Shown here piece after piece: positions 1 to 64,000 of a DNA stretch of 64,000 nucleotides; within the stretch, counting starts at the first letter, position 1, and each line of letters begins with the position of its first letter. Origin of the DNA: Ruania halotolerans (GTDB lineage: Bacteria > Actinomycetota > Actinomycetes > Actinomycetales > Beutenbergiaceae). The notes under the pieces are model-generated. The model was not told the origin of the DNA, ran no database searches, and saw only the letters and a list, made by a program, of their open reading frames with translations. The position numbers and the translations under genes are program-made. Location of the stretch: the NCBI RefSeq assembly GCF_021049285.1, contig NZ_CP088017.1, forward strand, positions 620,001-684,000, in the 5' to 3' direction.

Positions 1-737
1 CTGAGCATGGTGGTGATGAGCAGGAAGAACGTCACTGGGCCGAGCAGGGGCAGCACGATGGAGCGGAAGGTGCGCCACGCCGTCGCTCCGTCCAGTGAGG
101 CGGCATCGCGCAGATCCTGGGGGATCGCCTGCAATCCGGCCAGGTAGATCAGCGCCACGTATCCGACGTGCTTCCACAGGTAGACGATGATGATCATCAG
201 CAGAGCCCACGGCGCCGTGGTGTACCACTGTGGAGAGGCGAGACCGAGCCAGCCGAGCAGAGTGGACAGCAGACCGTAGCGTGGGTCGAAGATGTACAGC
301 CAGAGCATGCCCACGGCGATCCCGGAGAGCACGTACGGCGCGAATGCCACGGTGCGCGCGATGCCCCGTCCGAACAGCTTGCGGTTCAGCAGCAACGCCA
401 GCGCCAGCCCGAGCACGAGCGCGCCGCCGACTGTGGCGACCGCGAATATTGCCGTGGTGCCCATGATCTGGGGAGTCTGCGGGTCCGTGAACCACCGCTG
501 GTAGTTCTCCAGTCCGACGAACCGGGCCACGCTGGAGCCCACATTCCACTGCAGCATCGAGTAGTAGAAGCTCAGGAGCAGCGGGCGGTAGACGAAGATC
601 AGCAGCAACGCCACGTTCGGGCCGGCGAGCAGGAGGAAATAGCCGGCATTGCGCAGGCCCTTGCGCCGCCGGGCGCGCCGGCGCTGGGCCGCCGTCGACG
701 AGGCCGGCGCCGGGGTGGAGATGGTGAGCGAACTCAT
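1..737 (-). CDS. Sugar ABC transporter permease, UgpA/MalF type (partial, runs off the window)
   Basis: This is an inner-membrane permease of a carbohydrate ABC importer. I translated it by hand from the ATG at 737; about 245 codons are visible before the window edge, and the C-terminus is missing. After a basic N-terminus (RRRARRRKGLR) there is a first membrane segment (YFLLLAGPNVALLLIFVY), several further hydrophobic segments, and the cytoplasmic EAA loop (DAASLDGATAWRTF) that contacts the ATPase in this family. The N-terminal basic tail followed by a LL..Y(R/P)...S motif is typical of UgpA/MalF-type subunits. Its partner permease and binding protein should lie to the left of the window. 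A perfect inverted repeat about 85 bp upstream (820-835) could be its operator. The substrate cannot be told from sequence. Confidence 0.9.
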   Translation of the reverse strand, partial: MSSLTISTPAPASSTAAQRRRARRRKGLRNAGYFLLLAGPNVALLLIFVYRPLLLSFYYSMLQWNVGSSVARFVGLENYQRWFTDPQTPQIMGTTAIFAVATVGGALVLGLALALLLNRKLFGRGIARTVAFAPYVLSGIAVGMLWLYIFDPRYGLLSTLLGWLGLASPQWYTTAPWALLMIIIVYLWKHVGYVALIYLAGLQAIPQDLRDAASLDGATAWRTFRSIVLPLLGPVTFFLLITTML

Positions 738-819
738 GAGTGGAATGTCCGATCTCGAGGAACCGAATCCACGCTAGGAGCACTCCGGCGGGGGTTTCGA
801 CGAGATCGATGAATGCTCA

Positions 820-835
820 TTTCTGGTTCCAGAAA
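820..835. promoter_or_regulatory. Inverted repeat, candidate operator of the sugar ABC operon
   Basis: TTTCTGG-TT-CCAGAAA is a perfect 7-bp inverted repeat with a 2-base centre, placed 83 bases upstream of the permease start. It continues into AACGTT. The position and symmetry fit a dimeric repressor of the LacI or ROK kind, but no regulator gene lies next to it in this window, so the assignment is inference. Confidence 0.35.
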
Positions 836-1045
836 CGTTCACCTGTGTGTCGTTTTCACGCCAGTCGTTCACCATTCTTGATCAGTTGTGCTCACTGGCG
901 ACCGGCGGGCGTCGCCCGTGAGCGATCCGTGGAGTGCTCGACGTTTCTGAATCTGGTTCTGTGCACGAGAACGAGACGATGAGCCGGCTCGAGCTGTTGG
1001 CGTCCGGGACGACTCGTGTTGATCACGCGTGTCCAGTAGTGGCAC

Positions 1046-1069
1046 CACCCTGCACGCCCTCATAGGGTG
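1046..1069 (+). promoter_or_regulatory. Start-proximal hairpin before parA-like gene
   Basis: CACCCT (1046-1051) pairs with AGGGTG (1064-1069), leaving five bases before the ATG at 1075. The right arm contains the only purine-rich stretch that could serve as ribosome binding site. Folding would mask it, so weak or regulated translation is possible. The stem is short and could be chance. Confidence 0.2.
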
Positions 1070-1074
1070 CCCGT

Positions 1075-1827
1075 ATGAAAATCGTTGCCGTGTACTCCAC
1101 CAAGGGTGGGGCTGGAAAGACGTCCGCAGCGGTCAACCTCGCCTGGGAAGCGAGCAGATCGGGCGCGGTGCTGCTGTGGGACCTGGATGCTCAGGGGGCG
1201 AGCACGTACCTGACCGGCGTGAAGCCCAAGCTGAAGGGCGGGGTCGCCAAGCTGGTCAAGGGGAGTAACACGATCTCCGACGTGGTCCGGGAAGCCGCCT
1301 TTCCCAGGCCCGAAGGGCACCACCGGATCGACGTCGTCCCAGCCGATGACTCCTACCGAGAGCTCGAACTGATGCTCGATTCCGTAAAGGGCTCGCGGCG
1401 CCGGCTCGAGAAGGCGCTCAAGGATGCCTCCGGTACCTATGACACGGTCATCCTGGACTGTCCTCCCGGCGCTTCGCTGGTGGCGGAGAACGCCGTGCGA
1501 TCTGCCGATGTGATCGTCACACCTGTAGCGCCGGCCGCACTCTCCCTTCGCTCGCTGGAGCAAGTGCGCGGCGTGGTGGCAGATTCCGCGAAGCCTGCTC
1601 CGATCCTGGCGTTTCTCTCCATGGTGGACCGGCGCAAGCTCTCACACCGGCGCGCGGTCGAGGACCTGCCCGTTGAGCACAAGGAGATCGTCGACGTCGT
1701 CGTACCCGCCAGTGTCGTGGTGGAACGCATGGGGTCCGAACGTGCGCCGGTGGCCGCGTTCGCGCCGCGCCATCAGGTGGCGCTGGCTTATACGGATCTG
1801 TGGGCGCTCGTCGTCAAGGCCGCCTGA
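1075..1827 (+). CDS. ParA/MinD-type P-loop ATPase, orphan
   Basis: A 250-residue ATPase of the ParA/Soj/MinD superfamily. Seen: the deviant Walker A motif KGGAGKTS at residues 10-17 with the signature lysine (K10), switch I/A' region WDLDAQGAS near residue 36, and Walker B VILDCPPG near 124. There is no N-terminal HTH domain, so it is of the short chromosomal or plasmid type Ib/Soj kind. Known of the family: ATP-dependent dimers bind DNA or membrane and position cargo. No parB gene, parS-like repeats or replication gene lies nearby, so it is an orphan whose cargo is unknown. A possible 45-codon ORF follows directly after its stop. The start is the first ATG in frame; its ribosome binding site is weak. 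Confidence 0.85.
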   Translation: MKIVAVYSTKGGAGKTSAAVNLAWEASRSGAVLLWDLDAQGASTYLTGVKPKLKGGVAKLVKGSNTISDVVREAAFPRPEGHHRIDVVPADDSYRELELMLDSVKGSRRRLEKALKDASGTYDTVILDCPPGASLVAENAVRSADVIVTPVAPAALSLRSLEQVRGVVADSAKPAPILAFLSMVDRRKLSHRRAVEDLPVEHKEIVDVVVPASVVVERMGSERAPVAAFAPRHQVALAYTDLWALVVKAA

Positions 1828-1965
1828 GTGCTGACGGCGCTTCGACGTACTGGATCGACGCCGTGGTCGAGTTCGATGGGAAGTTTCGCGGAGTCCGGCC
1901 TCGTCGCGCGGGTCGATCTGGACGTCGACGACGCCACGATGGTGCTTGTCACGCTCGGCGAATAG
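1828..1965 (+). CDS. Possible small protein directly after the ParA-like gene
   Basis: A GTG-started frame of 45 codons begins at the base after the parA stop codon and ends at the TAG at 1963. The second half (from the ATG at codon 17) reads GSFAESGLVARVDLDVDDAT and has more coding-like GC-ending codons than the first half; it ends in LVTLGE. It could be a small ParA partner or the last remnant of a larger gene. I recognise no family. The evidence is only composition and spacing, and RecD converges from the other side eight bases later. Confidence 0.25.
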   Translation: MLTALRRTGSTPWSSSMGSFAESGLVARVDLDVDDATMVLVTLGE

Positions 1966-1973
1966 AACACGCC

Positions 1974-3974
1974 TCACGCAGGAGCGGACGGCAGTGGAAC
2001 CCGCAACCCACTTGCCCGCCGCACCGGGTGCGCCACGGCGGCCCGTACCGCCTCCTCACTACCAACGACCCGCACGAACTCCTGCGCCCGAGTCACCGCC
2101 GTATACAGCAGCTCACGCGTCAGCAACGGGGACGTCGCCGGGGGCAGGATCAGCGACACCCGCCCGAACTGACTGCCCTGCGCTCGGTGCACTGTCATCG
2201 CGTGCACCGTCTCCACCGGTGGCAGTCGGTGCGTGCGCACCATCATCGGACGCTCCGGATCCCCGAACGCGGCTACCACGCCCTCCCCGTCGGCGATCAG
2301 TACCCCCGTGTCGCCGTTGTACAGACCGACGTCCTTGTCATTGCTGGTCACCAGGATCGGACGGCCCACCGCCCAGGGATCCCAGGCGTGATACCCGCTC
2401 CCTGCGCCCGTCGCGGCAGCGCTCTCCTGGACCCAGGCCTCCACCTGCGCCGCCCACCTGGCCACCCCGGCCGGACCACGCCGGTGGGCGAGCATCAGTC
2501 GATGCTCGTTCAATGCCTCGAGCGCCCCGGCAGCGTTCCCGGCCCGGGCCTGCGCCACCAGCTTCTCACCCGCAGTGACGGCATCACGGCGCAGATCCGC
2601 AATCGTCGCCTCATCCAATCGCTCGATGTCCGCCGCCACCAACTCCACGCCGTGGCGGCCTGCGCGCAGCAACTCCAGCACTCGATCGGCATCACCGGTA
2701 CGGATCGCCGCCGCCAGCGGGAGGATCTCCGACCCCGCTTTCTGCCGGTGCACGGTGGTCAGCCGCACCACACCGTTACCCAGGTCCGCGGCCACCGCCG
2801 GGTTCCCGGTCGACACGCCTGACTGCGCGCCGGATTCCTCGGTGCCCACGCCCAGCCCGGAGGGCGCTGCCGCCACCGGCGGCCGCGCCACCAGGTCGCC
2901 GAGCACGGCACCGGCCTCCACGGACGCCAGTTGGTCCGCATCGCCGACCAGTACCAGGCGCGTGTCCGGTCGCAACGCCTCCAGCAGCCGCGCCATCAAC
3001 GACAACGGCACCATCGACGTCTCGTCCACGACCACCACGTCGTGCGGCAGGTGATGCCTGGCATCGTGGGCGAACCGGGTGGTGCTTCCGGGCTTATAGC
3101 CGAGCAGGCGGTGCACAGTGGTCGCCTCCGGGAGCCCCACCCGGTCCCGGTCGGCCTCGGGTAGGGCCCCCACCACCTGCGCTGCGGCCTCCTGCAACCG
3201 GGCGGCGGCCTTACCTGTCGGCGCCGCGAGTGCCACCCGCACCGGACCGGCCACGTCCTGCAGCACCGCCAGCAGCCGCGCCACCGTCGTGGTCTTGCCG
3301 GTCCCCGGGCCGCCGGTGAGCACCGTCAACCGCCGCCGCAGCGCATGCGCGGCCGCCAGCCGCTGGCGATCGTCACCCGCTTCCGGGAACAACCGCCGCA
3401 CCGCCGCGGCAGCGCCCTCGGATGCCTCCAGATCCGGCGCAGTGAGCCGCGCATCGATCGACTGCCGCACGGTCAGTTCATCCCGCCAGAACCGGTCCAG
3501 GTAGAGCCGGCCGTTCACCCAGCGAGCCGGCCGCACATCAGGTCGAGCGCCCCCACCGTGACCGTCGGGAGCTGCCGCCACCCCGACGGCGACCATCGGG
3601 CTGGCCTGTACCGCCGCCACCCACGCGGGGTGCTCGGGCCACGGGGGCGGCTCGGCCGCGGCATCCTCGCCCTGACCGGCGTCATCGGGGATGCGCAGGG
3701 CGTCCAGTTCGGACTCCTCGCCTAGGTGCAGGCACACCGACCCGCCACGTAGTGCCCGCACCGTCAGTGCCACGGCGAGCAGCACCCGTTCGTCACTCTC
3801 CCCGGTCAGCCGGCCCAGCCGGGTCGCCACCTGCACATCCGTCGCCGTCACCAGGCCCGAGGCGTTGAACCGGGCCAGCAGCGGCGGCGCCCCGACGGCG
3901 ATCCGTACGTCCCCGTCGGCTCCGTTCGTGGCACCGATGCTCACTGCACTCCTCCCAGTGCTCACGGCACTCAT
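1974..3974 (-). CDS. recD: Exodeoxyribonuclease V subunit alpha (RecD helicase)
   Basis: RecD is the 5'-3' helicase of the RecBCD helicase-nuclease, which resects double-strand breaks for RecA. The 666-residue protein is of usual length. Visible motifs: an N-terminal RecB-contact region, Walker A GGPGTGKTTT near residue 220, Walker B VVVDETSM, a Q/R-rich motif IV region, and C-terminal motifs V-VI (TVHRAQGSQFGRV, ELLYTAVTRAQ). The start ATG overlaps the recB stop as ATGA, so it is translationally coupled as last gene of recC-recB-recD. An Ala/Gly-rich stretch (residues about 365-395, GVGTEESGAQSGVSTG) between helicase motifs looks like an insertion. Assignment is secure from motifs and neighbours. 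Confidence 0.95.
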   Translation of the reverse strand: MSAVSTGRSAVSIGATNGADGDVRIAVGAPPLLARFNASGLVTATDVQVATRLGRLTGESDERVLLAVALTVRALRGGSVCLHLGEESELDALRIPDDAGQGEDAAAEPPPWPEHPAWVAAVQASPMVAVGVAAAPDGHGGGARPDVRPARWVNGRLYLDRFWRDELTVRQSIDARLTAPDLEASEGAAAAVRRLFPEAGDDRQRLAAAHALRRRLTVLTGGPGTGKTTTVARLLAVLQDVAGPVRVALAAPTGKAAARLQEAAAQVVGALPEADRDRVGLPEATTVHRLLGYKPGSTTRFAHDARHHLPHDVVVVDETSMVPLSLMARLLEALRPDTRLVLVGDADQLASVEAGAVLGDLVARPPVAAAPSGLGVGTEESGAQSGVSTGNPAVAADLGNGVVRLTTVHRQKAGSEILPLAAAIRTGDADRVLELLRAGRHGVELVAADIERLDEATIADLRRDAVTAGEKLVAQARAGNAAGALEALNEHRLMLAHRRGPAGVARWAAQVEAWVQESAAATGAGSGYHAWDPWAVGRPILVTSNDKDVGLYNGDTGVLIADGEGVVAAFGDPERPMMVRTHRLPPVETVHAMTVHRAQGSQFGRVSLILPPATSPLLTRELLYTAVTRAQEFVRVVGSEEAVRAAVAHPVRRASGLRVPLPSAPA

Positions 3975-6900
3975 ACCGGCCCCCCTGCGCTGCTCGGCGA
4001 GCGGGCGCCGTCAAGAACTGCCGAGAGCGCGGGCACCAGCCCCGCCGGGGGGCGCCACGCGAGCACTCCGTAGGGCGACCCGTCCGGTCCCACCGGAGTG
4101 TCCGGTCCCGCCATCCCGCGAACGAACAGGTACAGACCACCGCCCAGGTGGACGTCCGGGTCATAGCCGCGTAGCCGCCACCGCAGGTACCGGTGCAGTC
4201 CCACCAGGTACAGCAACAGCTGCAGCGGGTAGTGCGCCTGCAGCATCGCCTCCACCACGGCGCCTGGCCGGTAGTCGTGCACGGTCAGGTCGGCCCCGAG
4301 CGTGCCGAGCCGGTTCGTCTTGTAGTCGCAGACCAGAAAACTCGCAGGACTGCTCGCCCCGCTGCCGCCGTGCACCCGCAGCACCGCGTCGATCGAACCC
4401 GTCAGATATCCGCGCAACTCGGCCGGTCCGTCTGGGTCCGCGGCGAGCGTGCGGAGCATCTGCGGGTAGGGGGCGAAGGTGTCGCCGGCGTCGAGATACG
4501 CCTCGAGCGCATCGGCCACGTCCCGCAGCGTAGCGGCCCGCACGGGTGGCTGGCTGCCGCCGTCACCCTGGCCGCCACCCTCACCCTGGCCGCTACCGTC
4601 ACTGTGGCCACCACCGCCCGACATGCCGGCATCGGCCCGACCATCCCCACCGGCGAGCGGAAGCTCGAACTCCAGTTCGGAGAGCCGGTCCGCGGGATCG
4701 AAGTCGGCCAATGTCCGCTCGGCCGCGAGCGGACCCAGGGGAGTGCGCATCACCGTCCCCAGCGCGCTTGCCAGCGACTCCACCTCGAGCCCATCCACCC
4801 GTGCGGATGACGCGGCACGGCAGCGGGCCAGCAGTTCAGCGTCCAGATCACTGGCCGTCGTGTCGGCGTACTCCAGCACCTCGTGCACCAGCGTGCCGAA
4901 CGCCGCTCCGGCCGGTTGCTCAGCCATCGGGGAGGGGAGGTCGAGCCCGGGAGCGCCGGGGGCGTCCGTCACCGTGGCCAGAACGGCCCCGCCCTCCCGG
5001 TCGCTCTCGGCGGTGTTCCCGGGTTCATCCAGGATGCCTGTATCCTCGGGTTCGCTGAGCACCCCAGTCCCGCCCGCCGCCCCATCGCCGGTCGCAGCGG
5101 CGTACGCGTGATGGGCCGCCGCCGTGAGCGCGGTGTAGGAGGCGCGGCGCCAACTGGGGTCAGGGAGCCGGTCGAGGTGGGCCACGGCGAGGGCTGGGGA
5201 GCTCTGCACCGGTGGATCCCACAGGTCTCGGCTCGGCTGCGCCGGTGCCACCTCCGCGGCGATCGTCCCCCCTGAGCGCCCGGCGATCGCCTCGAAGGCG
5301 TCCCGGACCGGGGCATCGCCCAGCGCCCCCGGCTCTGCCGCGACCGCCGGGGCGCCACCGAGGTCACGCCCGCCGAGCAGCACTCGGGTGAGCGGACCCT
5401 TCGCCGTGTTGCGGGAGGGCGCCCAGTGCGCGACCACCTGGTGGCGGGCCCGGGTCAACGCCACGTACAGCAAGCGCAGGTCCTCACCTCGGTCCTCGCG
5501 CTGATACCTTTCGCGCGCCTCCCGGTACAGGTGCGAGCCCGGACCGCCCACATGCAGGATGCGGCGGCCGTCGTCTGCGTGGAAACCGAGGATCGCGGGG
5601 GTCGCGGCCTCGTATCGGTCCCACGCGAACGGCACGTACACCACACCGAACTCCAGGCCCTTGCTGGCGTGCACCGTGACCACCTGGACGGCGGCCGCGT
5701 CCGTCTCCAGCCGCCGGCTGCGCTCCTCCTCGAAATCGCGTGTGGCCTCCCGGATCCGGCGGCGTAGCCACCCGGTCAGGGCCGCCGCGCCCAGTCCTTC
5801 GGTCACCGCGACCGTATGCAGCACCTCGCCCACGTGGCGTAGGTCGGTCAGTCGCCGCTCACCGGTGGTGGTGGCCATCAGCCGTTCGGCGACACCTCCT
5901 CGGGTGACCGTCTCGTGCAGCGCCGCCACCCCGCGGGTGGCGAGCAGCCGCGCCCAGGTGCGCACCGTCTCGGCGAGCCGGTCCCGGTCGGTGTCGTCCG
6001 CCGTCGCCAACCTGCTGGCGTCCCAGCCGATGAACGGGGTGAGCGCCAATGCCGAGGCTCGCCCGTGTGAGCCGGGCTGCTCGAGCGCGTCCAGCAGGGT
6101 GAGCCACTCCCGGGCAGCGGGCGTGGCGAACACGCTCGAGAGCCCCGAGACGACGGCCGGGACCCCACGCGCGCTGAGCTCGGCCCGCACCTGCTCAGCC
6201 TGCGCATTCGTGCGGGTCAGGACGGCCACGTCCCCCGGCCGCAGCTCCCGCCATGCTGAGGTGTCGATGCCGGCCCCATCGACTTCGGGTCCGCCCTGTC
6301 GGATTCGCGCATGGCCGAGACGGGAGACGATGTCGGCGGCCGTGTCAGCCGCGATGAAGGATCGAGCATCGCCCACGTAGGGATCCTTGCCCGGTCGCAC
6401 CCCCAGCGCCTCGCGGGTGACCTGCCGCAACCGCAGTGCCGGTCCGCCGTCGAACCGGTGCTGCCGATGGGCGGCCTCGACCGGTCCCACGGTGATCTGG
6501 TCGTGGCCGAGCGCCGCCCCGCCGAGCACCGTGTGCAGCGCATCGAGCAGGGTAGTGTCACTGCGCCAATTCGTGCCCAACGTGGCGGTCGCCGCGGCGT
6601 CATACTTGGCGTCCAGGTAGGCCGCCACATCGGCGCCGCGGAAGGCGTAAATCGCCTGCTTCGGATCCCCGATCAGCACCAGGGTGCGATGGCCGTGGAA
6701 GGCGGTACGCAGGATCTCCCACTGCACCGGGTCGGTGTCCTGGAACTCGTCCACCATCACCACGCGGTAACGGTCCCGCACCCGCTGCGCCGCCGCCGGG
6801 CCGTGCCGCGGGTCCCGCAGGGCATCGCGTAGCAGCACCAGCAGGTCGTCGTAGTCCATCAGGTGGCCGACCCGCTTGCGCCGCTCGGTCTCCTCCCGCA

Positions 6901-7564
6901 CGGCCATCGCCAGCCGGTACCGCAACGCGCCCAGATCTGCCTGATCCTCAGCTCTCGGCTCCAGCTCGGCGCCATGATCGCTGACGGCGGCCCGCCCCAA
7001 TGCGTAGAGCTCGTCCGGGATCAGGCGTGGCTTCCTCTCGTCGGAGAACTCCTGGATGTAGAGGTCGTCGGTGACTTCCTGCACCAGGTCAGCCACGTCG
7101 GCGACGAAGGTCGCCGCAGGGTCCACATCGGCCGCGATCCCCAGCGCGGTGAGCATCTGCTGGCAGAACCCGTGCGTGGTGGTGATCGTGGCCGCATCCA
7201 GTTGGGACAGTGCCCGGGCCAGGCGGGCCCGCCGCCGGTCCAATTCAGCGGCGTCCACGTCGGCGAGCAGCGCCACGAGCGGGTCGTCGCTGGCGGCAGG
7301 ATCGGCCGATCGCAGCGCCCGTTCGGTGCTGACCAGACGTTCACGCACCCGGTCACGGAGCTCGGATGTGGCGGCCCGGCCGAAGGTCACCAGCATCAGG
7401 TCCCGCAGTTCGGCCACGCCTTCGGCCACGTACCGGGCGGTCAACGCCGCGATGGTGAACGTCTTCCCAGTGCCGGCGCTGGCCTCCAGCACGGTGGTGC
7501 CCTGCGGAAGCGGGCCGTGGACGTCAAAGGTCGCGGGCATGTCGAGTGGCGTCTGGTCGGTCAT
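3971..7564 (-). CDS. recB: Exodeoxyribonuclease V subunit beta (RecB helicase-nuclease)
   Basis: RecB is the 3'-5' helicase and nuclease subunit of RecBCD. The 1197-residue protein shows UvrD-type helicase motifs in order: Walker A EASAGTGKTF (K34), motif II MVDEFQDTDPVQW, motif III LIGDPKQAIYAFRGAD, motif V VTVHASKGLEFGVVY, and motif VI LLYVALTRARHQ. The C-terminal RecB nuclease domain has the catalytic FLVCDYKTNRLG near residue 1080, with LVHEVLEYA upstream. I chose the ATG at 7564 because it overlaps the recC stop as ATGA and gives MTDQTPLDMPATFDV, matching where homology begins; a longer upstream frame exists but lies inside recC. A Gly/Ser/Gln repeat (about residues 975-1015, SGQGEGGGQGDGG) inserted before the nuclease domain is unusual for the family. 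Confidence 0.96.
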   Translation of the reverse strand: MTDQTPLDMPATFDVHGPLPQGTTVLEASAGTGKTFTIAALTARYVAEGVAELRDLMLVTFGRAATSELRDRVRERLVSTERALRSADPAASDDPLVALLADVDAAELDRRRARLARALSQLDAATITTTHGFCQQMLTALGIAADVDPAATFVADVADLVQEVTDDLYIQEFSDERKPRLIPDELYALGRAAVSDHGAELEPRAEDQADLGALRYRLAMAVREETERRKRVGHLMDYDDLLVLLRDALRDPRHGPAAAQRVRDRYRVVMVDEFQDTDPVQWEILRTAFHGHRTLVLIGDPKQAIYAFRGADVAAYLDAKYDAAATATLGTNWRSDTTLLDALHTVLGGAALGHDQITVGPVEAAHRQHRFDGGPALRLRQVTREALGVRPGKDPYVGDARSFIAADTAADIVSRLGHARIRQGGPEVDGAGIDTSAWRELRPGDVAVLTRTNAQAEQVRAELSARGVPAVVSGLSSVFATPAAREWLTLLDALEQPGSHGRASALALTPFIGWDASRLATADDTDRDRLAETVRTWARLLATRGVAALHETVTRGGVAERLMATTTGERRLTDLRHVGEVLHTVAVTEGLGAAALTGWLRRRIREATRDFEEERSRRLETDAAAVQVVTVHASKGLEFGVVYVPFAWDRYEAATPAILGFHADDGRRILHVGGPGSHLYREARERYQREDRGEDLRLLYVALTRARHQVVAHWAPSRNTAKGPLTRVLLGGRDLGGAPAVAAEPGALGDAPVRDAFEAIAGRSGGTIAAEVAPAQPSRDLWDPPVQSSPALAVAHLDRLPDPSWRRASYTALTAAAHHAYAAATGDGAAGGTGVLSEPEDTGILDEPGNTAESDREGGAVLATVTDAPGAPGLDLPSPMAEQPAGAAFGTLVHEVLEYADTTASDLDAELLARCRAASSARVDGLEVESLASALGTVMRTPLGPLAAERTLADFDPADRLSELEFELPLAGGDGRADAGMSGGGGHSDGSGQGEGGGQGDGGSQPPVRAATLRDVADALEAYLDAGDTFAPYPQMLRTLAADPDGPAELRGYLTGSIDAVLRVHGGSGASSPASFLVCDYKTNRLGTLGADLTVHDYRPGAVVEAMLQAHYPLQLLLYLVGLHRYLRWRLRGYDPDVHLGGGLYLFVRGMAGPDTPVGPDGSPYGVLAWRPPAGLVPALSAVLDGARSPSSAGGPV

Positions 7565-10500
7565 GAGGTGGTCTGCTCCTCGCTCGCGAGCAATGGATCC
7601 CACACCCGCCGGGACAGCGCCCCCAGTCGTGTGGTCTCCTCCGGGAAGCGCGTGCGGTCCTGCTCCGACGGCGTCCCCGCCACCTGCTCCACGCTCGCAC
7701 TCTCCCCAAAGCACAGGAGGTGGAAGGCATCATCACCCTGGTAGTCGAACCGCCAATTCCGGCGCACCTGTTCCAGCGCGGAGTCGGCGCTGGCGCCACG
7801 CGAGCGGGCGCTCGCGTACCGCTGCGCCGCCTTCGGTGGGATGGGCAGCGGCATCCGCGACGCTTCGGCATGCAGCGCCACCAGGTCGGCGAGCACCGCC
7901 CGCGGATCTGCCGGCGGGCGGAGGTGGCTGGCCGTCGCCGCCGGGGCGTCCTCGCCGTACCTGGTGCTCTCACCTCGGCCGATGGTCACGGTGTGCCAGG
8001 CACGGTCCGGCTCGGTCACCGCCAACGCCAGCACCTGCACCCATGCCCGCAGGCGATGCTTGGCCCCGAGCTTGGAGTACTCCGCCCGCACCACCCGATC
8101 GCCATGCACGCCAGGCACGGTCCCGGCGACGAGCACGGATCCGGCCTCGGCCAGCACGTCCGTCCCGACAGCGCTGCCCACGCGCGCCGCCTCGGTGGCC
8201 ATGGCGTGGATCGGACGAATCCGCTCCATCACCTCCAGCAGGGCCGCGTTCCCCAGCTGCCGCGGGGGCATCTTCCCGCGGCGCCACTCCGCCTGGAACG
8301 CCTGCCTCGGCTCCGCCCCTGCCAGCACCGCAGTGAGGATGCGGTCCCCCGCTGCCCAGGAGTCCAGCGGCCCCGCGCTCAGTGGCAGGCGCTCGTCCAC
8401 GTCGTCCTCGTCGCGCAGCAACAGCACACCCAGGCGTCGCCGGACGAACCATTTGGCGGGATGCTCGAGCAGTTCCACCAGCTCGTCCAAGTCGAGCACG
8501 GGACGATCGACCGTGCTCAGGCCCGCATCGCCCCGGCCACTAGCAGGGCCAGCCTCGCCCGCCACGGACGTTCCGCCGTCGGGAATCGGTAACGGTTCGG
8601 TGACCAGGACGCCCGGGGTGATTCGCTCACCTCGCCCGGCTCGGGCGCCGCGGAACGCGGCCACGTCGAAACTGAACGGGCCCGGTGCACCGAGCGCCCC
8701 CGGGATGAACGCGCGCTCGTCCACTGTCTGGAGCGGATGGCGGGTCACCACCCGCTCGCGGACCGGCCCGCCGCCGCCCGGTGCGGTCGCGATCCGGTCC
8801 AGCGCATCCACCAGTTCGGCCACCGGCACCGCGGGCGGTCTGGGTGCGCCGTTGCGTTCGTCGGCGCCGGTGTGCACTACCACCAAGTGCTCGCCGGCGG
8901 CGGTGATCGCATCCAGGAAGATCTGCCGGTCCTCGCTGCGCAGGTCACGCTCGCCCAGGCCGGGGTCCCGGGCCAGCAGATCGTCCCCGCTCGGCGTGGG
9001 GGAGCGGGGGAAGGCACCGTCATCCATCCCCAGCAGGCACACCACGCGGTGCGGGACGGCCCGCATCGGCTCCAGCGAGCACACCGTCAGCGCCCCCGTT
9101 CGAAAGCCCGAGCGGGTGGGACGGCCTGCCAGGCGATCGGCGAGCAGCGCGCGCACGTCGGCCAGCAGCAATGCCGACTCGTCGGCGCTCGATCCCTGCA
9201 CCGCTCCCGATTCCCGCACCCCGGCGAGGACCCGGCGCGCGTGGATCGTCTGCCACGGCTCCTCCGGTTCGGTCAGCAGGGTCACAGCGTCCTCGAGCGT
9301 GTCCAACCAGTGGTGCAGCGAGTGCGCACCATCGAGCCTGGCCAGGAGATGGGTGAGCCGGCCGAGCAACTCGGCGAACCGGCCGGCGACGTCCACATCG
9401 GTGGAGCCGACATCGTCCACCGGCAGCGCCGCCCCCACGTAACGCGAGTCCTCCTCCGCCATCGCCACCCCGAGCAGCACGCGATCCAAGGCAGCATCCC
9501 AGGTGCCTTGCCGGACCGAGGGGTCGATACCGTACCGGGCGCGACGGGTGCCGTCCTCGCCCCAATGCACCCCCACCTCGACGGCCCAGGTGCGCCAACG
9601 ATTCAGATCGTCCTCAGACAGCCGGAACCGGCGCCGTACCGGGGTCGATGCCGCCAGATCCAGCACGTCCGGGGCGCTCACGCGGCTGTCTGCGAGCCGT
9701 AGCAGTGTCTCCACCACGGCGAGCACCGGGTTCGTGCTGCGTGCCCCGCGGTCGGCGAGGCTGACCCGCAACTGCTGACCCGGATGGACGTCGGTGCTGC
9801 CCTCGGCCGCGGCGCCGAACGTTGCCGTGATCAGCGGGGCGAAGGTGTCCACATCCGGGCACATCACCACCACGTCCCGGGGCTCGAGGCTCGGATCGGC
9901 GGCGAACAAACCGGTGAGGACTTCGCGGAGCACCTCCACCTGGCGTGCCCGGCCGTGGCAACTGTGCACCTGCACGCTGCGGTCATCCTCGCCGATGGGA
10001 CGAGTCTCCGGTTCCGGCTGGTCCTCGCGCAGCGAGCGCTGCAACCGCCCCAGCAGCGTGGCCGGGGGCTCCGGTGCCGGATGGTGGTACGCCATGGACG
10101 GTCCCTGCCTCACCCGGTGCTGCAACTCGGTGGCATCGCTGCCCATCGAGATGAGCAACGGATGCCGGGCCGCCGGTTCCTGGTCCGCCCGGCGAACCCC
10201 GGGCAGCGGCATGCCGGCGACGGCGTCCCACACCACCGGGGAGGGGTGCGGCAGCCAGAGGTGAACCTCCCGGTGCGCGGCGAGGCCGCGGAGCACCCGG
10301 AGTTGGTCTTCCGGCAGACGGGTGGGGCCGAACACCGAGAGCCGGTCGGGCAGGTCCACCCGGCCGGGGTCGGCCTCGAGCACCGTCAGCGCCGCGGTCA
10401 AGGTCTCGGCCGGACTCGGGGAGCCGAGGTGCTCGCGCACCCGCCGCCACAGGGCCGGCTGCCAAATGAGGTCGTCCGGGACGGGGGCACCGTAGCCGTC

Positions 10501-11058
10501 GGTGTCACTCCCCTCGAGCCATGCCGTCACGAGGTCCGGGCGCTGGTGGGCGTAGGCGGAGAACGATCTGGCGATCCGCTGAGCCAGCGCCACCCGCCGG
10601 GACCGGCGAACGGTATCGACATTCCCGCCACCGTTCTGGCGCACACTGTTCAGCCCGTCGGGTGTGCCGGGCCCCCCGCCGACGTACCGGGCCAGGGGAG
10701 CAGCCCAGTCCTCATCCAGACAAGCGTCGACCGTCTCCAGCACCGGCCACACCAGCCGGGCCGAGCGCCACGGGTCCTCGTCCGGGTCGATTCCGGTGGC
10801 GGCCCCGAGCACGGCCTGCACCAGCCGCCCGGGTGAGTCGAACCGGACGTTCGCGCACACGCCTGCCTGACCTGCGCCGTCGGGAACTCCGAGATGGTGC
10901 GACAGACGCTGCGCCAACCACCGTTCGATCCCGCGCGTGGGAACGGCCACCACATCCGGGGTGAACGGGTCCTCCGGGGGCTCGGCAAGCACCTCGGCAA
11001 GCGGCGCCACCAGCGCGTCAGTGCGCTCGGAGCGGTGGATGTGCAGCACGTCGGCCAT
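7561..11058 (-). CDS. recC: Exodeoxyribonuclease V subunit gamma (RecC)
   Basis: RecC is the scaffold and Chi-recognition subunit of RecBCD; it resembles a helicase but lacks working ATPase motifs, and none is visible here. The N-terminus LHIHRSERTDALV and the PTRGIERWLAQRLSHHLG segment are characteristic, as are the central VHSCHGRARQVEVLREVL and VVMCPDVDTFAPLI segments and RVVCLLGMDDGAFPR. Length is about 1165 residues. I placed the start at the ATG at 11058 (MADVLHIHRSERTD) because RecC homology begins there; an in-frame start 21 bases upstream at 11079 is possible. It is first in the recC-recB-recD operon, and divergent from the lactonase gene with about 70 bp between. RecBCD rather than AdnAB alone indicates the main end-resection machine of this organism. 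Confidence 0.95.
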   Translation of the reverse strand: MADVLHIHRSERTDALVAPLAEVLAEPPEDPFTPDVVAVPTRGIERWLAQRLSHHLGVPDGAGQAGVCANVRFDSPGRLVQAVLGAATGIDPDEDPWRSARLVWPVLETVDACLDEDWAAPLARYVGGGPGTPDGLNSVRQNGGGNVDTVRRSRRVALAQRIARSFSAYAHQRPDLVTAWLEGSDTDGYGAPVPDDLIWQPALWRRVREHLGSPSPAETLTAALTVLEADPGRVDLPDRLSVFGPTRLPEDQLRVLRGLAAHREVHLWLPHPSPVVWDAVAGMPLPGVRRADQEPAARHPLLISMGSDATELQHRVRQGPSMAYHHPAPEPPATLLGRLQRSLREDQPEPETRPIGEDDRSVQVHSCHGRARQVEVLREVLTGLFAADPSLEPRDVVVMCPDVDTFAPLITATFGAAAEGSTDVHPGQQLRVSLADRGARSTNPVLAVVETLLRLADSRVSAPDVLDLAASTPVRRRFRLSEDDLNRWRTWAVEVGVHWGEDGTRRARYGIDPSVRQGTWDAALDRVLLGVAMAEEDSRYVGAALPVDDVGSTDVDVAGRFAELLGRLTHLLARLDGAHSLHHWLDTLEDAVTLLTEPEEPWQTIHARRVLAGVRESGAVQGSSADESALLLADVRALLADRLAGRPTRSGFRTGALTVCSLEPMRAVPHRVVCLLGMDDGAFPRSPTPSGDDLLARDPGLGERDLRSEDRQIFLDAITAAGEHLVVVHTGADERNGAPRPPAVPVAELVDALDRIATAPGGGGPVRERVVTRHPLQTVDERAFIPGALGAPGPFSFDVAAFRGARAGRGERITPGVLVTEPLPIPDGGTSVAGEAGPASGRGDAGLSTVDRPVLDLDELVELLEHPAKWFVRRRLGVLLLRDEDDVDERLPLSAGPLDSWAAGDRILTAVLAGAEPRQAFQAEWRRGKMPPRQLGNAALLEVMERIRPIHAMATEAARVGSAVGTDVLAEAGSVLVAGTVPGVHGDRVVRAEYSKLGAKHRLRAWVQVLALAVTEPDRAWHTVTIGRGESTRYGEDAPAATASHLRPPADPRAVLADLVALHAEASRMPLPIPPKAAQRYASARSRGASADSALEQVRRNWRFDYQGDDAFHLLCFGESASVEQVAGTPSEQDRTRFPEETTRLGALSRRVWDPLLASEEQTTS

Positions 11059-11129
11059 GCTACGGCGCACCCCCGACATCGCGGTGACGACCGAGTGCCG
11101 CAGGACGCGCCGTCTGCCAGGCTGTATCC

Positions 11130-12032
11130 ATGGTCGAACCTTTCACTGAGTCCGGCGCCGAACTGCGCCGCCTGTACACCGGCAGTGTCTGGGCCGAGGG
11201 CCCCGTCTGGCTCCCCGGTCCGAGCGCGCAGGGCCGGGTCCGCTGGAGCGACATCCCGAACAACCGGATCCTCGAGCACGAGGTGGCCGCGGGCCGCACC
11301 CGCGTCTACGCCAAGGACGCCGAGTACACGAACGGCCGCACGCTCGACCGGGGCGGCGCCGTCGTGCAGTGCTCGCACGGGCGGCGGGCCGTGGAACGGG
11401 ACAATCCCGACAGTGATGCGTCGGCTCCGATCACACTCGTGGATTCCTGGCAGGGCCACCGCCTCAACTCCCCGAACGATGTGGTGGTCGCCTCCGACGG
11501 CGCGATCTGGTTCACTGACCCGCCATACGGGATCCTCTCGAATAAGGAGGGTCGCGAGGCACCGCAGGAGTACGACGGCTGCTACGTCTTCCGGCTGGAC
11601 GAAGCCACCGGCGAGGTGGCCGCCGTGATCACCGACATGATCTACCCGAACGGGCTCGCCTTCTCCCCGGATGAGTCAATCCTCTATGTCTCCGACACCG
11701 GTGATGAGGCCGGGCACATCCGTGCCTATGACGTGCAGCGTCCCGACGGCGGCCCGCCCCAATGCGTGAACCCTCGCCTGTTCGCCACGGTCCGCCCGGG
11801 CGCCCCGGACGGGTTCCGGGTGGATACCGAGGGCCGGATCTGGACGTCCGCCGGGGACGGGGTGCAGATCTACTCGCCCTCCGGTGATCACCTGGGGCTC
11901 ATCGAGGTGCCGGAGAAGGTCTCGAACGTGTGCTTCGGCGGCGACGACGGCCACGACCTGTTCATCACAGCCACCACCAGCCTGTACACGATCCGCGTCA
12001 CGGCCACTGAGGCTCCCCGCCCCACTGTGTGA
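11130..12032 (+). CDS. SMP-30/gluconolactonase/LRE family beta-propeller hydrolase
   Basis: A 300-residue six-bladed beta-propeller of the SMP-30/gluconolactonase family; known members hydrolyse sugar or other lactones with one divalent metal. Metal-site signatures visible are the N-terminal EGPVW (Glu), SPNDVVVASDGAIWFTDP (Asn, Asp) and YPNGLAFSPDESILYVSDT (Asn-Gly and Asp). The length is normal. It has no signal peptide, so it is probably cytosolic. It stands alone, divergent from recC and convergent with the isochorismatase operon, from which it is separated by a large inverted repeat. Substrate is unknown; a sugar lactonase is the usual guess. Confidence 0.85.
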   Translation: MVEPFTESGAELRRLYTGSVWAEGPVWLPGPSAQGRVRWSDIPNNRILEHEVAAGRTRVYAKDAEYTNGRTLDRGGAVVQCSHGRRAVERDNPDSDASAPITLVDSWQGHRLNSPNDVVVASDGAIWFTDPPYGILSNKEGREAPQEYDGCYVFRLDEATGEVAAVITDMIYPNGLAFSPDESILYVSDTGDEAGHIRAYDVQRPDGGPPQCVNPRLFATVRPGAPDGFRVDTEGRIWTSAGDGVQIYSPSGDHLGLIEVPEKVSNVCFGGDDGHDLFITATTSLYTIRVTATEAPRPTV

Positions 12033-12077
12033 CGGCCAGGATCTGCCCGCACGAGCACCGGGGTGAACCCGCACGAG

Positions 12078-12139
12078 CACCGGGGGTGAAGTTGACGTCG
12101 ACTATCGGCGCATAACCGACGTCAACTTCACCCCCGGTG
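12078..12139. repeat. Perfect 23-bp inverted repeat with 16-base loop between convergent genes
   Basis: The arm at 12078-12100 (CACCGGGGGTGAAGTTGACG plus TCG) is exactly complementary to 12117-12139, with a 16-base spacer. A direct repeat of the core CCGCACGAGCACCGGGG occurs twice just upstream (about 12048 and 12069) and runs into the left arm. It lies between two convergent genes, so it could act as a two-way transcription terminator. However, there is no T-tract, and the arms are longer and more exact than needed, which fits a mobile hairpin repeat equally well. Confidence 0.7.
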
Positions 12140-12183
12140 GCCAGTGGCGGTCTCGACGGCGAGCGAGCCTCGATCGAACGGGC

Positions 12184-12954
12184 TCACGACTGCTCCCGCA
12201 GCGCCACCGTCAGGTCCGAACCCAATGCGGTGAACCCGAAGCACTGCCGCACGTTGTACACGGTCGCCTGCATGCAGAACTGAGGACTCGTGGTGCCAAC
12301 GGCGTCCTCCAGCATCACCACGTCATACCCCAGATTCGCGGCGTCCATCAGGGTGGCGAGCACGCATTGATCGGCGTTCACTCCCGCCAGCAGCAGCGTG
12401 TCCACCCGCAGGTTCCGCAGGATCGAGTCCAGCGGAGTGTCCGGGAACCCGCTCATCCGGTACTTGTCCACCCGCACATCGCCGGCGTCGATGGTCAGTT
12501 CGTCCACGACGGCCGCGGCCCAGGCCCCCGAGGTCAGCACCGGAGTTCCGGAGCGGATGGTGGAGCCGATGCCACCCCCTGTGCCATCGCCGTCGTAGAC
12601 GTGGCGCACTCCCGGCGGAAGGTTCGCTTGGTCGGGCCGGTTGCCCCAGTTCACCCAGACCACCGGCACGTCCACGGCGCGCAGCTCCGGAAGTAGCGCG
12701 GCGAGCGGCTCGATCGGTGCTCGTGCACCGCTGATATCCACGCCGATCCCGGACAACCATCCGTTCGGGTGGCAGAAGTCGTTCTGCATGTCCACCACCA
12801 CCACGGCGGTCCGCGCCAGGTCCAGGGTGAGTCGTTGTGGCTGGGCCGCCAGGGTGAGGGGATTCTCGGGGCGCGCGGGACGGCGCAGGTCTACCGCATC
12901 GGCGGTCAGCCCCCAGCTATTGCGCATGGCGGCGGATGTCGTGGCGAGGGTCAT
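12184..12954 (-). CDS. Isochorismatase-like cysteine hydrolase
   Basis: A 256-residue member of the isochorismatase-like hydrolase family, which cleaves amide bonds with an Asp-Lys-Cys triad. The triad is visible: Asp in VVVDMQNDFCHPNG, Lys in VDKYRMSGF and Cys in NADQCVLATLMDAANLGY. Family members with this architecture include biuret hydrolase, ureidoacrylate hydrolase (RutB) and N-carbamoylsarcosine amidase. Its ATG overlaps the stop of the upstream amidase as ATGA, so the two are one operon. The pairing with an AtzH-amidase suggests stepwise amide or ureide hydrolysis. The exact substrate is not decided by sequence. An in-frame extension to 13386 lies inside the amidase gene and is rejected. 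Confidence 0.85.
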   Translation of the reverse strand: MTLATTSAAMRNSWGLTADAVDLRRPARPENPLTLAAQPQRLTLDLARTAVVVVDMQNDFCHPNGWLSGIGVDISGARAPIEPLAALLPELRAVDVPVVWVNWGNRPDQANLPPGVRHVYDGDGTGGGIGSTIRSGTPVLTSGAWAAAVVDELTIDAGDVRVDKYRMSGFPDTPLDSILRNLRVDTLLLAGVNADQCVLATLMDAANLGYDVVMLEDAVGTTSPQFCMQATVYNVRQCFGFTALGSDLTVALREQS

Positions 12955-14525
12955 CGGTTCTCCAGCAGGTCGAGCAGGGCGAGGTCGGCGCCGGGAGGAC
13001 CGATCAGGCCCAGCCCGGCCGGAAGTGGACCGACACGTGGCAGCGGCGCACTCACCTGCGGCAGTCCGGCGAGGGAGGCGAGGCAGGTCAGCCGCAGCGT
13101 CCCGGCCCGGGTATGGGCGATCTCCGTGGCGTCGGCGTCTCGGCGGGGAGCCGGTGCCGATGTCGTGGGCAGGGCGAGGGCCGCGCCGTCGAGCAGGTCC
13201 AGAAGTCGGTCGCGCGCATCGGTGAGCGTGCGGCGCGCGGCGCTCACGTCTGCGGGGTCGGTGGTGGCACCGGCGCGGAAACGCTCCCGCACGGCCGGTT
13301 CGAGGGTGTCGGCGTGCGCGGTCACGAAGTCGCCGTGCAGCTCCCACGCCTCGGCCTGCTGCACCGTCCGGAACGCGGCGAACCAAGTGTCGAGTGCGTC
13401 GGGGTCGATCGCCGCGGTGTGGACGGGGTGATCGAGGGCGCGCACCGCGGCGAGGGTGGCCAGCCGGGTCTCCTCGTCGGCCAGGTCGAACAGCGCCGGG
13501 GCCACCGCCACGGCGGTGAGTGCCGCCGGTGCCGGTGGGACCAGGGCACGTGCTGCCGTCCGTAACATGTCCAGATCCCGGGTGAGCAGACCCGCGGTGT
13601 CGAAGGATGTGGCGAGCCCTACGAGACCATCGCGAGGGACGGCGTCGTGGGTGGTGCGCAGGCCGTACAGGCCGCAGTAGGCGGCCGGCACCCGGATGGA
13701 GCCGGCGGTGTCGGTGCCGAGCCCGATCGTGGCCACTCCGGCGGCCACAGCGGCGGCGGGACCGCTCGTGGAGCCGCCGGTGATGTGGCCAGGGGCGGCG
13801 GCGTTCGGGGGAGTGCCGTAGTGGGAGTTCGTTCCGGCGAGGGAGAACGCCAGCTCGTCGGTGTGCGCCAGGCCGATGACGTCGGCCCCCGCCTCGAGCA
13901 GGAGCGTGACGGCGCCCGCGTGGTCAGGTTGCACGGGTGCCGTCTCCAGCCAGGCCGGCGTGCCGGCCCCGATGCGGTGGCCGCCGACGGCGAACAGGTC
14001 CTTGACGGCGACGCTCGCCCCGGCCAGTGGTCCGCCGGGTGTGCCCTCGGCGAGGGGTTTCGTTCCTGGGGCCACCCGCCAGATCGTGGGGTCGGTCAGA
14101 GCTGCCGGATCTGTAACGCGGGGTGTCTCGGGTGCCCCCGAGACGTGTGCCGCGATCACCTGCCACCCGCGGCCACCGCGTTGCCACACCTGAGTCTGCA
14201 CCCCGGTGCCGCCCGCGATGCGCTCATTTTCGGCCACTACCAGGGCGTGGTCGCCGAGGTCGCGTACGTGCACGCGGAGTAGGTGTCGGGCCGGTGCTCC
14301 GCCGCGGCCTGCGCGGAATGCGGCGATGTGCGCGTGGCCCACGGTGGTGGCGTCCGCATCCGAGCGCAGCGTCTCGGCGCCGGGTGCGAACAGGGCGTCC
14401 AGAGCCGGAACGTCATCGGACATCAGCGCCCGCTCATAGGCCCAGAAGGCAGTACGCAAGGCGGTATCGGGCCACCCGTCCGGGGTCTGAGTGGTCGCGG
14501 GGCTCGCCGTGGTGGTGGTGCTCAC
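12951..14525 (-). CDS. AtzH-like domain fused to amidase-signature hydrolase
   Basis: A 524-residue two-domain enzyme. Residues about 15-135 resemble the small NTF2-like AtzH/DUF3225 fold (AFWAYERALMSDDVPALDALF ... QVIAAHVSG). Residues about 150-520 are an amidase-signature hydrolase with the Ser-cisSer-Lys triad: Lys in VAVKDLF, cis-Ser in GGSTSGPAAAV and nucleophile Ser in DTAGSIRVPA. Known: AtzH is a separate subunit near AtzE/AtzF in s-triazine and ureide degradation; here it is fused to the amidase. The start is a GTG preceded by a candidate operator (14544-14564). The gene is first in an operon with the isochorismatase-like hydrolase. Likely role is deamidation of a urea- or carbamoyl-type intermediate in the cytosol; substrate unknown. 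Confidence 0.83.
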   Translation of the reverse strand: MSTTTTASPATTQTPDGWPDTALRTAFWAYERALMSDDVPALDALFAPGAETLRSDADATTVGHAHIAAFRAGRGGAPARHLLRVHVRDLGDHALVVAENERIAGGTGVQTQVWQRGGRGWQVIAAHVSGAPETPRVTDPAALTDPTIWRVAPGTKPLAEGTPGGPLAGASVAVKDLFAVGGHRIGAGTPAWLETAPVQPDHAGAVTLLLEAGADVIGLAHTDELAFSLAGTNSHYGTPPNAAAPGHITGGSTSGPAAAVAAGVATIGLGTDTAGSIRVPAAYCGLYGLRTTHDAVPRDGLVGLATSFDTAGLLTRDLDMLRTAARALVPPAPAALTAVAVAPALFDLADEETRLATLAAVRALDHPVHTAAIDPDALDTWFAAFRTVQQAEAWELHGDFVTAHADTLEPAVRERFRAGATTDPADVSAARRTLTDARDRLLDLLDGAALALPTTSAPAPRRDADATEIAHTRAGTLRLTCLASLAGLPQVSAPLPRVGPLPAGLGLIGPPGADLALLDLLENR

Positions 14526-14543
14526 GCGCCGACGCTAACCGCC

Positions 14544-14564
14544 GGTGTTGATGAGACGAACATC
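14544..14564. promoter_or_regulatory. Candidate XRE-cupin operator, site 1
   Basis: GGTGTT-n9-AACATC, with GATGAGACG as the middle. Spacing and half-sites match the sites at 18807-18827 (AATGTT-n9-AACATT) and 28824-28844 (AATGTT-n9-AACATT). It begins 19 bases upstream of the amidase start, where a repressor would block transcription or initiation. Confidence 0.5.
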
Positions 14565-14727
14565 GGTCACGAAGTTCTTACCTGGTTGAAACATCTCTCG
14601 GTCGCTCAGGTTGGCGGCAGCCGGAACCAGTCAACTCTGCGCTCCAGGCTCGCGTGCCGTCCGCCGGTGGCGTGCTGCCTTTTTGGTCGGATGCATTCGC
14701 AAGCCACCCTCGCCGCCACTTCGATGT

Positions 14728-14801
14728 TTCTGCCTTCTGCCTTCTGCCTTCTGCCTTCTGCGTGACTGCCTGACTGCCTGACTGCCTTCTGCCTGACTGC
14801 C
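14728..14801. repeat. Short tandem repeats TTCTGCC and TGACTGCC
   Basis: Five units of 7 bases (TTCTGCC, last one ending in G) at 14728-14762 are followed by three 8-base TGACTGCC units, then one TTCTGCC and one TGACTGCC. The two unit types share the CTGCC core, as expected from slippage. It lies in a non-coding stretch. Confidence 0.85.
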
Positions 14802-14975
14802 ATGGTCCGCGTATCCGGCTTCCCGCTGGGGCGGGTCTCTGGAATCCGCTGGGGCGGCGCAGTTCCCGCTGATCAGCGCTGAGTTGCGGTCTGTTAGCGG
14901 CACCACATCCTGACGCACATCCTCTCTGACCTGGGCAGACAGGTGAATGTCAGGGGTCGGTGATCGAATATCGGT

Positions 14976-17186
14976 ATGCATCCCAACGAGGCCGGCGGCG
15001 CACCCGAGGTGGGTGGTGGTGTCCGGGGCGGGGCAGCTGCTCCGGACGTCGATGCTGTCTCGTTGAGCGAGCGGGTGCGTGCCGCGCGGGGTGCGGATCA
15101 GGTGTCGGCAGGGTGGTCGTTCGAGGCGTCGTGGTCGCAGGCGGCAGCGGTAGTGGCGGACGCCGGCGCGGATGCCGAGTTGCTCGAGCTTCTGGAGCAG
15201 GAGAGCGACGGCCCGACGACTCCGGATGAAGGGCTGCTGGTGGAGTTGGTCGCGGCCACGGATCGGATCCTCAACCATGCGTCAGCGCTGCAGGCCAGGT
15301 TCGTCGCGGACCTGATGGAGCGGCGGCGTGGCTCGGCGGGAGCGTCGCGCACCGCGGACGAGCTCGCTGCCCGGCTCGCCACGACGGGGTATTCGGCAGA
15401 GGTGCTGGTGGGGCGGGCGGAGGCTTTGGCGACTGCACCGGATGTGGCACACGCCCTGGATCGCGGTGTTCTGACACCCCGGAAGGCGGATCTGATCACT
15501 GACGCCACCGAAGGGCTGGAGCTGCCTCAGGCTCGTGCGGTGCAGGAGCACGCGGTGGCGTATGCGGAGCATCACACGGCGCCGCAGTTGCGGCGCGAGC
15601 TGGAGGCGGCGGTGCTGGCGGTGGACCCGGCCGGTGCGGAGCGCGAACACGAGAAGGCTTATGCGCGGCGACGGGTGATACGTGAGCCTGCTCGGCATGG
15701 GATGGAGTGGGTGAGCGCTCTCCTCAGTGCAGAGGCTGCTGCCAGTGCGTACACCGTGATCGATGGGTTGGCGGCGGATTGTGCGGCTGATGATGACCGG
15801 ACGATCGATCAGCGTCGGGCAGATGTACTCGCGCACGTGTTCAAGGAGATTCTGGCGACGGGGGCGACCGCGGGTGGTACGCGGTTACCCGATCGGCACG
15901 GTCGGCGCCCGATCGTGCGGGTGTCGGTGACTGAGGCAGTGCTCGCTGGGGATGACGAGAGCCCGGCGGTGTTGCATGGGTACGGCCCGATCTCGGCTGC
16001 GACTGCGCGGCGCCTGGCGGCAGCGTCGACGAGTGAGCTGGCCGGTGTCGGCGAGAGAGTTTCTGGCGCGCCAGGTGGTGGGGAGAGAGTTCCTGCCTCG
16101 CCGGGTGGTGGGGAGCGAGGTTCTGGCTCGCCAGGAAGCGGTGTATCTACCTCTGGGCTGCTGGGCAGGACTGTGCCCGGTGGTGCGTTGTCGACGGAGG
16201 AGCCGTTCGTCGTGGACGGACGCACTCGTGGCTACGGCAGCCACGCTCGACATACGGGCCACGGCGGACGTAGTGGCGGTTCGAGTGGCGAGGGGGCGCT
16301 GTTCGATCCGATGAATGAGGTGTTGCCAGCTCGCCGGCCTCCGGGTGTTCCCGATGGTACGGATGCGGAGGTGCTGATCGAGTGGGTGCATCGGCGCCAG
16401 GTGTGCCTGGGCCTGGGCCTGGGCACTGGACGCACTCGCGGCACTGGCGGCACTGATGGCACAGGTTCTGGCGGCGGCGGCGGCGGCGGCAGCGGCAGCG
16501 GTGGTGGTGGCAGTGGCAGCGGCAGCGGCGGCGGTGGTGGCAGTGGCAGCGGCAGCGGCGGCGGTGGTGGCAGTGGTGGTGGCGCAGGTGGCAGTGGTGG
16601 TGATCGCGGGGATCCATGCGCCGTGGTGGCTGATGAACTCGCCCTGGTGGCGTGTGACTCGTATGCGCCCTCGCGGCGGTTGCGGGATCTGATCACCGAG
16701 CGGGATCAGACCTGTCGGTTTCCTGGGTGCCTGGTGCCCGCGTGGCGCTGCCAGCTCGATCACATCGTCTCCTTCGACCCGGAATTGCCGGCGTGGGCGC
16801 AGACGGTGGAGACGAATCTGCACCTGCTGTGCCGCCGGCATCATCAGGTCAAGACCGAGCGCGTCTTCGAAGTGGAGCGGGACGCGCGGACCGGTGTCAC
16901 CACGTGGCGCACCCGTACCGGGCACGTCTATACCCGACTCCCCGAACGACTCGACCTGACCGCGTTCACCGCGCAGTTGCGCCGGAATGCTGCCACCGTG
17001 TGGACCGGGGAAATGGCCGACGATGTGCTGTGGCAGGACGAATTGCCCGAACCGGTGACGCCCCCGCGGCTGAGCCTGCTCAATGAACGCGACGTCCTCC
17101 TCGAACCCGAGGTCCTCCTCGAGCTCGACGTCCTCGACCGCGACATCCTCGAAGAGATTCGCAACCCGCCCGGGAAGGCTGCATAG
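14976..17186 (+). CDS. DUF222 / HNH endonuclease domain protein with repeat-rich linker
   Basis: A 736-residue protein of the actinobacterial DUF222-HNH family. The DUF222 helical region covers about residues 75-345 (LVELVAATDRILNHASALQA ... DQRRADVLAHVFKEIL). The HNH nuclease motif is near residues 578-625 (CRFPGCLVPAWRCQLDHIV, then NLHLLCRRHHQVKT), with the Cys pairs and the H-N-H residues present. Between them lies an expanded linker: a GERVSG/GERVPA repeat at about residues 358-390 and a Gly/Ser tract at about 489-545. The C-terminus is acidic and leucine-rich (LLEPEVLLELDVLD). Known: these proteins are common, often many per genome; nicking activity is shown for few and the role is unclear. 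Monocistronic; the start is ATG after a weak purine stretch. Confidence 0.85.
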   Translation: MHPNEAGGAPEVGGGVRGGAAAPDVDAVSLSERVRAARGADQVSAGWSFEASWSQAAAVVADAGADAELLELLEQESDGPTTPDEGLLVELVAATDRILNHASALQARFVADLMERRRGSAGASRTADELAARLATTGYSAEVLVGRAEALATAPDVAHALDRGVLTPRKADLITDATEGLELPQARAVQEHAVAYAEHHTAPQLRRELEAAVLAVDPAGAEREHEKAYARRRVIREPARHGMEWVSALLSAEAAASAYTVIDGLAADCAADDDRTIDQRRADVLAHVFKEILATGATAGGTRLPDRHGRRPIVRVSVTEAVLAGDDESPAVLHGYGPISAATARRLAAASTSELAGVGERVSGAPGGGERVPASPGGGERGSGSPGSGVSTSGLLGRTVPGGALSTEEPFVVDGRTRGYGSHARHTGHGGRSGGSSGEGALFDPMNEVLPARRPPGVPDGTDAEVLIEWVHRRQVCLGLGLGTGRTRGTGGTDGTGSGGGGGGGSGSGGGGSGSGSGGGGGSGSGSGGGGGSGGGAGGSGGDRGDPCAVVADELALVACDSYAPSRRLRDLITERDQTCRFPGCLVPAWRCQLDHIVSFDPELPAWAQTVETNLHLLCRRHHQVKTERVFEVERDARTGVTTWRTRTGHVYTRLPERLDLTAFTAQLRRNAATVWTGEMADDVLWQDELPEPVTPPRLSLLNERDVLLEPEVLLELDVLDRDILEEIRNPPGKAA
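16050..16136 (+). repeat. In-frame minisatellite encoding GER(V/G) repeats in the HNH gene
   Basis: Three imperfect units of about 30 bases encode GERVSGAPGG, GERVPASPGG and GERGSGSPGS. The frame is kept throughout. A related GERVSGV(A)Q motif can be read from the minisatellite downstream of the gene. Confidence 0.7.
16441..16610 (+). repeat. Gly/Ser trinucleotide-rich tract in the HNH gene
   Basis: GGC/GGT/AGC runs encode a flexible Gly-Ser linker (about residues 489-545) with an internal repeat of GSGSGGGGGSGSGSGGGG type. The length is likely to vary between strains by slippage. The opposite strand gives long Ala- or Pro-rich frames that are artefacts of this composition. Confidence 0.8.
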
Positions 17187-17294
17187 GCGGCGGGACCCTG
17201 ACGCCCACCGCGCGGGCGCTGATCGATCGGCCGGCGCCACTGGACGATCCCGGGTGATGCGGGAGGTAGGAGCAGGGTCCTTGACGAGAGATGG

Positions 17295-17461
17295 CTCAAA
17301 GGGAGTGGCAGGGGAGCGGGTCAGCGGAGTGGCTCAGGGGGGTGGCTCAGGGGAGCGGGTCAGCGGAGTGGCCCAGGGGGTGGCCCAGTGGAGTGGCTCA
17401 GGGGGGTGGCCCAGGGGGTGACTCAGGGGAGCGGGTCAGCGGAGTGGCCCAGCGGAGTAGC
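17295..17461. repeat. Minisatellite downstream of the HNH gene
   Basis: Repeated GGAGCGGGTCAGCGGAGTGG and GTGGCTCAGGGG modules with small variations fill this intergenic stretch up to the stop codon of the oxidase gene. The three forms GTGGCTCAGG, GTGGCCCAGG and GTGGCTCAGGGG alternate. One frame reads GERVSGVAQGGGSGERVSGV, echoing the repeat inside the HNH gene. No gene function is seen. Confidence 0.8.
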
Positions 17462-18115
17462 TCAGGGGAGGATGTCGATCCGACGCCACGCATCGTGCGT
17501 GGCGTCCTCCGCAGCCGCCCCGGTGTGGGTGGCAGCAGTGGGGCCGTCTGCCGTGAACCGTGTCTTCACCGGCGGGGTGTCGTCCGTGCCCGCCTGCCAG
17601 AAGTCCACCTGCCAGGGAGTGAGTTCGATGGTGGTCCACCCCGCCGGCCGGGGCAGGGGGTCCCGGGCTGCGGCGGCATCGAACCGCTCCCGGATAGCGT
17701 CGTTCGAGACTGCGAGATCCGGCGTTGGTGCTGACCCGGCCAGATCCTGATATGCCCAGGCAACGAGCTGCAGTTGCCGCGGCCGGGTGGGGTAGGCGGC
17801 CTCCGAGACCTCGGCGGGGAGCTCGCGTGCGGTGCCCGTCAGGATCACCTGGCGGCCGAGTGAGGGCCAGTGGAACACCGCAGCCACCCGCGGGTTCGCG
17901 GCGATGTCCTCGGACTTCGTCGTCGGGCTGGAGGTGTGGAACCGCAGCGCCATGCCGTCGATCTGGGTGACCAGCACTGTGCGGGCGTGCGGGGCGCCGT
18001 CGGCATCGGCGGTGGCCAAGGTCATCGTGCTGGGCAACGGCAGTCCGGCATCGTCTGCCTCGGCCACCCATCGGGCCAGGTTCGGCAGTGGCGGAGCGGC
18101 GAGAGTCTCAGGCAT
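17462..18115 (-). CDS. Pyridoxamine 5'-phosphate oxidase-like FMN protein
   Basis: A 217-residue protein of the PdxH-type flavin-binding split-barrel family. Seen: MTLATADADGAPHARTVLV (FMN-phosphate strand), LRFHTSSPTTKSEDIAANPRVAAVFHW, RQVILTGTARELP, and a C-terminal dimerisation segment ending in RRIDILP. Real PdxH ends in the substrate-binding RL.P motif, and the C-terminus here departs from it, with the TRF.......W..IDILP ending resembling PdxH-like paralogues. It could oxidise pyridoxine phosphate or another substrate. The start codon shares one base with the stop of the XRE-cupin regulator (TGATG), so the two form an operon and this enzyme probably belongs to that regulon. Confidence 0.75.
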   Translation of the reverse strand: MPETLAAPPLPNLARWVAEADDAGLPLPSTMTLATADADGAPHARTVLVTQIDGMALRFHTSSPTTKSEDIAANPRVAAVFHWPSLGRQVILTGTARELPAEVSEAAYPTRPRQLQLVAWAYQDLAGSAPTPDLAVSNDAIRERFDAAAARDPLPRPAGWTTIELTPWQVDFWQAGTDDTPPVKTRFTADGPTAATHTGAAAEDATHDAWRRIDILP

Positions 18116-18747
18116 CAGGATCCGATCGGTGGTTTCGGGTCGTCTGGGGTGTGAATCACCAGCACGATGCTGGGCTCGGCGCCGTGCCGGCGGAATCGGT
18201 GCTCGGTCTCCCCTGGGTAGCCGATCGAATCGCGTGGGCCGAGCGTGACCAGGCGGTGGGTGCCGTCGGCATCAACGATCTCCACATCGATCGAACCGCT
18301 GACCACATAGAGCAGTTCGTGCCGGGTGTGCCGAAAGAACTCCTCGAACGCGGGCGGAGCGCCGAGGAACTCGGTCACGCCGGTGCCGCCCTTCGTCTGC
18401 ATGAGCAGCCGTGCACCTCCGGTGGTCGCATCAACCTGCGGTGTGGCCGAGCTGCGCTGCAGGTCGTCCGTAGGCGGCTGTGCCGCCGCGAGCAGTTCCT
18501 GCTGTGTGGTCCCGAGCGCCTCGGCGATCTGGAACAGCGACCGCATCGACGGCCGAGCACGGCCGTGCTCAAGCTGGGAGAGGAACGGGTGCGACAGCCC
18601 GCTCGCGGCGCCCACTTGCACCAGCGTCATTCCGCGCTGCTTGCGGGCAGTTCGGATCGCCGCACCCAGCAGCACATCGGCGTCGGACTGCGGTTCGGTA
18701 CGGGATTTCCGTGGCGTTCGCTTGCGTGTGGAGGGGGTCGAGGTCAT
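18115..18747 (-). CDS. XRE-family transcriptional regulator with C-terminal cupin
   Basis: A 210-residue regulator. The N-terminal HTH lies at about residues 25-85 (LGAAIRTARKQRGMTLVQVGAASGLSHPFLSQLEHGRARPSM), and a cupin sensor domain at about 110-205 (EEFFRHTRHELLYVVSGSIDVEIVD ... LGPRDSIGYPGETEHRF). Known: such XRE-cupin proteins commonly repress catabolic genes and bind a small ligand in the cupin. It sits in the middle of the catabolic island, divergent from the hydrolase-transporter operon. An AATGTT-n9-AACATT palindrome in the shared promoter region (18807-18827) recurs before two other units of the island, so I infer it is their regulator and autoregulated. The ATG at 18747 is chosen; a GTG two codons earlier is possible. 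Confidence 0.88.
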   Translation of the reverse strand: MTSTPSTRKRTPRKSRTEPQSDADVLLGAAIRTARKQRGMTLVQVGAASGLSHPFLSQLEHGRARPSMRSLFQIAEALGTTQQELLAAAQPPTDDLQRSSATPQVDATTGGARLLMQTKGGTGVTEFLGAPPAFEEFFRHTRHELLYVVSGSIDVEIVDADGTHRLVTLGPRDSIGYPGETEHRFRRHGAEPSIVLVIHTPDDPKPPIGS

Positions 18748-18806
18748 GTTCACACACCCGGTTCTGATCGGTTACGTCGCCGAAACAGTGGCTGCTTACG
18801 TTGCTC

Positions 18807-18827
18807 AATGTTACCCACATCAACATT
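18807..18827. promoter_or_regulatory. Candidate XRE-cupin operator, site 2
   Basis: AATGTT-n9-AACATT (middle ACCCACATC), between the divergent regulator gene and the hydrolase-transporter operon, ending 14 bases before the ATG at 18842. It can control both directions. The left part of the region is AT-richer than the surroundings, as expected for a promoter. Confidence 0.6.
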
Positions 18828-18841
18828 CGCCGGGAGGTGAC

Positions 18842-19846
18842 ATGCAGGTGCACAGCCTGAACAGGCCCCGCACGCCCGGGGCGCAGGACGGCCCTGAACG
18901 CAGCCGTGCCACAGAGGAGTCCGGCGGGCCCGCTGGTAGGTGGGCTCCTGCCTCGCTCTGGTTCGACGTCCGCGATCTTGGGAACGGCATCTACCTGGTC
19001 GCCGAACCCGGCCACGTGAATAGCTACCTCGTGCTCGGCCGAAAGCGTGCCCTGCTGGTGGACTCCGGGATGGGGATCGCCCCGATCTCTGAGGTGATCG
19101 CCGCACTGACCTCGCTCCCGGTGCTGGTGCTCGCCACGCACTCCCACACCGATCACCGCGGCGGCCACGCCGACCTCGCGGCCGCCCACCGAACCGGACG
19201 GATCGAGGTGGCCGGGTTTGCTGCGCACCCTGCCTCGGTGTTCCCCGACGCCGACCCCACCTTCCTTACCCGGTACGCCCGGGTGATGCGCGAGGTGGTG
19301 GCCGAACATCACACCCTGCGCGAGCTCGACGATCAGTCCTTCTTTGCTCTCACCGACCTGCCACGGATGCGCGACCTCCCCGATCTCACGGGCTGGTCCG
19401 TGCCGGGCGTTCCGATCACCGAACGAGTCGCTGACGGGCAGCTGATCGACCTCGGTGGGCGCACCATTCAGGTGATGCACACCCCTGGTCACGCACCGGA
19501 CGCCGTCACCCTCTGGGAGCCTGCCACGGCCTCCCTGCTCACTGGTGACACCATCCTCAGTGCCGCGCACTGGTTGCAAGGTGACGACGCAGACCTGGCT
19601 GCGTTCGCCGACTCCACCGCGCGCCTGGCCGCACTCGGCGCCCGCCGGGCCCTGGTGGCACACAACTTGCGGGCCGAGTTGCCGGGCTCCCACGTTGCAC
19701 GCGTGGCCGAGGCGGCAGCTCTGGTGCGCGACGGCGGTACACGCCCACGGCCAGCCCGTGACCTTCTCGGTGGGCCGGCCTGGCGCCATGAGACCGACGG
19801 AATCGTGGTGCTCACCGCACCCGCTGCGCGTCGGGGTGAGCGATGA
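18842..19846 (+). CDS. Metallo-beta-lactamase-fold hydrolase
   Basis: A 334-residue MBL-fold hydrolase. The metal site is complete in outline: THSHTDHRGGH near residue 100 (HxHxDH), a later His in MHTPGHAPDAV, and Asp in LLTGDTI. The N-terminal 40 residues are a polar extension before the fold begins at WFDVRDLGNGIYLV. I chose the ATG at 18842 since it has a good ribosome binding site (GGGAGGTG) and an upstream extension would run through the divergent regulator. It is first gene of an operon and its stop overlaps the next start (ATGA). The likely role is hydrolysis of an intermediate such as a lactone, thioester or cyclic amide in this catabolic pathway; the substrate is unknown. Confidence 0.8.
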   Translation: MQVHSLNRPRTPGAQDGPERSRATEESGGPAGRWAPASLWFDVRDLGNGIYLVAEPGHVNSYLVLGRKRALLVDSGMGIAPISEVIAALTSLPVLVLATHSHTDHRGGHADLAAAHRTGRIEVAGFAAHPASVFPDADPTFLTRYARVMREVVAEHHTLRELDDQSFFALTDLPRMRDLPDLTGWSVPGVPITERVADGQLIDLGGRTIQVMHTPGHAPDAVTLWEPATASLLTGDTILSAAHWLQGDDADLAAFADSTARLAALGARRALVAHNLRAELPGSHVARVAEAAALVRDGGTRPRPARDLLGGPAWRHETDGIVVLTAPAARRGER

Positions 19847-21342
19847 ACGCCATGATGCCTGTGGGGTCACCGTCGGGTGGCACCGACCTCGCCGGCATGC
19901 GCGTGGCGACGGTGCGCGGTGTCCGGCTGCTTGACGGCACCTTCGCGGATCTCACTCTTGCGGGAGGGACGATCGTCGCCGCGGAGCCGGCCGGTCTGCT
20001 CGAGTCAGGACAGCGCGCCGGACCGGCGGCGGGTCCGGGTGCCGGCGCGGTCCTGGGGGCCCCAGACCTGCGCACCACTGATCTGCGCACCACTGATCTG
20101 GGCCCCACTGGCCGGGGTGCCACGAGTCTGGACCCGTCGAGCTTGGACGCGACGACACTGAACGCGACCGACCTGGACGAGACCGGCCGGAACGCGACCG
20201 ACCTCGACGCGACCGGCTGGCGCTACGTGCCCGCTGCCTCCGAACCCCACGCCCACCTCGACAAGGCCCTCACCGCACCGCGGATCCCTGCCGGCGCCGG
20301 GTATGACCTCGTCGGCGCGATCGAGGCATGGCGGGCCATCGTGCCGGCCATCGACGCAGGTGACATCACCACCCGGGCGAGGGCCGCCGTCGGGCGCTAC
20401 CTCGCTCAGGGCATCACGACAGTGCGCACGCACGTGGACGCCCCGCTCACCGGCGATCCGCTGCGCGGGGTGGACGCGATGGTGGCGCTGCGGGAGGAGC
20501 TGCGCGGCACCCTCACCTTGCAGGTGTGCCTGCTCGCCGGGTCGTTGACGCCGGACGCGGTGGTAGCCGAGGCCGTTGCGCGGGGCATCGACGTGATCGG
20601 CGGGTGCCCGCACCTGGCCGACGATCCGCGGCACGAGACCGCCCGGATGCTCGACCTCGCCGAGCACACCGGCCTCCCGGTGGATCTGCACACCGACGAA
20701 CAGGTGAGCCCGGATCCCGCGCACACGGCTGACATCATCGACCTCGCTCAACAGGTGATCGCCCGCGGGCTGATCCAGCGGGTCTCGGCGAGTCACTGTG
20801 TGCGGCTCGGGTCTTTGCCCCCGGACCGGCTCGCTCCGGTGCTCGAACTCGTGGCCCGTGCCCGGATCGGCATCATCACCCTCCCCATCACCAACCTGTA
20901 TCTGCAGGCCTGGGACGCCACCCACCTCCCGCCGCGCGGACTCACCGCAGTGCGGCAGATCCTTGATGCCGGGATCGATCTGGCCGCCGGAGCGGACAAC
21001 CTGCGCGACCCGTTCAACCCGGTGGGCCGGGCCGACCCGTTCGAGACCACGTCACTGCTCATCACCGCCGGGCACCTGCAGGCCGAGGAGGCACTCGCCG
21101 CCGTCACCACCTCCGCCCGCACCGTCCTCGGCCTCCCGCCTGTGGGCGCCGCACCCGGTGCGTCCGCCGACTTCATGCTCGTGCCCGATGCCGACCTCGG
21201 CGATGTGATCGCCGGCGGCACCACTGCCCGCGTGGTCGTCTCCGGCGGGCGGGTAGTCGCCGACACCCGAGTCCGGACTTCCCTGGATCACCCCGCACTG
21301 ATGACCGAGCCCCACCATCCCGCCGCCTTGATCGGAAGGTGA
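19843..21342 (+). CDS. Cytosine deaminase-like metal-dependent amidohydrolase with inserted pentapeptide-like repeats
   Basis: A 499-residue amidohydrolase-superfamily enzyme similar to cytosine/isoguanine deaminases and AtzC-type hydrolases. Metal ligands visible: HAHLDK near residue 136 (HxH), HTDE near residue 285, the later SASHC (His), and Asp in AAGADNLRDPFNP. The TIM-barrel is complete and the C-terminus rejoins the beta-sandwich (ADFMLVPDADL). The family is usually near 400-430 residues; the excess is a stretch of ten five-residue units (residues 75-124, pattern D-L-x-A/T-T) placed between the N-terminal sandwich and the first metal motif. Start overlaps the upstream stop as ATGA. Predicted to deaminate or hydrolyse a cyclic nitrogen compound brought in by the neighbouring ABC importer. 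Confidence 0.82.
   Translation: MNAMMPVGSPSGGTDLAGMRVATVRGVRLLDGTFADLTLAGGTIVAAEPAGLLESGQRAGPAAGPGAGAVLGAPDLRTTDLRTTDLGPTGRGATSLDPSSLDATTLNATDLDETGRNATDLDATGWRYVPAASEPHAHLDKALTAPRIPAGAGYDLVGAIEAWRAIVPAIDAGDITTRARAAVGRYLAQGITTVRTHVDAPLTGDPLRGVDAMVALREELRGTLTLQVCLLAGSLTPDAVVAEAVARGIDVIGGCPHLADDPRHETARMLDLAEHTGLPVDLHTDEQVSPDPAHTADIIDLAQQVIARGLIQRVSASHCVRLGSLPPDRLAPVLELVARARIGIITLPITNLYLQAWDATHLPPRGLTAVRQILDAGIDLAAGADNLRDPFNPVGRADPFETTSLLITAGHLQAEEALAAVTTSARTVLGLPPVGAAPGASADFMLVPDADLGDVIAGGTTARVVVSGGRVVADTRVRTSLDHPALMTEPHHPAALIGR
20065..20214 (+). repeat. In-frame 15-bp minisatellite encoding ten pentapeptides
   Basis: Ten units of 15 bases encode DLRTT, DLRTT, DLGPT, GRGAT, SLDPS, SLDAT, TLNAT, DLDET, GRNAT and DLDAT. 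The first two are nearly identical at DNA level, the later ones have diverged. Most units fit the [STAV][DN][LF]xx pentapeptide-repeat pattern, with Arg in place of Leu in two. Confidence 0.8.
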
Positions 21343-21344
21343 TC

Positions 21345-22109
21345 ATGACCGCTCCACCCATCGCCACCCCTGATTCGATGACCCGCACCCTCGTACTCGA
21401 CGGCGTCTCCAAGCAGTTCGATACCGGCACCGTCGCACTCACCGATGTGGACCTGCACCTACGTTCCGGGGACTTCGTCTCCGTGGTGGGGCCCTCCGGC
21501 TGCGGCAAGTCCACCCTGCTGCGGCTCGCCTCCGGTCTGGACCATGCCACCGCCGGAACCGTTGAAGTGAATGCGCACTCCACCAGCTACGTCTTCCAGG
21601 AGGCCACCCTGCTGGAGTGGCGCAGTGCCGCCAAGAACGTGGAGTTGGCCGGTGAGTTGCGCCGCCTCCCGCTCTCTGAACGCCGCACCCGCGCCCAGGA
21701 GGCGCTCGATCTGGTGGGACTGACCGGTTTCGAGAAGCAGTTCCCGCGCCAGCTCTCCGGCGGCATGCGGATGCGGGTTTCCATCGCCCGCGCCCTGGTC
21801 ACCGAACCGGACCTCGCACTGTTCGACGAACCGTTCGGCGCACTGGACGAGATCACCCGGCTGCGGATGCAGACCGAGTTGCAGCGCATCTTTCAGCTGA
21901 AGCAGTTCGCCGGCCTGTTCATCACCCACTCGGTCTCCGAAGCCGTGTACCTGTCCAACCGGGTGATCGTGATGAGCGGCAGCCCGGGGAAGGTGGTGGC
22001 CGATATCCCGATCCCGTGGGACTACCCCCGGCCCCCGGAGCTGCGGTACTCAGCCGAGTTCGCCGCGCTCACCGGTGAGGTCTCCGCCGCACTGGGAGAG
22101 CACTCATGA
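21345..22109 (+). CDS. ABC transporter ATP-binding protein (nitrate/taurine/SsuB type)
   Basis: A 254-residue ATPase of the SsuB/TauB/NrtD class. Motifs in order: Walker A GPSGCGKSTLLR near residue 46, Q-loop VFQEATLLEW, signature LSGGMRMRVSIARAL, Walker B LALFDEPFGALDE and the H-loop ITHSVSEA. It energises uptake together with the next two genes. The ATG at 21345 has a GGAAGG ribosome binding site; a GTG at 21339 overlapping the previous stop is possible. It is the third gene of the operon. Confidence 0.9.
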   Translation: MTAPPIATPDSMTRTLVLDGVSKQFDTGTVALTDVDLHLRSGDFVSVVGPSGCGKSTLLRLASGLDHATAGTVEVNAHSTSYVFQEATLLEWRSAAKNVELAGELRRLPLSERRTRAQEALDLVGLTGFEKQFPRQLSGGMRMRVSIARALVTEPDLALFDEPFGALDEITRLRMQTELQRIFQLKQFAGLFITHSVSEAVYLSNRVIVMSGSPGKVVADIPIPWDYPRPPELRYSAEFAALTGEVSAALGEHS

Positions 22110-23065
22110 CCACCACGCACAGGACCGCGCCCACCGACCGCACGGCACCCGATGAGCACACCCGCGCCGAGTTGGAGTCGATCATCGTGACCACCAGGCC
22201 CACCGAGACGGAGGTCGAAGCGCATTCCGCACTCGGCGTGGCGTCCGAAACCAGCCCGGCCGAGAACGGTCGCCGCCCATGGTGGCGCATTATCGGCGCC
22301 AAGGCCGCGCCCATCGTGCTGGCCCTGGTCGGGATCGCCGCCGTCTGGTATCTCGTCTCTTCGGTGATCCTCCCGGAGAGCCAGCGGTTCCTGCTCCCGC
22401 CACCGCACGAGGCGTTCGGCAACACTTTCAGCAACCCTGTGGTGATGGGCCCGATGCTCGAGGCCCTGGGTCGCAGCGTCAGCGTCGCGATGATCGGCCT
22501 GGTGATCGCCGTGGTGCTCGGGATCTGCTACGCCACGCTGATGTCGTCCACCGGGTGGGCCGAACGCATCCTCTACCCCTACGCCGTGATCCTGCAGACC
22601 ATCCCGATCCTGGCCCTGGTGCCGCTGATCGGCATCTGGTTCGGCTACGGCCTCGGCGCCCGGGTGATCGTGTGCGTGATCATCGCGCTCTTCCCGATGA
22701 TCTCCAACACCCTGTTCGGGCTGCAATCGGCCAGCCCCGCCAGCCATGACGTGTTCACCCTGAACAAGGCCACGGCGCTGCAGCGGCTCACGAAGCTGAA
22801 GTTTCCCGCGGCACTGCCCGCCATCTTCACCGGATTGCGCAATGCCGCCGGGCTGTCGGTGATCGGCGCACTCGTGGGCGACTACTTCTTCCAGCAGGGC
22901 CCGGCGGGGATCGGCGGCCTGCTGCGCACGTACACGCTGCGCATTCAGATGGAGGCTCTGTTCAGCGCCATCGCCCTCACCGCCCTGTTCGGGGTGGCCG
23001 TCTTCACCCTCTTCGCGGTACTCGATCGCGTGGTCATCGGCCGCTGGTACGGCCAGCGCCAGTAG
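22106..23065 (+). CDS. ABC transporter permease (SsuC/TauC type)
   Basis: A 319-residue inner-membrane permease with a long polar N-terminal tail (about 65 residues) before the first membrane segment (APIVLALVGIAAVWYLVSSV). About six membrane segments follow, including LGRSVSVAMIGLVIAVVLGICYATLM. The ATPase-contact loop is LQRLTKLKFPAALPAIFTGL. The permease is a homodimer in this importer class, so a single gene is enough. Start overlaps the ATPase stop as ATGA. The pairing with an NMT1/THI5-like binding protein points to small nitrogen or sulfur compounds or vitamin-like ligands. Confidence 0.9.
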   Translation: MTTTHRTAPTDRTAPDEHTRAELESIIVTTRPTETEVEAHSALGVASETSPAENGRRPWWRIIGAKAAPIVLALVGIAAVWYLVSSVILPESQRFLLPPPHEAFGNTFSNPVVMGPMLEALGRSVSVAMIGLVIAVVLGICYATLMSSTGWAERILYPYAVILQTIPILALVPLIGIWFGYGLGARVIVCVIIALFPMISNTLFGLQSASPASHDVFTLNKATALQRLTKLKFPAALPAIFTGLRNAAGLSVIGALVGDYFFQQGPAGIGGLLRTYTLRIQMEALFSAIALTALFGVAVFTLFAVLDRVVIGRWYGQRQ

Positions 23066-23100
23066 CCCCGCCCGACGGCGGCCCGTACGTCGTGGAGGTC

Positions 23101-23184
23101 CCTCACCCTGGCCCGCCTCACCCCGCGGCACCACACCCCGGTTTGCCTCACTCCGATTTGCCTCACCCTGATCTGCCCCACCCT
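23101..23184 (+). repeat. Intergenic 15-bp-type minisatellite before the solute-binding protein gene
   Basis: Units such as TTTGCCTCACTCCGA, TTTGCCTCACCCTGA and TCTGCCCCACCCT are repeated in the gap between permease and binding protein genes. A frame across it reads LPHSDLPHPDLPHP, which I take as non-coding. It leaves a 180-base gap in an otherwise tightly packed operon and may affect expression of the binding-protein gene. Confidence 0.7.
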
Positions 23185-23245
23185 CTGAGCACCGGTGCAC
23201 CATCCCCCTCTCCCTCCTACTCCCTTCCTGGAAAGCGAGACCCTC

Positions 23246-24436
23246 ATGAAGCGACACCTCCTCGTCACGGCCACCACCGCCGTCGGCCTCCTCGCCCTGA
23301 CCGCCTGCGGCGGAAGCAGCGGCGGCGCCGAAGCCAATGACGATTCCGGCGACGTCGCCTCCGGCGCCACCGCGGCGGAGGCCGGTAGCGCTCTCGATCT
23401 GGCGGAGTTCTGCCCGGACACGGTGGTGATGCAGCAGGACTGGCAGCCCGAGGCCGAACATGGGTCGATGTACCAGCTGGTCGGCTCCGACTACACGATC
23501 GATACCGACAACAAGTCGGTGACTGGTTCGCTGATCGTGGGCGAGACCGACACCGGTGTGAACATCGAGGTGCGTCCCGGTGGGCCGAACGTCGGGTTCC
23601 AGGCAGTACCCGCCCTGATGTACCTGGATGAGGACATCACTCTCGGTGCGGTCAACACCGATGCGGCCATCGCCGCGCACGAGGCGCAACCCACGGTGGC
23701 GGTCGCCTCGCAGATGACGAACAGCCCGCAGATCCTCATGTGGGATCCGCAGACCTACCCTGGCGCGACCACCATCGAAGAGGTCACCAGTCAGGGGGCC
23801 GTGGTGGTCACCGCCGGTGATGTGATCCCCGCGCTGCTAGCCGAGACCGTCGGCTTCGACCTGGCGCAGTCCGACACCAGCTACGAGGGCACCCCGGCTC
23901 GGTTCGTCTCCGACACCACGATCATGCAGCAGGGCTTCGCCACCGCCGAGCCCTACATCTACGAGAACGAGATCAGCGAGTGGGGCCGCCCGGTGGGCTA
24001 CCAGCTGATGAGCGAAGTGGGCTTCTCGGTCTACCCGGAGCCACTGGCCGTCCGGGCCGACAAGCTCGAGGAGCTCAGTCCGTGCCTGGAGCGCCTCGTG
24101 CCGATCATGCAGCAGTCCCAGATCGACTACCTGGCCGACCCGGAGCCCACGAACGAGCTGATCGTCGAGCTCGTGGAGGCCTACGACCTCTCCTGGACCT
24201 ACTCCGCCGGGGTCGCGGCCTTCTCCGCGCAGGCCCAGCTGGATGAAGGGATCGTCACCGACGATCCGGCCTCGGGGGTGTTCGGCCAGCTCGACCCGGA
24301 CCGGATGGCCGAGATCGTGGACACGTTCGCTCCGCTGCTCGAAGCGCAGGGCACCATCACCGACGCCGGAGCGGTCGACCCCGAGGCGCTCTACACGAAC
24401 GAGTTCATCGACACCTCGATCTCGATGGGGCAGTGA
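23246..24436 (+). CDS. ABC transporter substrate-binding lipoprotein (NMT1/THI5-like)
   Basis: A 396-residue lipoprotein, the ligand-capturing subunit of this importer. It has a lipoprotein signal peptide (MKRHLLVTATTAVGLLALTAC) with the lipobox LTAC at residues 18-21, followed by a Gly/Ser-rich tether. The mature part resembles the NMT1/SsuA-like fold (FQAVPALMYLDEDI, TNSPQILMWDPQ, SVYPEPLAVRADKLEEL). The ATG at 23246 follows GAAAGCGAGA and produces the proper signal sequence. It follows the permease gene and precedes the FAD-oxidase gene in the same operon. The ligand is unknown, but the surrounding amide and ring hydrolases suggest a nitrogen heterocycle or amide. Confidence 0.88.
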   Translation: MKRHLLVTATTAVGLLALTACGGSSGGAEANDDSGDVASGATAAEAGSALDLAEFCPDTVVMQQDWQPEAEHGSMYQLVGSDYTIDTDNKSVTGSLIVGETDTGVNIEVRPGGPNVGFQAVPALMYLDEDITLGAVNTDAAIAAHEAQPTVAVASQMTNSPQILMWDPQTYPGATTIEEVTSQGAVVVTAGDVIPALLAETVGFDLAQSDTSYEGTPARFVSDTTIMQQGFATAEPYIYENEISEWGRPVGYQLMSEVGFSVYPEPLAVRADKLEELSPCLERLVPIMQQSQIDYLADPEPTNELIVELVEAYDLSWTYSAGVAAFSAQAQLDEGIVTDDPASGVFGQLDPDRMAEIVDTFAPLLEAQGTITDAGAVDPEALYTNEFIDTSISMGQ

Positions 24437-24438
24437 CG

Positions 24439-25791
24439 ATGACAGAGCGCACCATCGCCGAGCGCACGGCACGCCTGGCCGAGCTCCTCGCACTCGAGCT
24501 GGGTCCGGATGCCGTTTCCACCGACCCCGAATTGGTCCGCAAGGTTTCCTCGGACTGGTCGAAGATGTCGCCGATCCTGGCCGAGAAAGTGCCTGCTGGG
24601 CGCTATCTCGCCGATCTGGTGGTGCGGCCCAGCGTTCCGGAGGAGGTGCCGGTGGTGCTCGCCCTCGCCTATGACGCCCGCGTCCCGGTCACCCCCCGGG
24701 GTGCCGGCACCGGCAACTACGGGCAGCTGACCCCCTTCGACGGCGGGATCACCCTGGACCTGCGGGGTCTGGACCACATCGCCGTGGAGGGCGATCTGGT
24801 CCGGGCCGGGGCGGGTGCCAAGCTCACCGCCATCGACATCGCGGGCCGGGCCGCCGGGCGCGATATCTGGATGTTCCCCTCCACCAAGGGCTCCACCATC
24901 GGCGGCTTCCTTGGTGGCGGCAGCGCCGGAACCGGCACGATCGAGCGCGGCACTACCGGTGATGGTTGGGTCGAGTCACTCACCGTGGCACCGATGGACG
25001 GCACCGGGTCCTCGTTCACGGTCCACGGGGAGGAGACGCAGGCCTACATCCACGCCTACGGCGTGACCGGAGTGATCACCGAGGCGGTCGTGCGCAGCGA
25101 CCCCGCCCGGGAGTGGGTGGCGATGTACACCGCGCTGCCCACCTACGAGGCTCTGGTCGCCGTGCACCGGTCCCTCCTGGACCTGCCGGTCCTGCCGCGG
25201 CTGGCCTCCGGTGACGAGCCGGCGTTGGTGGCCACACTGCCCGCGGACGTCGAGCTGGACCCGGCGTCCTACAGTCTGCGGGTGATCGCCGAGGTCTCCA
25301 CGGTCTCCGAGATCAGTCGTCGCGTCGTGGCCGCCGGGGGAGAGGTGGTCGGTGTGCTGGAGGACTACGCCGCCACCGACAAGCTCTCCTCCCAGTCCTA
25401 CAACCACCCGATCTACTACTGGCAGCAGGCCGTCGGTGAGCCCACCTGCTTCCACCTGGAGACCGGCGGAACGGTCCTGTGGGACGACCCGGACGCCGTC
25501 CGGGGGGTGTACGGACCCAGCACCCGGCTGCACCTGGAGCTCATGGGCACGCAGCCACTGGCGATGGTGGTGGCCGATTTCCACAGCGAGGAGCAGGTGC
25601 TCGCCGGCATCCCCCTGCTGGAGGCGACCGGCCTGGGTGTGCACTCCCCGCACCAGTGGTACGTCGACCGCAACGTGGAGTTGGTGCTCGAGACCGTCAA
25701 GCGCACCGATCCGCTCGGCCTGCTCAACCCCGGCAAGCTCGACACCTCGCTTGCCCGCCCCGACACCCGCACCACGATCGGAGCCCGCTGA
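24439..25791 (+). CDS. FAD-binding oxidase (VAO/GlcD type)
   Basis: A 450-residue flavoprotein of the vanillyl-alcohol oxidase/glycolate oxidase D class. The PCMH FAD-binding domain covers about residues 55-225: VVRPSVPEEVPVVLALAYDA, PVTPRGAGTGNYGQ (FAD pyrophosphate loop) and GGFLGGGSAGTGTIERG. The C-terminal cap ends with DPLGLLNPGKLD, the usual ending of this family. No CCG or Fe-S partner is seen nearby. Known enzymes oxidise 2-hydroxy acids or alcohols using FAD. ATG at 24439 has GGGG eight bases before it; GTG at 24433 overlapping the previous stop is an alternative. It lies between the binding protein and creatininase genes, so it probably oxidises a pathway intermediate. Confidence 0.85.
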   Translation: MTERTIAERTARLAELLALELGPDAVSTDPELVRKVSSDWSKMSPILAEKVPAGRYLADLVVRPSVPEEVPVVLALAYDARVPVTPRGAGTGNYGQLTPFDGGITLDLRGLDHIAVEGDLVRAGAGAKLTAIDIAGRAAGRDIWMFPSTKGSTIGGFLGGGSAGTGTIERGTTGDGWVESLTVAPMDGTGSSFTVHGEETQAYIHAYGVTGVITEAVVRSDPAREWVAMYTALPTYEALVAVHRSLLDLPVLPRLASGDEPALVATLPADVELDPASYSLRVIAEVSTVSEISRRVVAAGGEVVGVLEDYAATDKLSSQSYNHPIYYWQQAVGEPTCFHLETGGTVLWDDPDAVRGVYGPSTRLHLELMGTQPLAMVVADFHSEEQVLAGIPLLEATGLGVHSPHQWYVDRNVELVLETVKRTDPLGLLNPGKLDTSLARPDTRTTIGAR

Positions 25792-26591
25792 TGCCCGCCC
25801 CCCGCTTCATCGACCTGACGTTCCCCGAGGTCGCCGAACTGCGCGAGGGCACGGTCGCGGTGCTGCCGCTCGGGGCGATCGAGCAGCACGGCCCGCACCT
25901 GCCGGTCTCCACCGACTACGTCACCGCCACCTCGGCTGCCGAAGCAGCGGTGGCCGAGGTGGCCGAGGCCGGCACGGCGCCAGTGGTTCTGCTGGAGGGC
26001 CTGGCCTACACGAAGTCCGACGAGCACCACTGGGCGCCGGGCACGATCTGGCTCTCCTGGGACACGCTGATGCGCACTCTGGTGGATATCGGGCGCTCGC
26101 TGCAGGCCTCGGGCATCACCCGGTTGCTGTTCGTGAACGGGCACGGTGGGAACTCCGCCCTCGGGCAGGTCGCCTGCCGGGAGCTGCGGCGCCAGTTCGG
26201 CCTGGCCACGTTCTTCGCCCACCTCTCCGTACCGGGCGATCAGGTAAGGGACGCCTCGAACCCGCACGAGCAGGGTCTCGGTATACACGGTGGTCACAGC
26301 GAGACGTCCCTCATGCTGCACCTGCGCCCGGAGCTGGTGAAGATGGACCGGGCCGTGCGGCGGGTGCCCGAACAGCTGAACGAGTACGAGTTGATCGGCT
26401 TCGGCAAGCCCGTCAGCTTCGGGTGGCTCTCGGACGACTTCGGGCCAGACGGACACATCGGCGACCCGACCACCGCCACTGCCGACGCCGGCAAGGTGCT
26501 CTTCGAGGCCGGGGTGCGGCGCCTGGCCGCCACCATCGTGGAGGCCAGCACGTTCCGGGTGCACGAGTCAGCGAGGGTCAGGGCTCGGTGA
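25791..26591 (+). CDS. Creatininase-family amidohydrolase
   Basis: A 266-residue member of the creatininase family; known members open cyclic amides (creatinine), hydrolyse formamides in cofactor synthesis, or cleave related bonds with two metal ions. Signature motifs: LPLGAIEQHGPHLPVSTD (Glu, His, Asp), FVNGHGGN and HGGHSETS (Glu). All expected metal-binding residues are present. The start codon shares bases with the upstream stop (TGATG), making it last gene of the operon. Its 3' end overlaps the convergent acetamidase gene by 14 bases. Creatinine itself is possible but not shown; no creatinase or sarcosine oxidase is near. Confidence 0.88.
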   Translation: MPAPRFIDLTFPEVAELREGTVAVLPLGAIEQHGPHLPVSTDYVTATSAAEAAVAEVAEAGTAPVVLLEGLAYTKSDEHHWAPGTIWLSWDTLMRTLVDIGRSLQASGITRLLFVNGHGGNSALGQVACRELRRQFGLATFFAHLSVPGDQVRDASNPHEQGLGIHGGHSETSLMLHLRPELVKMDRAVRRVPEQLNEYELIGFGKPVSFGWLSDDFGPDGHIGDPTTATADAGKVLFEAGVRRLAATIVEASTFRVHESARVRAR

Positions 26592-27696
26592 GCTCGACCA
26601 GATCGGCCTTCCGGATCTTCCCGTGCACCCCGCACACCTGGTCCACCACCTGCGAGACCGCGAAGTCCCCGGCCGCGGAGAGGTAGGCGTACGCGTGTGC
26701 GGTGTCCATGCCGCGCCCCACCAGCAGCGCCAGGGCTGAGCGCACACAGGCGCGCATCGCCTCATCCAGATCTGGATCGAGTCCCACGGGCACCAGCAGC
26801 TCCGGGGTCTGGGCCCAGATCATCGCCGGATGGGGCAGCGCCTGCGCCGCAATCACATCGAACCGCAGCCGCGCGCGCAACGGCGCCTCGAATGCGGTCA
26901 GCGCCACCTCCCCATCGCCCTGGGCGAAGTGCGGATCGCCCACGTACGCCAGCGCACCCTCCACCTGCACCGGCAGGTACAGCGTGGACCCGGCGGTGAG
27001 TACAGAGATGTCCAGGTTGCCGCCGTGCGGGCCGGGCGGCACCGAATGCGCGCGCTCCGACCCGGCTGTAGCCACGCCCATCGTGCCGAGGAACGGACGC
27101 AGCGGGAACCGCACCCGCGCAGACCCGGCAGCCCTGTCAGACCCGGCAGCCCCGTCAGACCCGGCAGCCCCGTCGGCGCGCGCCGCCATGCTGCCCCGCC
27201 CGTCCGGATCCACCCGGCACGGCACCGACACCACATCAGCCCCGTCGGCGGGCAATTCTGCTGGCAGCGCGCCGCGCCCGTGCCGGTTCGAGACCAGCCC
27301 GTAGTGGCACCGCAGCTCCAGGTCCAGCACCGTGATCGCGAGCACGTCACCGGGGCGCGCGCCGCGCACGTGCACCGGGCCGGTCACCACGTGCGGACCC
27401 TGCGTGGCCGGGTCGTGCGGCACTCGGGCGGCGATGGCGATGGCATCGGTCAGCACGCGATCCGTGGGGACGCCCAGTGCCCCGAAGTATGCGAGGGGAT
27501 CGCGCCCCTGGTCTTCCAGGATGCCCTCGTGGGAGACGGTGTCGATCACCAGCTCACCGCCGCCGGCCACCTCCGCGACGGCCCGGTCACTCCCGCAGGG
27601 CAACTCACCCCAGAGCACGGTCCCCGGGGTGGCCGGCAGGTACCCCGGGGCCGGAGGGCGTGGCTGCAGGACGGGTGGGACGCCGTCGGGAATCAC
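26578..27696 (-). CDS. Acetamidase/formamidase family protein
   Basis: A 372-residue FmdA/AmdA-type amidase, hydrolysing formamide, acetamide or related small amides to carboxylate and ammonia. Seen: a family-typical GPVHVRGARPGDVLAITVLDLE, PPGPHGGNLDI, LYLPVQVEGALAYVGDPHFAQGDGEV and the C-terminal AYAYLSAAGDFAVSQVVD. It carries an extra DGAAGS-DGAAGS-DRAAGS stretch (residues about 175-192) encoded by an 18-bp triplicate. Start is a GTG overlapping the cupin stop as GTGA, so it is the last gene of the flavin reductase-cupin-amidase operon. Its 3' end overlaps the creatininase gene on the other strand. The role fits ammonia release at the end of the pathway. Confidence 0.88.
   Translation of the reverse strand: MIPDGVPPVLQPRPPAPGYLPATPGTVLWGELPCGSDRAVAEVAGGGELVIDTVSHEGILEDQGRDPLAYFGALGVPTDRVLTDAIAIAARVPHDPATQGPHVVTGPVHVRGARPGDVLAITVLDLELRCHYGLVSNRHGRGALPAELPADGADVVSVPCRVDPDGRGSMAARADGAAGSDGAAGSDRAAGSARVRFPLRPFLGTMGVATAGSERAHSVPPGPHGGNLDISVLTAGSTLYLPVQVEGALAYVGDPHFAQGDGEVALTAFEAPLRARLRFDVIAAQALPHPAMIWAQTPELLVPVGLDPDLDEAMRACVRSALALLVGRGMDTAHAYAYLSAAGDFAVSQVVDQVCGVHGKIRKADLVELTEP
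27120..27173 (-). repeat. 18-bp tandem triplicate within the acetamidase gene
   Basis: Three nearly identical 18-base units encode DGAAGS, DGAAGS and DRAAGS in frame. The family does not need this stretch, so it is a recent in-frame expansion in a surface loop. Confidence 0.85.
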
Positions 27697-28136
27697 GCGG
27701 AGGCGCGCAGACCTGCGCAGAGCACCCCGGCATCCTCACCGGTCAGCGGGACCTGGGTGCCATCGGTGACCAGCTTCGCGAAGCCGCCGTCGTTGGCCAT
27801 GATCGTGACCGTGTAGAGGTTCTCGGTGGCGGAGGTGTTGATGATCCGGTGCTCGGACCCCTCCTGCAAGATCAGCACATCGCCTGCGCGCAGCGGCACC
27901 ACCTCGTCGTCGCTGTGGGCTTCGGCCTCACCGGCAAGCACCAGGAAGATCTCGGCGGACTCCTCATGTGAGTTGACCGGCTGAGCGCCGCCGGGTTCCC
28001 ACACTTCAAGGAACACGCTGGTGTTCGTGCCGTGCTCGGGCCCGGCGAGCAGTGCGAGCTTGACCGTGTCCTGGGGGTCGATGTGGAAGGCGGGCAGGTC
28101 AGTGAGCTTACGAATCACGGGGGCGGCGCCAGTCAT
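27693..28136 (-). CDS. Cupin-domain protein
   Basis: A 147-residue single-domain cupin. The metal-binding cupin motif 1 reads HEESAEIFLVLAGEAEAHSDD with H and E in place, and motif 2 is near GDVLILQEGSEHRIIN. No HTH is present, so it is either a small enzyme (isomerase or dioxygenase-like) or a binding protein. ATG at 28136 has a good AAAGGA ribosome binding site. It is the middle gene between flavin reductase and acetamidase. Its function in the pathway is unknown. Confidence 0.8.
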   Translation of the reverse strand: MTGAAPVIRKLTDLPAFHIDPQDTVKLALLAGPEHGTNTSVFLEVWEPGGAQPVNSHEESAEIFLVLAGEAEAHSDDEVVPLRAGDVLILQEGSEHRIINTSATENLYTVTIMANDGGFAKLVTDGTQVPLTGEDAGVLCAGLRASA

Positions 28137-28192
28137 GGGGTGTCCTTTCGATCGATCCGCCGACGGCGGAGCGTGGGGTTGGTCAGTGAGCT

Positions 28193-28765
28193 TCAGTGGG
28201 AGCGGGGGAGCCGGTGGAAGGCGCGGTCGCCGTAGGCGAGCATGTGCGCTTCGGCAGGGGTCGGGTTCGTGTGCACGGCCTGGACGGCGCCGATCACGAG
28301 GAGGTGGTCGCCGGCCTCCGTGGCGCTGGTGATGGTGCACTCCACGGCGTGTGCCGCGTGCTGGGCGAGCCAGGGCAGGCCGGAGGAGGTGCTGGTGAAG
28401 CCGGCTCGCTCGAACTTGTCCGAGGCGCGGGAGGCGAACACGGCGGCTGCGTCCTGGGCGTCCCCGTGCAGGATGTTGGCCACGAACGCGCCGCGCTCGA
28501 GCAGCACCGGGAGGGTCCGCGCCCCCAGAGCCACGCACAGGCCGAACAGGGGAGGGGCCACTGAGACGGAGAAACCGGTGCTCACGGTCAGCCCGCTCGG
28601 CACACCGGCCGGGTCTGCGGTGGTGATCACGCAGACACCGGCCGGGAGGGTGGACATCGCGGTGCGGAAGTCGGTCGGAACGCTGCCCGGATCGGCCGGG
28701 GCCGTGAGCTCACTGGGTGCGCCTGGATGCTGGGCTGCGTGGGTTGGCCGGGCTGTCACCGTCAT
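28193..28765 (-). CDS. Flavin reductase (HpaC/RutF-like)
   Basis: A 190-residue flavin reductase-like split barrel. Motifs: FRTAMSTLPAGVCVITT, GLTVSTGFSVSVAPPLFGLCV (flavin binding), FVANILHGDAQDAAAVFA, and the C-terminal GDHLLVIGAVQAVH with G(D)H. Known proteins supply FMNH2 or FADH2 to a partner monooxygenase, as RutF does for RutA. No two-component monooxygenase is visible in the window, so its partner may lie elsewhere, or it may have another function. It is first gene of a three-gene operon preceded by an exact AATGTT-n9-AACATT operator 59 bases upstream. Confidence 0.83.
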   Translation of the reverse strand: MTVTARPTHAAQHPGAPSELTAPADPGSVPTDFRTAMSTLPAGVCVITTADPAGVPSGLTVSTGFSVSVAPPLFGLCVALGARTLPVLLERGAFVANILHGDAQDAAAVFASRASDKFERAGFTSTSSGLPWLAQHAAHAVECTITSATEAGDHLLVIGAVQAVHTNPTPAEAHMLAYGDRAFHRLPRSH

Positions 28766-28823
28766 GTCCCGTCCTCTCTGTCCTGTCTTCGTGAGTGGCG
28801 AGGGCAGTGAACCCTCACCTCAA

Positions 28824-28844
28824 AATGTTGATGTGATCAACATT
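28824..28844. promoter_or_regulatory. Candidate XRE-cupin operator, site 3
   Basis: AATGTTGAT-GTG-ATCAACATT, a perfect 9-bp inverted repeat with 3-base centre. It is the most symmetric of the three sites and defines the consensus. It lies upstream of the flavin reductase operon. Confidence 0.65.
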
Positions 28845-28879
28845 CACGCTAGGGTCGCGATGTTTCGCCGATGTGACGG

Positions 28880-29065
28880 GTGGGCAATCTTCTGGTGACA
28901 CACCGGGCGACGTCGAACGGTCGGCTCGGCTCCGGGGTGGCCGATGTGGCCCGATACACCCGGGCAGGGATCGCCGTCGGAATGGGCTTGGACGATCAGT
29001 CCTGCACCGACATCTCCGACCCGTTCGCCAGCATGCGGCTCGCGCTCGACCCGGACGCCCCGTGA
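28880..29065 (+). pseudogene. Remnant of an amidohydrolase (chlorohydrolase/SsnA-like) gene
   Basis: A fragment of about 60 codons reads ATSNGRLGSGVADVARY, AGIAVGMGLDDQS, then DPFASMRLAL. This resembles the C-terminal catalytic part of chlorohydrolase-type amidohydrolases, where a SN.(R)LGSG(I/V)A motif is followed by VGLG.D with the metal-binding Asp. Neither the N-terminal HxH nor the C-terminal end is present, and the frame stops at 29065. A following frame to 29162 (VHDLRSVRQWRASSAIDEG) may be a shifted continuation. It lies between the island and the cellobiose locus, so it is probably a decayed gene of the island. The whole gap 28845-29159 shows no other gene. Confidence 0.5.
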
Positions 29066-29159
29066 ACGCACCGGCGGCGCCGGGCTGGCCCCAAGTACAT
29101 GACCTACGGTCCGTGCGGCAGTGGCGGGCGAGCAGCGCTATCGACGAGGGAGTTCTGGT

Positions 29160-30170
29160 TTAGGCGGTGCCGCCCTCGACGAGCTCGGGCATGAGTACCC
29201 GCGGTTCGGTCGGCGCGGGAGCGCCGTCGAGCATGGCCAAGAGTGTCTCGGTGGCGGCGGCGACCATCTGCACCAGCGGGTTGTAGATCGTGGTCAGCCG
29301 CGGCGAGGTGCGTTCGGCGGCGCCGAGGCCGTCATAGCCGATCACGGCAACGTCCTCGGGTACCCGACGCCCCTGGGCGGCCAGGATCTGCATCGCCCCC
29401 ACGGCCATCAGGTCCGAGGCCACGAACACTCCGTCCAGATCGGGGTGTGCCTCGAGTAGTTCCGCGGTGGCCCGGGCGCCACCGTCCACGGTGAAGTCGC
29501 CATGGCTGACGGCGTCGGCGGGCAATCCTGCCTGGGCTACCGTCCGGCGCCATCCCTCGAGCCGGTCCAGCCCCCCGGTCATGTCCATCGGCCCGGTGAC
29601 GGTCCCGATCCGGCGACACCCTCTCGCCAGGAGCCGGGCGGCAGCGATCGAGGCTCCGGCGATGTTGTCGGTGTCCACGTAGTGCACGCCGGAATCGATG
29701 AACGGGCGCCCGACGAACACCACGGGAAGCCGGGCGTCGGCGAGTTGCTCGTCGAGGTGGTCTTCCCGGTGGTGTGAGGCGACGATCGCACCGTCGACGT
29801 GCCCACTGCGCAGGTAGCGGGCGGTACGGCCGGGTCGTTCATCCCGGCGGGCGAGCAGCAGCACCAACTGCAGATCGGTCCCGACCAGTCCATCGCTGAC
29901 ACCGCGCAGCAGACCTGCGAGGAAGGGGTCGGAGAGGATCCGGGCATCCGGTTCCGGCACCGCCAGTGCGATCGATCCGGTCTTGCGGGTCACGAGCGAG
30001 CGCGCGGCCGGATTGGGGGAGTACCCGAGCCGTGCGATGGCGTCGTCCACCGCTCCCTGGGCGTGCGGTGACACGCGATCGCCGCCATTGATCGCCCGCG
30101 AGGCGGTTGAGCGGGAGACACCAGCCGCCTGGGCGACATCGTCGAGGGTGACGTTCGGCCGGGCGGTCAT
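29160..30170 (-). CDS. LacI-family regulator of the cellobiose-type operon (CebR-like)
   Basis: A 336-residue LacI-family repressor. The N-terminal HTH and hinge read VTLDDVAQAAGVSRSTASRA and LGYSPNPAARSLVTRKTG; the periplasmic-binding-like sensor core follows (residues about 65-330). It is the last gene of a locus with a sugar importer and GH1 glucosidase; its ATG overlaps the glucosidase stop (ATGA). Two TGGGAGCGCTTCCA sites (read on this strand) lie upstream of the binding-protein gene. These match the known CebR operator of Streptomyces (TGGGAGCGCTCCCA) except at one position. I infer that this protein is CebR-like and responds to cellobiose or a related beta-glucoside. Confidence 0.87.
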   Translation of the reverse strand: MTARPNVTLDDVAQAAGVSRSTASRAINGGDRVSPHAQGAVDDAIARLGYSPNPAARSLVTRKTGSIALAVPEPDARILSDPFLAGLLRGVSDGLVGTDLQLVLLLARRDERPGRTARYLRSGHVDGAIVASHHREDHLDEQLADARLPVVFVGRPFIDSGVHYVDTDNIAGASIAAARLLARGCRRIGTVTGPMDMTGGLDRLEGWRRTVAQAGLPADAVSHGDFTVDGGARATAELLEAHPDLDGVFVASDLMAVGAMQILAAQGRRVPEDVAVIGYDGLGAAERTSPRLTTIYNPLVQMVAAATETLLAMLDGAPAPTEPRVLMPELVEGGTA

Positions 30171-31720
30171 GACCGCGAGCCTAACCCTGCCGGCACCGGC
30201 GGGAGGTGGTTGGTCCGGGCAACTCGCGCATACCAGCGCCCGGACGCCTTGACCGTGCGCTCCTGCGTCTCGTAGTCCACCCGCACCAGGCCGAACCGTT
30301 TGCTGTATCCCAGCGCCCACTCGAAGTTGTCCAGCAGGGACCAGGCGAAGTAACCCCGTACATCCGCCCCGTCCTCGATCGCGGCCGCCACCGCCCGTAG
30401 GTGTGCGTCGAGATAGCCGATCCGGTCCTGATCGTCCACCGAGCCGTCGGGCCCGACCACGTCCGGGTATGCCGCACCGTTCTCGGTGACGAACATCGCC
30501 GTGCCCCGCGGCCCGCTGTAATCCCGCTGCAGGCGCGTCAGCAACCGAGTCAGCCCCTCCGGCTGCACCTCCCAGCCCATATCCGTAGTGGGCAGCCCGC
30601 GGCTGCGGTGGTGCACGCCACCGACAGGGTTCGGTGAGCTGACCGGACGGCGGACCTGCGCACGTCCGGAACGGACGCCGTCGGGCCGGTTCTGCCCCTC
30701 CGGCGCATCCTGGCCAGGGTGACCGGAGACGGCAGCCCCGTTGTAGTAGTTCACCCCGAGCACGTCGATCGGGGCCGAGATCAGCTCCAGGTCCCCATCG
30801 CGGACATGCTCCAGCAGACCGAGGTGGCGCGTGTCCTCGATGATGTCGGCCGGGTAGGCCCCGGTGAAGATCGGGTCGAGGAAGATGCGGTTGAAGAATC
30901 CGTCCTCGAGCCGCGCCGCCTCCACATCAGCCGGATCAGCCGGGTCGTAGGGGTCTGCCACCGTGAAGTTCAGGGTGAGGCCCACGCTCGCGTCAGGATC
31001 CCGACGGCGGAGCTCACCGAGCGCCAGACCGTGCCCCAAGAGCAGATGGTGGGCTGCCGCCAGACCAGCGTCGGGCGATTGACGGCCCGGCGCGTGCACT
31101 CCCGCGGTATACCCGAGGAAGGCCGAGCACCACGGTTCGTTCAGTGTGGTCCAGATCGGCACACGGTCCCCGAGCACTTCGTGCATCGCCACCGCGTAAT
31201 CAGCGAACCGGTACGCCGTGTCCCGGATCGGCCATCCGCCGTCGGCCTCCAGCGCCTGCGGCAGATCCCAGTGATACAACGTCAGCCACGGGCTGATTCC
31301 CGCGGCGAGCAACTCGTCCACCAGGCGCGAGTAGTAGTCCATGCCCGCCCGGTTGACGGTGCGCCCATCCGGCATCGCCCTCGCCCAGGAGGTGGAGAAC
31401 CGGTAGAAGTCCACACCCAGCTCGCGCAGCAGTGTGATGTCTTCGCGGTAACGGTGGTATTGATCGCACGCGACCGCACCGTCATGACCGCCGTCGACAG
31501 CACCGGGCACCCGGCAGAAGACGTCCCAGATCGACTCCGCACGACCGTCCTGGCTGGCCGCCCCCTCCACCTGATAGGCGGCCGTGGCGGCCCCCCAGCT
31601 GAAGCCGTCCGGGAAGGTCACCGAGGAGTCCCGCAGTGCGGGCAACGGGGCGGTCGGGGCGAACGGCACGGGCCTGCCGGACGGTCTGGAGGTGTGGCGA
31701 TCGGTGCTGCGCAAGGTCAT
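30167..31720 (-). CDS. GH1 beta-glucosidase
   Basis: A 517-residue glycoside hydrolase family 1 enzyme, releasing glucose from cellobiose or beta-glucosides in the cytosol. Catalytic acid/base Glu lies in TLNEPW and the nucleophile Glu in VTENGA; other family marks are FSWGAATAAYQVEG, YRFSTSWARAMPDG and YFAWSLLDNFEWALGY. GH1 proteins average 450-480 residues. The excess is a 30-residue N-terminal tail and a polar insertion (about residues 345-385, QDAPEGQNRPDG ... NPVGGVHHRSRGL) between the barrel strands. It stands between the permease and LacI genes, as bglC does near cebEFG in Streptomyces. Confidence 0.92.
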   Translation of the reverse strand: MTLRSTDRHTSRPSGRPVPFAPTAPLPALRDSSVTFPDGFSWGAATAAYQVEGAASQDGRAESIWDVFCRVPGAVDGGHDGAVACDQYHRYREDITLLRELGVDFYRFSTSWARAMPDGRTVNRAGMDYYSRLVDELLAAGISPWLTLYHWDLPQALEADGGWPIRDTAYRFADYAVAMHEVLGDRVPIWTTLNEPWCSAFLGYTAGVHAPGRQSPDAGLAAAHHLLLGHGLALGELRRRDPDASVGLTLNFTVADPYDPADPADVEAARLEDGFFNRIFLDPIFTGAYPADIIEDTRHLGLLEHVRDGDLELISAPIDVLGVNYYNGAAVSGHPGQDAPEGQNRPDGVRSGRAQVRRPVSSPNPVGGVHHRSRGLPTTDMGWEVQPEGLTRLLTRLQRDYSGPRGTAMFVTENGAAYPDVVGPDGSVDDQDRIGYLDAHLRAVAAAIEDGADVRGYFAWSLLDNFEWALGYSKRFGLVRVDYETQERTVKASGRWYARVARTNHLPPVPAGLGSRS

Positions 31721-31751
31721 CGGCGCGAATCTCTCTCTCGATGAGGTGGTC

Positions 31752-32675
31752 TCAGCCCTTGACCGCGCCGGTCATGATGCCGGCCACGAGCTGCTTCCCG
31801 GCGATCGCGAAGATCACCAGCAGGGGGAACGTGATGAGGAAGACGCCGGCCATCACAAGTGAGTAATCGGTGAAGTAGTTTCCCTGGAGGGCCTCCACCA
31901 CCAGTGGCAGGGTCGGGTTCTGCGAGCTCAGCACGATGGAAGGCCAGAAGAACATCGTCCACTGCATCACGAACCAGAACAGGAAGAGCATCGCCGCCGC
32001 AGGGGCCGCCGCGGGTAGCGCGATGGACCTGAAGGTCCGGAACATCGAGGCGCCGTCCACCCGGGCTGCCTCGACGAGCTCGTAGGGCAGGGCCGAAGAC
32101 AGGTACTGCGTCATCCAGAACACCCCGAATGGGCACAGCATCGCCGGCACGATGACGGCCTGGAGCTTGCCCACCCAGTCCAGGTCGGTCATCAGGATGT
32201 ACAGCGGGATCACCCCGAGCTGGGTGGGCACCGCCATCGTGGCGATCACGAAGACGAGCAACCCCCGCCGCCAGGCGAACCGCAGCTTCGCGAACGCAAA
32301 CCCGGCGAGTGTGGAGAACAGCACCACGGCGAGCGAGGCGGTGGTGGAGATGATCAGCGAGTTCGCCAGTGCCTTCCAGAAGTTGATCTGGCTGGTGGTC
32401 ACGATCGTCGCGAACTGGTCGAACAGGCTCAGATCGGGCAGCCATTGCGGCACCGCTCGCTGGGAAATCTCCTGCTGCGTGGACGAACCGAGCAGCAGGG
32501 TGTAGTAGAGCGGGAAGATCGAGATCGCCAAGATGAGCGCCAGGAGCGCGTAGGTGACCCAGCCGGGGCGACGGGATGCGACACGAGCGGCCCGGGAGCC
32601 GCGGTCCCGGCGCCGTGCTGCGGCTCGGGCGGCGGACTTGCCGGCGGTTTGTGCGGTGACTCCGACGGACGTCAT
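31752..32675 (-). CDS. Carbohydrate ABC transporter permease, MalG/CebG type
   Basis: A 307-residue inner-membrane permease. A basic N-terminal tail precedes the first membrane segment (WVTYALLALILAISIFPLYY); five others follow. The EAA loop is ELVEAARVDGASMFRTFRSIALP and the family ending GAVKG is present. Its start overlaps the upstream permease stop as ATGA. With the next gene it forms the channel for the binding protein at 33908; the ATPase (MsiK-like, often shared and elsewhere) is missing from the locus, as usual in actinobacteria. Confidence 0.93.
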   Translation of the reverse strand: MTSVGVTAQTAGKSAARAAARRRDRGSRAARVASRRPGWVTYALLALILAISIFPLYYTLLLGSSTQQEISQRAVPQWLPDLSLFDQFATIVTTSQINFWKALANSLIISTTASLAVVLFSTLAGFAFAKLRFAWRRGLLVFVIATMAVPTQLGVIPLYILMTDLDWVGKLQAVIVPAMLCPFGVFWMTQYLSSALPYELVEAARVDGASMFRTFRSIALPAAAPAAAMLFLFWFVMQWTMFFWPSIVLSSQNPTLPLVVEALQGNYFTDYSLVMAGVFLITFPLLVIFAIAGKQLVAGIMTGAVKG

Positions 32676-33796
32676 CGGCCCTCGCCTCCGTGTGTGTGGT
32701 CTGTTTCGGGAGTGGGATGCGGCCGTGGTGACGATGGTGGACGGGCCGACGGCGGCACGGGCGCGCCCGCACCCGTTGGTGCCTGGGCGAGCAGCGCCTT
32801 GGGGCGTCGACGGCGCGACGACCGGACGCCGTCGGCCGCGGCGATCCGGGTGGTGAGGTAGAAGTTGATCAGCCCGATGCACACGATCAACATGAACAGA
32901 AGCCAGGCGACGGCGGCCGCTCGCCCGAAGTTCTTCTGGTTCCCCCAGGCCACGTCGTACAGATAGAGCACGGTGGTCATCCAGTTCCGGCTCGGCCCGC
33001 CCATCCCGAGGGCGTCGAACATACGGACCTCGTCGAATATCTGCATCCCGCCGATCGTGGCCGTGATCACCACGAAGACCATCGTGGAACGGATCTGCGG
33101 GACGGTGACGGAGAAGAACTGCCGCAACCTGCCGGCACCGTCGATCACGGCCGCCTCGTAGAGCTCGCGCGGTACCGCCTGCATCGCGGCCAGGAGAATC
33201 AAGGCGTTGTAGCCCGTCCACCGGAAGTTGACCATGGTCGCGATGGCCACGTGGCTGGCGAGACGGTCGCTATGCCATCCGATCGGGTCGAATCCGATCC
33301 CACCGAGAATCGCGTTGATCAGCCCGTATTGGTCGGCGAACATGCGCCCGAAGATCATCGAGACCGCCACCGGCGCCACCACATAGGGCACCAGAACCCC
33401 CATCCGCCAGAATGTGGCCGACCGCAGGTTCTGGTCCAGGAGTGCGGCGATCGTGATGGCCAGCGCCAACTGCGGGACGGCCGAGAGCACGAAGATGGAG
33501 AAGGTGTTCGCCACGGACTTCCAGAAGATCGGCTGACCGAGCACATCGGTGAAGTTCTGCAGGCCGACGAACTCCCCCTGACCACCGAGCAGATTCCATT
33601 CGTGCACCGAGACATAGGCCGTGTAGACGAGCGGGAAGGCGCCGATGAGAGCGAACAGGAGGAAGAACGGGGAGATGTACAGGTAGGGCGAGAACTTCAC
33701 GTCCCAGCGCCCGAGGCGCTGCGAGAAGCCCACGCGACGCGGCGGCCGGTTATCGAGATCGTTGCGCGCAGGCGCGGGAGCGTTCAGGAGGGTCAT
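32672..33796 (-). CDS. Carbohydrate ABC transporter permease, MalF/CebF type
   Basis: A 374-residue permease with first membrane segment PYLYISPFFLLFALIGAFPL, a substrate-facing N-terminal loop (EWNLLGGQGEFVGLQNFTDV) typical of the MalF/UgpA type, and the EAA loop ELYEAAVIDGAGRLRQFFSVTVP. The last 40 residues are a Pro/Arg-rich cytoplasmic tail not needed by the family. It follows the binding-protein gene by about 110 bases and is coupled to the next permease through ATGA. Confidence 0.93.
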   Translation of the reverse strand: MTLLNAPAPARNDLDNRPPRRVGFSQRLGRWDVKFSPYLYISPFFLLFALIGAFPLVYTAYVSVHEWNLLGGQGEFVGLQNFTDVLGQPIFWKSVANTFSIFVLSAVPQLALAITIAALLDQNLRSATFWRMGVLVPYVVAPVAVSMIFGRMFADQYGLINAILGGIGFDPIGWHSDRLASHVAIATMVNFRWTGYNALILLAAMQAVPRELYEAAVIDGAGRLRQFFSVTVPQIRSTMVFVVITATIGGMQIFDEVRMFDALGMGGPSRNWMTTVLYLYDVAWGNQKNFGRAAAVAWLLFMLIVCIGLINFYLTTRIAAADGVRSSRRRRPKALLAQAPTGAGAPVPPSARPPSSPRPHPTPETDHTHGGEGR

Positions 33797-33907
33797 GGCG
33801 GCTTCCTGTGGCGGCGAAGGAGTGTCGAGGTCCGCACCTGGTGCGCCGGGCCGGCGTCACCCGCCGGCCCGGCGCCCCGATGAGGAGGTGCTGTCAGTCC
33901 TGCCGGG

Positions 33908-35236
33908 TCACATCAGGCCGAGGGAGTTGAACGTCTCGACAGCGCCGTCCCAGCTCGCCTCGGGGTCCTGCTCGCCGGTGACGTCAACGCGCAGCAGTGC
34001 GTCCTGAACGCCCTGGTGGATGGAGAAGTAGTTCGCACCCTTGAACGGCACCACGTCGATGGCCTCTGCGCGGGAGGTGAAGATCTGACCGACTGGGGCA
34101 TCGTTGAAGAAGGGGTTCGTGAACGACTGCACTTCCTCCGAGGACTGCGCCTCCACCTGCGAGGGGAACGTGCCCGCGTTCTCGAATGCCTCGGTCTGCT
34201 GCTCGGGGGCGGTCAGCCAGGCCGCGAGCTCCTGGGCCTGTTCGGTGTTCGCACCGGAGGCCGGGACGGTCAGGAACGAGCCGCCCCAGTTGCCGCCGCC
34301 ACCGGGGAAGACGTCTGCGATATTCCAGCCGTCCACGCCACCGGCGCGCTCCTCGACCGGGCCGGTCATCCACGCCGGGCAGAGCATGGTGGCGAAGCCG
34401 TCGTTCTGGAACGCGGCGTCCCAGTCGGCCGTCCACAGCTCCAGACCGGCGGAGAGCTCGTCATCCACCGAGGCGGCGAGGACCTGGTCGTAGAGGTCCT
34501 TGACGGCGGTGTTCGTGGCGAGATCGAGCGGTTCACCGGTTTCCGCATCCTCATAAGCGGACTCGAGCTGGTTCACCATGCCCTGATAGGTGGCCTGGGC
34601 GCCGTCGAACCATGCGGCGTCGGAGTTCGCGACGAAGTCGCGCCCGGCAGCGAAGTAGTCCTCCCAGGTGGCGTCATCCCCACCAAGGAGCTCGGCCACC
34701 TCAGCGGGGTCGGTGGGTAGTCCTGCGTCGGCGAACAGATCCTGCCGGTAGCAGATGCCCTCGGGGCCGATGTCCGTGCCATAGCCGAGGAGCTGGCCCT
34801 CGGGTGTGGTGGCCTGCTCGACCTTCCAGTCGTGCCAGCGGCTCTCCAGCTCAGGGTCGGAGAGGTCCACGAAGAGGTCGGGGTACTGCATCAGTTCGGG
34901 GAGCCAGTCCACCTCGATCGCCTCGATGTCGGACAGGCCCTCACCGCCGGCGGCGATCTTCGTGGTGAGGTTGGTGCGTGCTGCCTCGGAGGTGTCCGCG
35001 GTGACCAGCTCGACGGTGACGCCCGGGTGCTCCTCCTCGAATCGGTCGAGCATCTCCTCGGTGTAACCGAACTGGTTGAAGGTGGCGACGGTGAGGGTGA
35101 CATCGTCGCCGGACTCGGCTCCGGTCTCGCCCTCGGCTCCTCCGGCATCGTCGCTGCACGCGGCGAGACCGGCGACGACGAGTGCTCCTGTTGCGGCTGC
35201 CACGATGCGGCGTGCGCGGATGGTTGTGCTGAACAT
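33908..35236 (-). CDS. Carbohydrate ABC transporter substrate-binding lipoprotein (CebE-like)
   Basis: A 442-residue extracellular solute-binding protein of family 1. The signal peptide has a basic start (TTIRARR), a hydrophobic core and lipobox LAAC near residue 27, followed by an acidic tether (DDAGGAEGETGAESGDD). The mature domain shows the family patterns LDRFEEEHPGVTVELV, LPELMQYPDLFVDL and GNWGGSFLTVPASG. It captures the sugar for the two permeases. ATG at 35236 has an AAGGA ribosome binding site and gives the correct signal sequence. Two CebR-type operators lie 37-74 bases upstream. Cellobiose or cello-oligosaccharides are the likely ligands by analogy. Confidence 0.93.
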   Translation of the reverse strand: MFSTTIRARRIVAAATGALVVAGLAACSDDAGGAEGETGAESGDDVTLTVATFNQFGYTEEMLDRFEEEHPGVTVELVTADTSEAARTNLTTKIAAGGEGLSDIEAIEVDWLPELMQYPDLFVDLSDPELESRWHDWKVEQATTPEGQLLGYGTDIGPEGICYRQDLFADAGLPTDPAEVAELLGGDDATWEDYFAAGRDFVANSDAAWFDGAQATYQGMVNQLESAYEDAETGEPLDLATNTAVKDLYDQVLAASVDDELSAGLELWTADWDAAFQNDGFATMLCPAWMTGPVEERAGGVDGWNIADVFPGGGGNWGGSFLTVPASGANTEQAQELAAWLTAPEQQTEAFENAGTFPSQVEAQSSEEVQSFTNPFFNDAPVGQIFTSRAEAIDVVPFKGANYFSIHQGVQDALLRVDVTGEQDPEASWDGAVETFNSLGLM

Positions 35237-35272
35237 GGTGACGTCCTTGTCTGCGGTGGTCGGCATTGGCCA

Positions 35273-35310
35273 TGGAAGCGCTCCCACAGTCAGCGGTGGA
35301 AGCGCTCCCA
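35273..35310. promoter_or_regulatory. Two tandem CebR-like operators
   Basis: TGGAAGCGCTCCCA occurs at 35273-35286 and again at 35297-35310, 24 bases apart. Each differs from the fully symmetric CebR consensus TGGGAGCGCTCCCA in one base. They lie just upstream of the binding-protein gene, near where the promoter must be. Two sites on nearly the same helix face favour cooperative repression by the LacI-family protein encoded at the end of the operon. Confidence 0.75.
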
Positions 35311-35469
35311 CACGCGAGTCATCGTCCGCCTGGCGAGGGGATGGCGTCAAGGGGAGGCAGTGGCCGTGGGGGAGTAGCCGGGGCGGCGCGTGGGCGTTTG
35401 TGCAGGTCAGCGCCGTGCTGGTGCCGACAATGTGGCCATATTGTTATCGGCGTAGCGCGCGGGTGTCGT

Positions 35470-36165
35470 TCAGGAGCCGGGGGATCGGCGCCGCACCGTA
35501 CGGCTCGCTAACCGGCGCAACCGGTGAAAACTGGGGCGCGGAGGTTTCCAGCCCATGCTCTCGGGAAGCACCCACCCGCGCCATTGCGCGAGCAGGCAGA
35601 ACACGGCTCCGACTGCTGCGCCCACCAGAGAACCGATCGTGCTCGATTCCAGCACGGTGAGTGCGGTTGCCACCACGGCGGCAGCCAGCGCACAGGTCGC
35701 ATAGAGCGTCGATCGTCCGAGGATGCGGGGCACCTGTCGCATCACCACGTCCCGCACGAAACCGCCTCCGACGGCGGTCACCACCCCGAGCATGACCGCC
35801 GCGAGGGGCCCGAGTCCCACGGCCAGGGCCTTCTGTGCACCGACGGCGGCCCACAGTCCGAGTGCGAGCGCATCGATCGGTGGGAAGGCCTTGTCCCAGA
35901 TGCGTCCCTCGAGCCGGATCGCATAGGCGATCACAGCTCCCGCGAGGGCGGTGAGCACGTAGGCATTGTCGGTGAGAGCCACGGGCGGACCCGCCTGCAG
36001 GAGCGTGTCCCGGATCAATCCGCCGCCGAGCCCGGAGAGGATCGCGAGCACGGCGAAACCGATCGGGTCCAGCCGGTGGGAGCGAGCCACCACTCCGCCG
36101 AGGATGGCGTTGAACAACACCCCAGTGAGATCGAGCCACCGGATCACGGCGTCCGGGTCAAGCAT
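35470..36165 (-). CDS. UPF0126/TRIC-family membrane protein
   Basis: A 231-residue membrane protein with two repeats of three membrane segments, as in the UPF0126 family (distantly related to TRIC cation channels; E. coli members act in glycine transport). The repeat signatures GLGGGLIRDTLL and AVGGGFVRDVVMRQVP are both present, with the conserved G-G-G-(L/F)-(I/V)-R-D. The C-terminus is a basic cytoplasmic tail (FHRLRRLASRTVRRRSPGS). It stands alone. Direction of transport and substrate are unknown. Confidence 0.88.
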   Translation of the reverse strand: MLDPDAVIRWLDLTGVLFNAILGGVVARSHRLDPIGFAVLAILSGLGGGLIRDTLLQAGPPVALTDNAYVLTALAGAVIAYAIRLEGRIWDKAFPPIDALALGLWAAVGAQKALAVGLGPLAAVMLGVVTAVGGGFVRDVVMRQVPRILGRSTLYATCALAAAVVATALTVLESSTIGSLVGAAVGAVFCLLAQWRGWVLPESMGWKPPRPSFHRLRRLASRTVRRRSPGS

Positions 36166-36262
36166 CGGCCTCTCCCGTCAGCGGTCAGGACGTGCAGGCG
36201 ATCAACCCTGCTGTCGGCTCGGTGCATCAGGTTTCGCCGGCCGACCGGGCCTGAGATGTGGG

Positions 36263-36589
36263 TCAGTTCCCGGCTGCGCGGAACTCATCGATCACATGGG
36301 AGGGCACACGCTTCTTCGCGGGGATGTCAAAACCTCGTGCGCGGGCCCATTCGCGTACCGCGCGCGGGTCCACCGGTGTCTCCGTGCGTGCGGAATCCGC
36401 CTCGGCAATCCCCCCGCGAACCCGGCGAGCGGCCGCGGCGAACGGAGCGAGGGCCCGGGTGAGCTTGTCCCGGTTGGCGCTGTTCAGGTCGATCTCGTAG
36501 ACGGTGTCCTCCAGCGAGAACCGCACCGTGTGCTCCGCTGGTGTGCCGTCGAGATCGTCGGTCAGGTCGATGATCGTCCTGGTGGCCAC
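36263..36589 (-). CDS. lsr2: Lsr2-family nucleoid-associated protein with altered DNA-binding motif
   Basis: A 108-residue Lsr2 homologue, the H-NS-like silencer of actinobacteria. The N-terminal dimerisation domain (residues 1-60) reads IIDLTDDLDGTPAEHTVRFSL, then YEIDL. The C-terminal DNA-binding domain (residues about 75-108) reads VREWARARGFDIPAKKRVPS then VIDEFRAA. Known: Lsr2 inserts an Arg-Gly-Arg loop into the minor groove of AT-rich DNA. At that place this protein has Lys-Lys-Arg, so its binding may be weaker or different. It may be a paralogue beside a canonical Lsr2 elsewhere. It stands alone and is divergent from the next gene. Confidence 0.9.
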   Translation of the reverse strand: MATRTIIDLTDDLDGTPAEHTVRFSLEDTVYEIDLNSANRDKLTRALAPFAAAARRVRGGIAEADSARTETPVDPRAVREWARARGFDIPAKKRVPSHVIDEFRAAGN

Positions 36590-36677
36590 GGAAACTCCCT
36601 GGGTCAGATGGTGTCCGGCCCTAGCGTAGAGCGTCGATGCGCAGCGTTGGGACGGACGCGCTCGCTACTGTGCTCCC

Positions 36678-37319
36678 ATGAGATCTCGCCAGCGTGCCGC
36701 TGCTGTGCTGGGCCGTGCGTGGAGGAGCGCCACGGCCACCCGCGGACGGCAGGTTGCCACGGGTGTGCTGGTCGGGTTGTTGTTGGCGCCGATCGGAATT
36801 GCCGCCGTCGGCGGGTTCGCCACGGCCGACGAGATTGAGCCGGAGGGACTTGCTGCCGGGCAGATGATGGACCTGGGGCAGGTAGAGGTCCGGGTGGAGC
36901 ACTTCTTCGTCTCCGACCGCGTGTACACCTCGGGGCTCCCCGAGGGCGCATCGGCCTGGTTCGGTCTGGTGGCCGAGGTGGTGAACCCCCGGCCGGAGGA
37001 GGTCGTCATGCACCGGGACCTGTTTCGCGTACCTGCTGCGAATCCGTTGCAGGACGAGCCGAGCACGACCCTGATTGCCAGTGACGCCGGCATTCTCGTC
37101 ATGCTCGAACCCGATCTGCCGCAACGGGTGGTGACGCTCTGGCCGTTGACAGATCCGGCCCCGCTCGGCGATGAGATCACCGTCGAGGCCTATCCGGTCG
37201 CCGCGACGGACAGCTTGTTCTTCCCCGGAGACATTCTCTGGAGCACGCAGCCCCTGCAGGCCGTCGTCACCGTACCCCTCGGTGAGGTCCCGGCGGACCT
37301 GCTCGAGGAGGAGCAGTGA
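36678..37319 (+). CDS. Membrane-anchored extracytoplasmic protein, first of three tandem genes
   Basis: A 213-residue protein of unknown function. A basic N-terminus (residues 1-25) precedes one hydrophobic segment (ATGVLVGLLLAPIGIAAVGGF), then an extracytoplasmic domain that looks all-beta (QVEVRVEHFFVSDRVYTSG, AWFGLVAEVVNPRPEEVVM). The alternation suggests an immunoglobulin-like or DUF4352-type fold. The next two genes have the same architecture and are coupled to it. I do not recognise a named family. Confidence 0.7.
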   Translation: MRSRQRAAAVLGRAWRSATATRGRQVATGVLVGLLLAPIGIAAVGGFATADEIEPEGLAAGQMMDLGQVEVRVEHFFVSDRVYTSGLPEGASAWFGLVAEVVNPRPEEVVMHRDLFRVPAANPLQDEPSTTLIASDAGILVMLEPDLPQRVVTLWPLTDPAPLGDEITVEAYPVAATDSLFFPGDILWSTQPLQAVVTVPLGEVPADLLEEEQ

Positions 37320-37879
37320 TGCGCCGCCGTCTCACATTGCTCGCCGGCGTCGTCCTCGTGCTCGCCCTCGGCCTGGGCGTGAACACGGTGACCGAGCACA
37401 CGAGCCCGTCCGGGTCGGTGGCGACCGCGTTCGGCCTGGGGGAGGACGCACGTTTTGGCACCTTCCAGGTGCACGTGCACGGTGCGCGCGCCGCGGCCGC
37501 ACTCGACCATGACGGCGAGGAGGTGGTCACCGCCGGGGTCTGGGTGATTCTCGACATGTCCTTCGCCACCACCCATGAGCCGGATCGCGTGCATGACGTC
37601 GGAGTGCGGGACTCCAGCGGCCGTACCTTCACCACCTCCTCACGATCCCCCGGCAACGGCTGGGGGGCGGCGCCGGACACCTGGGTGCGTGGCGAGCTCG
37701 CCTTCGAAGTGCCCGCCGATGCGTTGGGCGAGTTCACCGTCTTCGTGTGGCCCACCCTTCGTTCGGACGTCGAAGGCGCACCCATCGGGTACGGCGTCAC
37801 GCGAGTCCATGTCACCGAGGTCGAGAGCGAGCCGGCCACGCTTGCCGAGCCGGTCGTTCTTCCGGCAGGTGAGCGATGA
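37319..37879 (+). CDS. Membrane-anchored extracytoplasmic protein, second of three tandem genes
   Basis: A 186-residue protein. The N-terminal segment (MRRRLTLLAGVVLVLALGLG) is a signal anchor or uncleaved signal; the rest is a beta-rich domain (FGTFQVHVHGARAAAAL, VVTAGVWVILDMSFATTHEP, VRDSSGRTFTTSS) with features of a DUF4352/telomere-repeat-like Ig fold. The ATG at 37319 shares one base with the preceding stop (TGATG) and has a GGAGGAG ribosome binding site. Function unknown. Confidence 0.7.
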   Translation: MRRRLTLLAGVVLVLALGLGVNTVTEHTSPSGSVATAFGLGEDARFGTFQVHVHGARAAAALDHDGEEVVTAGVWVILDMSFATTHEPDRVHDVGVRDSSGRTFTTSSRSPGNGWGAAPDTWVRGELAFEVPADALGEFTVFVWPTLRSDVEGAPIGYGVTRVHVTEVESEPATLAEPVVLPAGER

Positions 37880-38415
37880 GCGTTTCCGGCGGCAGGCTCA
37901 CCGGGCGGCGCGCCGTGGTGGTGGCGCTCATCGGTGTGCTGACCCTGGCGGCCTTCGGCTGGCGGGTCAGCGAGCAGGCACGGGAGTCGTGGTGGCCGAG
38001 CAGTGCCCACGAGGCACTCGGGCCCGGTGAGGATTTCGGCGGGATCCAGGTGGAGCTGGCCGGACTCGAACCCGCCGGGCAGATCGCAGACTGGAACGGG
38101 CCGTGGGAGCCCCCGGCCGGGTTCCAGGCATGGAAGATCTCACTCGCCGTAGCGACCACGCAGTCCGAGTTCAGCAGCGTGGAGGTCCTGGTGGAGGACG
38201 GTCAAGGCAGGCAGTACCTTGCGACGGAGAACGTGCCGTGGGACGTCGAAGGATACGAATGGTCCCTGACTGTGGCGATCCCCGAAGAGGACGATGACCC
38301 GATCCCTGGGGTACAGCACCTCCTCGTGCTCTTACCTGCCGATGCCGAGCCGGCGGCGGTACGTATCGAGTCCGCGCTGCTTCTCCCCGAGTACATCCGG
38401 CTCGAGGTCGAATGA
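37876..38415 (+). CDS. Membrane-anchored extracytoplasmic protein, third of three tandem genes
   Basis: A 179-residue protein with one N-terminal membrane segment (AVVVALIGVLTLAAFGWRV) and a beta-rich outer domain (GGIQVELAGLEPAG, FQAWKISLAVATTQSEF, VEVLVEDGQGRQYLATENV). The architecture repeats that of the two preceding genes although sequence identity by eye is low, suggesting old duplications. Start overlaps the previous stop as ATGA. It converges with the polytopic membrane protein gene 19 bases later. Confidence 0.7.
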   Translation: MSVSGGRLTGRRAVVVALIGVLTLAAFGWRVSEQARESWWPSSAHEALGPGEDFGGIQVELAGLEPAGQIADWNGPWEPPAGFQAWKISLAVATTQSEFSSVEVLVEDGQGRQYLATENVPWDVEGYEWSLTVAIPEEDDDPIPGVQHLLVLLPADAEPAAVRIESALLLPEYIRLEVE

Positions 38416-38434
38416 GGCACGCTGGTCGATCGAG

Positions 38435-39754
38435 CTAGCGGATCGGCCGTTCGGGCAGCCGCAGGGCCGTCGGAGCGCCGAGCCTGGCCAGGAGCCGGTC
38501 CGCGGCGGCCGCGAGCAAAGTCGCGGTCAGCAGCAGGGTCAGCACATCGGCGGTCTGGTACAACGGAGCCCACCATGCGTTCCACCCGGACAGGTCCAGG
38601 TCCGGCGTTATCGCCCGGAACACGCCCCACACCAGGTATGGCACTGCGGCGAGCAGCATGTAGAGCAGGCAGAACGCGGCAAGAGGTGCCCAGCCGGACC
38701 TGATCATCAGACCGATTCCCCCGACGAGCATCCCGAACCGCCCTTCCGGTTCGCTCACCCGCTCCCAGGCACGCCGAACCCGGGGATCGTCCGCCCGGGT
38801 GGCGACCCGTCGCGCGAACGGCAGGCGGGAGGCGGCGACGTCGGTCACCGAGACTGCCTCGGAGGTGCGCACCCCGTAGACGACCATTCCCATCGTCAAC
38901 CACGCCAACGGGACGAGCACGGCCGTCGCCGCAGCCGCCAGGAGGGTATCCCCAGCGCTGACCAAACCGGCGACCAGACCGGACACCGCCGGGAAGGACA
39001 GATCGATCGAGTCCCACCACGCCCCGGCCGCTCGGCCGATGACCCGCGAATGCCACCAGCCACTGGCACTGGCCACGTAGTATCCGAGCGCGTACGCACC
39101 GATCACGATCCAGACCAGCTCGAAGTACCCGATCACGATCCGTAGCGCCATCCGCCACGGGGAGTCGCGATCGGACCAGAGCGATTCGCGCTCGCTGAGC
39201 CGGGTGCCGACCAGTCGCAGCAGCAGCGCGACGGCCGTGATGACCAGCACCACCGCTGAACTCCCGTCCACCACCCGGTCGGACTGAAAGTCGCCGTCGA
39301 GCCCGAGCCGAGCGATGTCATCACTGACTCCCTCGTATCCGTAGTAGCGCAGATCGTCCTTGAGTCCTTCGCCACTCTCGTACACCACCAGGAAGGGCAC
39401 CAGCACGCTGCCCAGCGCGGCGATGAGATCGCGGACGAGGTTGCGCGAGCGTTCCCGCCGCCGGAGAACCAGCAGGATCGCCACCGTGCTCAGCAGCGTG
39501 GAGAACGGCACGAGAGTGAGGGTCAGCATGCCGGGCACCGGGCCCAGCCGCCCCACCACAACGGAGAGGTCCCGCAGATACAGATGGGCCGTGACCCCGA
39601 CCAGCGCGAGTACGAGAGCGGGCAGCCAGTGCCGGCGCAGCAGTGCCGCCGTCGTGACGATCAGGGCCAGCAGTTCCACGCCGAGCGCTCGGAACGTGAA
39701 CGGGTCCCCGGCACGTGCGACGGCGCCCGTGTCAGGCGCAGCGGGAGTGGGCAT
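38435..39754 (-). CDS. Polytopic membrane protein of unknown function
   Basis: A 439-residue protein with about nine or ten membrane segments (for example LALIVTTAALLRRHWLPALVLALVGV and the C-terminal DVLTLLLTATLLAAAADRLLA). Soluble loops between segments carry charged residues (RRRERSRNLVRD, SVTDVAASRLPFARRV). No transporter signature or catalytic motif is recognisable. The gene is convergent with the three anchored-protein genes, so all four may build one envelope complex; this is only suggested by position. Start is an ATG with no strong ribosome binding site. Confidence 0.7.
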   Translation of the reverse strand: MPTPAAPDTGAVARAGDPFTFRALGVELLALIVTTAALLRRHWLPALVLALVGVTAHLYLRDLSVVVGRLGPVPGMLTLTLVPFSTLLSTVAILLVLRRRERSRNLVRDLIAALGSVLVPFLVVYESGEGLKDDLRYYGYEGVSDDIARLGLDGDFQSDRVVDGSSAVVLVITAVALLLRLVGTRLSERESLWSDRDSPWRMALRIVIGYFELVWIVIGAYALGYYVASASGWWHSRVIGRAAGAWWDSIDLSFPAVSGLVAGLVSAGDTLLAAAATAVLVPLAWLTMGMVVYGVRTSEAVSVTDVAASRLPFARRVATRADDPRVRRAWERVSEPEGRFGMLVGGIGLMIRSGWAPLAAFCLLYMLLAAVPYLVWGVFRAITPDLDLSGWNAWWAPLYQTADVLTLLLTATLLAAAADRLLARLGAPTALRLPERPIR

Positions 39755-39829
39755 ACGGGTGAGGATAGCGAGCGACGACGCCTGGCTCCGGCACCACGGT
39801 GCCAGAGGAGGCAGCGGTGACCTCCGCCG

Positions 39830-40783
39830 TCAGGAGCTCGGCAGACGTTCCGCCAGCCAGGCGAACACGGAATGCTCGTAGGACGCTCGAACGGCTGCCA
39901 CGGACAGCGCCAGGTCGTGCAGCCCGCCCTCGAACCGGCGCACGGTGACATCCACGCCGAGCTGCGGGGCGCGCTGCCAGATGTGGCGCACGTCGAGCAC
40001 GCAGTCCGCACCGGCCAGGTCGGCTGCGGTGGGGCGGGCCGGGTGGCCGCTGCGCGCGGAGGTACACACGAGCACCGGCACCTGGACGTCGAGACCACGT
40101 GCCACCCGGGCGTGCCCGCGCCGCACCGCCCGCAACCACGCGGCGTACACCGGTACGTCTTCGATCGGCTTCCAGGTCAGGTCGTACTCCCACTCACCAC
40201 CGGTGGAGGTGTGCAGGCTGCGCCCGTACGGCTCACCCAGGGTGCTCACCCGCAACCGAGGCAGCAACGGCCCGACGGCGTCCAGCACGCGAGTGGTGAT
40301 CACCCGGTTCACCCAGGAGGAGTTGAGATCGAACCACGGGCTGTTCAGCACCAGGGCATCGATCGCGCCCGGGTGGTCCGAGGCGTACAGCGAAGCGATC
40401 AGCCCACCGGTGGAGTGGCCGAGGAGTACCACCTCCTGTGCGCCAGCAGCCCGGATCTCGCCCAGCGCCAGGCCCACCTCCTCGTCGTAGACGGCGAGGT
40501 CGGTGACGAAGTTCGGGGTGCGCCCCGGGCGGATGGAGCGGCCGTAATCGCGCAGGTCCAGGGCGTAGAAGTCGTACCCCGCCTCGGTCCAGGCTCGAGC
40601 ATGGTCGGCCTGAAAGAAGTAGTCGGTGAACCCGTGCACATACAGCACCGCGCGCCGTCGCGAGCCTGCGCCCCGTTCATGCACCAGGGTGGCCTCCGGC
40701 GCTGGGAGGCCGGTGTCCGGGAGCAAGGTCAGGGTTCGCTGTACCCAGTCGTCGCCAAGAATGTCCGGACTGCTTGTGCTCAC
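39830..40783 (-). CDS. Alpha/beta hydrolase (lysophospholipase/monoacylglycerol lipase-like)
   Basis: A 317-residue cytosolic alpha/beta-hydrolase. Motifs: oxyanion-hole region VLYVHGFTDYFFQ, nucleophile elbow LLGHSTGGLIAS (Ser), acid residue in the VPVLVCTSARSG region, and catalytic His in RRFEGGLHDLAL. The ALDLRDYGRSIRPG segment is typical of serine aminopeptidase S33/lysophospholipase-like proteins. The start is GTG at 40783. It follows the aminotransferase gene on the same strand after 45 bases and might be co-transcribed. Substrate unknown. Confidence 0.85.
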   Translation of the reverse strand: MSTSSPDILGDDWVQRTLTLLPDTGLPAPEATLVHERGAGSRRRAVLYVHGFTDYFFQADHARAWTEAGYDFYALDLRDYGRSIRPGRTPNFVTDLAVYDEEVGLALGEIRAAGAQEVVLLGHSTGGLIASLYASDHPGAIDALVLNSPWFDLNSSWVNRVITTRVLDAVGPLLPRLRVSTLGEPYGRSLHTSTGGEWEYDLTWKPIEDVPVYAAWLRAVRRGHARVARGLDVQVPVLVCTSARSGHPARPTAADLAGADCVLDVRHIWQRAPQLGVDVTVRRFEGGLHDLALSVAAVRASYEHSVFAWLAERLPSS

Positions 40784-40828
40784 AGCACTGACTCTATGCC
40801 GAGAATTCCAGGTGGTGCTGAGGGTGCC

Positions 40829-42241
40829 TCAGTGTGAGGCGCCGGCCAGCACGTCGGCCACCGTCGGCGGTGCGGCCGGCGCCGGTCCGCACCCGGACCC
40901 CGCGGCCGCAGTGGCCAGCACCGACGGCGCCCCCACATCGGCGTGCAGATCCTGCAGCAATGCGATCGCCTCAGGCAACTCGCGCTGATCATCCTCCGGC
41001 TGCCAGCGCCCGTTCACCACGGCGTAGGAGGCCTGCGGCCCAGTGGTCAGGTACTGCTGCACCCCAGCGATCAGTCGGTCCACGTGCTCGGCAGTGGTGC
41101 CCAGGCCGATACTCGCCCGCAGCCCTGCGTCCAACCCCTTGGCAGCGAGCAACGGGTGGGCGCAGAAACGGCCGTCCCGCACCCCGACACCGTGCTCGGC
41201 GGAGAGGTACGCAGCCACCAGACCGGCGTCGTGCCCGGGCAGGCTGAAGGAGACCACCGCCGTCGGGTCTGCCGAATCGGGCCACAGGTGCAGCACCTGC
41301 ACTCCCTCGATCGCCTCCAGCCCGGCCACCAATCGGTCCCGCAGGACGCCGTCGTGGGCGGTGAGCTCCTCCGTCACGGATTCGAGCTGGGTGCAGGCGA
41401 CACCCAGAGCGATCGCGCCGATCACGTTCGGGCTACCCGCCTCGTGCCGCTGCGGCGCCGGCTCCCAGGTGGTCTCCTCAGCGGTCACGTTGGTGACGGC
41501 ACCGCCCCCGGCGAGGTAGGGGGTACCGGCATCGAGCCAGTCCCGGCGGCCCACCAGCGCTCCGGCGCCGTAGGGCGCGTACAACTTGTGCCCGGAGATC
41601 GCCACGTAGTCCGCGCCGGTGGCCTCGAGGGAGAACGGTCGGTGGGGGGCGAGCTGGGCGGCGTCCACGGCCACCCGGGCGCCGGCACTGTGCGCGATCT
41701 GGACCACGTCGCTGATCGGCAGTGCCTCCCCGGTCACGTTCGAGGCACCGGTCACCGTCACGAGGGCATAGGCGGTGCGCGCCAGGGCGTCGGAGAGTGC
41801 AGTGAGGGTCTCGGCCACGGTGTTGCGTGCGGCCAGCACGTCCGCGCCGTGACGCTGCCATGGGAGCAGGTTCGCATGGTGCTCGATGTCGAGCACCAGC
41901 ACCCGGCCGGGCACGCAACCGCCGAGGAGGTTGAGTGAATCGGTCGTGTTGCGGGTGATCACCACCACGTCATCGGCGCGGGCGCCGGTGAACCTCCCGA
42001 CGGCGATCCGGGACTGTTCGTACAGGGCGGTGGACACCTGCGAGAGGTATCCGGCGCCGCGGTGCACACTTGCGTACAGCGGCAGGGCCCGCGTGACGGC
42101 GTCTGCCACCGCGGCCAGGGCGGGTGCGCTCGCGGCATAGTCCAGGTTGGCGTAGCCGATCGCGGTCTCGCCCTCGCGGGGCACGGTCAGCGGAACGATC
42201 GTCTCGGCGCCGACGAGGGGAAGGACGGGGTTCTCAGACAT
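40829..42241 (-). CDS. PLP-dependent class V aminotransferase / cysteine desulfurase-like, SAM-riboswitch controlled
   Basis: A 470-residue fold-type I PLP enzyme of the SufS/CsdA/NifS class. Seen: N-terminal YANLDYAASAPALAAV (substrate contact), VTRNTTDSLNLL, DIEHHANLLPW, the PLP lysine in ISGHKLYAPYGAGALVG, and the Cys in GVRDGRFCAHP at the position of the desulfurase catalytic cysteine. The C-terminal 60 residues are an Ala/Pro-rich extension. The gene lies directly behind a SAM-IV-type riboswitch, so it is turned down when S-adenosylmethionine is plentiful; this points to sulfur transfer or methionine/cysteine metabolism rather than Fe-S assembly (no suf genes are near). Confidence 0.87.
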   Translation of the reverse strand: MSENPVLPLVGAETIVPLTVPREGETAIGYANLDYAASAPALAAVADAVTRALPLYASVHRGAGYLSQVSTALYEQSRIAVGRFTGARADDVVVITRNTTDSLNLLGGCVPGRVLVLDIEHHANLLPWQRHGADVLAARNTVAETLTALSDALARTAYALVTVTGASNVTGEALPISDVVQIAHSAGARVAVDAAQLAPHRPFSLEATGADYVAISGHKLYAPYGAGALVGRRDWLDAGTPYLAGGGAVTNVTAEETTWEPAPQRHEAGSPNVIGAIALGVACTQLESVTEELTAHDGVLRDRLVAGLEAIEGVQVLHLWPDSADPTAVVSFSLPGHDAGLVAAYLSAEHGVGVRDGRFCAHPLLAAKGLDAGLRASIGLGTTAEHVDRLIAGVQQYLTTGPQASYAVVNGRWQPEDDQRELPEAIALLQDLHADVGAPSVLATAAAGSGCGPAPAAPPTVADVLAGASH

Positions 42242-42260
42242 GGGCTCCTCCGGTGGTCGT

Positions 42261-42277
42261 CGGACCCCGTGGGTCCG
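42261..42277 (-). promoter_or_regulatory. Hairpin between riboswitch and ribosome binding site
   Basis: CGGACCC and GGGTCCG form a 7-bp stem with a 3-base loop, about ten bases before the GGAGGA ribosome binding site of the aminotransferase gene. It could be the expression platform that masks translation when the aptamer is bound. No T-run follows, so translational control is more likely than termination. Confidence 0.5.
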
Positions 42278-42392
42278 CGCTTGCCGGGCGCCACCTCGGC
42301 GCCGGCCTGGTCGTCACCCGGGGCACCCCACCGCGGTTGGAGGGTTGCCGGCCAGCAAGCCGGGGCTGAACGCTGGCACTCATGACCTGGCG
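42278..42392 (-). promoter_or_regulatory. SAM-IV-type riboswitch
   Basis: The leader on the minus strand carries the conserved aptamer pieces in order: GGTCATGAGTGCCAGCG, CCCCGGCTTGCTGGCCGGCA, ACCCTCCAACCGCGGTGGGG, TGCCCCGGGTGACGACCAGG. I recognise this as the actinobacterial SAM-IV (or SAM-I/IV) aptamer: the GTCATGAG/GACGACC outer helix, the CTGGCCGGCAACC core and the CGCGGTGGGGTGCCCCGGG hairpin. It precedes the aminotransferase gene. Known: it binds S-adenosylmethionine and lowers downstream expression. A short spurious frame exists across it. Confidence 0.85.
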
Positions 42393-42469
42393 TCTAGGAT
42401 GCCACAGACGCCGTGGCTCGGGCGCCTGCGTCTCACCCAATGTCCAGCACGCCTGCCGGAGGGGAAGCC

Positions 42470-44011
42470 ATGACCGGTGCTGAGCACCTGCTGGCCATCG
42501 ATCTGGGTACCAGCGGGGCGCGCGCCGGCGTGGTCACCGGGACCGGGGACGTGGTGGCCACGCACGCCACCTCATGGTCGGTGCAATCGCCACGGCCGGG
42601 CTGGGCCGAGCAGGATCCGAACGAATGGTGGGCGCATGCGGTCGAGGCGGTCCGCGGCGCCATGGCGGGCGCGGGCATCGGCGCGGACGCGATCGCGGGA
42701 CTTTGCGTGGACACCACCAGTGCGACCGTGGTCGCGGCCCGTCGCGATGGTGTGCCGCTGCGCCCGGCCATCCTCTGGATGGACCTGCGAGCGGTCGTCG
42801 AAGCGGAGCAGTTGACGGCGGCCGGCGCCGGGGCGGGGTACTCCGGTGACCGGCCGGTCTCCGCCGAGTGGGGCTTGCCGAAGGTGATGTGGGTGCGGCA
42901 CAACGAAGCAGATGTCTGGGCCGAGACTGAGGTGATCTGTGACTGCGCGGACTGGCTCGTGCACCGGCTCACCGGGCAGTGGACCATGTCGGTGAGTCAC
43001 GCGGCCGCCAAGTACTTCCACGACGGCACCCGCGGCGGGTGGCCGGAGGCGGTGTACGGGCCGATCGATGGTTCGGACATCCTTGCCCGGTTTCCGCCCC
43101 GGGTGCTTCAGGTCGGGGAGGTCGTCGGCCCGCTCACGGGGGCGGCTGCCGAGGCGCTTGGCCTGCGCACCGGCACGCCGGTGGTGGAGGGAGCGGTGGA
43201 TGCGTACGCCGCAGCAGTCGGCCTGGCCGTCGTGCGCCCCGGACCGACGGCGTTGATCACCGGGTCCTCCCACGTGGTCATCGCGCAGACGGAGCAGCCC
43301 GGGCAGCTGCGTGGCCTCTGGGGCGGTTTCACCGATGCGATCGTGCCCGGTCAGTTCACGATTGAGGGCGGGCAGGCAGCCACGGGCACGATGGTCGCGT
43401 GGTTCAGGCGGGCCTTGGCCGGCCACGCCGCCGCCGAGGCGAAGCAACGGGGCTGCGATGTGTATGACGTGCTGAACGAACAGGCCGCGGGTGTGCCGAT
43501 CGGCTCGGAAGGTCTCGTGGTGCTGGACCACTTTCAGGGCAATCGGAGCCCGCACACCGACCCGTATGCGCGTGGCGTGATCCACGGCCTTGGCCTGCAC
43601 CACAGCGAGGCGCACGTGTACCGGGCCCTCCTTGAGGGCATTGCCTACGGTACGGCGGAGGTGCTGGGCGTGCTCGATCGCCAGCTCCCGACGTCCGGAG
43701 AAGTCCGGGTGACGGGTGGACCGGCAGCGAGCCGGCTGTGGATGCAGATTCAGGCCGACGTGCTGGGCGTCCCGCTCACCTTCGGTCGTGCCCCGATCGG
43801 GTCCCTCCTCGGCTCGGCCGCGATCGCCGCCGTAGGCGTCGGGCTGTTCCCGGATGTGGATGCCGCGACTGAGCAGATGGTGCATCTGGGCGAGGTGCTG
43901 CAGCCGGACCCCGAGGCTCACGAGGCCTACCAGTTCCATGCAGAGCAATATCTTCGCACGTACCCGGCTCTGCGGGAGATCCTCGAGCTCGGGGCCATGA
44001 ACCGTCCCTAG
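42470..44011 (+). CDS. FGGY-family carbohydrate kinase
   Basis: A 513-residue sugar kinase related to xylulokinase and gluconokinase. Motifs: phosphate-1 region LLAIDLGTSGARAGVV, QSPRPGWAEQDPNEWWA, the substrate-site Asp in LWMDLRAVVEAEQL, phosphate-2 region ALITGSSHVVIAQ, and adenosine motif VTGGPAASRLWMQIQADVLG. The ATG at 42470 follows CCGGAGGGGAAG, a strong ribosome binding site. It is divergent from the riboswitch-controlled aminotransferase. No transporter or isomerase is adjacent, so the sugar (xylulose, ribulose, or other) cannot be told. Confidence 0.88.
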   Translation: MTGAEHLLAIDLGTSGARAGVVTGTGDVVATHATSWSVQSPRPGWAEQDPNEWWAHAVEAVRGAMAGAGIGADAIAGLCVDTTSATVVAARRDGVPLRPAILWMDLRAVVEAEQLTAAGAGAGYSGDRPVSAEWGLPKVMWVRHNEADVWAETEVICDCADWLVHRLTGQWTMSVSHAAAKYFHDGTRGGWPEAVYGPIDGSDILARFPPRVLQVGEVVGPLTGAAAEALGLRTGTPVVEGAVDAYAAAVGLAVVRPGPTALITGSSHVVIAQTEQPGQLRGLWGGFTDAIVPGQFTIEGGQAATGTMVAWFRRALAGHAAAEAKQRGCDVYDVLNEQAAGVPIGSEGLVVLDHFQGNRSPHTDPYARGVIHGLGLHHSEAHVYRALLEGIAYGTAEVLGVLDRQLPTSGEVRVTGGPAASRLWMQIQADVLGVPLTFGRAPIGSLLGSAAIAAVGVGLFPDVDAATEQMVHLGEVLQPDPEAHEAYQFHAEQYLRTYPALREILELGAMNRP

Positions 44012-44204
44012 GGCGCGACATCGTGGCGCCTTCGGCAGACGCCTTACCCGCTCGGGGTGGTGAGCACCACATCCCTTACCCGGAGGGAGTGTCGCCGGGG
44101 ACTCGCCGTAAGGGGGCCGCCGGGGAGGGGACGTGATCACCCCATGCCGCGATGTCAGACCTCAGCGAGAGAGTGGGCTCATGCCAACGAACGAGGAGCC
44201 CACC

Positions 44205-44393
44205 ATGAGCATCCACTACGACCAGTACCACGCCGAGATGGCCGACCGCCGCGAGCGGCTGCTCACTCAGCTTGCTCCCGGGCGCACCCGCCGCCGGCTG
44301 AGTATCCGCCGACTGGTGGCCGAACGCTCCGACGCCCGGACCGCCCAACTGGGCCGCACCCTCGCCCCTGAGGACCTGGAACGACGAGCCTGA
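44205..44393 (+). CDS. Small basic hypothetical protein
   Basis: A 62-residue protein starting at the ATG preceded by GAGGAG. It is helical and charged (YDQYHAEMADRRERLLTQL) with an Arg-rich middle (RTRRRLSIRRLVAERS). No Cys, signal or membrane segment. It lies just before the LAL regulator and ends eight bases before that start, so it may be co-transcribed. The short region before it (44012-44204) has TGGTG-AG-CACCA and CCCTTAC...GTAAGGG inverted repeats of unknown meaning. An earlier in-frame ATG at 44181 is possible. Not recognised. Confidence 0.55.
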   Translation: MSIHYDQYHAEMADRRERLLTQLAPGRTRRRLSIRRLVAERSDARTAQLGRTLAPEDLERRA

Positions 44394-44401
44394 CGTCTGC
44401 C

Positions 44402-47359
44402 GTGCATGACACGATGACCCTCGTGGCACGAGTCGGGTCGGAGATCGCGTTGGTGGGGCGCACGGCGGAACTCGCTCGCTTGGAGGCAGTGTGGCGTCAA
44501 GCGACCGAGGGGTCGGCCGGCGCCGTGCTGCTGCCCGGTGAAGCGGGGGTGGGCAAGTCCCGGTTGGTCACCGAGCTGGCCGCCAAGGTCACGCATGAGG
44601 GCGGCACGGTGCTCACCGGCCACTGCGTGGGCCTGGGGGATGCGGCACCCCCGTACCTGCCTGTGGTGGAGGTACTCGAACAGGTACGGGAGATCGACTC
44701 CTCGCTGGTGGCCGACGCTCCCGCGTTGGCGACCTTGGTGGCGCGTGGCGGTACCGAACGCGCAGCCGATCAGCTCCAGGTGTTCGATGCGTTTCTCAAC
44801 GTCCTCACTGGCCTCGCCGGGCGTGCACCGGTGCTGTTGGTGGTCGAGGACCTGCATTGGGCAGACGCATCAACCCGTGATCTGCTCACCTTCCTCCTCG
44901 CCAGGATGTCCCACGAAGCTCTCGCCGTGGTGCTCACCTACCGCTCGGATGAGTTGCACCGGCGGCACCCGTTGCGGCCGATGGTTCTTGAGCTGGCGCG
45001 GATGCGACGAGTGGAGCGCATCGACCTCGAACGCTTCGGCCCGGAGGAGACGCGCGCGTTCGCGCAGGCGCTGGTCGCGTTGGACGGAGTCGAGCGCACC
45101 GCGGACGACATCGAATGCGTCGCACGCCGATCCGAGGGCAACGCCTTCTTCGCCGAGGAACTGCTGGCGCACACCGGCGAGAACGGCTTTCAGATGTTCC
45201 CCTCGAGCCCCCTCGCCGATGTGCTGCTGGGCAGGATCGAGCAGCTCGGCGCTACCGCCCAGCACGTGGTGCGAGTGGCTGCGGTGGCCGGGCAGAGCAA
45301 AGTGCGCCAATCCACTTTGGCCGCCGTGAGCGGGCTGAATGAGGACGACTTGGAACGAGCGTTGCGCGAGTGTGTCCAGCGCTATGTGCTCGTGGTGGGA
45401 GAAGACGGTGCGCTGGCGTTCCGGCACTCATTGCTGCGTGAGGCCGTGTATGCCGACTTGCTGCCGGGAGAGCGCGCCCGCACGCACGCGGCGTTCGTGC
45501 GCCTGCTCGGTGATGTGCGAAGCGCCGGCTGGCGGGGCGCTCAGGCTCATCACGCCACGCAGGCCGGTGACCTGCCGACGGCGCTGGTGGCGCACATCGA
45601 CGCCGCCCAGGAAGCCGAGGACGTGGCCGCCACCGCCGATGTGCTCAACCATCTCGAGCAAGCCTTGGCCCTGTGGGACGCCGTCACGGACGCGGCCGAC
45701 GTGACGGGTACCGACGAGCTGACCCTGATCATGCGCGCCGCGGACGCCGCAGTGGCCGCGGGCCGCACGGAGCGCGCGACCTCCTATCTGCGCTCGGCGC
45801 TGGCACTGACCGAGGCTGGAACTGATCCGGTGGCGCGTGCAGCCGTGCTCCGCCGGCTGGCCAAGGTCCATTTCGCCGAGGACCAGTGGGAAGCCGGGGC
45901 GCAGGTGATCGCCGAGGCGTGGGAGCTGATTCGCTCCGAACCGCCGAGCAGGGAGCGGGCGTGGGTGCTGTCCACTCTCTCGATCGGCGCGCCATCCCCC
46001 CAACACCGCGCCTGGGTCGAGGAAGCCGTGCAGAATGCGCGCCAGGTGGGCGCTGGAGATGCCGAGGCCGATGCGCTGATCTCCCTGTCGTACCTGTTGT
46101 TGCACGAGGCCAAGGACACCGAGGCGATGGCGGTGCTCGATCAGGCTCGGATCCGGGCCGCCGAGGTCGGGGCGTTCGAAGTGGAACTGCGGGCACACTT
46201 CAATCTCACCGTCGGTGAGTTCGAGCGAGGAAACGTGGCGCTCGCGGCCGAGCATGCGCGGCGCGGTCTGGCGCGAGCACGCGAGGAAGGGCTCGTGTGG
46301 GCCACCTACGGGAGAGAGCTCGTCTGGCTCGCCATCCAGGTGCTGTACTCCGCCGGTGACTGGGATGAGGCGGAACGGCTGGCGTCCCCGCCGGGTGAAC
46401 AGGCGCCGGACTGGCTGACCGGGGTGATCACCTGCTCGGCAGCGCTGCTCGCGGCGAGCCGGGGACGAGGAGAGGAAGCTGACCGGTACCTCGAGGCGGC
46501 TGATGTGCTCACCACGGTGGAGGATGAACAACTGAAGATCGCCGCCTATGCGAGCGCTGAGCGCGGGCTCTGGCAACAGCGCGCCAATGAGGTGGTCGCG
46601 GTGCTACAGCGAACGGTGGACCGGGTGCTGGCCACGGAGAACCGGCCGCCGTTGCACCTGCTGAGGATTGGCGCACTGGGGGTGAGTGCTGCAGCGGATG
46701 TGGCCGCGCAGGCGCGGCGCCGGCATGCGGAGGAAGCGGAGGAGGCGGCGGTCCGCGCGGGCGAGACGTTTGCCGCCGTGGTCACCAGTGCATGTGCTGA
46801 AGGTGCACCTCGAGGCGCCGTGATCGGCCCGGAGGGTCTGGCCTGGGTGGCACGCTGCGAGGCGGAGACTGCCCGGCTGCGTGGTGTCGACTCCCCCTCG
46901 CTCTGGTCTGCCGTGGTGAACGCGTTCGGATACGGTGACCGGTACCAGGAAGCCATTGCCCGATGGCGCCTCGCCGAGGCACTGCTCGCGGCTGGAAAGG
47001 CCCCTGACGCTGCGGAGGATGCGGCCGATCGTGGTGCTGCCGAACTCGGTCAGGCGCTGGTCGTCGCCCGTGAACTGGGAGCAGCACCGCTGGCCACCGT
47101 GCTGGAATCACTGGCCCGTCGGCACCGGATTCCCGTGCCGGGCGTCCGTCTGGTCTCCACAGATCTGCTCACCCCGCGGGAGCGGGCCGTGCTCGAGTTG
47201 GTCGCACAGGGACTGACCAACCGTGCTGTGGGCGAGCAGCTGTACATCAGCGAGAAGACTGTCAGTGTCCACCTGACCCGCGTGATGGCGAAGTTGGGTG
47301 CGCACAGTCGAACGGACGCCGTCGCGCGGGCGATCACCGACGGCCTGATCGCGGGCTGA
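44402..47359 (+). CDS. LAL-type LuxR-family transcriptional regulator with AAA ATPase domain
   Basis: A 985-residue large ATP-binding LuxR (LAL) regulator. The N-terminal AAA/STAND ATPase has LVGRTAELARLEAVW, Walker A LPGEAGVGKSRLV near residue 46 and Walker B VLLVVEDLHWAD. A long helical TPR-like middle (residues about 350-880) follows, and a C-terminal LuxR HTH (LTPRERAVLELVAQGLTNRA, then GEQLYISEKTVSVHLTRVM). Known members are pathway activators for secondary metabolism or sugar use. It converges with the TOMM operon, 49 bases from the end of the SagB-like gene, so it might control it; this is not shown. The start is a GTG; the ATG four codons later (44414) is equally plausible, neither having a good ribosome binding site. 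Confidence 0.88.
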   Translation: MHDTMTLVARVGSEIALVGRTAELARLEAVWRQATEGSAGAVLLPGEAGVGKSRLVTELAAKVTHEGGTVLTGHCVGLGDAAPPYLPVVEVLEQVREIDSSLVADAPALATLVARGGTERAADQLQVFDAFLNVLTGLAGRAPVLLVVEDLHWADASTRDLLTFLLARMSHEALAVVLTYRSDELHRRHPLRPMVLELARMRRVERIDLERFGPEETRAFAQALVALDGVERTADDIECVARRSEGNAFFAEELLAHTGENGFQMFPSSPLADVLLGRIEQLGATAQHVVRVAAVAGQSKVRQSTLAAVSGLNEDDLERALRECVQRYVLVVGEDGALAFRHSLLREAVYADLLPGERARTHAAFVRLLGDVRSAGWRGAQAHHATQAGDLPTALVAHIDAAQEAEDVAATADVLNHLEQALALWDAVTDAADVTGTDELTLIMRAADAAVAAGRTERATSYLRSALALTEAGTDPVARAAVLRRLAKVHFAEDQWEAGAQVIAEAWELIRSEPPSRERAWVLSTLSIGAPSPQHRAWVEEAVQNARQVGAGDAEADALISLSYLLLHEAKDTEAMAVLDQARIRAAEVGAFEVELRAHFNLTVGEFERGNVALAAEHARRGLARAREEGLVWATYGRELVWLAIQVLYSAGDWDEAERLASPPGEQAPDWLTGVITCSAALLAASRGRGEEADRYLEAADVLTTVEDEQLKIAAYASAERGLWQQRANEVVAVLQRTVDRVLATENRPPLHLLRIGALGVSAAADVAAQARRRHAEEAEEAAVRAGETFAAVVTSACAEGAPRGAVIGPEGLAWVARCEAETARLRGVDSPSLWSAVVNAFGYGDRYQEAIARWRLAEALLAAGKAPDAAEDAADRGAAELGQALVVARELGAAPLATVLESLARRHRIPVPGVRLVSTDLLTPRERAVLELVAQGLTNRAVGEQLYISEKTVSVHLTRVMAKLGAHSRTDAVARAITDGLIAG

Positions 47360-47408
47360 CCGGGGATCGCCTGGCCGACCTGGCTGCGGGATGGCCCCTC
47401 CGGTGGTC

Positions 47409-48170
47409 TCAGGCAGGATTGCCGACGGCGTAGCCGACCACGTACCGAGCCGCACCGGGTGCGACGATCCTCTCGTGGTCCTCGTCGGCCCCGGAGGCAT
47501 CATCCGTGCCGGTCAGTCCGGCGAGGTGCAGCATCCGGGCATCTACGGCGCCACCCATGGGGTAGCCGACCAATCCGAGTGCTGCGGCTGCCAGCGAGAG
47601 GTTCTGTAGCGCCGCCCCAGCTTCCAACAGGGCGAACCGGCCGCCACGCTCTCCGTACTTGGCGAGCAGGGCCCGGGTGTCCGCGAAGAGGCCGACCACT
47701 GCCGCCGGAGGTGTGATCGCGTCAGCGCCACCGAGATCGTCGATCAGATCCGCCCAGGCCGGGCAGCCACCCACCGGGGTGAGCATGTGGACGACCGGAT
47801 CGTGCTGCAGCACGCGTCCAGGTCCACGGTCGGTAGGCCAGGTCAGGGTGATCCCACGGATGGTGTTCAGTCCGCCTGCTGCCGGATTCGGCCGGCCAGA
47901 GGTTCCTTCGGCCAGCACAGAGAGTAGGCGGCCGAGATCGCGGTCCTCGAGGGGCTCGGCGGAGAAGGCCCGTACGGACCGTCGCTGGTCGATCAGCTCG
48001 GCGAATGAGCCGTCCAGGCGCTCAGCTGACTGCGGCGGGCTCGGTCGTGACCACGGGTCCTGCGCTGGCTCGGCTGGCACGTAGGCGGCGATCCGGTCGA
48101 AGAATGCCTGCCGGTTTGCCGGGGTGATCGCCGATGCTGTCCAGAAATCCTCGAAATGTGGCGTGCTCAT
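47409..48170 (-). CDS. SagB-like FMN-dependent TOMM dehydrogenase (nitroreductase family)
   Basis: A 253-residue nitroreductase-family protein. Seen: FMN-phosphate motif IDQRRSVRAFSAEPL, central GGLNTIRGITL, and KYGERGGRFALLEAGAALQN followed by LSLAAAALGLVGYPMGG, the pattern of SagB-type dehydrogenases. Known: these oxidise azolines to aromatic thiazoles and oxazoles after YcaO action, using FMN. ATG at 48170 gives MSTPHFEDFW; a longer frame to 48356 would overlap the ycaO 3' end. It is the last gene of the TOMM operon, 115 bases after YcaO, in a gap with a 15-bp tandem duplication (CTGCCGCTCGGTGCG, twice, near 48220). Confidence 0.85.
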   Translation of the reverse strand: MSTPHFEDFWTASAITPANRQAFFDRIAAYVPAEPAQDPWSRPSPPQSAERLDGSFAELIDQRRSVRAFSAEPLEDRDLGRLLSVLAEGTSGRPNPAAGGLNTIRGITLTWPTDRGPGRVLQHDPVVHMLTPVGGCPAWADLIDDLGGADAITPPAAVVGLFADTRALLAKYGERGGRFALLEAGAALQNLSLAAAALGLVGYPMGGAVDARMLHLAGLTGTDDASGADEDHERIVAPGAARYVVGYAVGNPA

Positions 48171-48285
48171 GGCGTCACGGTACCTGCGGGGCGTGCCGGT
48201 CGCGGTCCGCTGCCGCTCGGTGCGCTGCCGCTCGGTGCGCGGACGGTAGGTGGTTCGCCAGAGTGGGTGCGTCCGGCGCAGGTGG

Positions 48286-49644
48286 TCAGCCGAGTGGGTG
48301 CGGCATCGGTGCCGGGAAGTCGCCCGGCGTTGCCCACGGGTAGCGCCGCGCCACATCGGCGCAGGTACCGCCCAGGTGCGGCCAGCGGTGATCGGGGTGG
48401 ATCGGTACCAGCTGCGGGCTGAGCACCCGCACCGCGCGGACGCCGCAGCCGGCGAGATCGGGCAGGGTCAACTCGCGATAGAGCAGGTCGATACCGGCAG
48501 CATCGAGCCCGGTGATGAGTTCGGCGAGCTGAGCGGCCACGGGCACAGTTCCTGTACCCGGCGTGGCGCGGGTCTCTGGTCCGCCCCACACCGCAAGCGT
48601 GTGCCACAGATCTGGCCGTCGGGTGTAGAACGTCGCGTGGTCGTCGAAGGTGTTCACGCTGTCGGGGTGCGGGCCCGCAGCGGCAGAGCTGAGCTGCCCG
48701 ATGCTTCGTGACAAGCGGCCATTCGGCTGCGCCCCCTGCGCTCCCTGCGCCGTCGGCATGCCGTTCACTCCGACGAATCCGATCCCCTGTGCCCATTCCA
48801 GTGCCGCCTTGGCGGCGGCCTCTGCGAAGGTGGATCGGCAAGCGAGTCCGATGCTGTGCCGATCTCGGCCGCCGCGTGGTGCCGTACCCAGCACTGCCGC
48901 CACCGGGTGGGGGCTGAATGCCGGGGTCAGGTCGAGCACCGTGAGGTCGAAGGTGCGGTCACTGTGCGGGGCTCGGGACCCGTGCTGGCCCAGGACGGTC
49001 AGTACCTCGGCCGGGATCGGCACCCGGCGAGCTGGCACGGCGTGCAGCCATGTGGTCACCAGCGCATCGCGTTCGATGAGCTCCTGCGTGGCGCGAAGTA
49101 GGGCGAGCAGGCTCGTCGGCGCGGCGGCGAGCCCGTTCGAGGTGGCCAGGTGCCCGAGCTCAGGATCGTTGCCTACCAGGTTCGCCGGCACCCAGACGGG
49201 TTCATTGTCCCGTAGGCGAAACACGCGGGTGACCCGGTCACTCGCGTAACTGGCGTGATGCGGGAAGCCGGGCTGGGCCCGCTGGTCGCGGGTGTGCAGG
49301 GAGAAGTCGTCGTGGCAGAGAACCCGCGCCGCCGGTGGCACGGAATGCAACGGGTGCACCGGCAGTGGGAACGAGGCGGCTGCGTACCGTTCCAGCAGCT
49401 CACCGATCGCCGCCGCACGTGCCTGCGCAGGGGTGGTGGCGGCTCCGCCTGCTGGAGTGCGCTCGTCCGCCGGACCGTACAGGGCCGAGTACTGCACGAT
49501 CGGTGGATCGGCCGGTGTGCTGGGAACCCGGCCCACCGACACCGCCGTTCCGCACCGCCAGCCGACGGCGCGGTCCAGCAGCGACCGAGCGGGTCCTGGC
49601 TCCTGATCGCGCAGGCCAGACGGATCCGGATGGAGCAGCATCAT
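48286..49644 (-). CDS. YcaO cyclodehydratase (TOMM biosynthesis)
   Basis: A 452-residue YcaO protein, the ATP-using enzyme that makes thiazoline or oxazoline rings from Cys, Ser or Thr by phosphorylating the backbone amide. ATP-site motifs visible: AAAIGELLERYAA near residue 75 and SNGLAAAPTSLLALLRATQE followed by LIERDAL. The C-terminus ends FPAPMPHPLG, a Pro-x-Pro-x-Pro-type tail like that required in azoline-forming YcaOs. The start ATG at 49644 overlaps the E1-like stop as ATGA; upstream extensions lie inside that gene. Together with the E1-like partner it forms a discrete (two-protein) cyclodehydratase. Confidence 0.9.
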   Translation of the reverse strand: MMLLHPDPSGLRDQEPGPARSLLDRAVGWRCGTAVSVGRVPSTPADPPIVQYSALYGPADERTPAGGAATTPAQARAAAIGELLERYAAASFPLPVHPLHSVPPAARVLCHDDFSLHTRDQRAQPGFPHHASYASDRVTRVFRLRDNEPVWVPANLVGNDPELGHLATSNGLAAAPTSLLALLRATQELIERDALVTTWLHAVPARRVPIPAEVLTVLGQHGSRAPHSDRTFDLTVLDLTPAFSPHPVAAVLGTAPRGGRDRHSIGLACRSTFAEAAAKAALEWAQGIGFVGVNGMPTAQGAQGAQPNGRLSRSIGQLSSAAAGPHPDSVNTFDDHATFYTRRPDLWHTLAVWGGPETRATPGTGTVPVAAQLAELITGLDAAGIDLLYRELTLPDLAGCGVRAVRVLSPQLVPIHPDHRWPHLGGTCADVARRYPWATPGDFPAPMPHPLG

Positions 49645-50495
49645 CGAGCCCAGGGCAGGCTCAATCGCCCATCGGTGACGATTCCGCCGCACAGGGAGCA
49701 CTGGGCGCTGCGCAGACACGGGCTGCGGCCGGATTCCAAGGAGTCCAGATCGATGGAGACGCACGCGTCCACGAGAGGGAAGCGCCCCTCGACCGCCAGC
49801 CGGAGCTGGTGCGCGAGCAGTCCGGCAGCGGCCTGTGCGCCCGCCCCGGAGGCGGCACCAGGAGTGGAGGGCGGAGCCGGGTCACCCCATCGACTCTGCA
49901 CCCGTCCAGCCAGGCACCCCACGCACGCGCTGTGCCCCGGTGCCACGAACGGGCCCAGGGCGAGAGTGTGCGCCGAGGAGAGATCGCACAGCAGATGCAG
50001 ATCACCGGCACGTACCAGCTCCCCCGTCAGCTGCGCCGTCGCCGCGAGCGTGGCGGTGGTGCGCACCACGATGGTGACGACGTCCACAGAGCTGGGCCGG
50101 CCGCCGTCAGGCTGGTCGACGTGATCGAACAGGCGCCAGCCGTGCATGCGGCAGAGGGCGGCGAACGCAGCCCGGAAATCGGGCGAGTCAGTGCCGGCGA
50201 ACCTCAGGGCGAGCGCCAGCGGCGAGAGCATAACCGGAGTGCCGAACACGCCGATCGCCCGGAGTTGTTCCACTGCGAGCAGAGCAGCAGGGGAGAGATC
50301 TGCCGGGGTGGGCGGTTCCGGTGACCAGCAACCCGCGAGTTCCGCGGCGATGGTGCCGGGGACGTCGTCGACCACCCAGATTTCATCCGGCCCGGCGGTC
50401 GCCACGAGATAGCCGCCCTCGTCACTGACCCGCCACCCAGGTGCACCGACGATCGTGCGGGCCCTCGTCGGTGCTGGGGTGATCGGCGTCTTCAC
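49641..50495 (-). CDS. TOMM E1-like leader-peptide-binding protein (cyclodehydratase partner)
   Basis: A 284-residue protein of the E1-ubiquitin-activating-like class that binds the precursor leader and presents it to YcaO. The N-terminal winged-helix/RRE-like part reads VKTPITPAPTRARTIVG then GWRVSDEGGYLVATAG. The C-terminal part has two Cys pairs, GHSACVGCLAGRVQSRW and CLRSAQCSLCGG, a zinc site expected in these proteins. The AG(D)LHLLCDLSSAHTLALGPFV segment precedes the zinc site. The start is a GTG at 50495 that overlaps the membrane-protein stop as GTGA. The region upstream of it belongs to that gene. Assignment rests on motif and on YcaO and SagB next door. Confidence 0.8.
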   Translation of the reverse strand: MKTPITPAPTRARTIVGAPGWRVSDEGGYLVATAGPDEIWVVDDVPGTIAAELAGCWSPEPPTPADLSPAALLAVEQLRAIGVFGTPVMLSPLALALRFAGTDSPDFRAAFAALCRMHGWRLFDHVDQPDGGRPSSVDVVTIVVRTTATLAATAQLTGELVRAGDLHLLCDLSSAHTLALGPFVAPGHSACVGCLAGRVQSRWGDPAPPSTPGAASGAGAQAAAGLLAHQLRLAVEGRFPLVDACVSIDLDSLESGRSPCLRSAQCSLCGGIVTDGRLSLPWAR

Positions 50496-51100
50496 AGGCC
50501 CGTGCGGCGGCGTTTGCGTCGTGCGGCGCCCACACCGAGGAGGCCAGCGATCGTGAGGAGCGGGATGGCGACGATGCCGGCGATCGCGATGGCGAGGTAG
50601 ATCCCCTCGAAGGCGAGCAGCCACAGCGTGATCTCACCGACGAATACGGCTGCGGCCAGCGCCAGGACGAGGAGCGGGACGGCGATCGATGGTGACGGGG
50701 CTAGTCCCGCACGGCGGTAGCCGAAGACCGCCAGGCCGAGGGTGAGGAGCAATCCGGCGAGCGCTGTGACGATGAAGAACTCGCCGGTGACCGCACCGGA
50801 GAGGGCCACCAACAGCCCGATCGGGAGCGCGAGCGCCGCGAGGACGATTCCGCCGGTGCGGCCGGGCCTGGGCTCTGCTGGCATACCGGGTGTGTGCGCC
50901 GGTGGAGCGCCGGTGCCGGGCGGCTCCGGCGCGGTGGGCGGGCGCGGCGTCATCTGCGCGAGGAGTAGAGGCAGCGCCACCGAGGCTGCCACCACCGTGC
51001 CCGCACAGCAGCAGCAACAACAGCAACCACAGCACGAGGGCGTCGTCGGGCCGCCAGATGTCGCCGGGGAGAACTGGTTCGGCGCACGCAGCAGGGCCAT
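50492..51100 (-). CDS. Candidate TOMM precursor fused to a polytopic membrane domain
   Basis: A 202-residue protein. Residues 1-22 (MALLRAPNQFSPATSGGPTT plus PS) are a polar leader with Phe at 10. Residues 23-32 are CCGCCCCCCC, nine cysteines with one glycine. A hydrophobic segment follows at once (33-50), then a Pro-rich linker (51-83), and three to four membrane segments (about 84-105, 108-127, 138-160, 165-192), ending in a basic tail (RRKRRRTG). The Cys codons mix TGC (five) and TGT (four), so this is not a simple slippage tract. Its stop overlaps the start of the E1-like gene (GTGA). The layout resembles streptolysin S-type precursors (leader then poly-Cys core) but with a membrane protein attached. 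No protease or exporter gene is present. Alternative: a membrane immunity protein with a metal-binding Cys run. Confidence 0.8.
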   Translation of the reverse strand: MALLRAPNQFSPATSGGPTTPSCCGCCCCCCCAGTVVAASVALPLLLAQMTPRPPTAPEPPGTGAPPAHTPGMPAEPRPGRTGGIVLAALALPIGLLVALSGAVTGEFFIVTALAGLLLTLGLAVFGYRRAGLAPSPSIAVPLLVLALAAAVFVGEITLWLLAFEGIYLAIAIAGIVAIPLLTIAGLLGVGAARRKRRRTGL

Positions 51101-51224
51101 CCGGTGAGCATAGGACAGTCCTGCCCGAACGCCCGGCAGGGCCAGGCCGCTTCATCTGACCACCTGGCGGGACGGCAGCCGGCAACATGACAGCGCCGCC
51201 AACGGGACCCTACGATGAACGCTG

Positions 51225-51300
51225 ACCATCCAGAGCAGCTGAGAGATCTGGCTCGATGACGCTGCAGCAACCCATCCGGTGCTACCGCCAGAAACGATGG
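51225..51300 (+). promoter_or_regulatory. SAM-I (S-box) riboswitch
   Basis: The leader carries the S-box core in order: GAGCAGCTGAGAGATCTGGC, TCGATGACGCTGCAGCAACC, CATCCGGTGCTACCGCCAG, closed by CCATC (51226-51230) with GATGG (51296-51300). Known: it binds S-adenosylmethionine and represses downstream genes. It lies eight bases before the rhodanese start, and its 3' strand overlaps the GGAGG ribosome binding site, so ligand binding should block translation. Confidence 0.88.
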
Positions 51301-51307
51301 AGGATTG

Positions 51308-51727
51308 ATGACTTACGCCGGAGACCTCGCCCCGACCGACGCCTGGCAGTACTTGATCGACCACCCCGACGCTGCACTCGTGGATGTGCGTACCCGTGCC
51401 GAGTGGTCGTTCGTCGGTGTCCCGAACACGCAGCCGATCGACCGGCCCACTGCCCTGGTGGAATGGAACACCTTTCCCGACGGCGCGCGTAACCCCCGGT
51501 TTATCGACCAGCTCACCGAGGCCGGGTACGAGCCGGGCGACGGTAAGCCGCTGGTGTTCATCTGCCGTAGCGGGCAGCGCTCCATCGCCGCCGCCGAGGC
51601 TGCCACCGCTGCCGGGTTCGGCCCCGCGTACAACGTGGCCGACGGGTTCGAAGGCCCCACCGATACGGAGGGGCACCGAGGGTTCAAGGGTTGGCGCGCT
51701 GACGGGCTGCCCTGGGTGCAGAGCTGA
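51308..51727 (+). CDS. Rhodanese-domain sulfurtransferase
   Basis: A 139-residue single-domain rhodanese. The active-site loop is FICRSGQRS with the persulfide-forming Cys; VDVRTRAEWSFVG is the CH2A motif and GFEGP the C-terminal motif. It moves sulfane sulfur in the cytosol. ATG at 51308 directly follows the SAM-I riboswitch and a GGAGGA ribosome binding site. It lies 100 bases before the sulfhydrylase gene and is likely co-transcribed, so it probably supplies sulfide or persulfide for methionine synthesis. Confidence 0.9.
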   Translation: MTYAGDLAPTDAWQYLIDHPDAALVDVRTRAEWSFVGVPNTQPIDRPTALVEWNTFPDGARNPRFIDQLTEAGYEPGDGKPLVFICRSGQRSIAAAEAATAAGFGPAYNVADGFEGPTDTEGHRGFKGWRADGLPWVQS

Positions 51728-51827
51728 GCGGGGGCGCGCCGATGAGCGTGCGGAGCCCCCGCGTAGCAGGTACGAGGCACGAGGGCCCGCGGAGCGAGGC
51801 ATCGCAATGCCCAGAGAAGGAGTGGCA

Positions 51828-53051
51828 GTGAGCGAACCCCGCCCGAGGTCTTCCCTGCCGGACGGGCTCGGCCCGGCCACCCTCGCCGTCCGCGGAGGTC
51901 AGCAGCGCACCGAGTTCCGGGAGACCTCCGAACCGGTCTTCCTCACCCAGGGCTACACCTACGACCAGGCAGCTGACGCGGAGGCCGCGTTCCTCGGCGA
52001 AGCCGACCGGTTCATCTACTCCCGGTACGGCAATCCGACGGTCTCCGCCTTCGAGGAACGTCTGCGCCTGATCGAGGGCGCGCAGGCATGCTTTTCGACG
52101 GCGACCGGCATGTCCGCCGTGTTCACCTCGCTCGCGGCCTTGGTGCAGTCCGGCAGCCGCATCGTGGCCGGGAACGCGCTTTTCGGATCGACCTTCGTGG
52201 TGCTCAACGACATCCTCGGCAAGTGGGGCGTGCGGGTCGACTACGTCAACGCGCACCGGATCGAGGAGTGGGAGGCGGCGTTGGCCACCCCGGCTGATGT
52301 GGTGCTCTTCGAGACCCCGTCCAACCCGATGCAAGACATCGTGGACGTGGCGGCAGTGACCGAACTCGCACATCGGGCCGGCGCGACGGTGATCCTCGAC
52401 AACGTGTTCGCCACCCCGATCCTGCAGAAGCCACTCGAGTTCGGTGTGGACGTGGTGGTGTACTCAGCAACGAAGCACATCGATGGTCAGGGCCGGGTGC
52501 TCGGCGGTGCGATCCTCGGTACCCGGGATTACATCGAGGGCCCGGTGAAGCAGATGATCCGCAACACCGGCCCGAGCCTGAGCCCGTTCAACGCCTGGGT
52601 GCTGCTGAAGGGACTGGAGACCTTGGCGGTGCGGGTGCGGGCGCAGACCGCCGCGGCGCTGGACATAGCGCAATGGCTGGAGAGCCAGCCAGGAGTGCGC
52701 GGGGTGCGCTACCCCTTCCTGGACTCGCACCCGCAGTCCGGGCTTGCGAAGGAGCAGATGGCCGGTGGCGGCACCGTGGTGACGCTGGATCTGGACGTTG
52801 ACGGCTCCCCGGAGGAGATCAAGGCGCGCACGTTCGCGTTCCTGGATGCGCTGCAGTTGGTCGACATCTCCAACAACCTCGGCGATGCGAAGTCGCTGAT
52901 CACCCACCCGGCCACCACCACCCACTCGAAGATCGCGCGGGAGGAGCGCTACGCCGTCGGGATCAGCGACTCCACCGTGCGCCTCTCGGTGGGCCTGGAA
53001 GATGTGGCCGACCTGCAGGGCGACCTCACCCAGGCGCTGCGTGCGCTCTGA
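51828..53051 (+). CDS. metZ: O-succinylhomoserine sulfhydrylase (Cys/Met metabolism PLP enzyme)
   Basis: A 407-residue PLP enzyme of the Cys/Met metabolism family, most like MetZ, which joins sulfide with O-succinylhomoserine to give homocysteine. Seen: GLGPATLAVRGGQQRTEFRE, the SRYGNPTVSAFEERL loop, ETPSNPMQDIVDV, the PLP lysine in VYSATKHIDGQGRVLGG, and THPATTTHSKI. GTG at 51828 is chosen for its GAGAAGGAG ribosome binding site; an ATG at 51807 without such a site would add seven residues. Control through the SAM-I riboswitch ahead of the rhodanese gene supports the methionine role. Confidence 0.9.
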   Translation: MSEPRPRSSLPDGLGPATLAVRGGQQRTEFRETSEPVFLTQGYTYDQAADAEAAFLGEADRFIYSRYGNPTVSAFEERLRLIEGAQACFSTATGMSAVFTSLAALVQSGSRIVAGNALFGSTFVVLNDILGKWGVRVDYVNAHRIEEWEAALATPADVVLFETPSNPMQDIVDVAAVTELAHRAGATVILDNVFATPILQKPLEFGVDVVVYSATKHIDGQGRVLGGAILGTRDYIEGPVKQMIRNTGPSLSPFNAWVLLKGLETLAVRVRAQTAAALDIAQWLESQPGVRGVRYPFLDSHPQSGLAKEQMAGGGTVVTLDLDVDGSPEEIKARTFAFLDALQLVDISNNLGDAKSLITHPATTTHSKIAREERYAVGISDSTVRLSVGLEDVADLQGDLTQALRAL

Positions 53052-53166
53052 GTTCCCGTTTGACCGCGCTCTCGGCGCACTCAATCGACCGCACTCTGCC
53101 TGCCATCGACCCCGGCGCGCCACCAGTCGCCCCCTCCCGGGGCCGAACTTTTGACCCCTGAAGCCC

Positions 53167-53190
53167 CATGGGCCGAATATTCGGCCCATG
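53167..53190. repeat. Perfect 24-bp palindrome between convergent genes
   Basis: The half-site CATGGGCCGAAT is followed without spacer by its exact complement, giving a 24-base self-complementary sequence; outside it GCCC and GGGC also pair after a short gap. A related GGGGCCGAAC...GACCCC element lies just before. It lies between metZ and upp, which converge, so it may end transcription on both strands. A hairpin without a loop is unusual, and a protein site or cruciform is also possible. Confidence 0.7.
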
Positions 53191-53226
53191 AGTGGGGCGT
53201 CGTACCGGCCGGACGGCTGGTCGCGG

Positions 53227-53865
53227 TCAGTCGATCACGCCGTAGAGGCGGTCCCCGGCGTCACCGAGGCCGGGGATGATGTACCCCTTTTCGTTCAGGT
53301 GATCGTCGACGGCGGCCGTCACGATGGTCACGTCGGCGCGGTCGCCGATGGCGTCCTGGACGGCGCGTAGACCTTCCGGGGCGGCGAGCAGGCACACGCA
53401 GACCACATCCCGCGCGCCGCGCTCGAACAAGTACTCGATGCTGGCCACCAGGGTGCCGCCGGTGGCGAGCATGGGGTCGATCACGAAGCACTGCCGGCCC
53501 GTCAGATCGTCCGGGAGCCGGTTGGCGTAGGTGATCGCCTCGAACGTCTCCTCGTTGCGCTGCAGCCCGAGAAATCCCACCTCGGCAGTCGGCAGCAACC
53601 GGGTCATCCCCTCCAGCATGCCGAGGCCGGCGCGCAGGATCGGCACCACGAGTGGGCGCGGCTCGGCCAGTGTGGTGCCGGTGGTGCGCGCGACTGGGGT
53701 ATCGATCTCCTCGGCGACGGTGCGGATCTCCCGCGTGGCCTCGTACGCAAGCAGCGTGACGAGTTCCTCGGTGAGCTGGCGGAAGATCGGCGACGGGGTG
53801 CGGACGTCCCGCAACACGGTGAGCTTGTGGGCGATGAGCGGGTGATCCGCGACGTGCAAACGCAT
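53227..53865 (-). CDS. upp: Uracil phosphoribosyltransferase
   Basis: A 212-residue enzyme converting uracil and PRPP to UMP. Full-length and typical: N-terminal [30 protein letters not shown] loop [14 protein letters not shown], and the C-terminal uracil site [16 protein letters not shown]. It is monocistronic and divergent from tadA, with 110 bases between. It allows salvage of uracil, which would be useful if the catabolic island released pyrimidines, though no link is shown. Confidence 0.96.
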
Positions 53866-53975
53866 GGTGCCAATCTAACGGCCATCGCGGACACAGGTTC
53901 CACAGTCGGACACAGGCTGCAACGTGGGTCGGTGCGTGGAAGGTGTGTCCGGGCTCGACGAGTCACACTGGGTCC

Positions 53976-54449
53976 ATGACGCACAGCAGCCCCGAGCAGA
54001 CCCGCATCATGGAGGCGATGGGCATCGCGCTCGACGAAGCCCGTGCGGCAGGCGACGCGGGCGATGTGCCGGTGGGCGCCGTCGTGCTCTCCGGTGAAGG
54101 ACACGTGATCGGCGTGGGTCGGAACAGGCGCGAAGCCGACGGCGACCCCACGGCTCATGCGGAGATCCTCGCCCTGCGCGCGGCGGGCCAGCACCTGGGC
54201 GGCTGGCGGCTGAGTGGCTGCACACTCGTGGTGACCCTTGAGCCATGCACCATGTGCGCCGGCGCGATCGTGCTCGCCCGGGTTCCACGCCTCGTGCTCG
54301 GTGCGTGGGACGAGAAGGCGGGGGCATGCGGCTCCACACGCGACGTCGTGCGGGACTCACGGCTGAACCATCAGGTGCAGGTGAGCGGGGGAGTGCGGGA
54401 GGTGGAGGCGTCGCGCCAGCTGCGGGACTTCTTCACCACCCGCCGCTGA
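53976..54449 (+). CDS. tadA: tRNA-specific adenosine deaminase
   Basis: A 157-residue zinc deaminase that converts adenosine to inosine at the wobble position of tRNA-Arg(ACG). Zinc ligands and catalytic Glu are seen in THAEILAL and EPCTMCAGAIVLAR; the substrate-binding DEKAGACGSTRDVV follows. The C-terminus ends LRDFFTTRR. I chose the ATG at 53976, which gives the standard length; an upstream frame adds an unlikely 11 residues. In several actinobacteria tadA lies next to upp, as here. Confidence 0.94.
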   Translation: MTHSSPEQTRIMEAMGIALDEARAAGDAGDVPVGAVVLSGEGHVIGVGRNRREADGDPTAHAEILALRAAGQHLGGWRLSGCTLVVTLEPCTMCAGAIVLARVPRLVLGAWDEKAGACGSTRDVVRDSRLNHQVQVSGGVREVEASRQLRDFFTTRR

Positions 54450-54531
54450 GGCGCGATGCGGCAAACCCGCCGCCTCGCCCGAGTTCCTGCCCCGAGAGCC
54501 ACAAGGCTGCCCCGGCTGGCGGGTAGGAGGG

Positions 54532-55350
54532 TCAGAGGGCGGCGTCCAGGGCGGTGAGGGCCTCGGAGGTGCCGGCGTGGATCCGCAGAGTGGCGAGATG
54601 GTCACCCCGGGTCGTGCCCCGGTTGATGATCGCCACCGGCATGTTCTGCTTGTGGGCGGCGCGCACGAACCGCAACCCGGAGAGGACGGTCAGCGAGGAT
54701 CCGGCCACCAGGAGCGCATCACCGGACTCAACCAGCGCGAACGCCTCGGCGACCCGGGCTTTGGGGACGTTCTCGCCGAAATAGACGATGTGCGGTTTGA
54801 GCATGCCGCCACAGACCTCGCAGTCCGGCACGACGAATCCGTCGGTGGTCTCGATGACGGCGTCCGCGTCCGGGGCGATCTCCACATCGCCCACCTCACG
54901 GGTGAAGTCGGGGTTGAGTGATTCGAGGCGCTCGTGCATCGCGGAGCGGGAGATGATCGTCGCGCAGTTCAGGCAGATCACCTCGTTGTAGTGCCCGTGC
55001 AAATCGATCACCCGTTGTGAGCCGGCCGCCTGGTGGAGCAGGTCGACGTTCTGGGTGATCACGCCCGTGACCAAACCACGTTGCTCGAGGCGGGCGAGTG
55101 CTCGGTGGCCGTCGTTCGGGTCAGTACGGCGCAGATGCCGCCAGCCCACGTGGTTGCGGGCCCAGTAGTGGCGCCGGAAGCGATCGTCGGAGACGAACTG
55201 CTGGTAGGTCATCGGGGTGCGCGGTGGAGAGTCGGGGCCGCGGTAGTCCGGGATGCCAGAATCGGTGGAGATGCCGGCACCGGTGAGAACCGTGAAGCGG
55301 CGTCCGGTCAGGAGCGTGATGAGCTGGTCGACGGCAGGCGCGGAAGTCAC
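54532..55350 (-). CDS. Sir2-family NAD-dependent deacylase
   Basis: A 272-residue sirtuin. NAD-binding motifs GAGISTDSGIPDYRG and TQNVDLLHQAAGS, the catalytic His in DLHGHYNEV, the zinc Cys pairs in CLNCATII and CEVCGGMLKP, and VAGSSLTV near the C-terminus are all present. It removes acyl groups from lysines in the cytosol. The start is taken as GTG at 55350; extending further would run through the tRNA-Ser gene on the other strand. The protein is a normal length for bacterial sirtuins. Confidence 0.92.
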   Translation of the reverse strand: MTSAPAVDQLITLLTGRRFTVLTGAGISTDSGIPDYRGPDSPPRTPMTYQQFVSDDRFRRHYWARNHVGWRHLRRTDPNDGHRALARLEQRGLVTGVITQNVDLLHQAAGSQRVIDLHGHYNEVICLNCATIISRSAMHERLESLNPDFTREVGDVEIAPDADAVIETTDGFVVPDCEVCGGMLKPHIVYFGENVPKARVAEAFALVESGDALLVAGSSLTVLSGLRFVRAAHKQNMPVAIINRGTTRGDHLATLRIHAGTSEALTALDAAL

Positions 55351-55378
55351 GGATCGAGGGTACGTTGGCGACGTGAGT

Positions 55379-55408
55379 TTGGGCGTTCGGCGCCTCCCCG
55401 GGTATTCT
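55379..55408 (+). promoter_or_regulatory. Promoter of tRNA-Ser
   Basis: TTGGGC (55379-55384) and TATTCT (55403-55408) are 18 bases apart, and TATTCT ends ten bases before the tRNA. The pair fits a housekeeping sigma promoter. Confidence 0.5.
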
Positions 55409-55418
55409 GGCTCGCCGA

Positions 55419-55509
55419 GGTAGCGTGTCCGAGCGGCCGAAGGTGCAGCACTCGAAATGCTGTGTGGGTTAATCGCCCACCGTGGGTTCAAATCCCACCG
55501 CTACCGCCA
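55419..55509 (+). tRNA. tRNA-Ser (CGA anticodon)
   Basis: A 91-base gene with acceptor stem GGTAGCG/CGCTACC, anticodon loop CTCGAAA in the stem GCAGCA/TGCTGT giving anticodon CGA, a long serine-type variable arm (GTGGGTTAATCGCCCAC), and T-arm GTGGGTTCAAATCCCAC. The discriminator is G and CCA is encoded (55507-55509). A strong terminator follows directly. Copies of its 3' end occur just downstream. Confidence 0.97.
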
Positions 55510-55554
55510 TGTGATGAGGGCCCCGCCACGCTTTTCGGCGGGGCCCTCATCACA
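55510..55554 (+). terminator. Strong hairpin terminator after tRNA-Ser
   Basis: An 18-base arm (55510-55527) pairs exactly with 55537-55554 around the loop ACGCTTTTC; one more A-T pair extends it. The G-C-rich stem starts right behind the CCA of the tRNA. A short T-tract is not seen after it. It ends the tRNA transcript and may also shield the SDR gene on the other strand. Confidence 0.85.
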
Positions 55555-55592
55555 TCTCAGATGGGGGATTTGGGAGGAGCTCGCTCTGGCGA

Positions 55593-55655
55593 GCGACGGT
55601 TCCCACCGCTACCGCTGGGTTGCCGTGTGGCGACGGTTCCCACCGCTACCGCTGG
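55593..55655. repeat. Two 26-bp direct repeats matching the tRNA-Ser 3' end
   Basis: The 26-base unit occurs at 55593-55618 and 55630-55655, identical in both. Its core TCCCACCGCTACCGC (55601-55615 and 55638-55652) also forms the 3' end of the tRNA gene (55493-55507). Three copies of a tRNA end in 160 bases suggest integration-site history or copy by slippage. The rest of the gap (55556-55681) has no gene. Confidence 0.7.
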
Positions 55656-55681
55656 TCCGGAACCGCTCGCGGAGCGGGCTC

Positions 55682-56455
55682 TCACCCCTGCAGCAACGAC
55701 TGAGCGCCATCGATCCACACCTCGGTGCCGCTGATGTGAGAGGCAGCGTCGCTGGCGAGGAAGGCGACGAGGTCGGCAACCTGCCGGGAAGTACCTGGTG
55801 TGTTGCCCGTGAGCGGTATCGGACCGTCGGGGAACTCCACCGGGATCAGGACGTCCTGATTCTTCTGGTCGGTGTTGTCGTCGATCTCAGTGTCGATGGC
55901 CCCCGGGCAGATCACGTTGGCGCGGATCCCACGTGGGCCCAGCTCGACGGCCAGCATCTTGGTGAGCGCGATCTGACCGGCTTTGGACGCGGAGTAGGCG
56001 GAGGCGCCGCTGTTGGAGAAAATTCTGCTGCCGTTCACCGAGGACACGACGACGATCGATGCCCCACGACGTAGATGTGGCACCGCGTGTTTGATCGTCA
56101 CGAACGTGCCGACGAGGTTGATGTCCAGGGTTGAGCGGAAGTCCTCGACGGACAGATCGTCGATGCCCGCCCAGGTGCCATTGACCCCCGCGTTCGCGAC
56201 CACCACGTCGAGCCCCCCGAACTCGTCGATGGCGACCTGTACAGCCGCCTCGGTCGCGCCACTGTCGCTGACATCGGCCACCGCCGAGATCGCTACGCCG
56301 CCAGCGTCCCGGATCGCCTCCGCGACCTCCTCAAGTTCGGACTCCGTCCGGCCCACGAGCGCCACCTTCGCGCCGCGCGCGGCAAGCAGCCGCGCGGAGG
56401 CCGCCCCGATACCCGAACCCGCTCCAGTCACCAGCGCCACTTTGCCCTGCATCAT
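55682..56455 (-). CDS. SDR-family oxidoreductase
   Basis: A 257-residue short-chain dehydrogenase. NAD(P) motif TGAGSGIGAASAR, NAG motif VVANAGVNG, catalytic Ser in IVVVSSVNG and Tyr-x-x-x-Lys in AYSASKAG; CPGAIDTEI follows. R at the end of the second strand (VGRTES) favours NADP(H) over NAD(H). The C-terminus ISGTEVWIDGAQSLL is typical. Start is one of two adjacent ATGs (56455, 56452) behind GGGGAG. It stands alone after the tRNA; substrate not known. Confidence 0.9.
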   Translation of the reverse strand: MMQGKVALVTGAGSGIGAASARLLAARGAKVALVGRTESELEEVAEAIRDAGGVAISAVADVSDSGATEAAVQVAIDEFGGLDVVVANAGVNGTWAGIDDLSVEDFRSTLDINLVGTFVTIKHAVPHLRRGASIVVVSSVNGSRIFSNSGASAYSASKAGQIALTKMLAVELGPRGIRANVICPGAIDTEIDDNTDQKNQDVLIPVEFPDGPIPLTGNTPGTSRQVADLVAFLASDAASHISGTEVWIDGAQSLLQG

Positions 56456-56631
56456 CGCTCCCCACGAGTCCCGGCGGACCTGCTACTCGCCAACCTACGC
56501 GCGACGGCGAGGGTTCGCCCGTCCGGTCGACCATCGCCATTCCTGCTCCGGCCACCCCGTTCGCCACACTCTGAACCACGGCGTCCCGGTCGAGTGACGC
56601 TGCCACTCCCGGGACATGCAGACACCCCCCG

Positions 56632-57499
56632 CTACCGTTCGGCCCGGGCGATGCGTGCGGCAAGGGCGGCGAACACGAGAGCAAACCCTGCCTGGACGGT
56701 GACGGCGACCGCGAACCCGATCGGCAGCGCGGCCGCCGAACCCCCCGGTGCCGCCGAACCCTCCACTGTCGCGGAGGCGACGGCATGGAACAGTCCGCCG
56801 AGCAGTGCCACGCCCAGGCCAAGGCCGAGTTGCTGCAGGGTGGTGAACAGCCCGCCGGCGACACCGACCGCCCAGCACGGCCGCTTGCCCGAGCGCGGCA
56901 CCCGTCATCGTCCACCGGCCCGTGCCACGTTCGATGAGAGGCGTCGCCAGAGCCGTGGTGATGAAGGATGCACCAAAGCCGAGCAGCAGCACGACGGCGC
57001 CCCACGCGTCAGCGCCGAAGGCGCCCTGGGTGAGCGCGGCGAACTCGTACAGGAACGCGCCGTATCCGGTGAAGAACAGCAGAGTCATGGCCAGGCCCTG
57101 CCACACCGCCGGAGCACGTAGCACGCCCGGCGGAACCACCGGCAACTCCCCACGCCGCTCGGAATTGCGCTGCGACCTGCCGAACAGGATCAGCACCACC
57201 CCGGCCGCGGCGAGCATCCCGAGCAACGGCCACGGCCAACCCGCTGCCGGCCCAAGCGTCAGCGGCACCACGAGGAACAGCAGACCCGTCCCGAGTCCGA
57301 TGGTGCCGAGCAGATCGAGCGCCAGCGGAGCCGATGACCGCGATTCCGGCACGGCACGCAGACCCAGCAGCGCGGCGGCCCCGATCATCCCGGTGGCCGC
57401 CTGCACCAGCCGCCACCCCAGATCCGGACCGGCGAACTCGACGGCCGCTCCAGCCATCAGTTGCCCAGCGATGGTCGCGATCCCGCCCCGACGATCCAT
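56632..57499 (-). pseudogene. Truncated and frameshifted MFS (DHA2-type) drug exporter gene
   Basis: Two frames together encode the back two-thirds of a DHA2/EmrB-type transporter. Frame one (57499 to about 56890) begins in mid-protein (IATIAGQLMAGAAVEFAG, GWRLVQAATGMIGAAAL, AVPESR) and continues through several membrane segments to TGAALGQAAVLGG. The homology then shifts into another frame (56901-56632: KRPCWAVGVAGGLFTTLQQL, ending ALAARIARAER). The frameshift lies near 56870-56900. The first four or so membrane segments are missing, and the break falls within 15 bases of the 60-bp hairpin repeat at 57502. The region 56456-56631 beyond it shows no gene. Confidence 0.8.
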
Positions 57500-57501
57500 T
57501 G

Positions 57502-57561
57502 GAATCCACTTCTCGTATCTGAACCTCCGCCGCCGGGGGTTCGATCGCGAAAAGTGGATTC
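57502..57561. repeat. 60-bp hairpin repeat, copy A
   Basis: The element starts GAATCCACTT and ends AAGTGGATTC (exact inverted ends). Its centre GAACCTCCG...CGGGGGTTC is a second inverted repeat, so the whole can fold as one long hairpin. It matches 63007-63066 at 48 of 60 positions. It lies between the broken MFS gene and the 3' end of the histidine kinase gene. Confidence 0.8.
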
Positions 57562-57592
57562 AGATGCGGGGCAAACATCAGGCGAGGCCTCC

Positions 57593-59050
57593 TCAGTGCG
57601 GTACCCGCAGCACCGCGCGGACGCCACCGAGCTCGGAGTCGGTGAGCGTGACGTCCCCGCCCTGGGTGCGCGCGACCTCCCGTGCGATTGCCAGGCCCAG
57701 GCCGGCGCCGCCGGCCTCCCGTTCGCGGGCCTCATCCAGCCGCACGAACCGTTCGAATACGCGCTCGCGATCCGATTCCGGTATCCCCGCACCGTCGTCC
57801 TCCACGGCCACCTCGCCGTCGTAAATGCGGACCCGGACCGTGCTGCTCGCGTGACGAGCCGCATTATCGAGCAGGTTGCGCAGTACGCGCGTCAGCGTCG
57901 AGCTGTTCCCGAGCCCATGCCCGCCGCCCTCGACGAGCGGTTCTGGACCGAGACGCGCGTCCCGCACCGCGTCCCGGACCAGCGCCCGTAGGTCGAGCTC
58001 CTCCGTGCGAGCCGGGGCCGATCCCAGCCGGGAGAGCAGCAGCAGATCTTCCACCAGCGCCTGCATCCGGGTCACCTCGTGCCGGAGGTCAGGTACCAGC
58101 TCGCTCTGTTGATAGCTCTCTGGGTGCGCGGTGGCCACGTCGAGGCTCGCTCGTAGCGCAGCCAACGGGGAGCGCAGTTCGTGCGCGGCATCGGCAACGA
58201 ACGCGCGCTGACGGGCCGCAGCCACGTCGAGGGCGTCCAACATCTCGTTCAGGGTGCGGGCCAGCGCCGCCAGCTCGTCATCTGCCGGCGGTACGGGCAG
58301 GGTGCCCGGTCCACCGGTGCGAGCCACCCGCTCCGCGCCGCGGCGCAACTCCTCCACTGGCCGCAACGCACGCCCGAGTACGAGCCAGATGGTCCACGCG
58401 AGCAGGAGGGTGAGCACCGGAACGATCGCCACCAGCGAGATCGTCAGGGCTCGCAGCAGACCTCGCACCTCGGCCAACGGCATACTCACCACCACGGTTG
58501 CCGGCTCCCCGCGGTACTCGGCGGCGAGTACAGCCAGCCGCACCTCATCGTCATAGGCGGTGCTGGTGGTCGTCACCGCCACCTCCCCCTCGCCGGTGCG
58601 GGCCAGGAGCGGCGCCGTCTCGCTCACAGGCACTACCGGCAGGGTCCGGCTGGCGTTCGACGACGTAGCCAGCACCCGGCCCTCGGCGTCCAGCAGTTGC
58701 GCGATCTCGCCGGGCTCTCCCACCGGAAGGGTGTCCGCGATGCGATCGTCCCTCGCCAGCGCAGCGAGCGTCTCCGCCCGTGCCACCGTGATCTCGTCGA
58801 GAGTGGCGACGCGCCCCCGAGAGAGCACAGTGGTCAGCGCCAGCGCGCCGAGGGCGAGCGTCAGGCACAGCAGCCCCGCCGTCAACAGGGTCAGGCGCAA
58901 GCGGAGCGGCCGGCCGGATCCGGGCCTCGTCAGTTCGTCCTCGCGCTCATCGTGGTTGGTCCGGTCGGAGCGCTGCGGGGCCTCGCTCCGGTACGTCTCG
59001 TGCCTCGTCGTGCCTGCGTGCGGCAGAGCTCGACGGCTCTTCGCGCTCAT
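57593..59050 (-). CDS. Two-component sensor histidine kinase
   Basis: A 485-residue membrane kinase. The first membrane segment follows a 40-residue polar tail (LRLTLLTAGLLCLTLALGAL), then an outer sensor domain (about residues 75-205), a second segment (LTISLVAIVPVLTLLLAWTI), HAMP (ALRPVEELRRGAERVA), H-box FVADAAHELRSPLAALR, N-box LRNLLDNAARHA, G1 VEDDGAGIP and G2 GGAGLGLAIAREV. Its start overlaps the response regulator stop as ATGA. With the regulator it is divergent from the LolA-like/ABC operon and probably controls it, as expected for sensing of envelope stress or antimicrobial compounds. Confidence 0.93.
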   Translation of the reverse strand: MSAKSRRALPHAGTTRHETYRSEAPQRSDRTNHDEREDELTRPGSGRPLRLRLTLLTAGLLCLTLALGALALTTVLSRGRVATLDEITVARAETLAALARDDRIADTLPVGEPGEIAQLLDAEGRVLATSSNASRTLPVVPVSETAPLLARTGEGEVAVTTTSTAYDDEVRLAVLAAEYRGEPATVVVSMPLAEVRGLLRALTISLVAIVPVLTLLLAWTIWLVLGRALRPVEELRRGAERVARTGGPGTLPVPPADDELAALARTLNEMLDALDVAAARQRAFVADAAHELRSPLAALRASLDVATAHPESYQQSELVPDLRHEVTRMQALVEDLLLLSRLGSAPARTEELDLRALVRDAVRDARLGPEPLVEGGGHGLGNSSTLTRVLRNLLDNAARHASSTVRVRIYDGEVAVEDDGAGIPESDRERVFERFVRLDEAREREAGGAGLGLAIAREVARTQGGDVTLTDSELGGVRAVLRVPH

Positions 59051-59709
59051 CCGGGTGCACCGGTCACCCGATAACCTGCACCGCGCACGGTGGTGATCAC
59101 GCCCCGGCCGAGCTTCCGGCGCAGGTAACCCACGTACTGCTCAACCACGTTGAGATCGTCCCCGGGTCCGTCCCACACGTGGTCGCGTAGCTCCACCTTG
59201 CCCACCGGGCGGTCGGCGTGACGCATCAGGTATTCCAGGAGGGCCAGCTCCCGGGTGGTCAGCTCCACCGGCGCACCCGCGAACGTGACCGACCGGCCAG
59301 CCGGGTCCAGGCGCAGCGCCCCGACAGTGAGCGTGGGCGGGTGGCTCTCCACCGGTCGCCGCAACAGCGCCCGGATCCGGGCAAGCAGCACCACGAACGC
59401 GAACGGTTTGGTGAGGTAGTCGTCGGCCCCGGCGTCGAGGCCGTCGGCCACGTCATACTCACCATCCTTGGCCGAGAGCAACAACACTGGCGTCCAGACC
59501 TGCGCCTCCCGCAGTGCCGTCACCACGTCGTAGCCATTACGCCGCGGCAACATGATGTCCAGCACGATCACGTCGTACTCACCCTCGGTCGCGGCCTGCA
59601 GCCCCGTCTCGCCGTCGTAGGCCACGTCGACGGCAAACCCTTCGGCGACCAGCCCCCGCCGCAGGGCGCTGACCAGTCCGCGCTCGTCATCGACCACCAG
59701 CACCCGCAC
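59047..59709 (-). CDS. OmpR-family response regulator
   Basis: A 220-residue regulator. Receiver: acidic pair VVDDE, phosphoacceptor Asp in VIVLDIMLPRRNGYDV, Thr/Ser LLLSAKD and Lys in DYLTKPFAF. The OmpR winged-helix covers about residues 130-220 (ELTTRELALLEYLMRHADRP, VEQYVGYLRRKLG, VRGAGYRV). I chose the GTG at 59707-59709 because VRVLVVDDE is the natural N-terminus; an in-frame start at 59757 is possible. It is upstream of its kinase and 93 bases from the divergent LolA-like gene. Confidence 0.93.
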   Translation of the reverse strand: MRVLVVDDERGLVSALRRGLVAEGFAVDVAYDGETGLQAATEGEYDVIVLDIMLPRRNGYDVVTALREAQVWTPVLLLSAKDGEYDVADGLDAGADDYLTKPFAFVVLLARIRALLRRPVESHPPTLTVGALRLDPAGRSVTFAGAPVELTTRELALLEYLMRHADRPVGKVELRDHVWDGPGDDLNVVEQYVGYLRRKLGRGVITTVRGAGYRVTGAPG

Positions 59710-59802
59710 CTGACCAGTATTCCTCGCGACCTGCGCGGGGTGAGGTAATCGGGGCACGCGCTTCTCAGCGTCGTCTCAGCGACCAACGCGCACACTGGCT
59801 GC

Positions 59803-61041
59803 ATGAGCACTTCTCGCACCCTCTCCACTCGCGCCCGATGGGCGGTCCCCGCCGTGGCCGCCGTCGTGATCGCCGGCGCCCTCGCCGGCCCACCCCTGCT
59901 GGCTGAGGCTGACGAACCGGCCCTGCCGGAGATCACCCCAGTCGAATTGCTGACCAGCATCGCCGAAGCGGAGCCCGCGGCACTCTCCGGAACTGTGGTG
60001 CACACCGCCCGTCTCGGTCTGCCCACCGGCGGGCTCGCCGAGTTCACCGGTGCCGACCCGATCGCGCTCCTGGACGGCAGTACGACGCTGCGCGTGTGGA
60101 CCGACGGGGCGGAGCGTTCGCGCGTCTCGCTGCTCGGTTCGGCCTCGGAGTACTCGGTGGTGCATGACGGCGCCGAGGCCTGGACCTATTCCAGCACTGA
60201 CGAGGCCGTCACCCACTACAGCCTGGACGAGGCCGCTCAAGCCCGCTACAACGAACTCGCCGCCGACGCTCGTGCGGGCGACCTCCCTGGCGGCGCGCCG
60301 GATCTGCCCACACCGGAGGCTGCGGCACGGCAAGGTCTGGAACACGTCGAGGAGTTCTCGACCGTGACGGTGCTGGAGCACGCACGGGTGGCAGGCCGGG
60401 ATGCCTACCAGTTGCAGATCACCCCCGAGACCGACGGCACGCTCGTGGAGAAGGTGCAGATCGCCGTCGACGGTGAGACCTTCACCCCATTGCAGGTGCA
60501 GGTCTGGAGTTCCGCTGACGCAGCCGCGGCCGAGTCGGCTCCGGCCCTCGAGGTCGGGTTCACCGACGTCACCTTCGCTACCCCGGATGATGCCGTGCTG
60601 TCCTTCAGCGCACCCGCCGGCGCAGAGGTCACCGAGGAGACGGTGTCGCTGCCCGCCGAGGCAGGAGAGCACGGACAGCCCGATTCCTCCGATGCGCCGC
60701 AGACCGTGGGCGAGGGCTGGGAGTCGGTCGTGGTGATGGATGACGTCGACGTCCAAGGCTTGCTCGCCGGAGACCCGCAAGCCCTCGCCGATGCGGCCGG
60801 ATCGCACCCGATGCCGGGATCGGACACCGGAAGCGAGTTGATGGAGGAGTTCATGTCCACCGATTCCGACGGTCAGCCGGGTCCGCCGAGCCTCGACGCG
60901 GCCGCCCTGTTCGAGCAACTGACCACCGAGGTGCCGCAGGGCCGCGTGCTCAGCACCACACTGCTGAGTGTGCTGATCACCGACGACGGTCGCGTCCTGG
61001 CAGGTTCGGTGCCGGTCGAGACGCTGCAAGCGATGGCGTGA
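59803..61041 (+). CDS. LolA-like/DUF2092-type secreted protein
   Basis: A 412-residue exported protein. Signal peptide: basic start (TLSTRARW), hydrophobic core AVPAVAAVVIAGALAG and a likely cleavage around PPLLAEADEP. The mature part resembles the LolA/LppX/RseB-type half-barrel (LSGTVVHTARLGL, LLDGSTTLRVWTDGAERSRV, DAYQLQITPETDGTLVEKVQ). Known members bind lipids or act as sensors of lipid release. Its stop overlaps the ABC ATPase start as GTGA. The operon (this, ATPase, permease) is divergent from a two-component system, an arrangement common in antimicrobial or envelope-stress response. Confidence 0.78.
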   Translation: MSTSRTLSTRARWAVPAVAAVVIAGALAGPPLLAEADEPALPEITPVELLTSIAEAEPAALSGTVVHTARLGLPTGGLAEFTGADPIALLDGSTTLRVWTDGAERSRVSLLGSASEYSVVHDGAEAWTYSSTDEAVTHYSLDEAAQARYNELAADARAGDLPGGAPDLPTPEAAARQGLEHVEEFSTVTVLEHARVAGRDAYQLQITPETDGTLVEKVQIAVDGETFTPLQVQVWSSADAAAAESAPALEVGFTDVTFATPDDAVLSFSAPAGAEVTEETVSLPAEAGEHGQPDSSDAPQTVGEGWESVVVMDDVDVQGLLAGDPQALADAAGSHPMPGSDTGSELMEEFMSTDSDGQPGPPSLDAAALFEQLTTEVPQGRVLSTTLLSVLITDDGRVLAGSVPVETLQAMA

Positions 61042-62120
61042 GCAGTACCCGGACGCCGTCCTCGCCCACCGCCTCACCCACCCCCGGTGACGCGGTGGGC
61101 GCTCGTCGTGCTGCCACCACCGGACGCACCCGAGAACCAGACGCCAGCACTGGCGCTGACGGATCGGACACTGCCGGCGCGGGCGTCGATCTGGCGATCC
61201 GCACCGAGGGTCTCACCAAGCGGTTCAGATCCGGTCAGGTGGCCGTCGACGGTATCGACCTGCGGGTCCCCCGAGGGTCGGTATACGGCTTCCTGGGTCC
61301 GAACGGGTCGGGCAAGACCACCACGATCAGGATGCTGCTCGGGCTGATCGGCCCGAGCAGCGGGCAGGCGTGGCTCTTGGGGGAGCCGATGCCCGCGGCC
61401 GGCCCCGCAGTACTGCCCCGGGTGGGCGCCCTCATCGAGGGCCCGGCATTCCACCCGTCACTCAGTGGTCGGGCGAACCTCGTCCGGCTGGATGCGTGTG
61501 ATGCCTCGGCGCCGCCGCACCGCAACGCCCGCATCGATCACGCGTTGGAGCGGGTGGGCCTCGGGGCCGCGGCACTGAAGCGGTACCGCCAGTATTCGCT
61601 GGGGATGAAGCAGCGGCTCGGTCTGGCGGCGGCGCTGTTGCGGCCACGTGAATTGCTCGTGCTGGACGAGCCGACCAACGGACTCGACCCGCAGGGGACC
61701 CGGGAGGTGCGCCGGTTGGTCGGTGAGCTCGCCGAGGCAGGCACCACCGTGCTGGTCTCCTCGCATCTGCTCGCCGAGATCGAGAACGTGTGCACGCACG
61801 TCGGGATCATGAGCGCAGGCGCCCTGGTGCTGCAGGGCGAACGCACCAGCCTCACCTCCCTCGCCGATCGCCGCGTGTGGGTGCGCACCGAGTCCGAGCA
61901 TGTGGCGGGCGCCGCACGGGTGCTCACCGCTCTGGGGCTGGACGAGGTGATCATCGAGGGAGCCGAGTTGCACGCCCTCCTCGCAGACGTGCGGACCGAC
62001 GACGTCACACGCGCCCTGGTAGCCGCGGACATTCCGGTGCACGGCCTGTCCGAGCGCACCCCGACGCTCGAGGATGTGTTCGTCCGGTTGACGGGGGAGG
62101 GTTTCGATGTCGCGCGCTGA
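61038..62120 (+). CDS. ABC-2 type exporter ATPase
   Basis: A 360-residue ATPase with a 50-residue polar N-terminal tail not common to the family. Walker A LGPNGSGKTTTIRMLLGL, signature YSLGMKQRLGLAAALL, Walker B ELLVLDEPTNGLDPQG and H-loop SSHLLAEIE. The DrrA/CcmA-type C-terminus reads ERTPTLEDVFVRLTGEG. GTG start overlaps the LolA-like stop as GTGA. It powers the membrane subunit of the next gene, likely for export of a drug, peptide or lipid. Confidence 0.92.
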   Translation: MSSTRTPSSPTASPTPGDAVGARRAATTGRTREPDASTGADGSDTAGAGVDLAIRTEGLTKRFRSGQVAVDGIDLRVPRGSVYGFLGPNGSGKTTTIRMLLGLIGPSSGQAWLLGEPMPAAGPAVLPRVGALIEGPAFHPSLSGRANLVRLDACDASAPPHRNARIDHALERVGLGAAALKRYRQYSLGMKQRLGLAAALLRPRELLVLDEPTNGLDPQGTREVRRLVGELAEAGTTVLVSSHLLAEIENVCTHVGIMSAGALVLQGERTSLTSLADRRVWVRTESEHVAGAARVLTALGLDEVIIEGAELHALLADVRTDDVTRALVAADIPVHGLSERTPTLEDVFVRLTGEGFDVAR

Positions 62121-62985
62121 GAATGCCACCCTGCCAGCGGGCACCACGACGACGTCCCGCACCACCGGGGGGATGCGCCGCCTGCTGGGAAGTGAACTTC
62201 GGCTCGTGTTCGGACGCCGCCGCAATGCGGTGCTTCTCGTTGGTCTGGCGCTGGTGCCGATCCTGCTCGGCCTGGTCGTCTTTCTCGCTCAGGATTCGGT
62301 TGTCGGTTCACAAGGTCCGGGGTTCGTCGGGCGCATCACCGGCAACGGGTTGTTCCTGGTGGTGGCTGCGCTCTTCGTGTGCCTGCCGTTCCTGTTGCCA
62401 TTGACGATCGGCATCGTGGCCGGGGACACGATCGCCGGTGAAGCCGCCACCGGGACCCTGCGATACCTGGTCACCCTGCCGGTGCGGCGCACCAGGCTCC
62501 TGCTCGTCAAGGCCGCGGTCGCCCTGTGCTTCGCTGCCGCGGCGGTGGCGGTGATCGCTCTCACGGGGTTGGTCACGGGCTGGCTGCTGTTCGGGATCTC
62601 CGACCTCGTGTTGCTCTCCGGGGACACCATCGCTTCGGGAGCGGGTTTGCTCCGGGTACTCGGTGTGGCCACCTATGTGGCGATGTCGATGAGTGGTCTC
62701 GTGGTGGTCGGTGTGCTCCTGTCCACGCTCACCGAGACGCCCGTGGCCGCGATGGCAGGCACGGTGACCGTTGCCGTGGTCTCCGCCGTCCTGGACAGCC
62801 TGCCGCAGCTCTCCGCCATCCATCCAGGTCTGCTCACCCATCACTGGTTCGACTTCGCGGAGTTCCTCCGCCTCGACGTCGACCCGGCGGCGCTCGCGCC
62901 CGGGTTGGTGGTTCAGGCGGTCTGGGTGGTGATCGCCGGCACCATCGCCTGGAGCCGGTTCACCACCGCCGATATCAGTTCCTGA
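62107..62985 (+). CDS. ABC-2 type exporter permease
   Basis: A 292-residue membrane protein with six membrane segments (NAVLLVGLALVPILLGLVVF, LFLVVAALFVCLPFLLPLTI and others), of ABC-2 type. The loop GDTIAGEAATGTLRYLVTLPVRRTRLLLVKA is a standard feature of these subunits. Its ATG lies 14 bases inside the ATPase gene, a tight coupling. Substrate not known; the locus may defend against envelope-active compounds. Confidence 0.9.
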   Translation: MSRAENATLPAGTTTTSRTTGGMRRLLGSELRLVFGRRRNAVLLVGLALVPILLGLVVFLAQDSVVGSQGPGFVGRITGNGLFLVVAALFVCLPFLLPLTIGIVAGDTIAGEAATGTLRYLVTLPVRRTRLLLVKAAVALCFAAAAVAVIALTGLVTGWLLFGISDLVLLSGDTIASGAGLLRVLGVATYVAMSMSGLVVVGVLLSTLTETPVAAMAGTVTVAVVSAVLDSLPQLSAIHPGLLTHHWFDFAEFLRLDVDPAALAPGLVVQAVWVVIAGTIAWSRFTTADISS

Positions 62986-63006
62986 GGGGCGCGCCCCGCT
63001 CGATCT

Positions 63007-63066
63007 GAACCTCTTCTTCGTACCGGAACCTCCGCCGTCGGGGGTTCGATCATGAAAAGTGGGTTC
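63007..63066. repeat. 60-bp hairpin repeat, copy B
   Basis: GAACCTCTTC at the left end and AAGTGGGTTC at the right are the imperfect inverted ends, with the same centre GAACCTCCGCCG then TCGGGGGTTC as copy A; 48 of 60 positions agree with the copy at 57502-57561. It lies between the convergent permease and SpeE-like genes, where it may act as a terminator. Confidence 0.8.
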
Positions 63067-63084
63067 ACACGCATGAGGTGCCCC

Positions 63085-63987
63085 TCAGCTCGGCGGTTTC
63101 ATCTCCTGCACTGCCGATCGCAGCATCTCGATCATCCGCATCGCCTGGTCGACATTCGCAGGTTGAGGCGGCACCGGGGACCACAACTCGTCGTCATCGG
63201 TCACCGGTGGCGCCTCCCCGACGATCTCATCGAGGTCGGTGAGCAGGACCCCCTTGGACGCGTCCCCGGACAGGGCTGCCTCGATGCCCGCCACGTCCAG
63301 CGCCGCCGCCGAGGCGATCAGGGTGGCGTTCCCAAACCGCGCGCCATGCAGCACCGAACCCTGGATGATCATCCCCACGTGCGCGAACTGCTCTCGCAGG
63401 GTGGCCAGCTCGCGCCGAGTGAACTCCATCTCGGGCCCGGCCACCGAGTTGATCACCAGCACACCCTCGTCGGTGAGCACCTCGCGCGCGGCAGCGAAAC
63501 ACTCGCGTGAGGTGAACGGCGGCGGGATCCGGTTCCCCGTGAAGATGTCGAGCACGACGGCGTCCAGGTCACCTTCCGTCGGTGCGTCCAGCCATGCACG
63601 CGCATCGCCGACCTCAAGGCGCACCCCGGCCGGTACGCCGAATCGGCTCCGCACCAACTCCACCAGCATGGGGTCCAACTCGATCACCACCTGCTGCGCA
63701 TCGCGTCGCCGTGCGGCGATCGCACGCGGAAGGGTGAGCAGACTGCCACCCAGATGCGCGGAGCGAGCCGGCAGCACTTGCCCTAAGGCGGCGAGCATCC
63801 ACCGCACCGAGGTCAGCGCCGGTGGAGCGGCCGGATCGCCGACATGCGCCTGACGGACGCCATCGATGCTCAGCGACCAACCGGACCCGTCGCGGGTGAG
63901 CACGGCCTCACTGCCATCGCCGTAGACGACCCGTTCCGCCGCGTGCGCATCATTTTCCGCCTTCGAGGGCGGCCCGGATGGGGACAT
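63085..63987 (-). CDS. Spermidine-synthase-fold methyltransferase-like protein
   Basis: A 300-residue protein with the SpeE-like Rossmann domain. Seen: SAHLGGSLLTLPRAIA (motif I region, where GxG is expected), VVIELDPMLVELVR (acidic end of strand 2), LEVGDARAWL (adenine contact) and DAVVLDIFTGNRIPP. The N-terminus lacks the beta-sandwich and the polyamine-site residues of true spermidine synthases, so it is better called a fused or degenerate SpeE homologue, as often seen in actinobacteria. ATG at 63987 is the first start in frame. The 13 bases beyond are too short to read. Confidence 0.75.
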   Translation of the reverse strand: MSPSGPPSKAENDAHAAERVVYGDGSEAVLTRDGSGWSLSIDGVRQAHVGDPAAPPALTSVRWMLAALGQVLPARSAHLGGSLLTLPRAIAARRRDAQQVVIELDPMLVELVRSRFGVPAGVRLEVGDARAWLDAPTEGDLDAVVLDIFTGNRIPPPFTSRECFAAAREVLTDEGVLVINSVAGPEMEFTRRELATLREQFAHVGMIIQGSVLHGARFGNATLIASAAALDVAGIEAALSGDASKGVLLTDLDEIVGEAPPVTDDDELWSPVPPQPANVDQAMRMIEMLRSAVQEMKPPS

Positions 63988-64000
63988 GTGCCCGATCCTG

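Follow-up and report, generated by a model that had tools for sequence, protein, structure and literature searches.

In the window, which is the whole 64,000-nucleotide stretch of Ruania halotolerans DNA analysed here, four consecutive minus-strand genes at 47409-51100 probably constitute a TOMM (linear azoline/azole) operon acting on an integral membrane protein, which would be modified on a tail with a streptolysin-S-like Cys core and then retained in the membrane of the producer. That this precursor is modified by the enzymes encoded beside it, whether it is then retained or released, is highly likely from the sequence comparisons below. Its gene content makes this a TOMM system, and what is new about it is the precursor. 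The preliminary description had recognised genes for a poly-Cys membrane protein, an E1-like protein, YcaO and a SagB-like dehydrogenase, which coordinates and reading frames bore out as follows.

50492-51100, minus strand: putative precursor (poly-Cys protein), 202 aa, ATG start
51005-51034, minus strand: DNA for the Cys run CCGCCCCCCC, 9 Cys
49641-50495, minus strand: E1-like leader-binding protein (C protein), 284 aa, GTG start
48286-49644, minus strand: YcaO cyclodehydratase (D protein), 452 aa, ATG start, C-terminus FPAPMPHPLG
48171-48285, minus strand: gap between the YcaO and SagB genes, 115 bases
47409-48170, minus strand: SagB-like FMN dehydrogenase (B protein; nitroreductase-family flavoenzyme), 253 aa, ATG start

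As had been described, the first three genes are joined by overlaps of 4 bases each, GTGA at 50492-50495 between the poly-Cys and E1-like genes and ATGA at 49641-49644 between the E1-like and YcaO genes. The SagB-like frame is also open in a longer version that starts at an upstream ATG. Inside the YcaO-SagB gap, a 15-base unit is repeated 2.5 times at 48203-48240.

The HMM searches proposed in the preliminary description were run and confirmed the three enzymes. The E1-like protein matched TIGR03882, 'TOMM precursor leader peptide-binding protein', with 43.0 bits (cut-off 36.9), YcaO matched PF02624 with 129.5 bits (cut-off 25.7, E 2e-37) and the dehydrogenase matched Nitroreductase PF00881 with 49.6 bits (cut-off 23.5, E 7e-13). 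Matches to the Sag models were significant yet below cut-off, with SagD TIGR03604 scoring 122.8 against 219.25 for the window YcaO and SagB TIGR03605 scoring 41.2 against 78.4 for the dehydrogenase. In profile searches of the PDB, the E1-like protein was related to TruD and LynD, while YcaO matched best MJ1094, which is no TOMM enzyme, followed by LynD, TruD, MusD, YcaO and McbD. The best PDB relative of the dehydrogenase was a putative nitroreductase, and BmdC (a thiazole oxidase), CyaGox, McbC and others were also found. One YcaO match in all was present in the window genome, with no second YcaO at E 0.001.

Relatives were sought by whole-genome searches with YcaO or a YcaO alignment as the query. 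At the thresholds applied, matches were obtained in 3 of 24 genomes of the family (G000, G015 and the distant G020), 3 of 396 of the order (G000, G015 and G150) and 3 of 396 of the phylum (G000, G981 and G1000), and a search of the class with the single YcaO at E 1e-25 returned the window's own genome only (1 of 394). A YcaO scan of GTDB contigs added one locus, from Lentzea atacamensis. Family searches around G1000 and G981 gave known members only (1/2 and 1/6 genomes, respectively), and in the genus of G150 it was G150 alone. Six loci were thus compared, namely those of the window, G015, G150, Lentzea, G981 and G1000, providing seven precursors with the tandem pair of G1000. The locus of G020, from the same genus, was left out as being of another kind: its YcaO (33% identity, E 2e-13) forms part of a 766-aa ORF in which a long region precedes the YcaO match, and four consecutive Cys are absent from the 4.1 kb of the locus. 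In about 4 kb at each of three other YcaO loci, this one and those of the second YcaOs of Lentzea and G981, no such run was seen. A plasmid-borne family was rejected, as tblastn of two YcaOs against 72,556 plasmid records gave no match at E 1e-20.

In each of the six loci, a tight array combines the gene for a poly-Cys membrane protein (two in G1000) with those for E1-like, YcaO and SagB-like proteins. The order is precursor-E1-YcaO-SagB in three loci and E1-precursor-YcaO-SagB in the other three, and consecutive genes are spaced by -26 to +115 bases, with the start codons of the relatives being our choice and an extra 60-aa ORF counted that occupies the space between the E1 and precursor genes of Lentzea. 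Throughout the six loci, the E1, YcaO and SagB proteins match TIGR03882, TIGR03604 and TIGR03605, respectively (E 0.01 or better). The thioamidation (McrA) YcaO model TIGR03266 also matches all six YcaOs, more weakly than TIGR03604 (best 3e-10 versus 6e-42). Cys191, 194, 266 and 269 of the E1-like protein are invariant in 6/6, as would be expected of a zinc site. TOMM YcaOs end in a Pro-rich PxPxP, and the YcaO C-terminus PHPLG, found in 6/6, is likewise Pro-rich. Lys171-Tyr172 of the SagB-like protein is also invariant (6/6) and is likened here, by motif, to the Lys-Tyr pair named as important in TOMM dehydrogenases in the available text of PMC11055893.

Independently of YcaO, the precursor was searched for in 396 genomes of the phylum and 376 of the order, using a profile (A6) that spans 50 positions of leader and core. 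This profile, built from these same loci, found exactly the YcaO-positive genomes at E<1e-18 (phylum 3/396: G000, G981 and G1000; order 3/376: G000, G015 and G150) in a first look that scored at most 17-18 candidates per genome; in Lentzea it found one copy, the known one. A further 11 phylum genomes gave weak A6 matches (E 5e-4 to 6e-3). None of these 11 loci had P-x-Q-F followed by CC within 30 residues, compared to 5/5 of the relatives' loci, and none matched the window's four proteins at E 1e-3 over 2-3 kb each. At one of them, L021, PDNF and CCGCC occur in one frame, a chance likeness. All seven poly-Cys homologues of the six loci, the window's included, adjoin E1-YcaO-SagB genes, and homologues found mostly without YcaO, which the preliminary description had named as counter-evidence, were not seen.

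The precursor begins with a leader (residues 1-21, with PNQF and TTP), followed by the core SCCGCCCCCCC (residues 22-32), a hydrophobic stretch (33-50), a Pro-rich linker (51-83), four predicted TM segments and a basic C-terminus. The Cys run CCGCCCCCCC is encoded by 5 TGC and 4 TGT codons and is therefore no pure trinucleotide repeat; a pattern of seven Cys codons occurs once in the window versus 0/100 shuffles. The window precursor had its best Pfam match to Herpes_LMP1 (E 0.02, below cut-off), which we read as chance, and none in NCBIfam at E 1, TIGR03602 streptolysinS included. Among the seven precursors, a single CopD match (E 0.0046) was found in Pfam, and in NCBIfam TIGR03602 was matched by two (best E 0.027) and three other weak models by one member each. 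A known defence system was rejected, as none of the four window proteins matched PADLOC, and so was a phage family, with 1/7 precursors matching an unnamed PHROGs family at E 0.0043.

Conservation is concentrated in the N-terminal part. P7, Q9, F10, T20, P21 and C28-C31 are invariant in all seven precursors, each of which thus carries P-x-Q-F, and the core Cys counts are 9, 9, 7, 8, 9, 7 and 9. The longest C/S/T runs are 7, 7, 9, 9, 10, 8 and 11, those of the window and G015 being interrupted by one Gly. Over 21 pairs, mean pairwise identity is 52% (501/966) in the N-terminal 47 residues versus 24% (574/2355) in the anchor, and the tandem precursors of G1000 share 89% of the N-terminal part versus 40% of the anchor. 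Between the window and G015, the core shows 0 nonsynonymous and 4 synonymous differences, and pN/pS is 0.15 in the leader, 0.00 in the core, 0.09 in the next stretch, 0.67 in the linker and 0.56 in the TM part. Leader and core are thus preserved while the membrane part drifts, as one would expect if an enzyme substrate carried a variable appendage.

Membrane topology was predicted by a simple hand-made hydropathy scan, in which a first hydrophobic stretch, made up of the Cys run and its neighbours, was followed by four segments in 5/7 precursors. In Lentzea and G981, three segments exceeded the threshold and the fourth lay below it; a hydrophobic multi-segment domain is nevertheless retained in 7/7. 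Lys and Arg residues of the five precursors number 49 in the linker, loop 2-3 and C-terminus versus 3 in loops 1-2 and 3-4. According to the positive-inside rule, the positively charged side is cytosolic, so that the charge distribution in 5/7 predicts a cytosolic linker and C-terminus. The leader and core would then be cytosolic too, unless the first hydrophobic stretch, next to the core, also crosses the membrane, as it could. A cytosolic leader and core fits modification by soluble enzymes.

The preliminary description had raised the possibility of a separate small Cys-rich precursor, and none was found in the six loci. ORFs of 20-120 aa were scanned for a Cys run of at least 3, at least 12% Cys or a C/S/T run of at least 8, the G981 upstream side being little covered because that contig starts about 330 bases before the E1-like gene. 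Five candidate ORFs in four loci had Cys runs of at most 2 and none began with the leader, and a hidden small precursor was rejected on these grounds. When 20 selected ORFs flanking the genes of the six loci were compared with Pfam, three had no match at all, and no exporter, leader protease or CaaX-like protease proved common to the loci. Flanking genes encode a LuxR-type AAA regulator, a rhodanese and a Cys/Met PLP enzyme in the window; a rhodanese and, from the listed translation, a LuxR-like end in G015; a penicillin-binding protein and PNPase in G150; MerR and phospholipase A2 in Lentzea; and methylmalonyl-CoA mutase, MarR and AAA proteins in G1000. An ABC-2 transporter pair and a zinc peptidase on the opposite strand were seen in G981, at 1/6 loci only. 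Beyond the close pair of the window and G015, only the four genes were seen to be common to the loci among these 20 ORFs.

Gene set, linkage, conservation and predicted topology were thus obtained by computation, and the earlier proposal that the poly-Cys protein is the substrate of the enzymes gained support from the array linkage in 7/7, the conserved leader and core, the predicted cytosolic tail (5/7) and the lack of another precursor in the loci. From them we infer how leader binding, ring formation and its extent, the end product, its role and its retention may look. The E1-like protein would bind the short recognition segment P-x-Q-F of the cytosolic N-terminus, YcaO would use ATP to close 7-9 core cysteines to thiazolines, and the SagB-like flavoenzyme would oxidise these to thiazoles. 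The product would be a largely contiguous oligothiazole directly before the hydrophobic stretch, and the linker and the membrane domain, probably of four helices, would keep the modified tail at the membrane. Retention in the membrane of the producer is the most likely fate of the modified protein, because the 20 chosen flanking ORFs included neither an exporter nor a leader protease common to the loci. This reading draws on those 20 ORFs and on the four clear TM segments of 5/7 precursors.

The main rival to retention is the release of a streptolysin-like peptide, in which the membrane domain would be a temporary carrier, aiding secretion or self-protection, and the polythiazole core with its hydrophobic stretch would be cut from the anchor (and leader) to leave as a streptolysin-S-like or bacteriocin-like peptide. 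We consider this a possible but distinctly less probable outcome. It would agree with the fast-changing anchor (24% mean identity, pN/pS 0.56) beside conserved residues 1-47, a contrast resembling that in the streptolysin S family as far as described in the available text of PMC4513790, and with the weak matches of TIGR03602 to two precursors. However, the hydrophobic multi-segment domain is kept in all seven precursors, and among the scanned flanking ORFs no protease or transporter is common to the loci, the ABC-2 pair and zinc peptidase of G981 standing alone on the opposite strand. Retention is also the simpler end state.

If the Cys run instead stayed uncyclised as a metal, redox or lipid-attachment site, the three enzymes would act elsewhere. 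Metal binding or acylation is conceivable for poly-Cys beside a membrane segment, but every one of the seven homologues found adjoins the ring-forming enzymes, the window genome has its one YcaO match here and the six loci yielded no further ORF as a candidate substrate, which makes such a site improbable. Least likely by far is a repeat of slipped-strand origin that has been translated in the wrong frame: the DNA is rich in TGY, yet its codons mix TGC and TGT, the core differs from that of G015 only synonymously, and leader and core are in frame in all seven homologues, so a frame artefact or simple repeat was rejected. Going further, we suggest with considerable doubt that these are integral membrane proteins that permanently bear up to 7-9 directly linked thiazoles, which would form a rigid conjugated rod on a cytosolic tail and rest on or insert into the membrane of the producer. 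If true, the thiazole rod would be long enough for about half to all of a bilayer, and it could be a membrane-active, light-absorbing, metal-binding or electron-conducting device, not a secreted antibiotic.

The loci share the features of TOMM/LAP gene clusters, having in 6/6 YcaO and an E1-like gene together, an FMN dehydrogenase and a nearby precursor with a leader and Cys core. The closest comparison is with the streptolysin-S cytolysins (SagA plus SagBCD), which likewise have discrete B, C and D enzymes. As described in the available text of PMC4513790 and PMC4603692, precursors of that family have an N-terminal leader followed by 9-10 contiguous ring-forming residues, and according to the former (2015) the contiguous ring region is conserved while the C-terminal part is variable and largely dispensable. 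The window-type precursors resemble them in joining a conserved core to a variable C-terminal part (PMC4513790, same text), and SLS-like clusters are known from Mobiluncus and Propionibacterium (ibid.). Unlike those of streptolysin S, the precursors here have a membrane domain as their C-terminal part, and their core, which follows TP(T/S) and not Gly, is all Cys apart from at most one internal Gly or Ser. Among the 20 chosen ORFs, neither a CaaX protease nor an ABC transporter was common to the loci, and the window precursor does not match TIGR03602. By the tests made, the window system is no member of the streptolysin family.

Three further groups were compared as they appear in the available text of Cox 2015 (PMC4603692), in whose main text 'membrane' and 'transmembrane' occur 0 times. 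Mobilisins, reported there from Actinobacteria, a group that G+C content and the Lentzea relative also suggest for the window, have B, C and D only, with no precursor found automatically, and the gene set here is similarly minimal. However, their cyclodehydratase is described as a fusion and their peptide as short, with little Cys, Ser or Thr, whereas the window and five relatives encode C and D in separate ORFs and have a Cys-rich membrane protein for a precursor. Propionisins, often with several precursors, and gallolytisins share with the window system a discrete cyclodehydratase and contiguous Cys/Ser/Thr cores. In contrast to it, both are described in that text with ABC transporters, and propionisins also with CaaX-like proteases, and a membrane-protein precursor is unmentioned there. 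The preliminary description had contrasted small precursors with a core at the N-terminus of a membrane protein, and this contrast stands: the core lies near the N-terminus of a 202-aa polytopic protein, versus the small precursors of azole systems described in the texts available. Its view that the class is undescribed also holds within the literature searched, a collection with few subscription papers, where the titles and beginnings of abstracts listed named no membrane-protein azole precursor.

A large protein as YcaO substrate is not new in itself, since thioamidation is already known for the full-size proteins McrA (PMC5589413, available text) and a ribosomal protein (PMC13063428, available text). 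Those YcaOs add a thioamide, whereas the E1-like and SagB-like partners and the Cys run here point to azoles, on a membrane protein. Azole-forming systems described so far in the texts available act on small precursor peptides, and a precursor built of a leader, a Cys core and a polytopic anchor would extend this chemistry to membrane proteins, would give clusters a substrate that is missed by searches for short peptides and would offer a genetically encoded oligothiazole fixed in the membrane.

Comparison of the two precursor genes that lie in tandem within a single operon in genome G1000 showed that their leaders and cores are almost identical, while their membrane parts are highly diverged. 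These genes and the additional features of the window and of related loci are as follows.

L015 (stretch of G1000) 5549-6735: two tandem precursor genes, single operon
L007 (stretch of G015) 6736-7662: 309-aa open stretch between the precursor and rhodanese genes
L002 (stretch of Lentzea atacamensis) 4289-4471: additional 60-aa ORF between the E1-like and precursor genes
L002 6780-7352: prokaryotic phospholipase A2 gene (PF09056), after the operon
Window 48203-48240: 2.5 tandem copies of a 15-base unit, within the YcaO-SagB intergenic gap
Window 16470-17470: several tandem repeat arrays with periods of 3 to 64, inside one kilobase

The 309-aa open stretch of G015 had no match in Pfam, and the same precursor-rhodanese interval spans only about 200 bases in the window. 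In Lentzea, the 60-aa ORF overlaps both the E1-like and the precursor genes and contains a long hydrophobic stretch.

A distinct YcaO locus was found in G020, a genome of the same genus as the window (L005 1-4149, on stretch G020:C1). No run of four Cys was found within these 4149 positions, and the YcaO match there lies in the C-terminal part of a 766-aa ORF, in which it is preceded by a long region.
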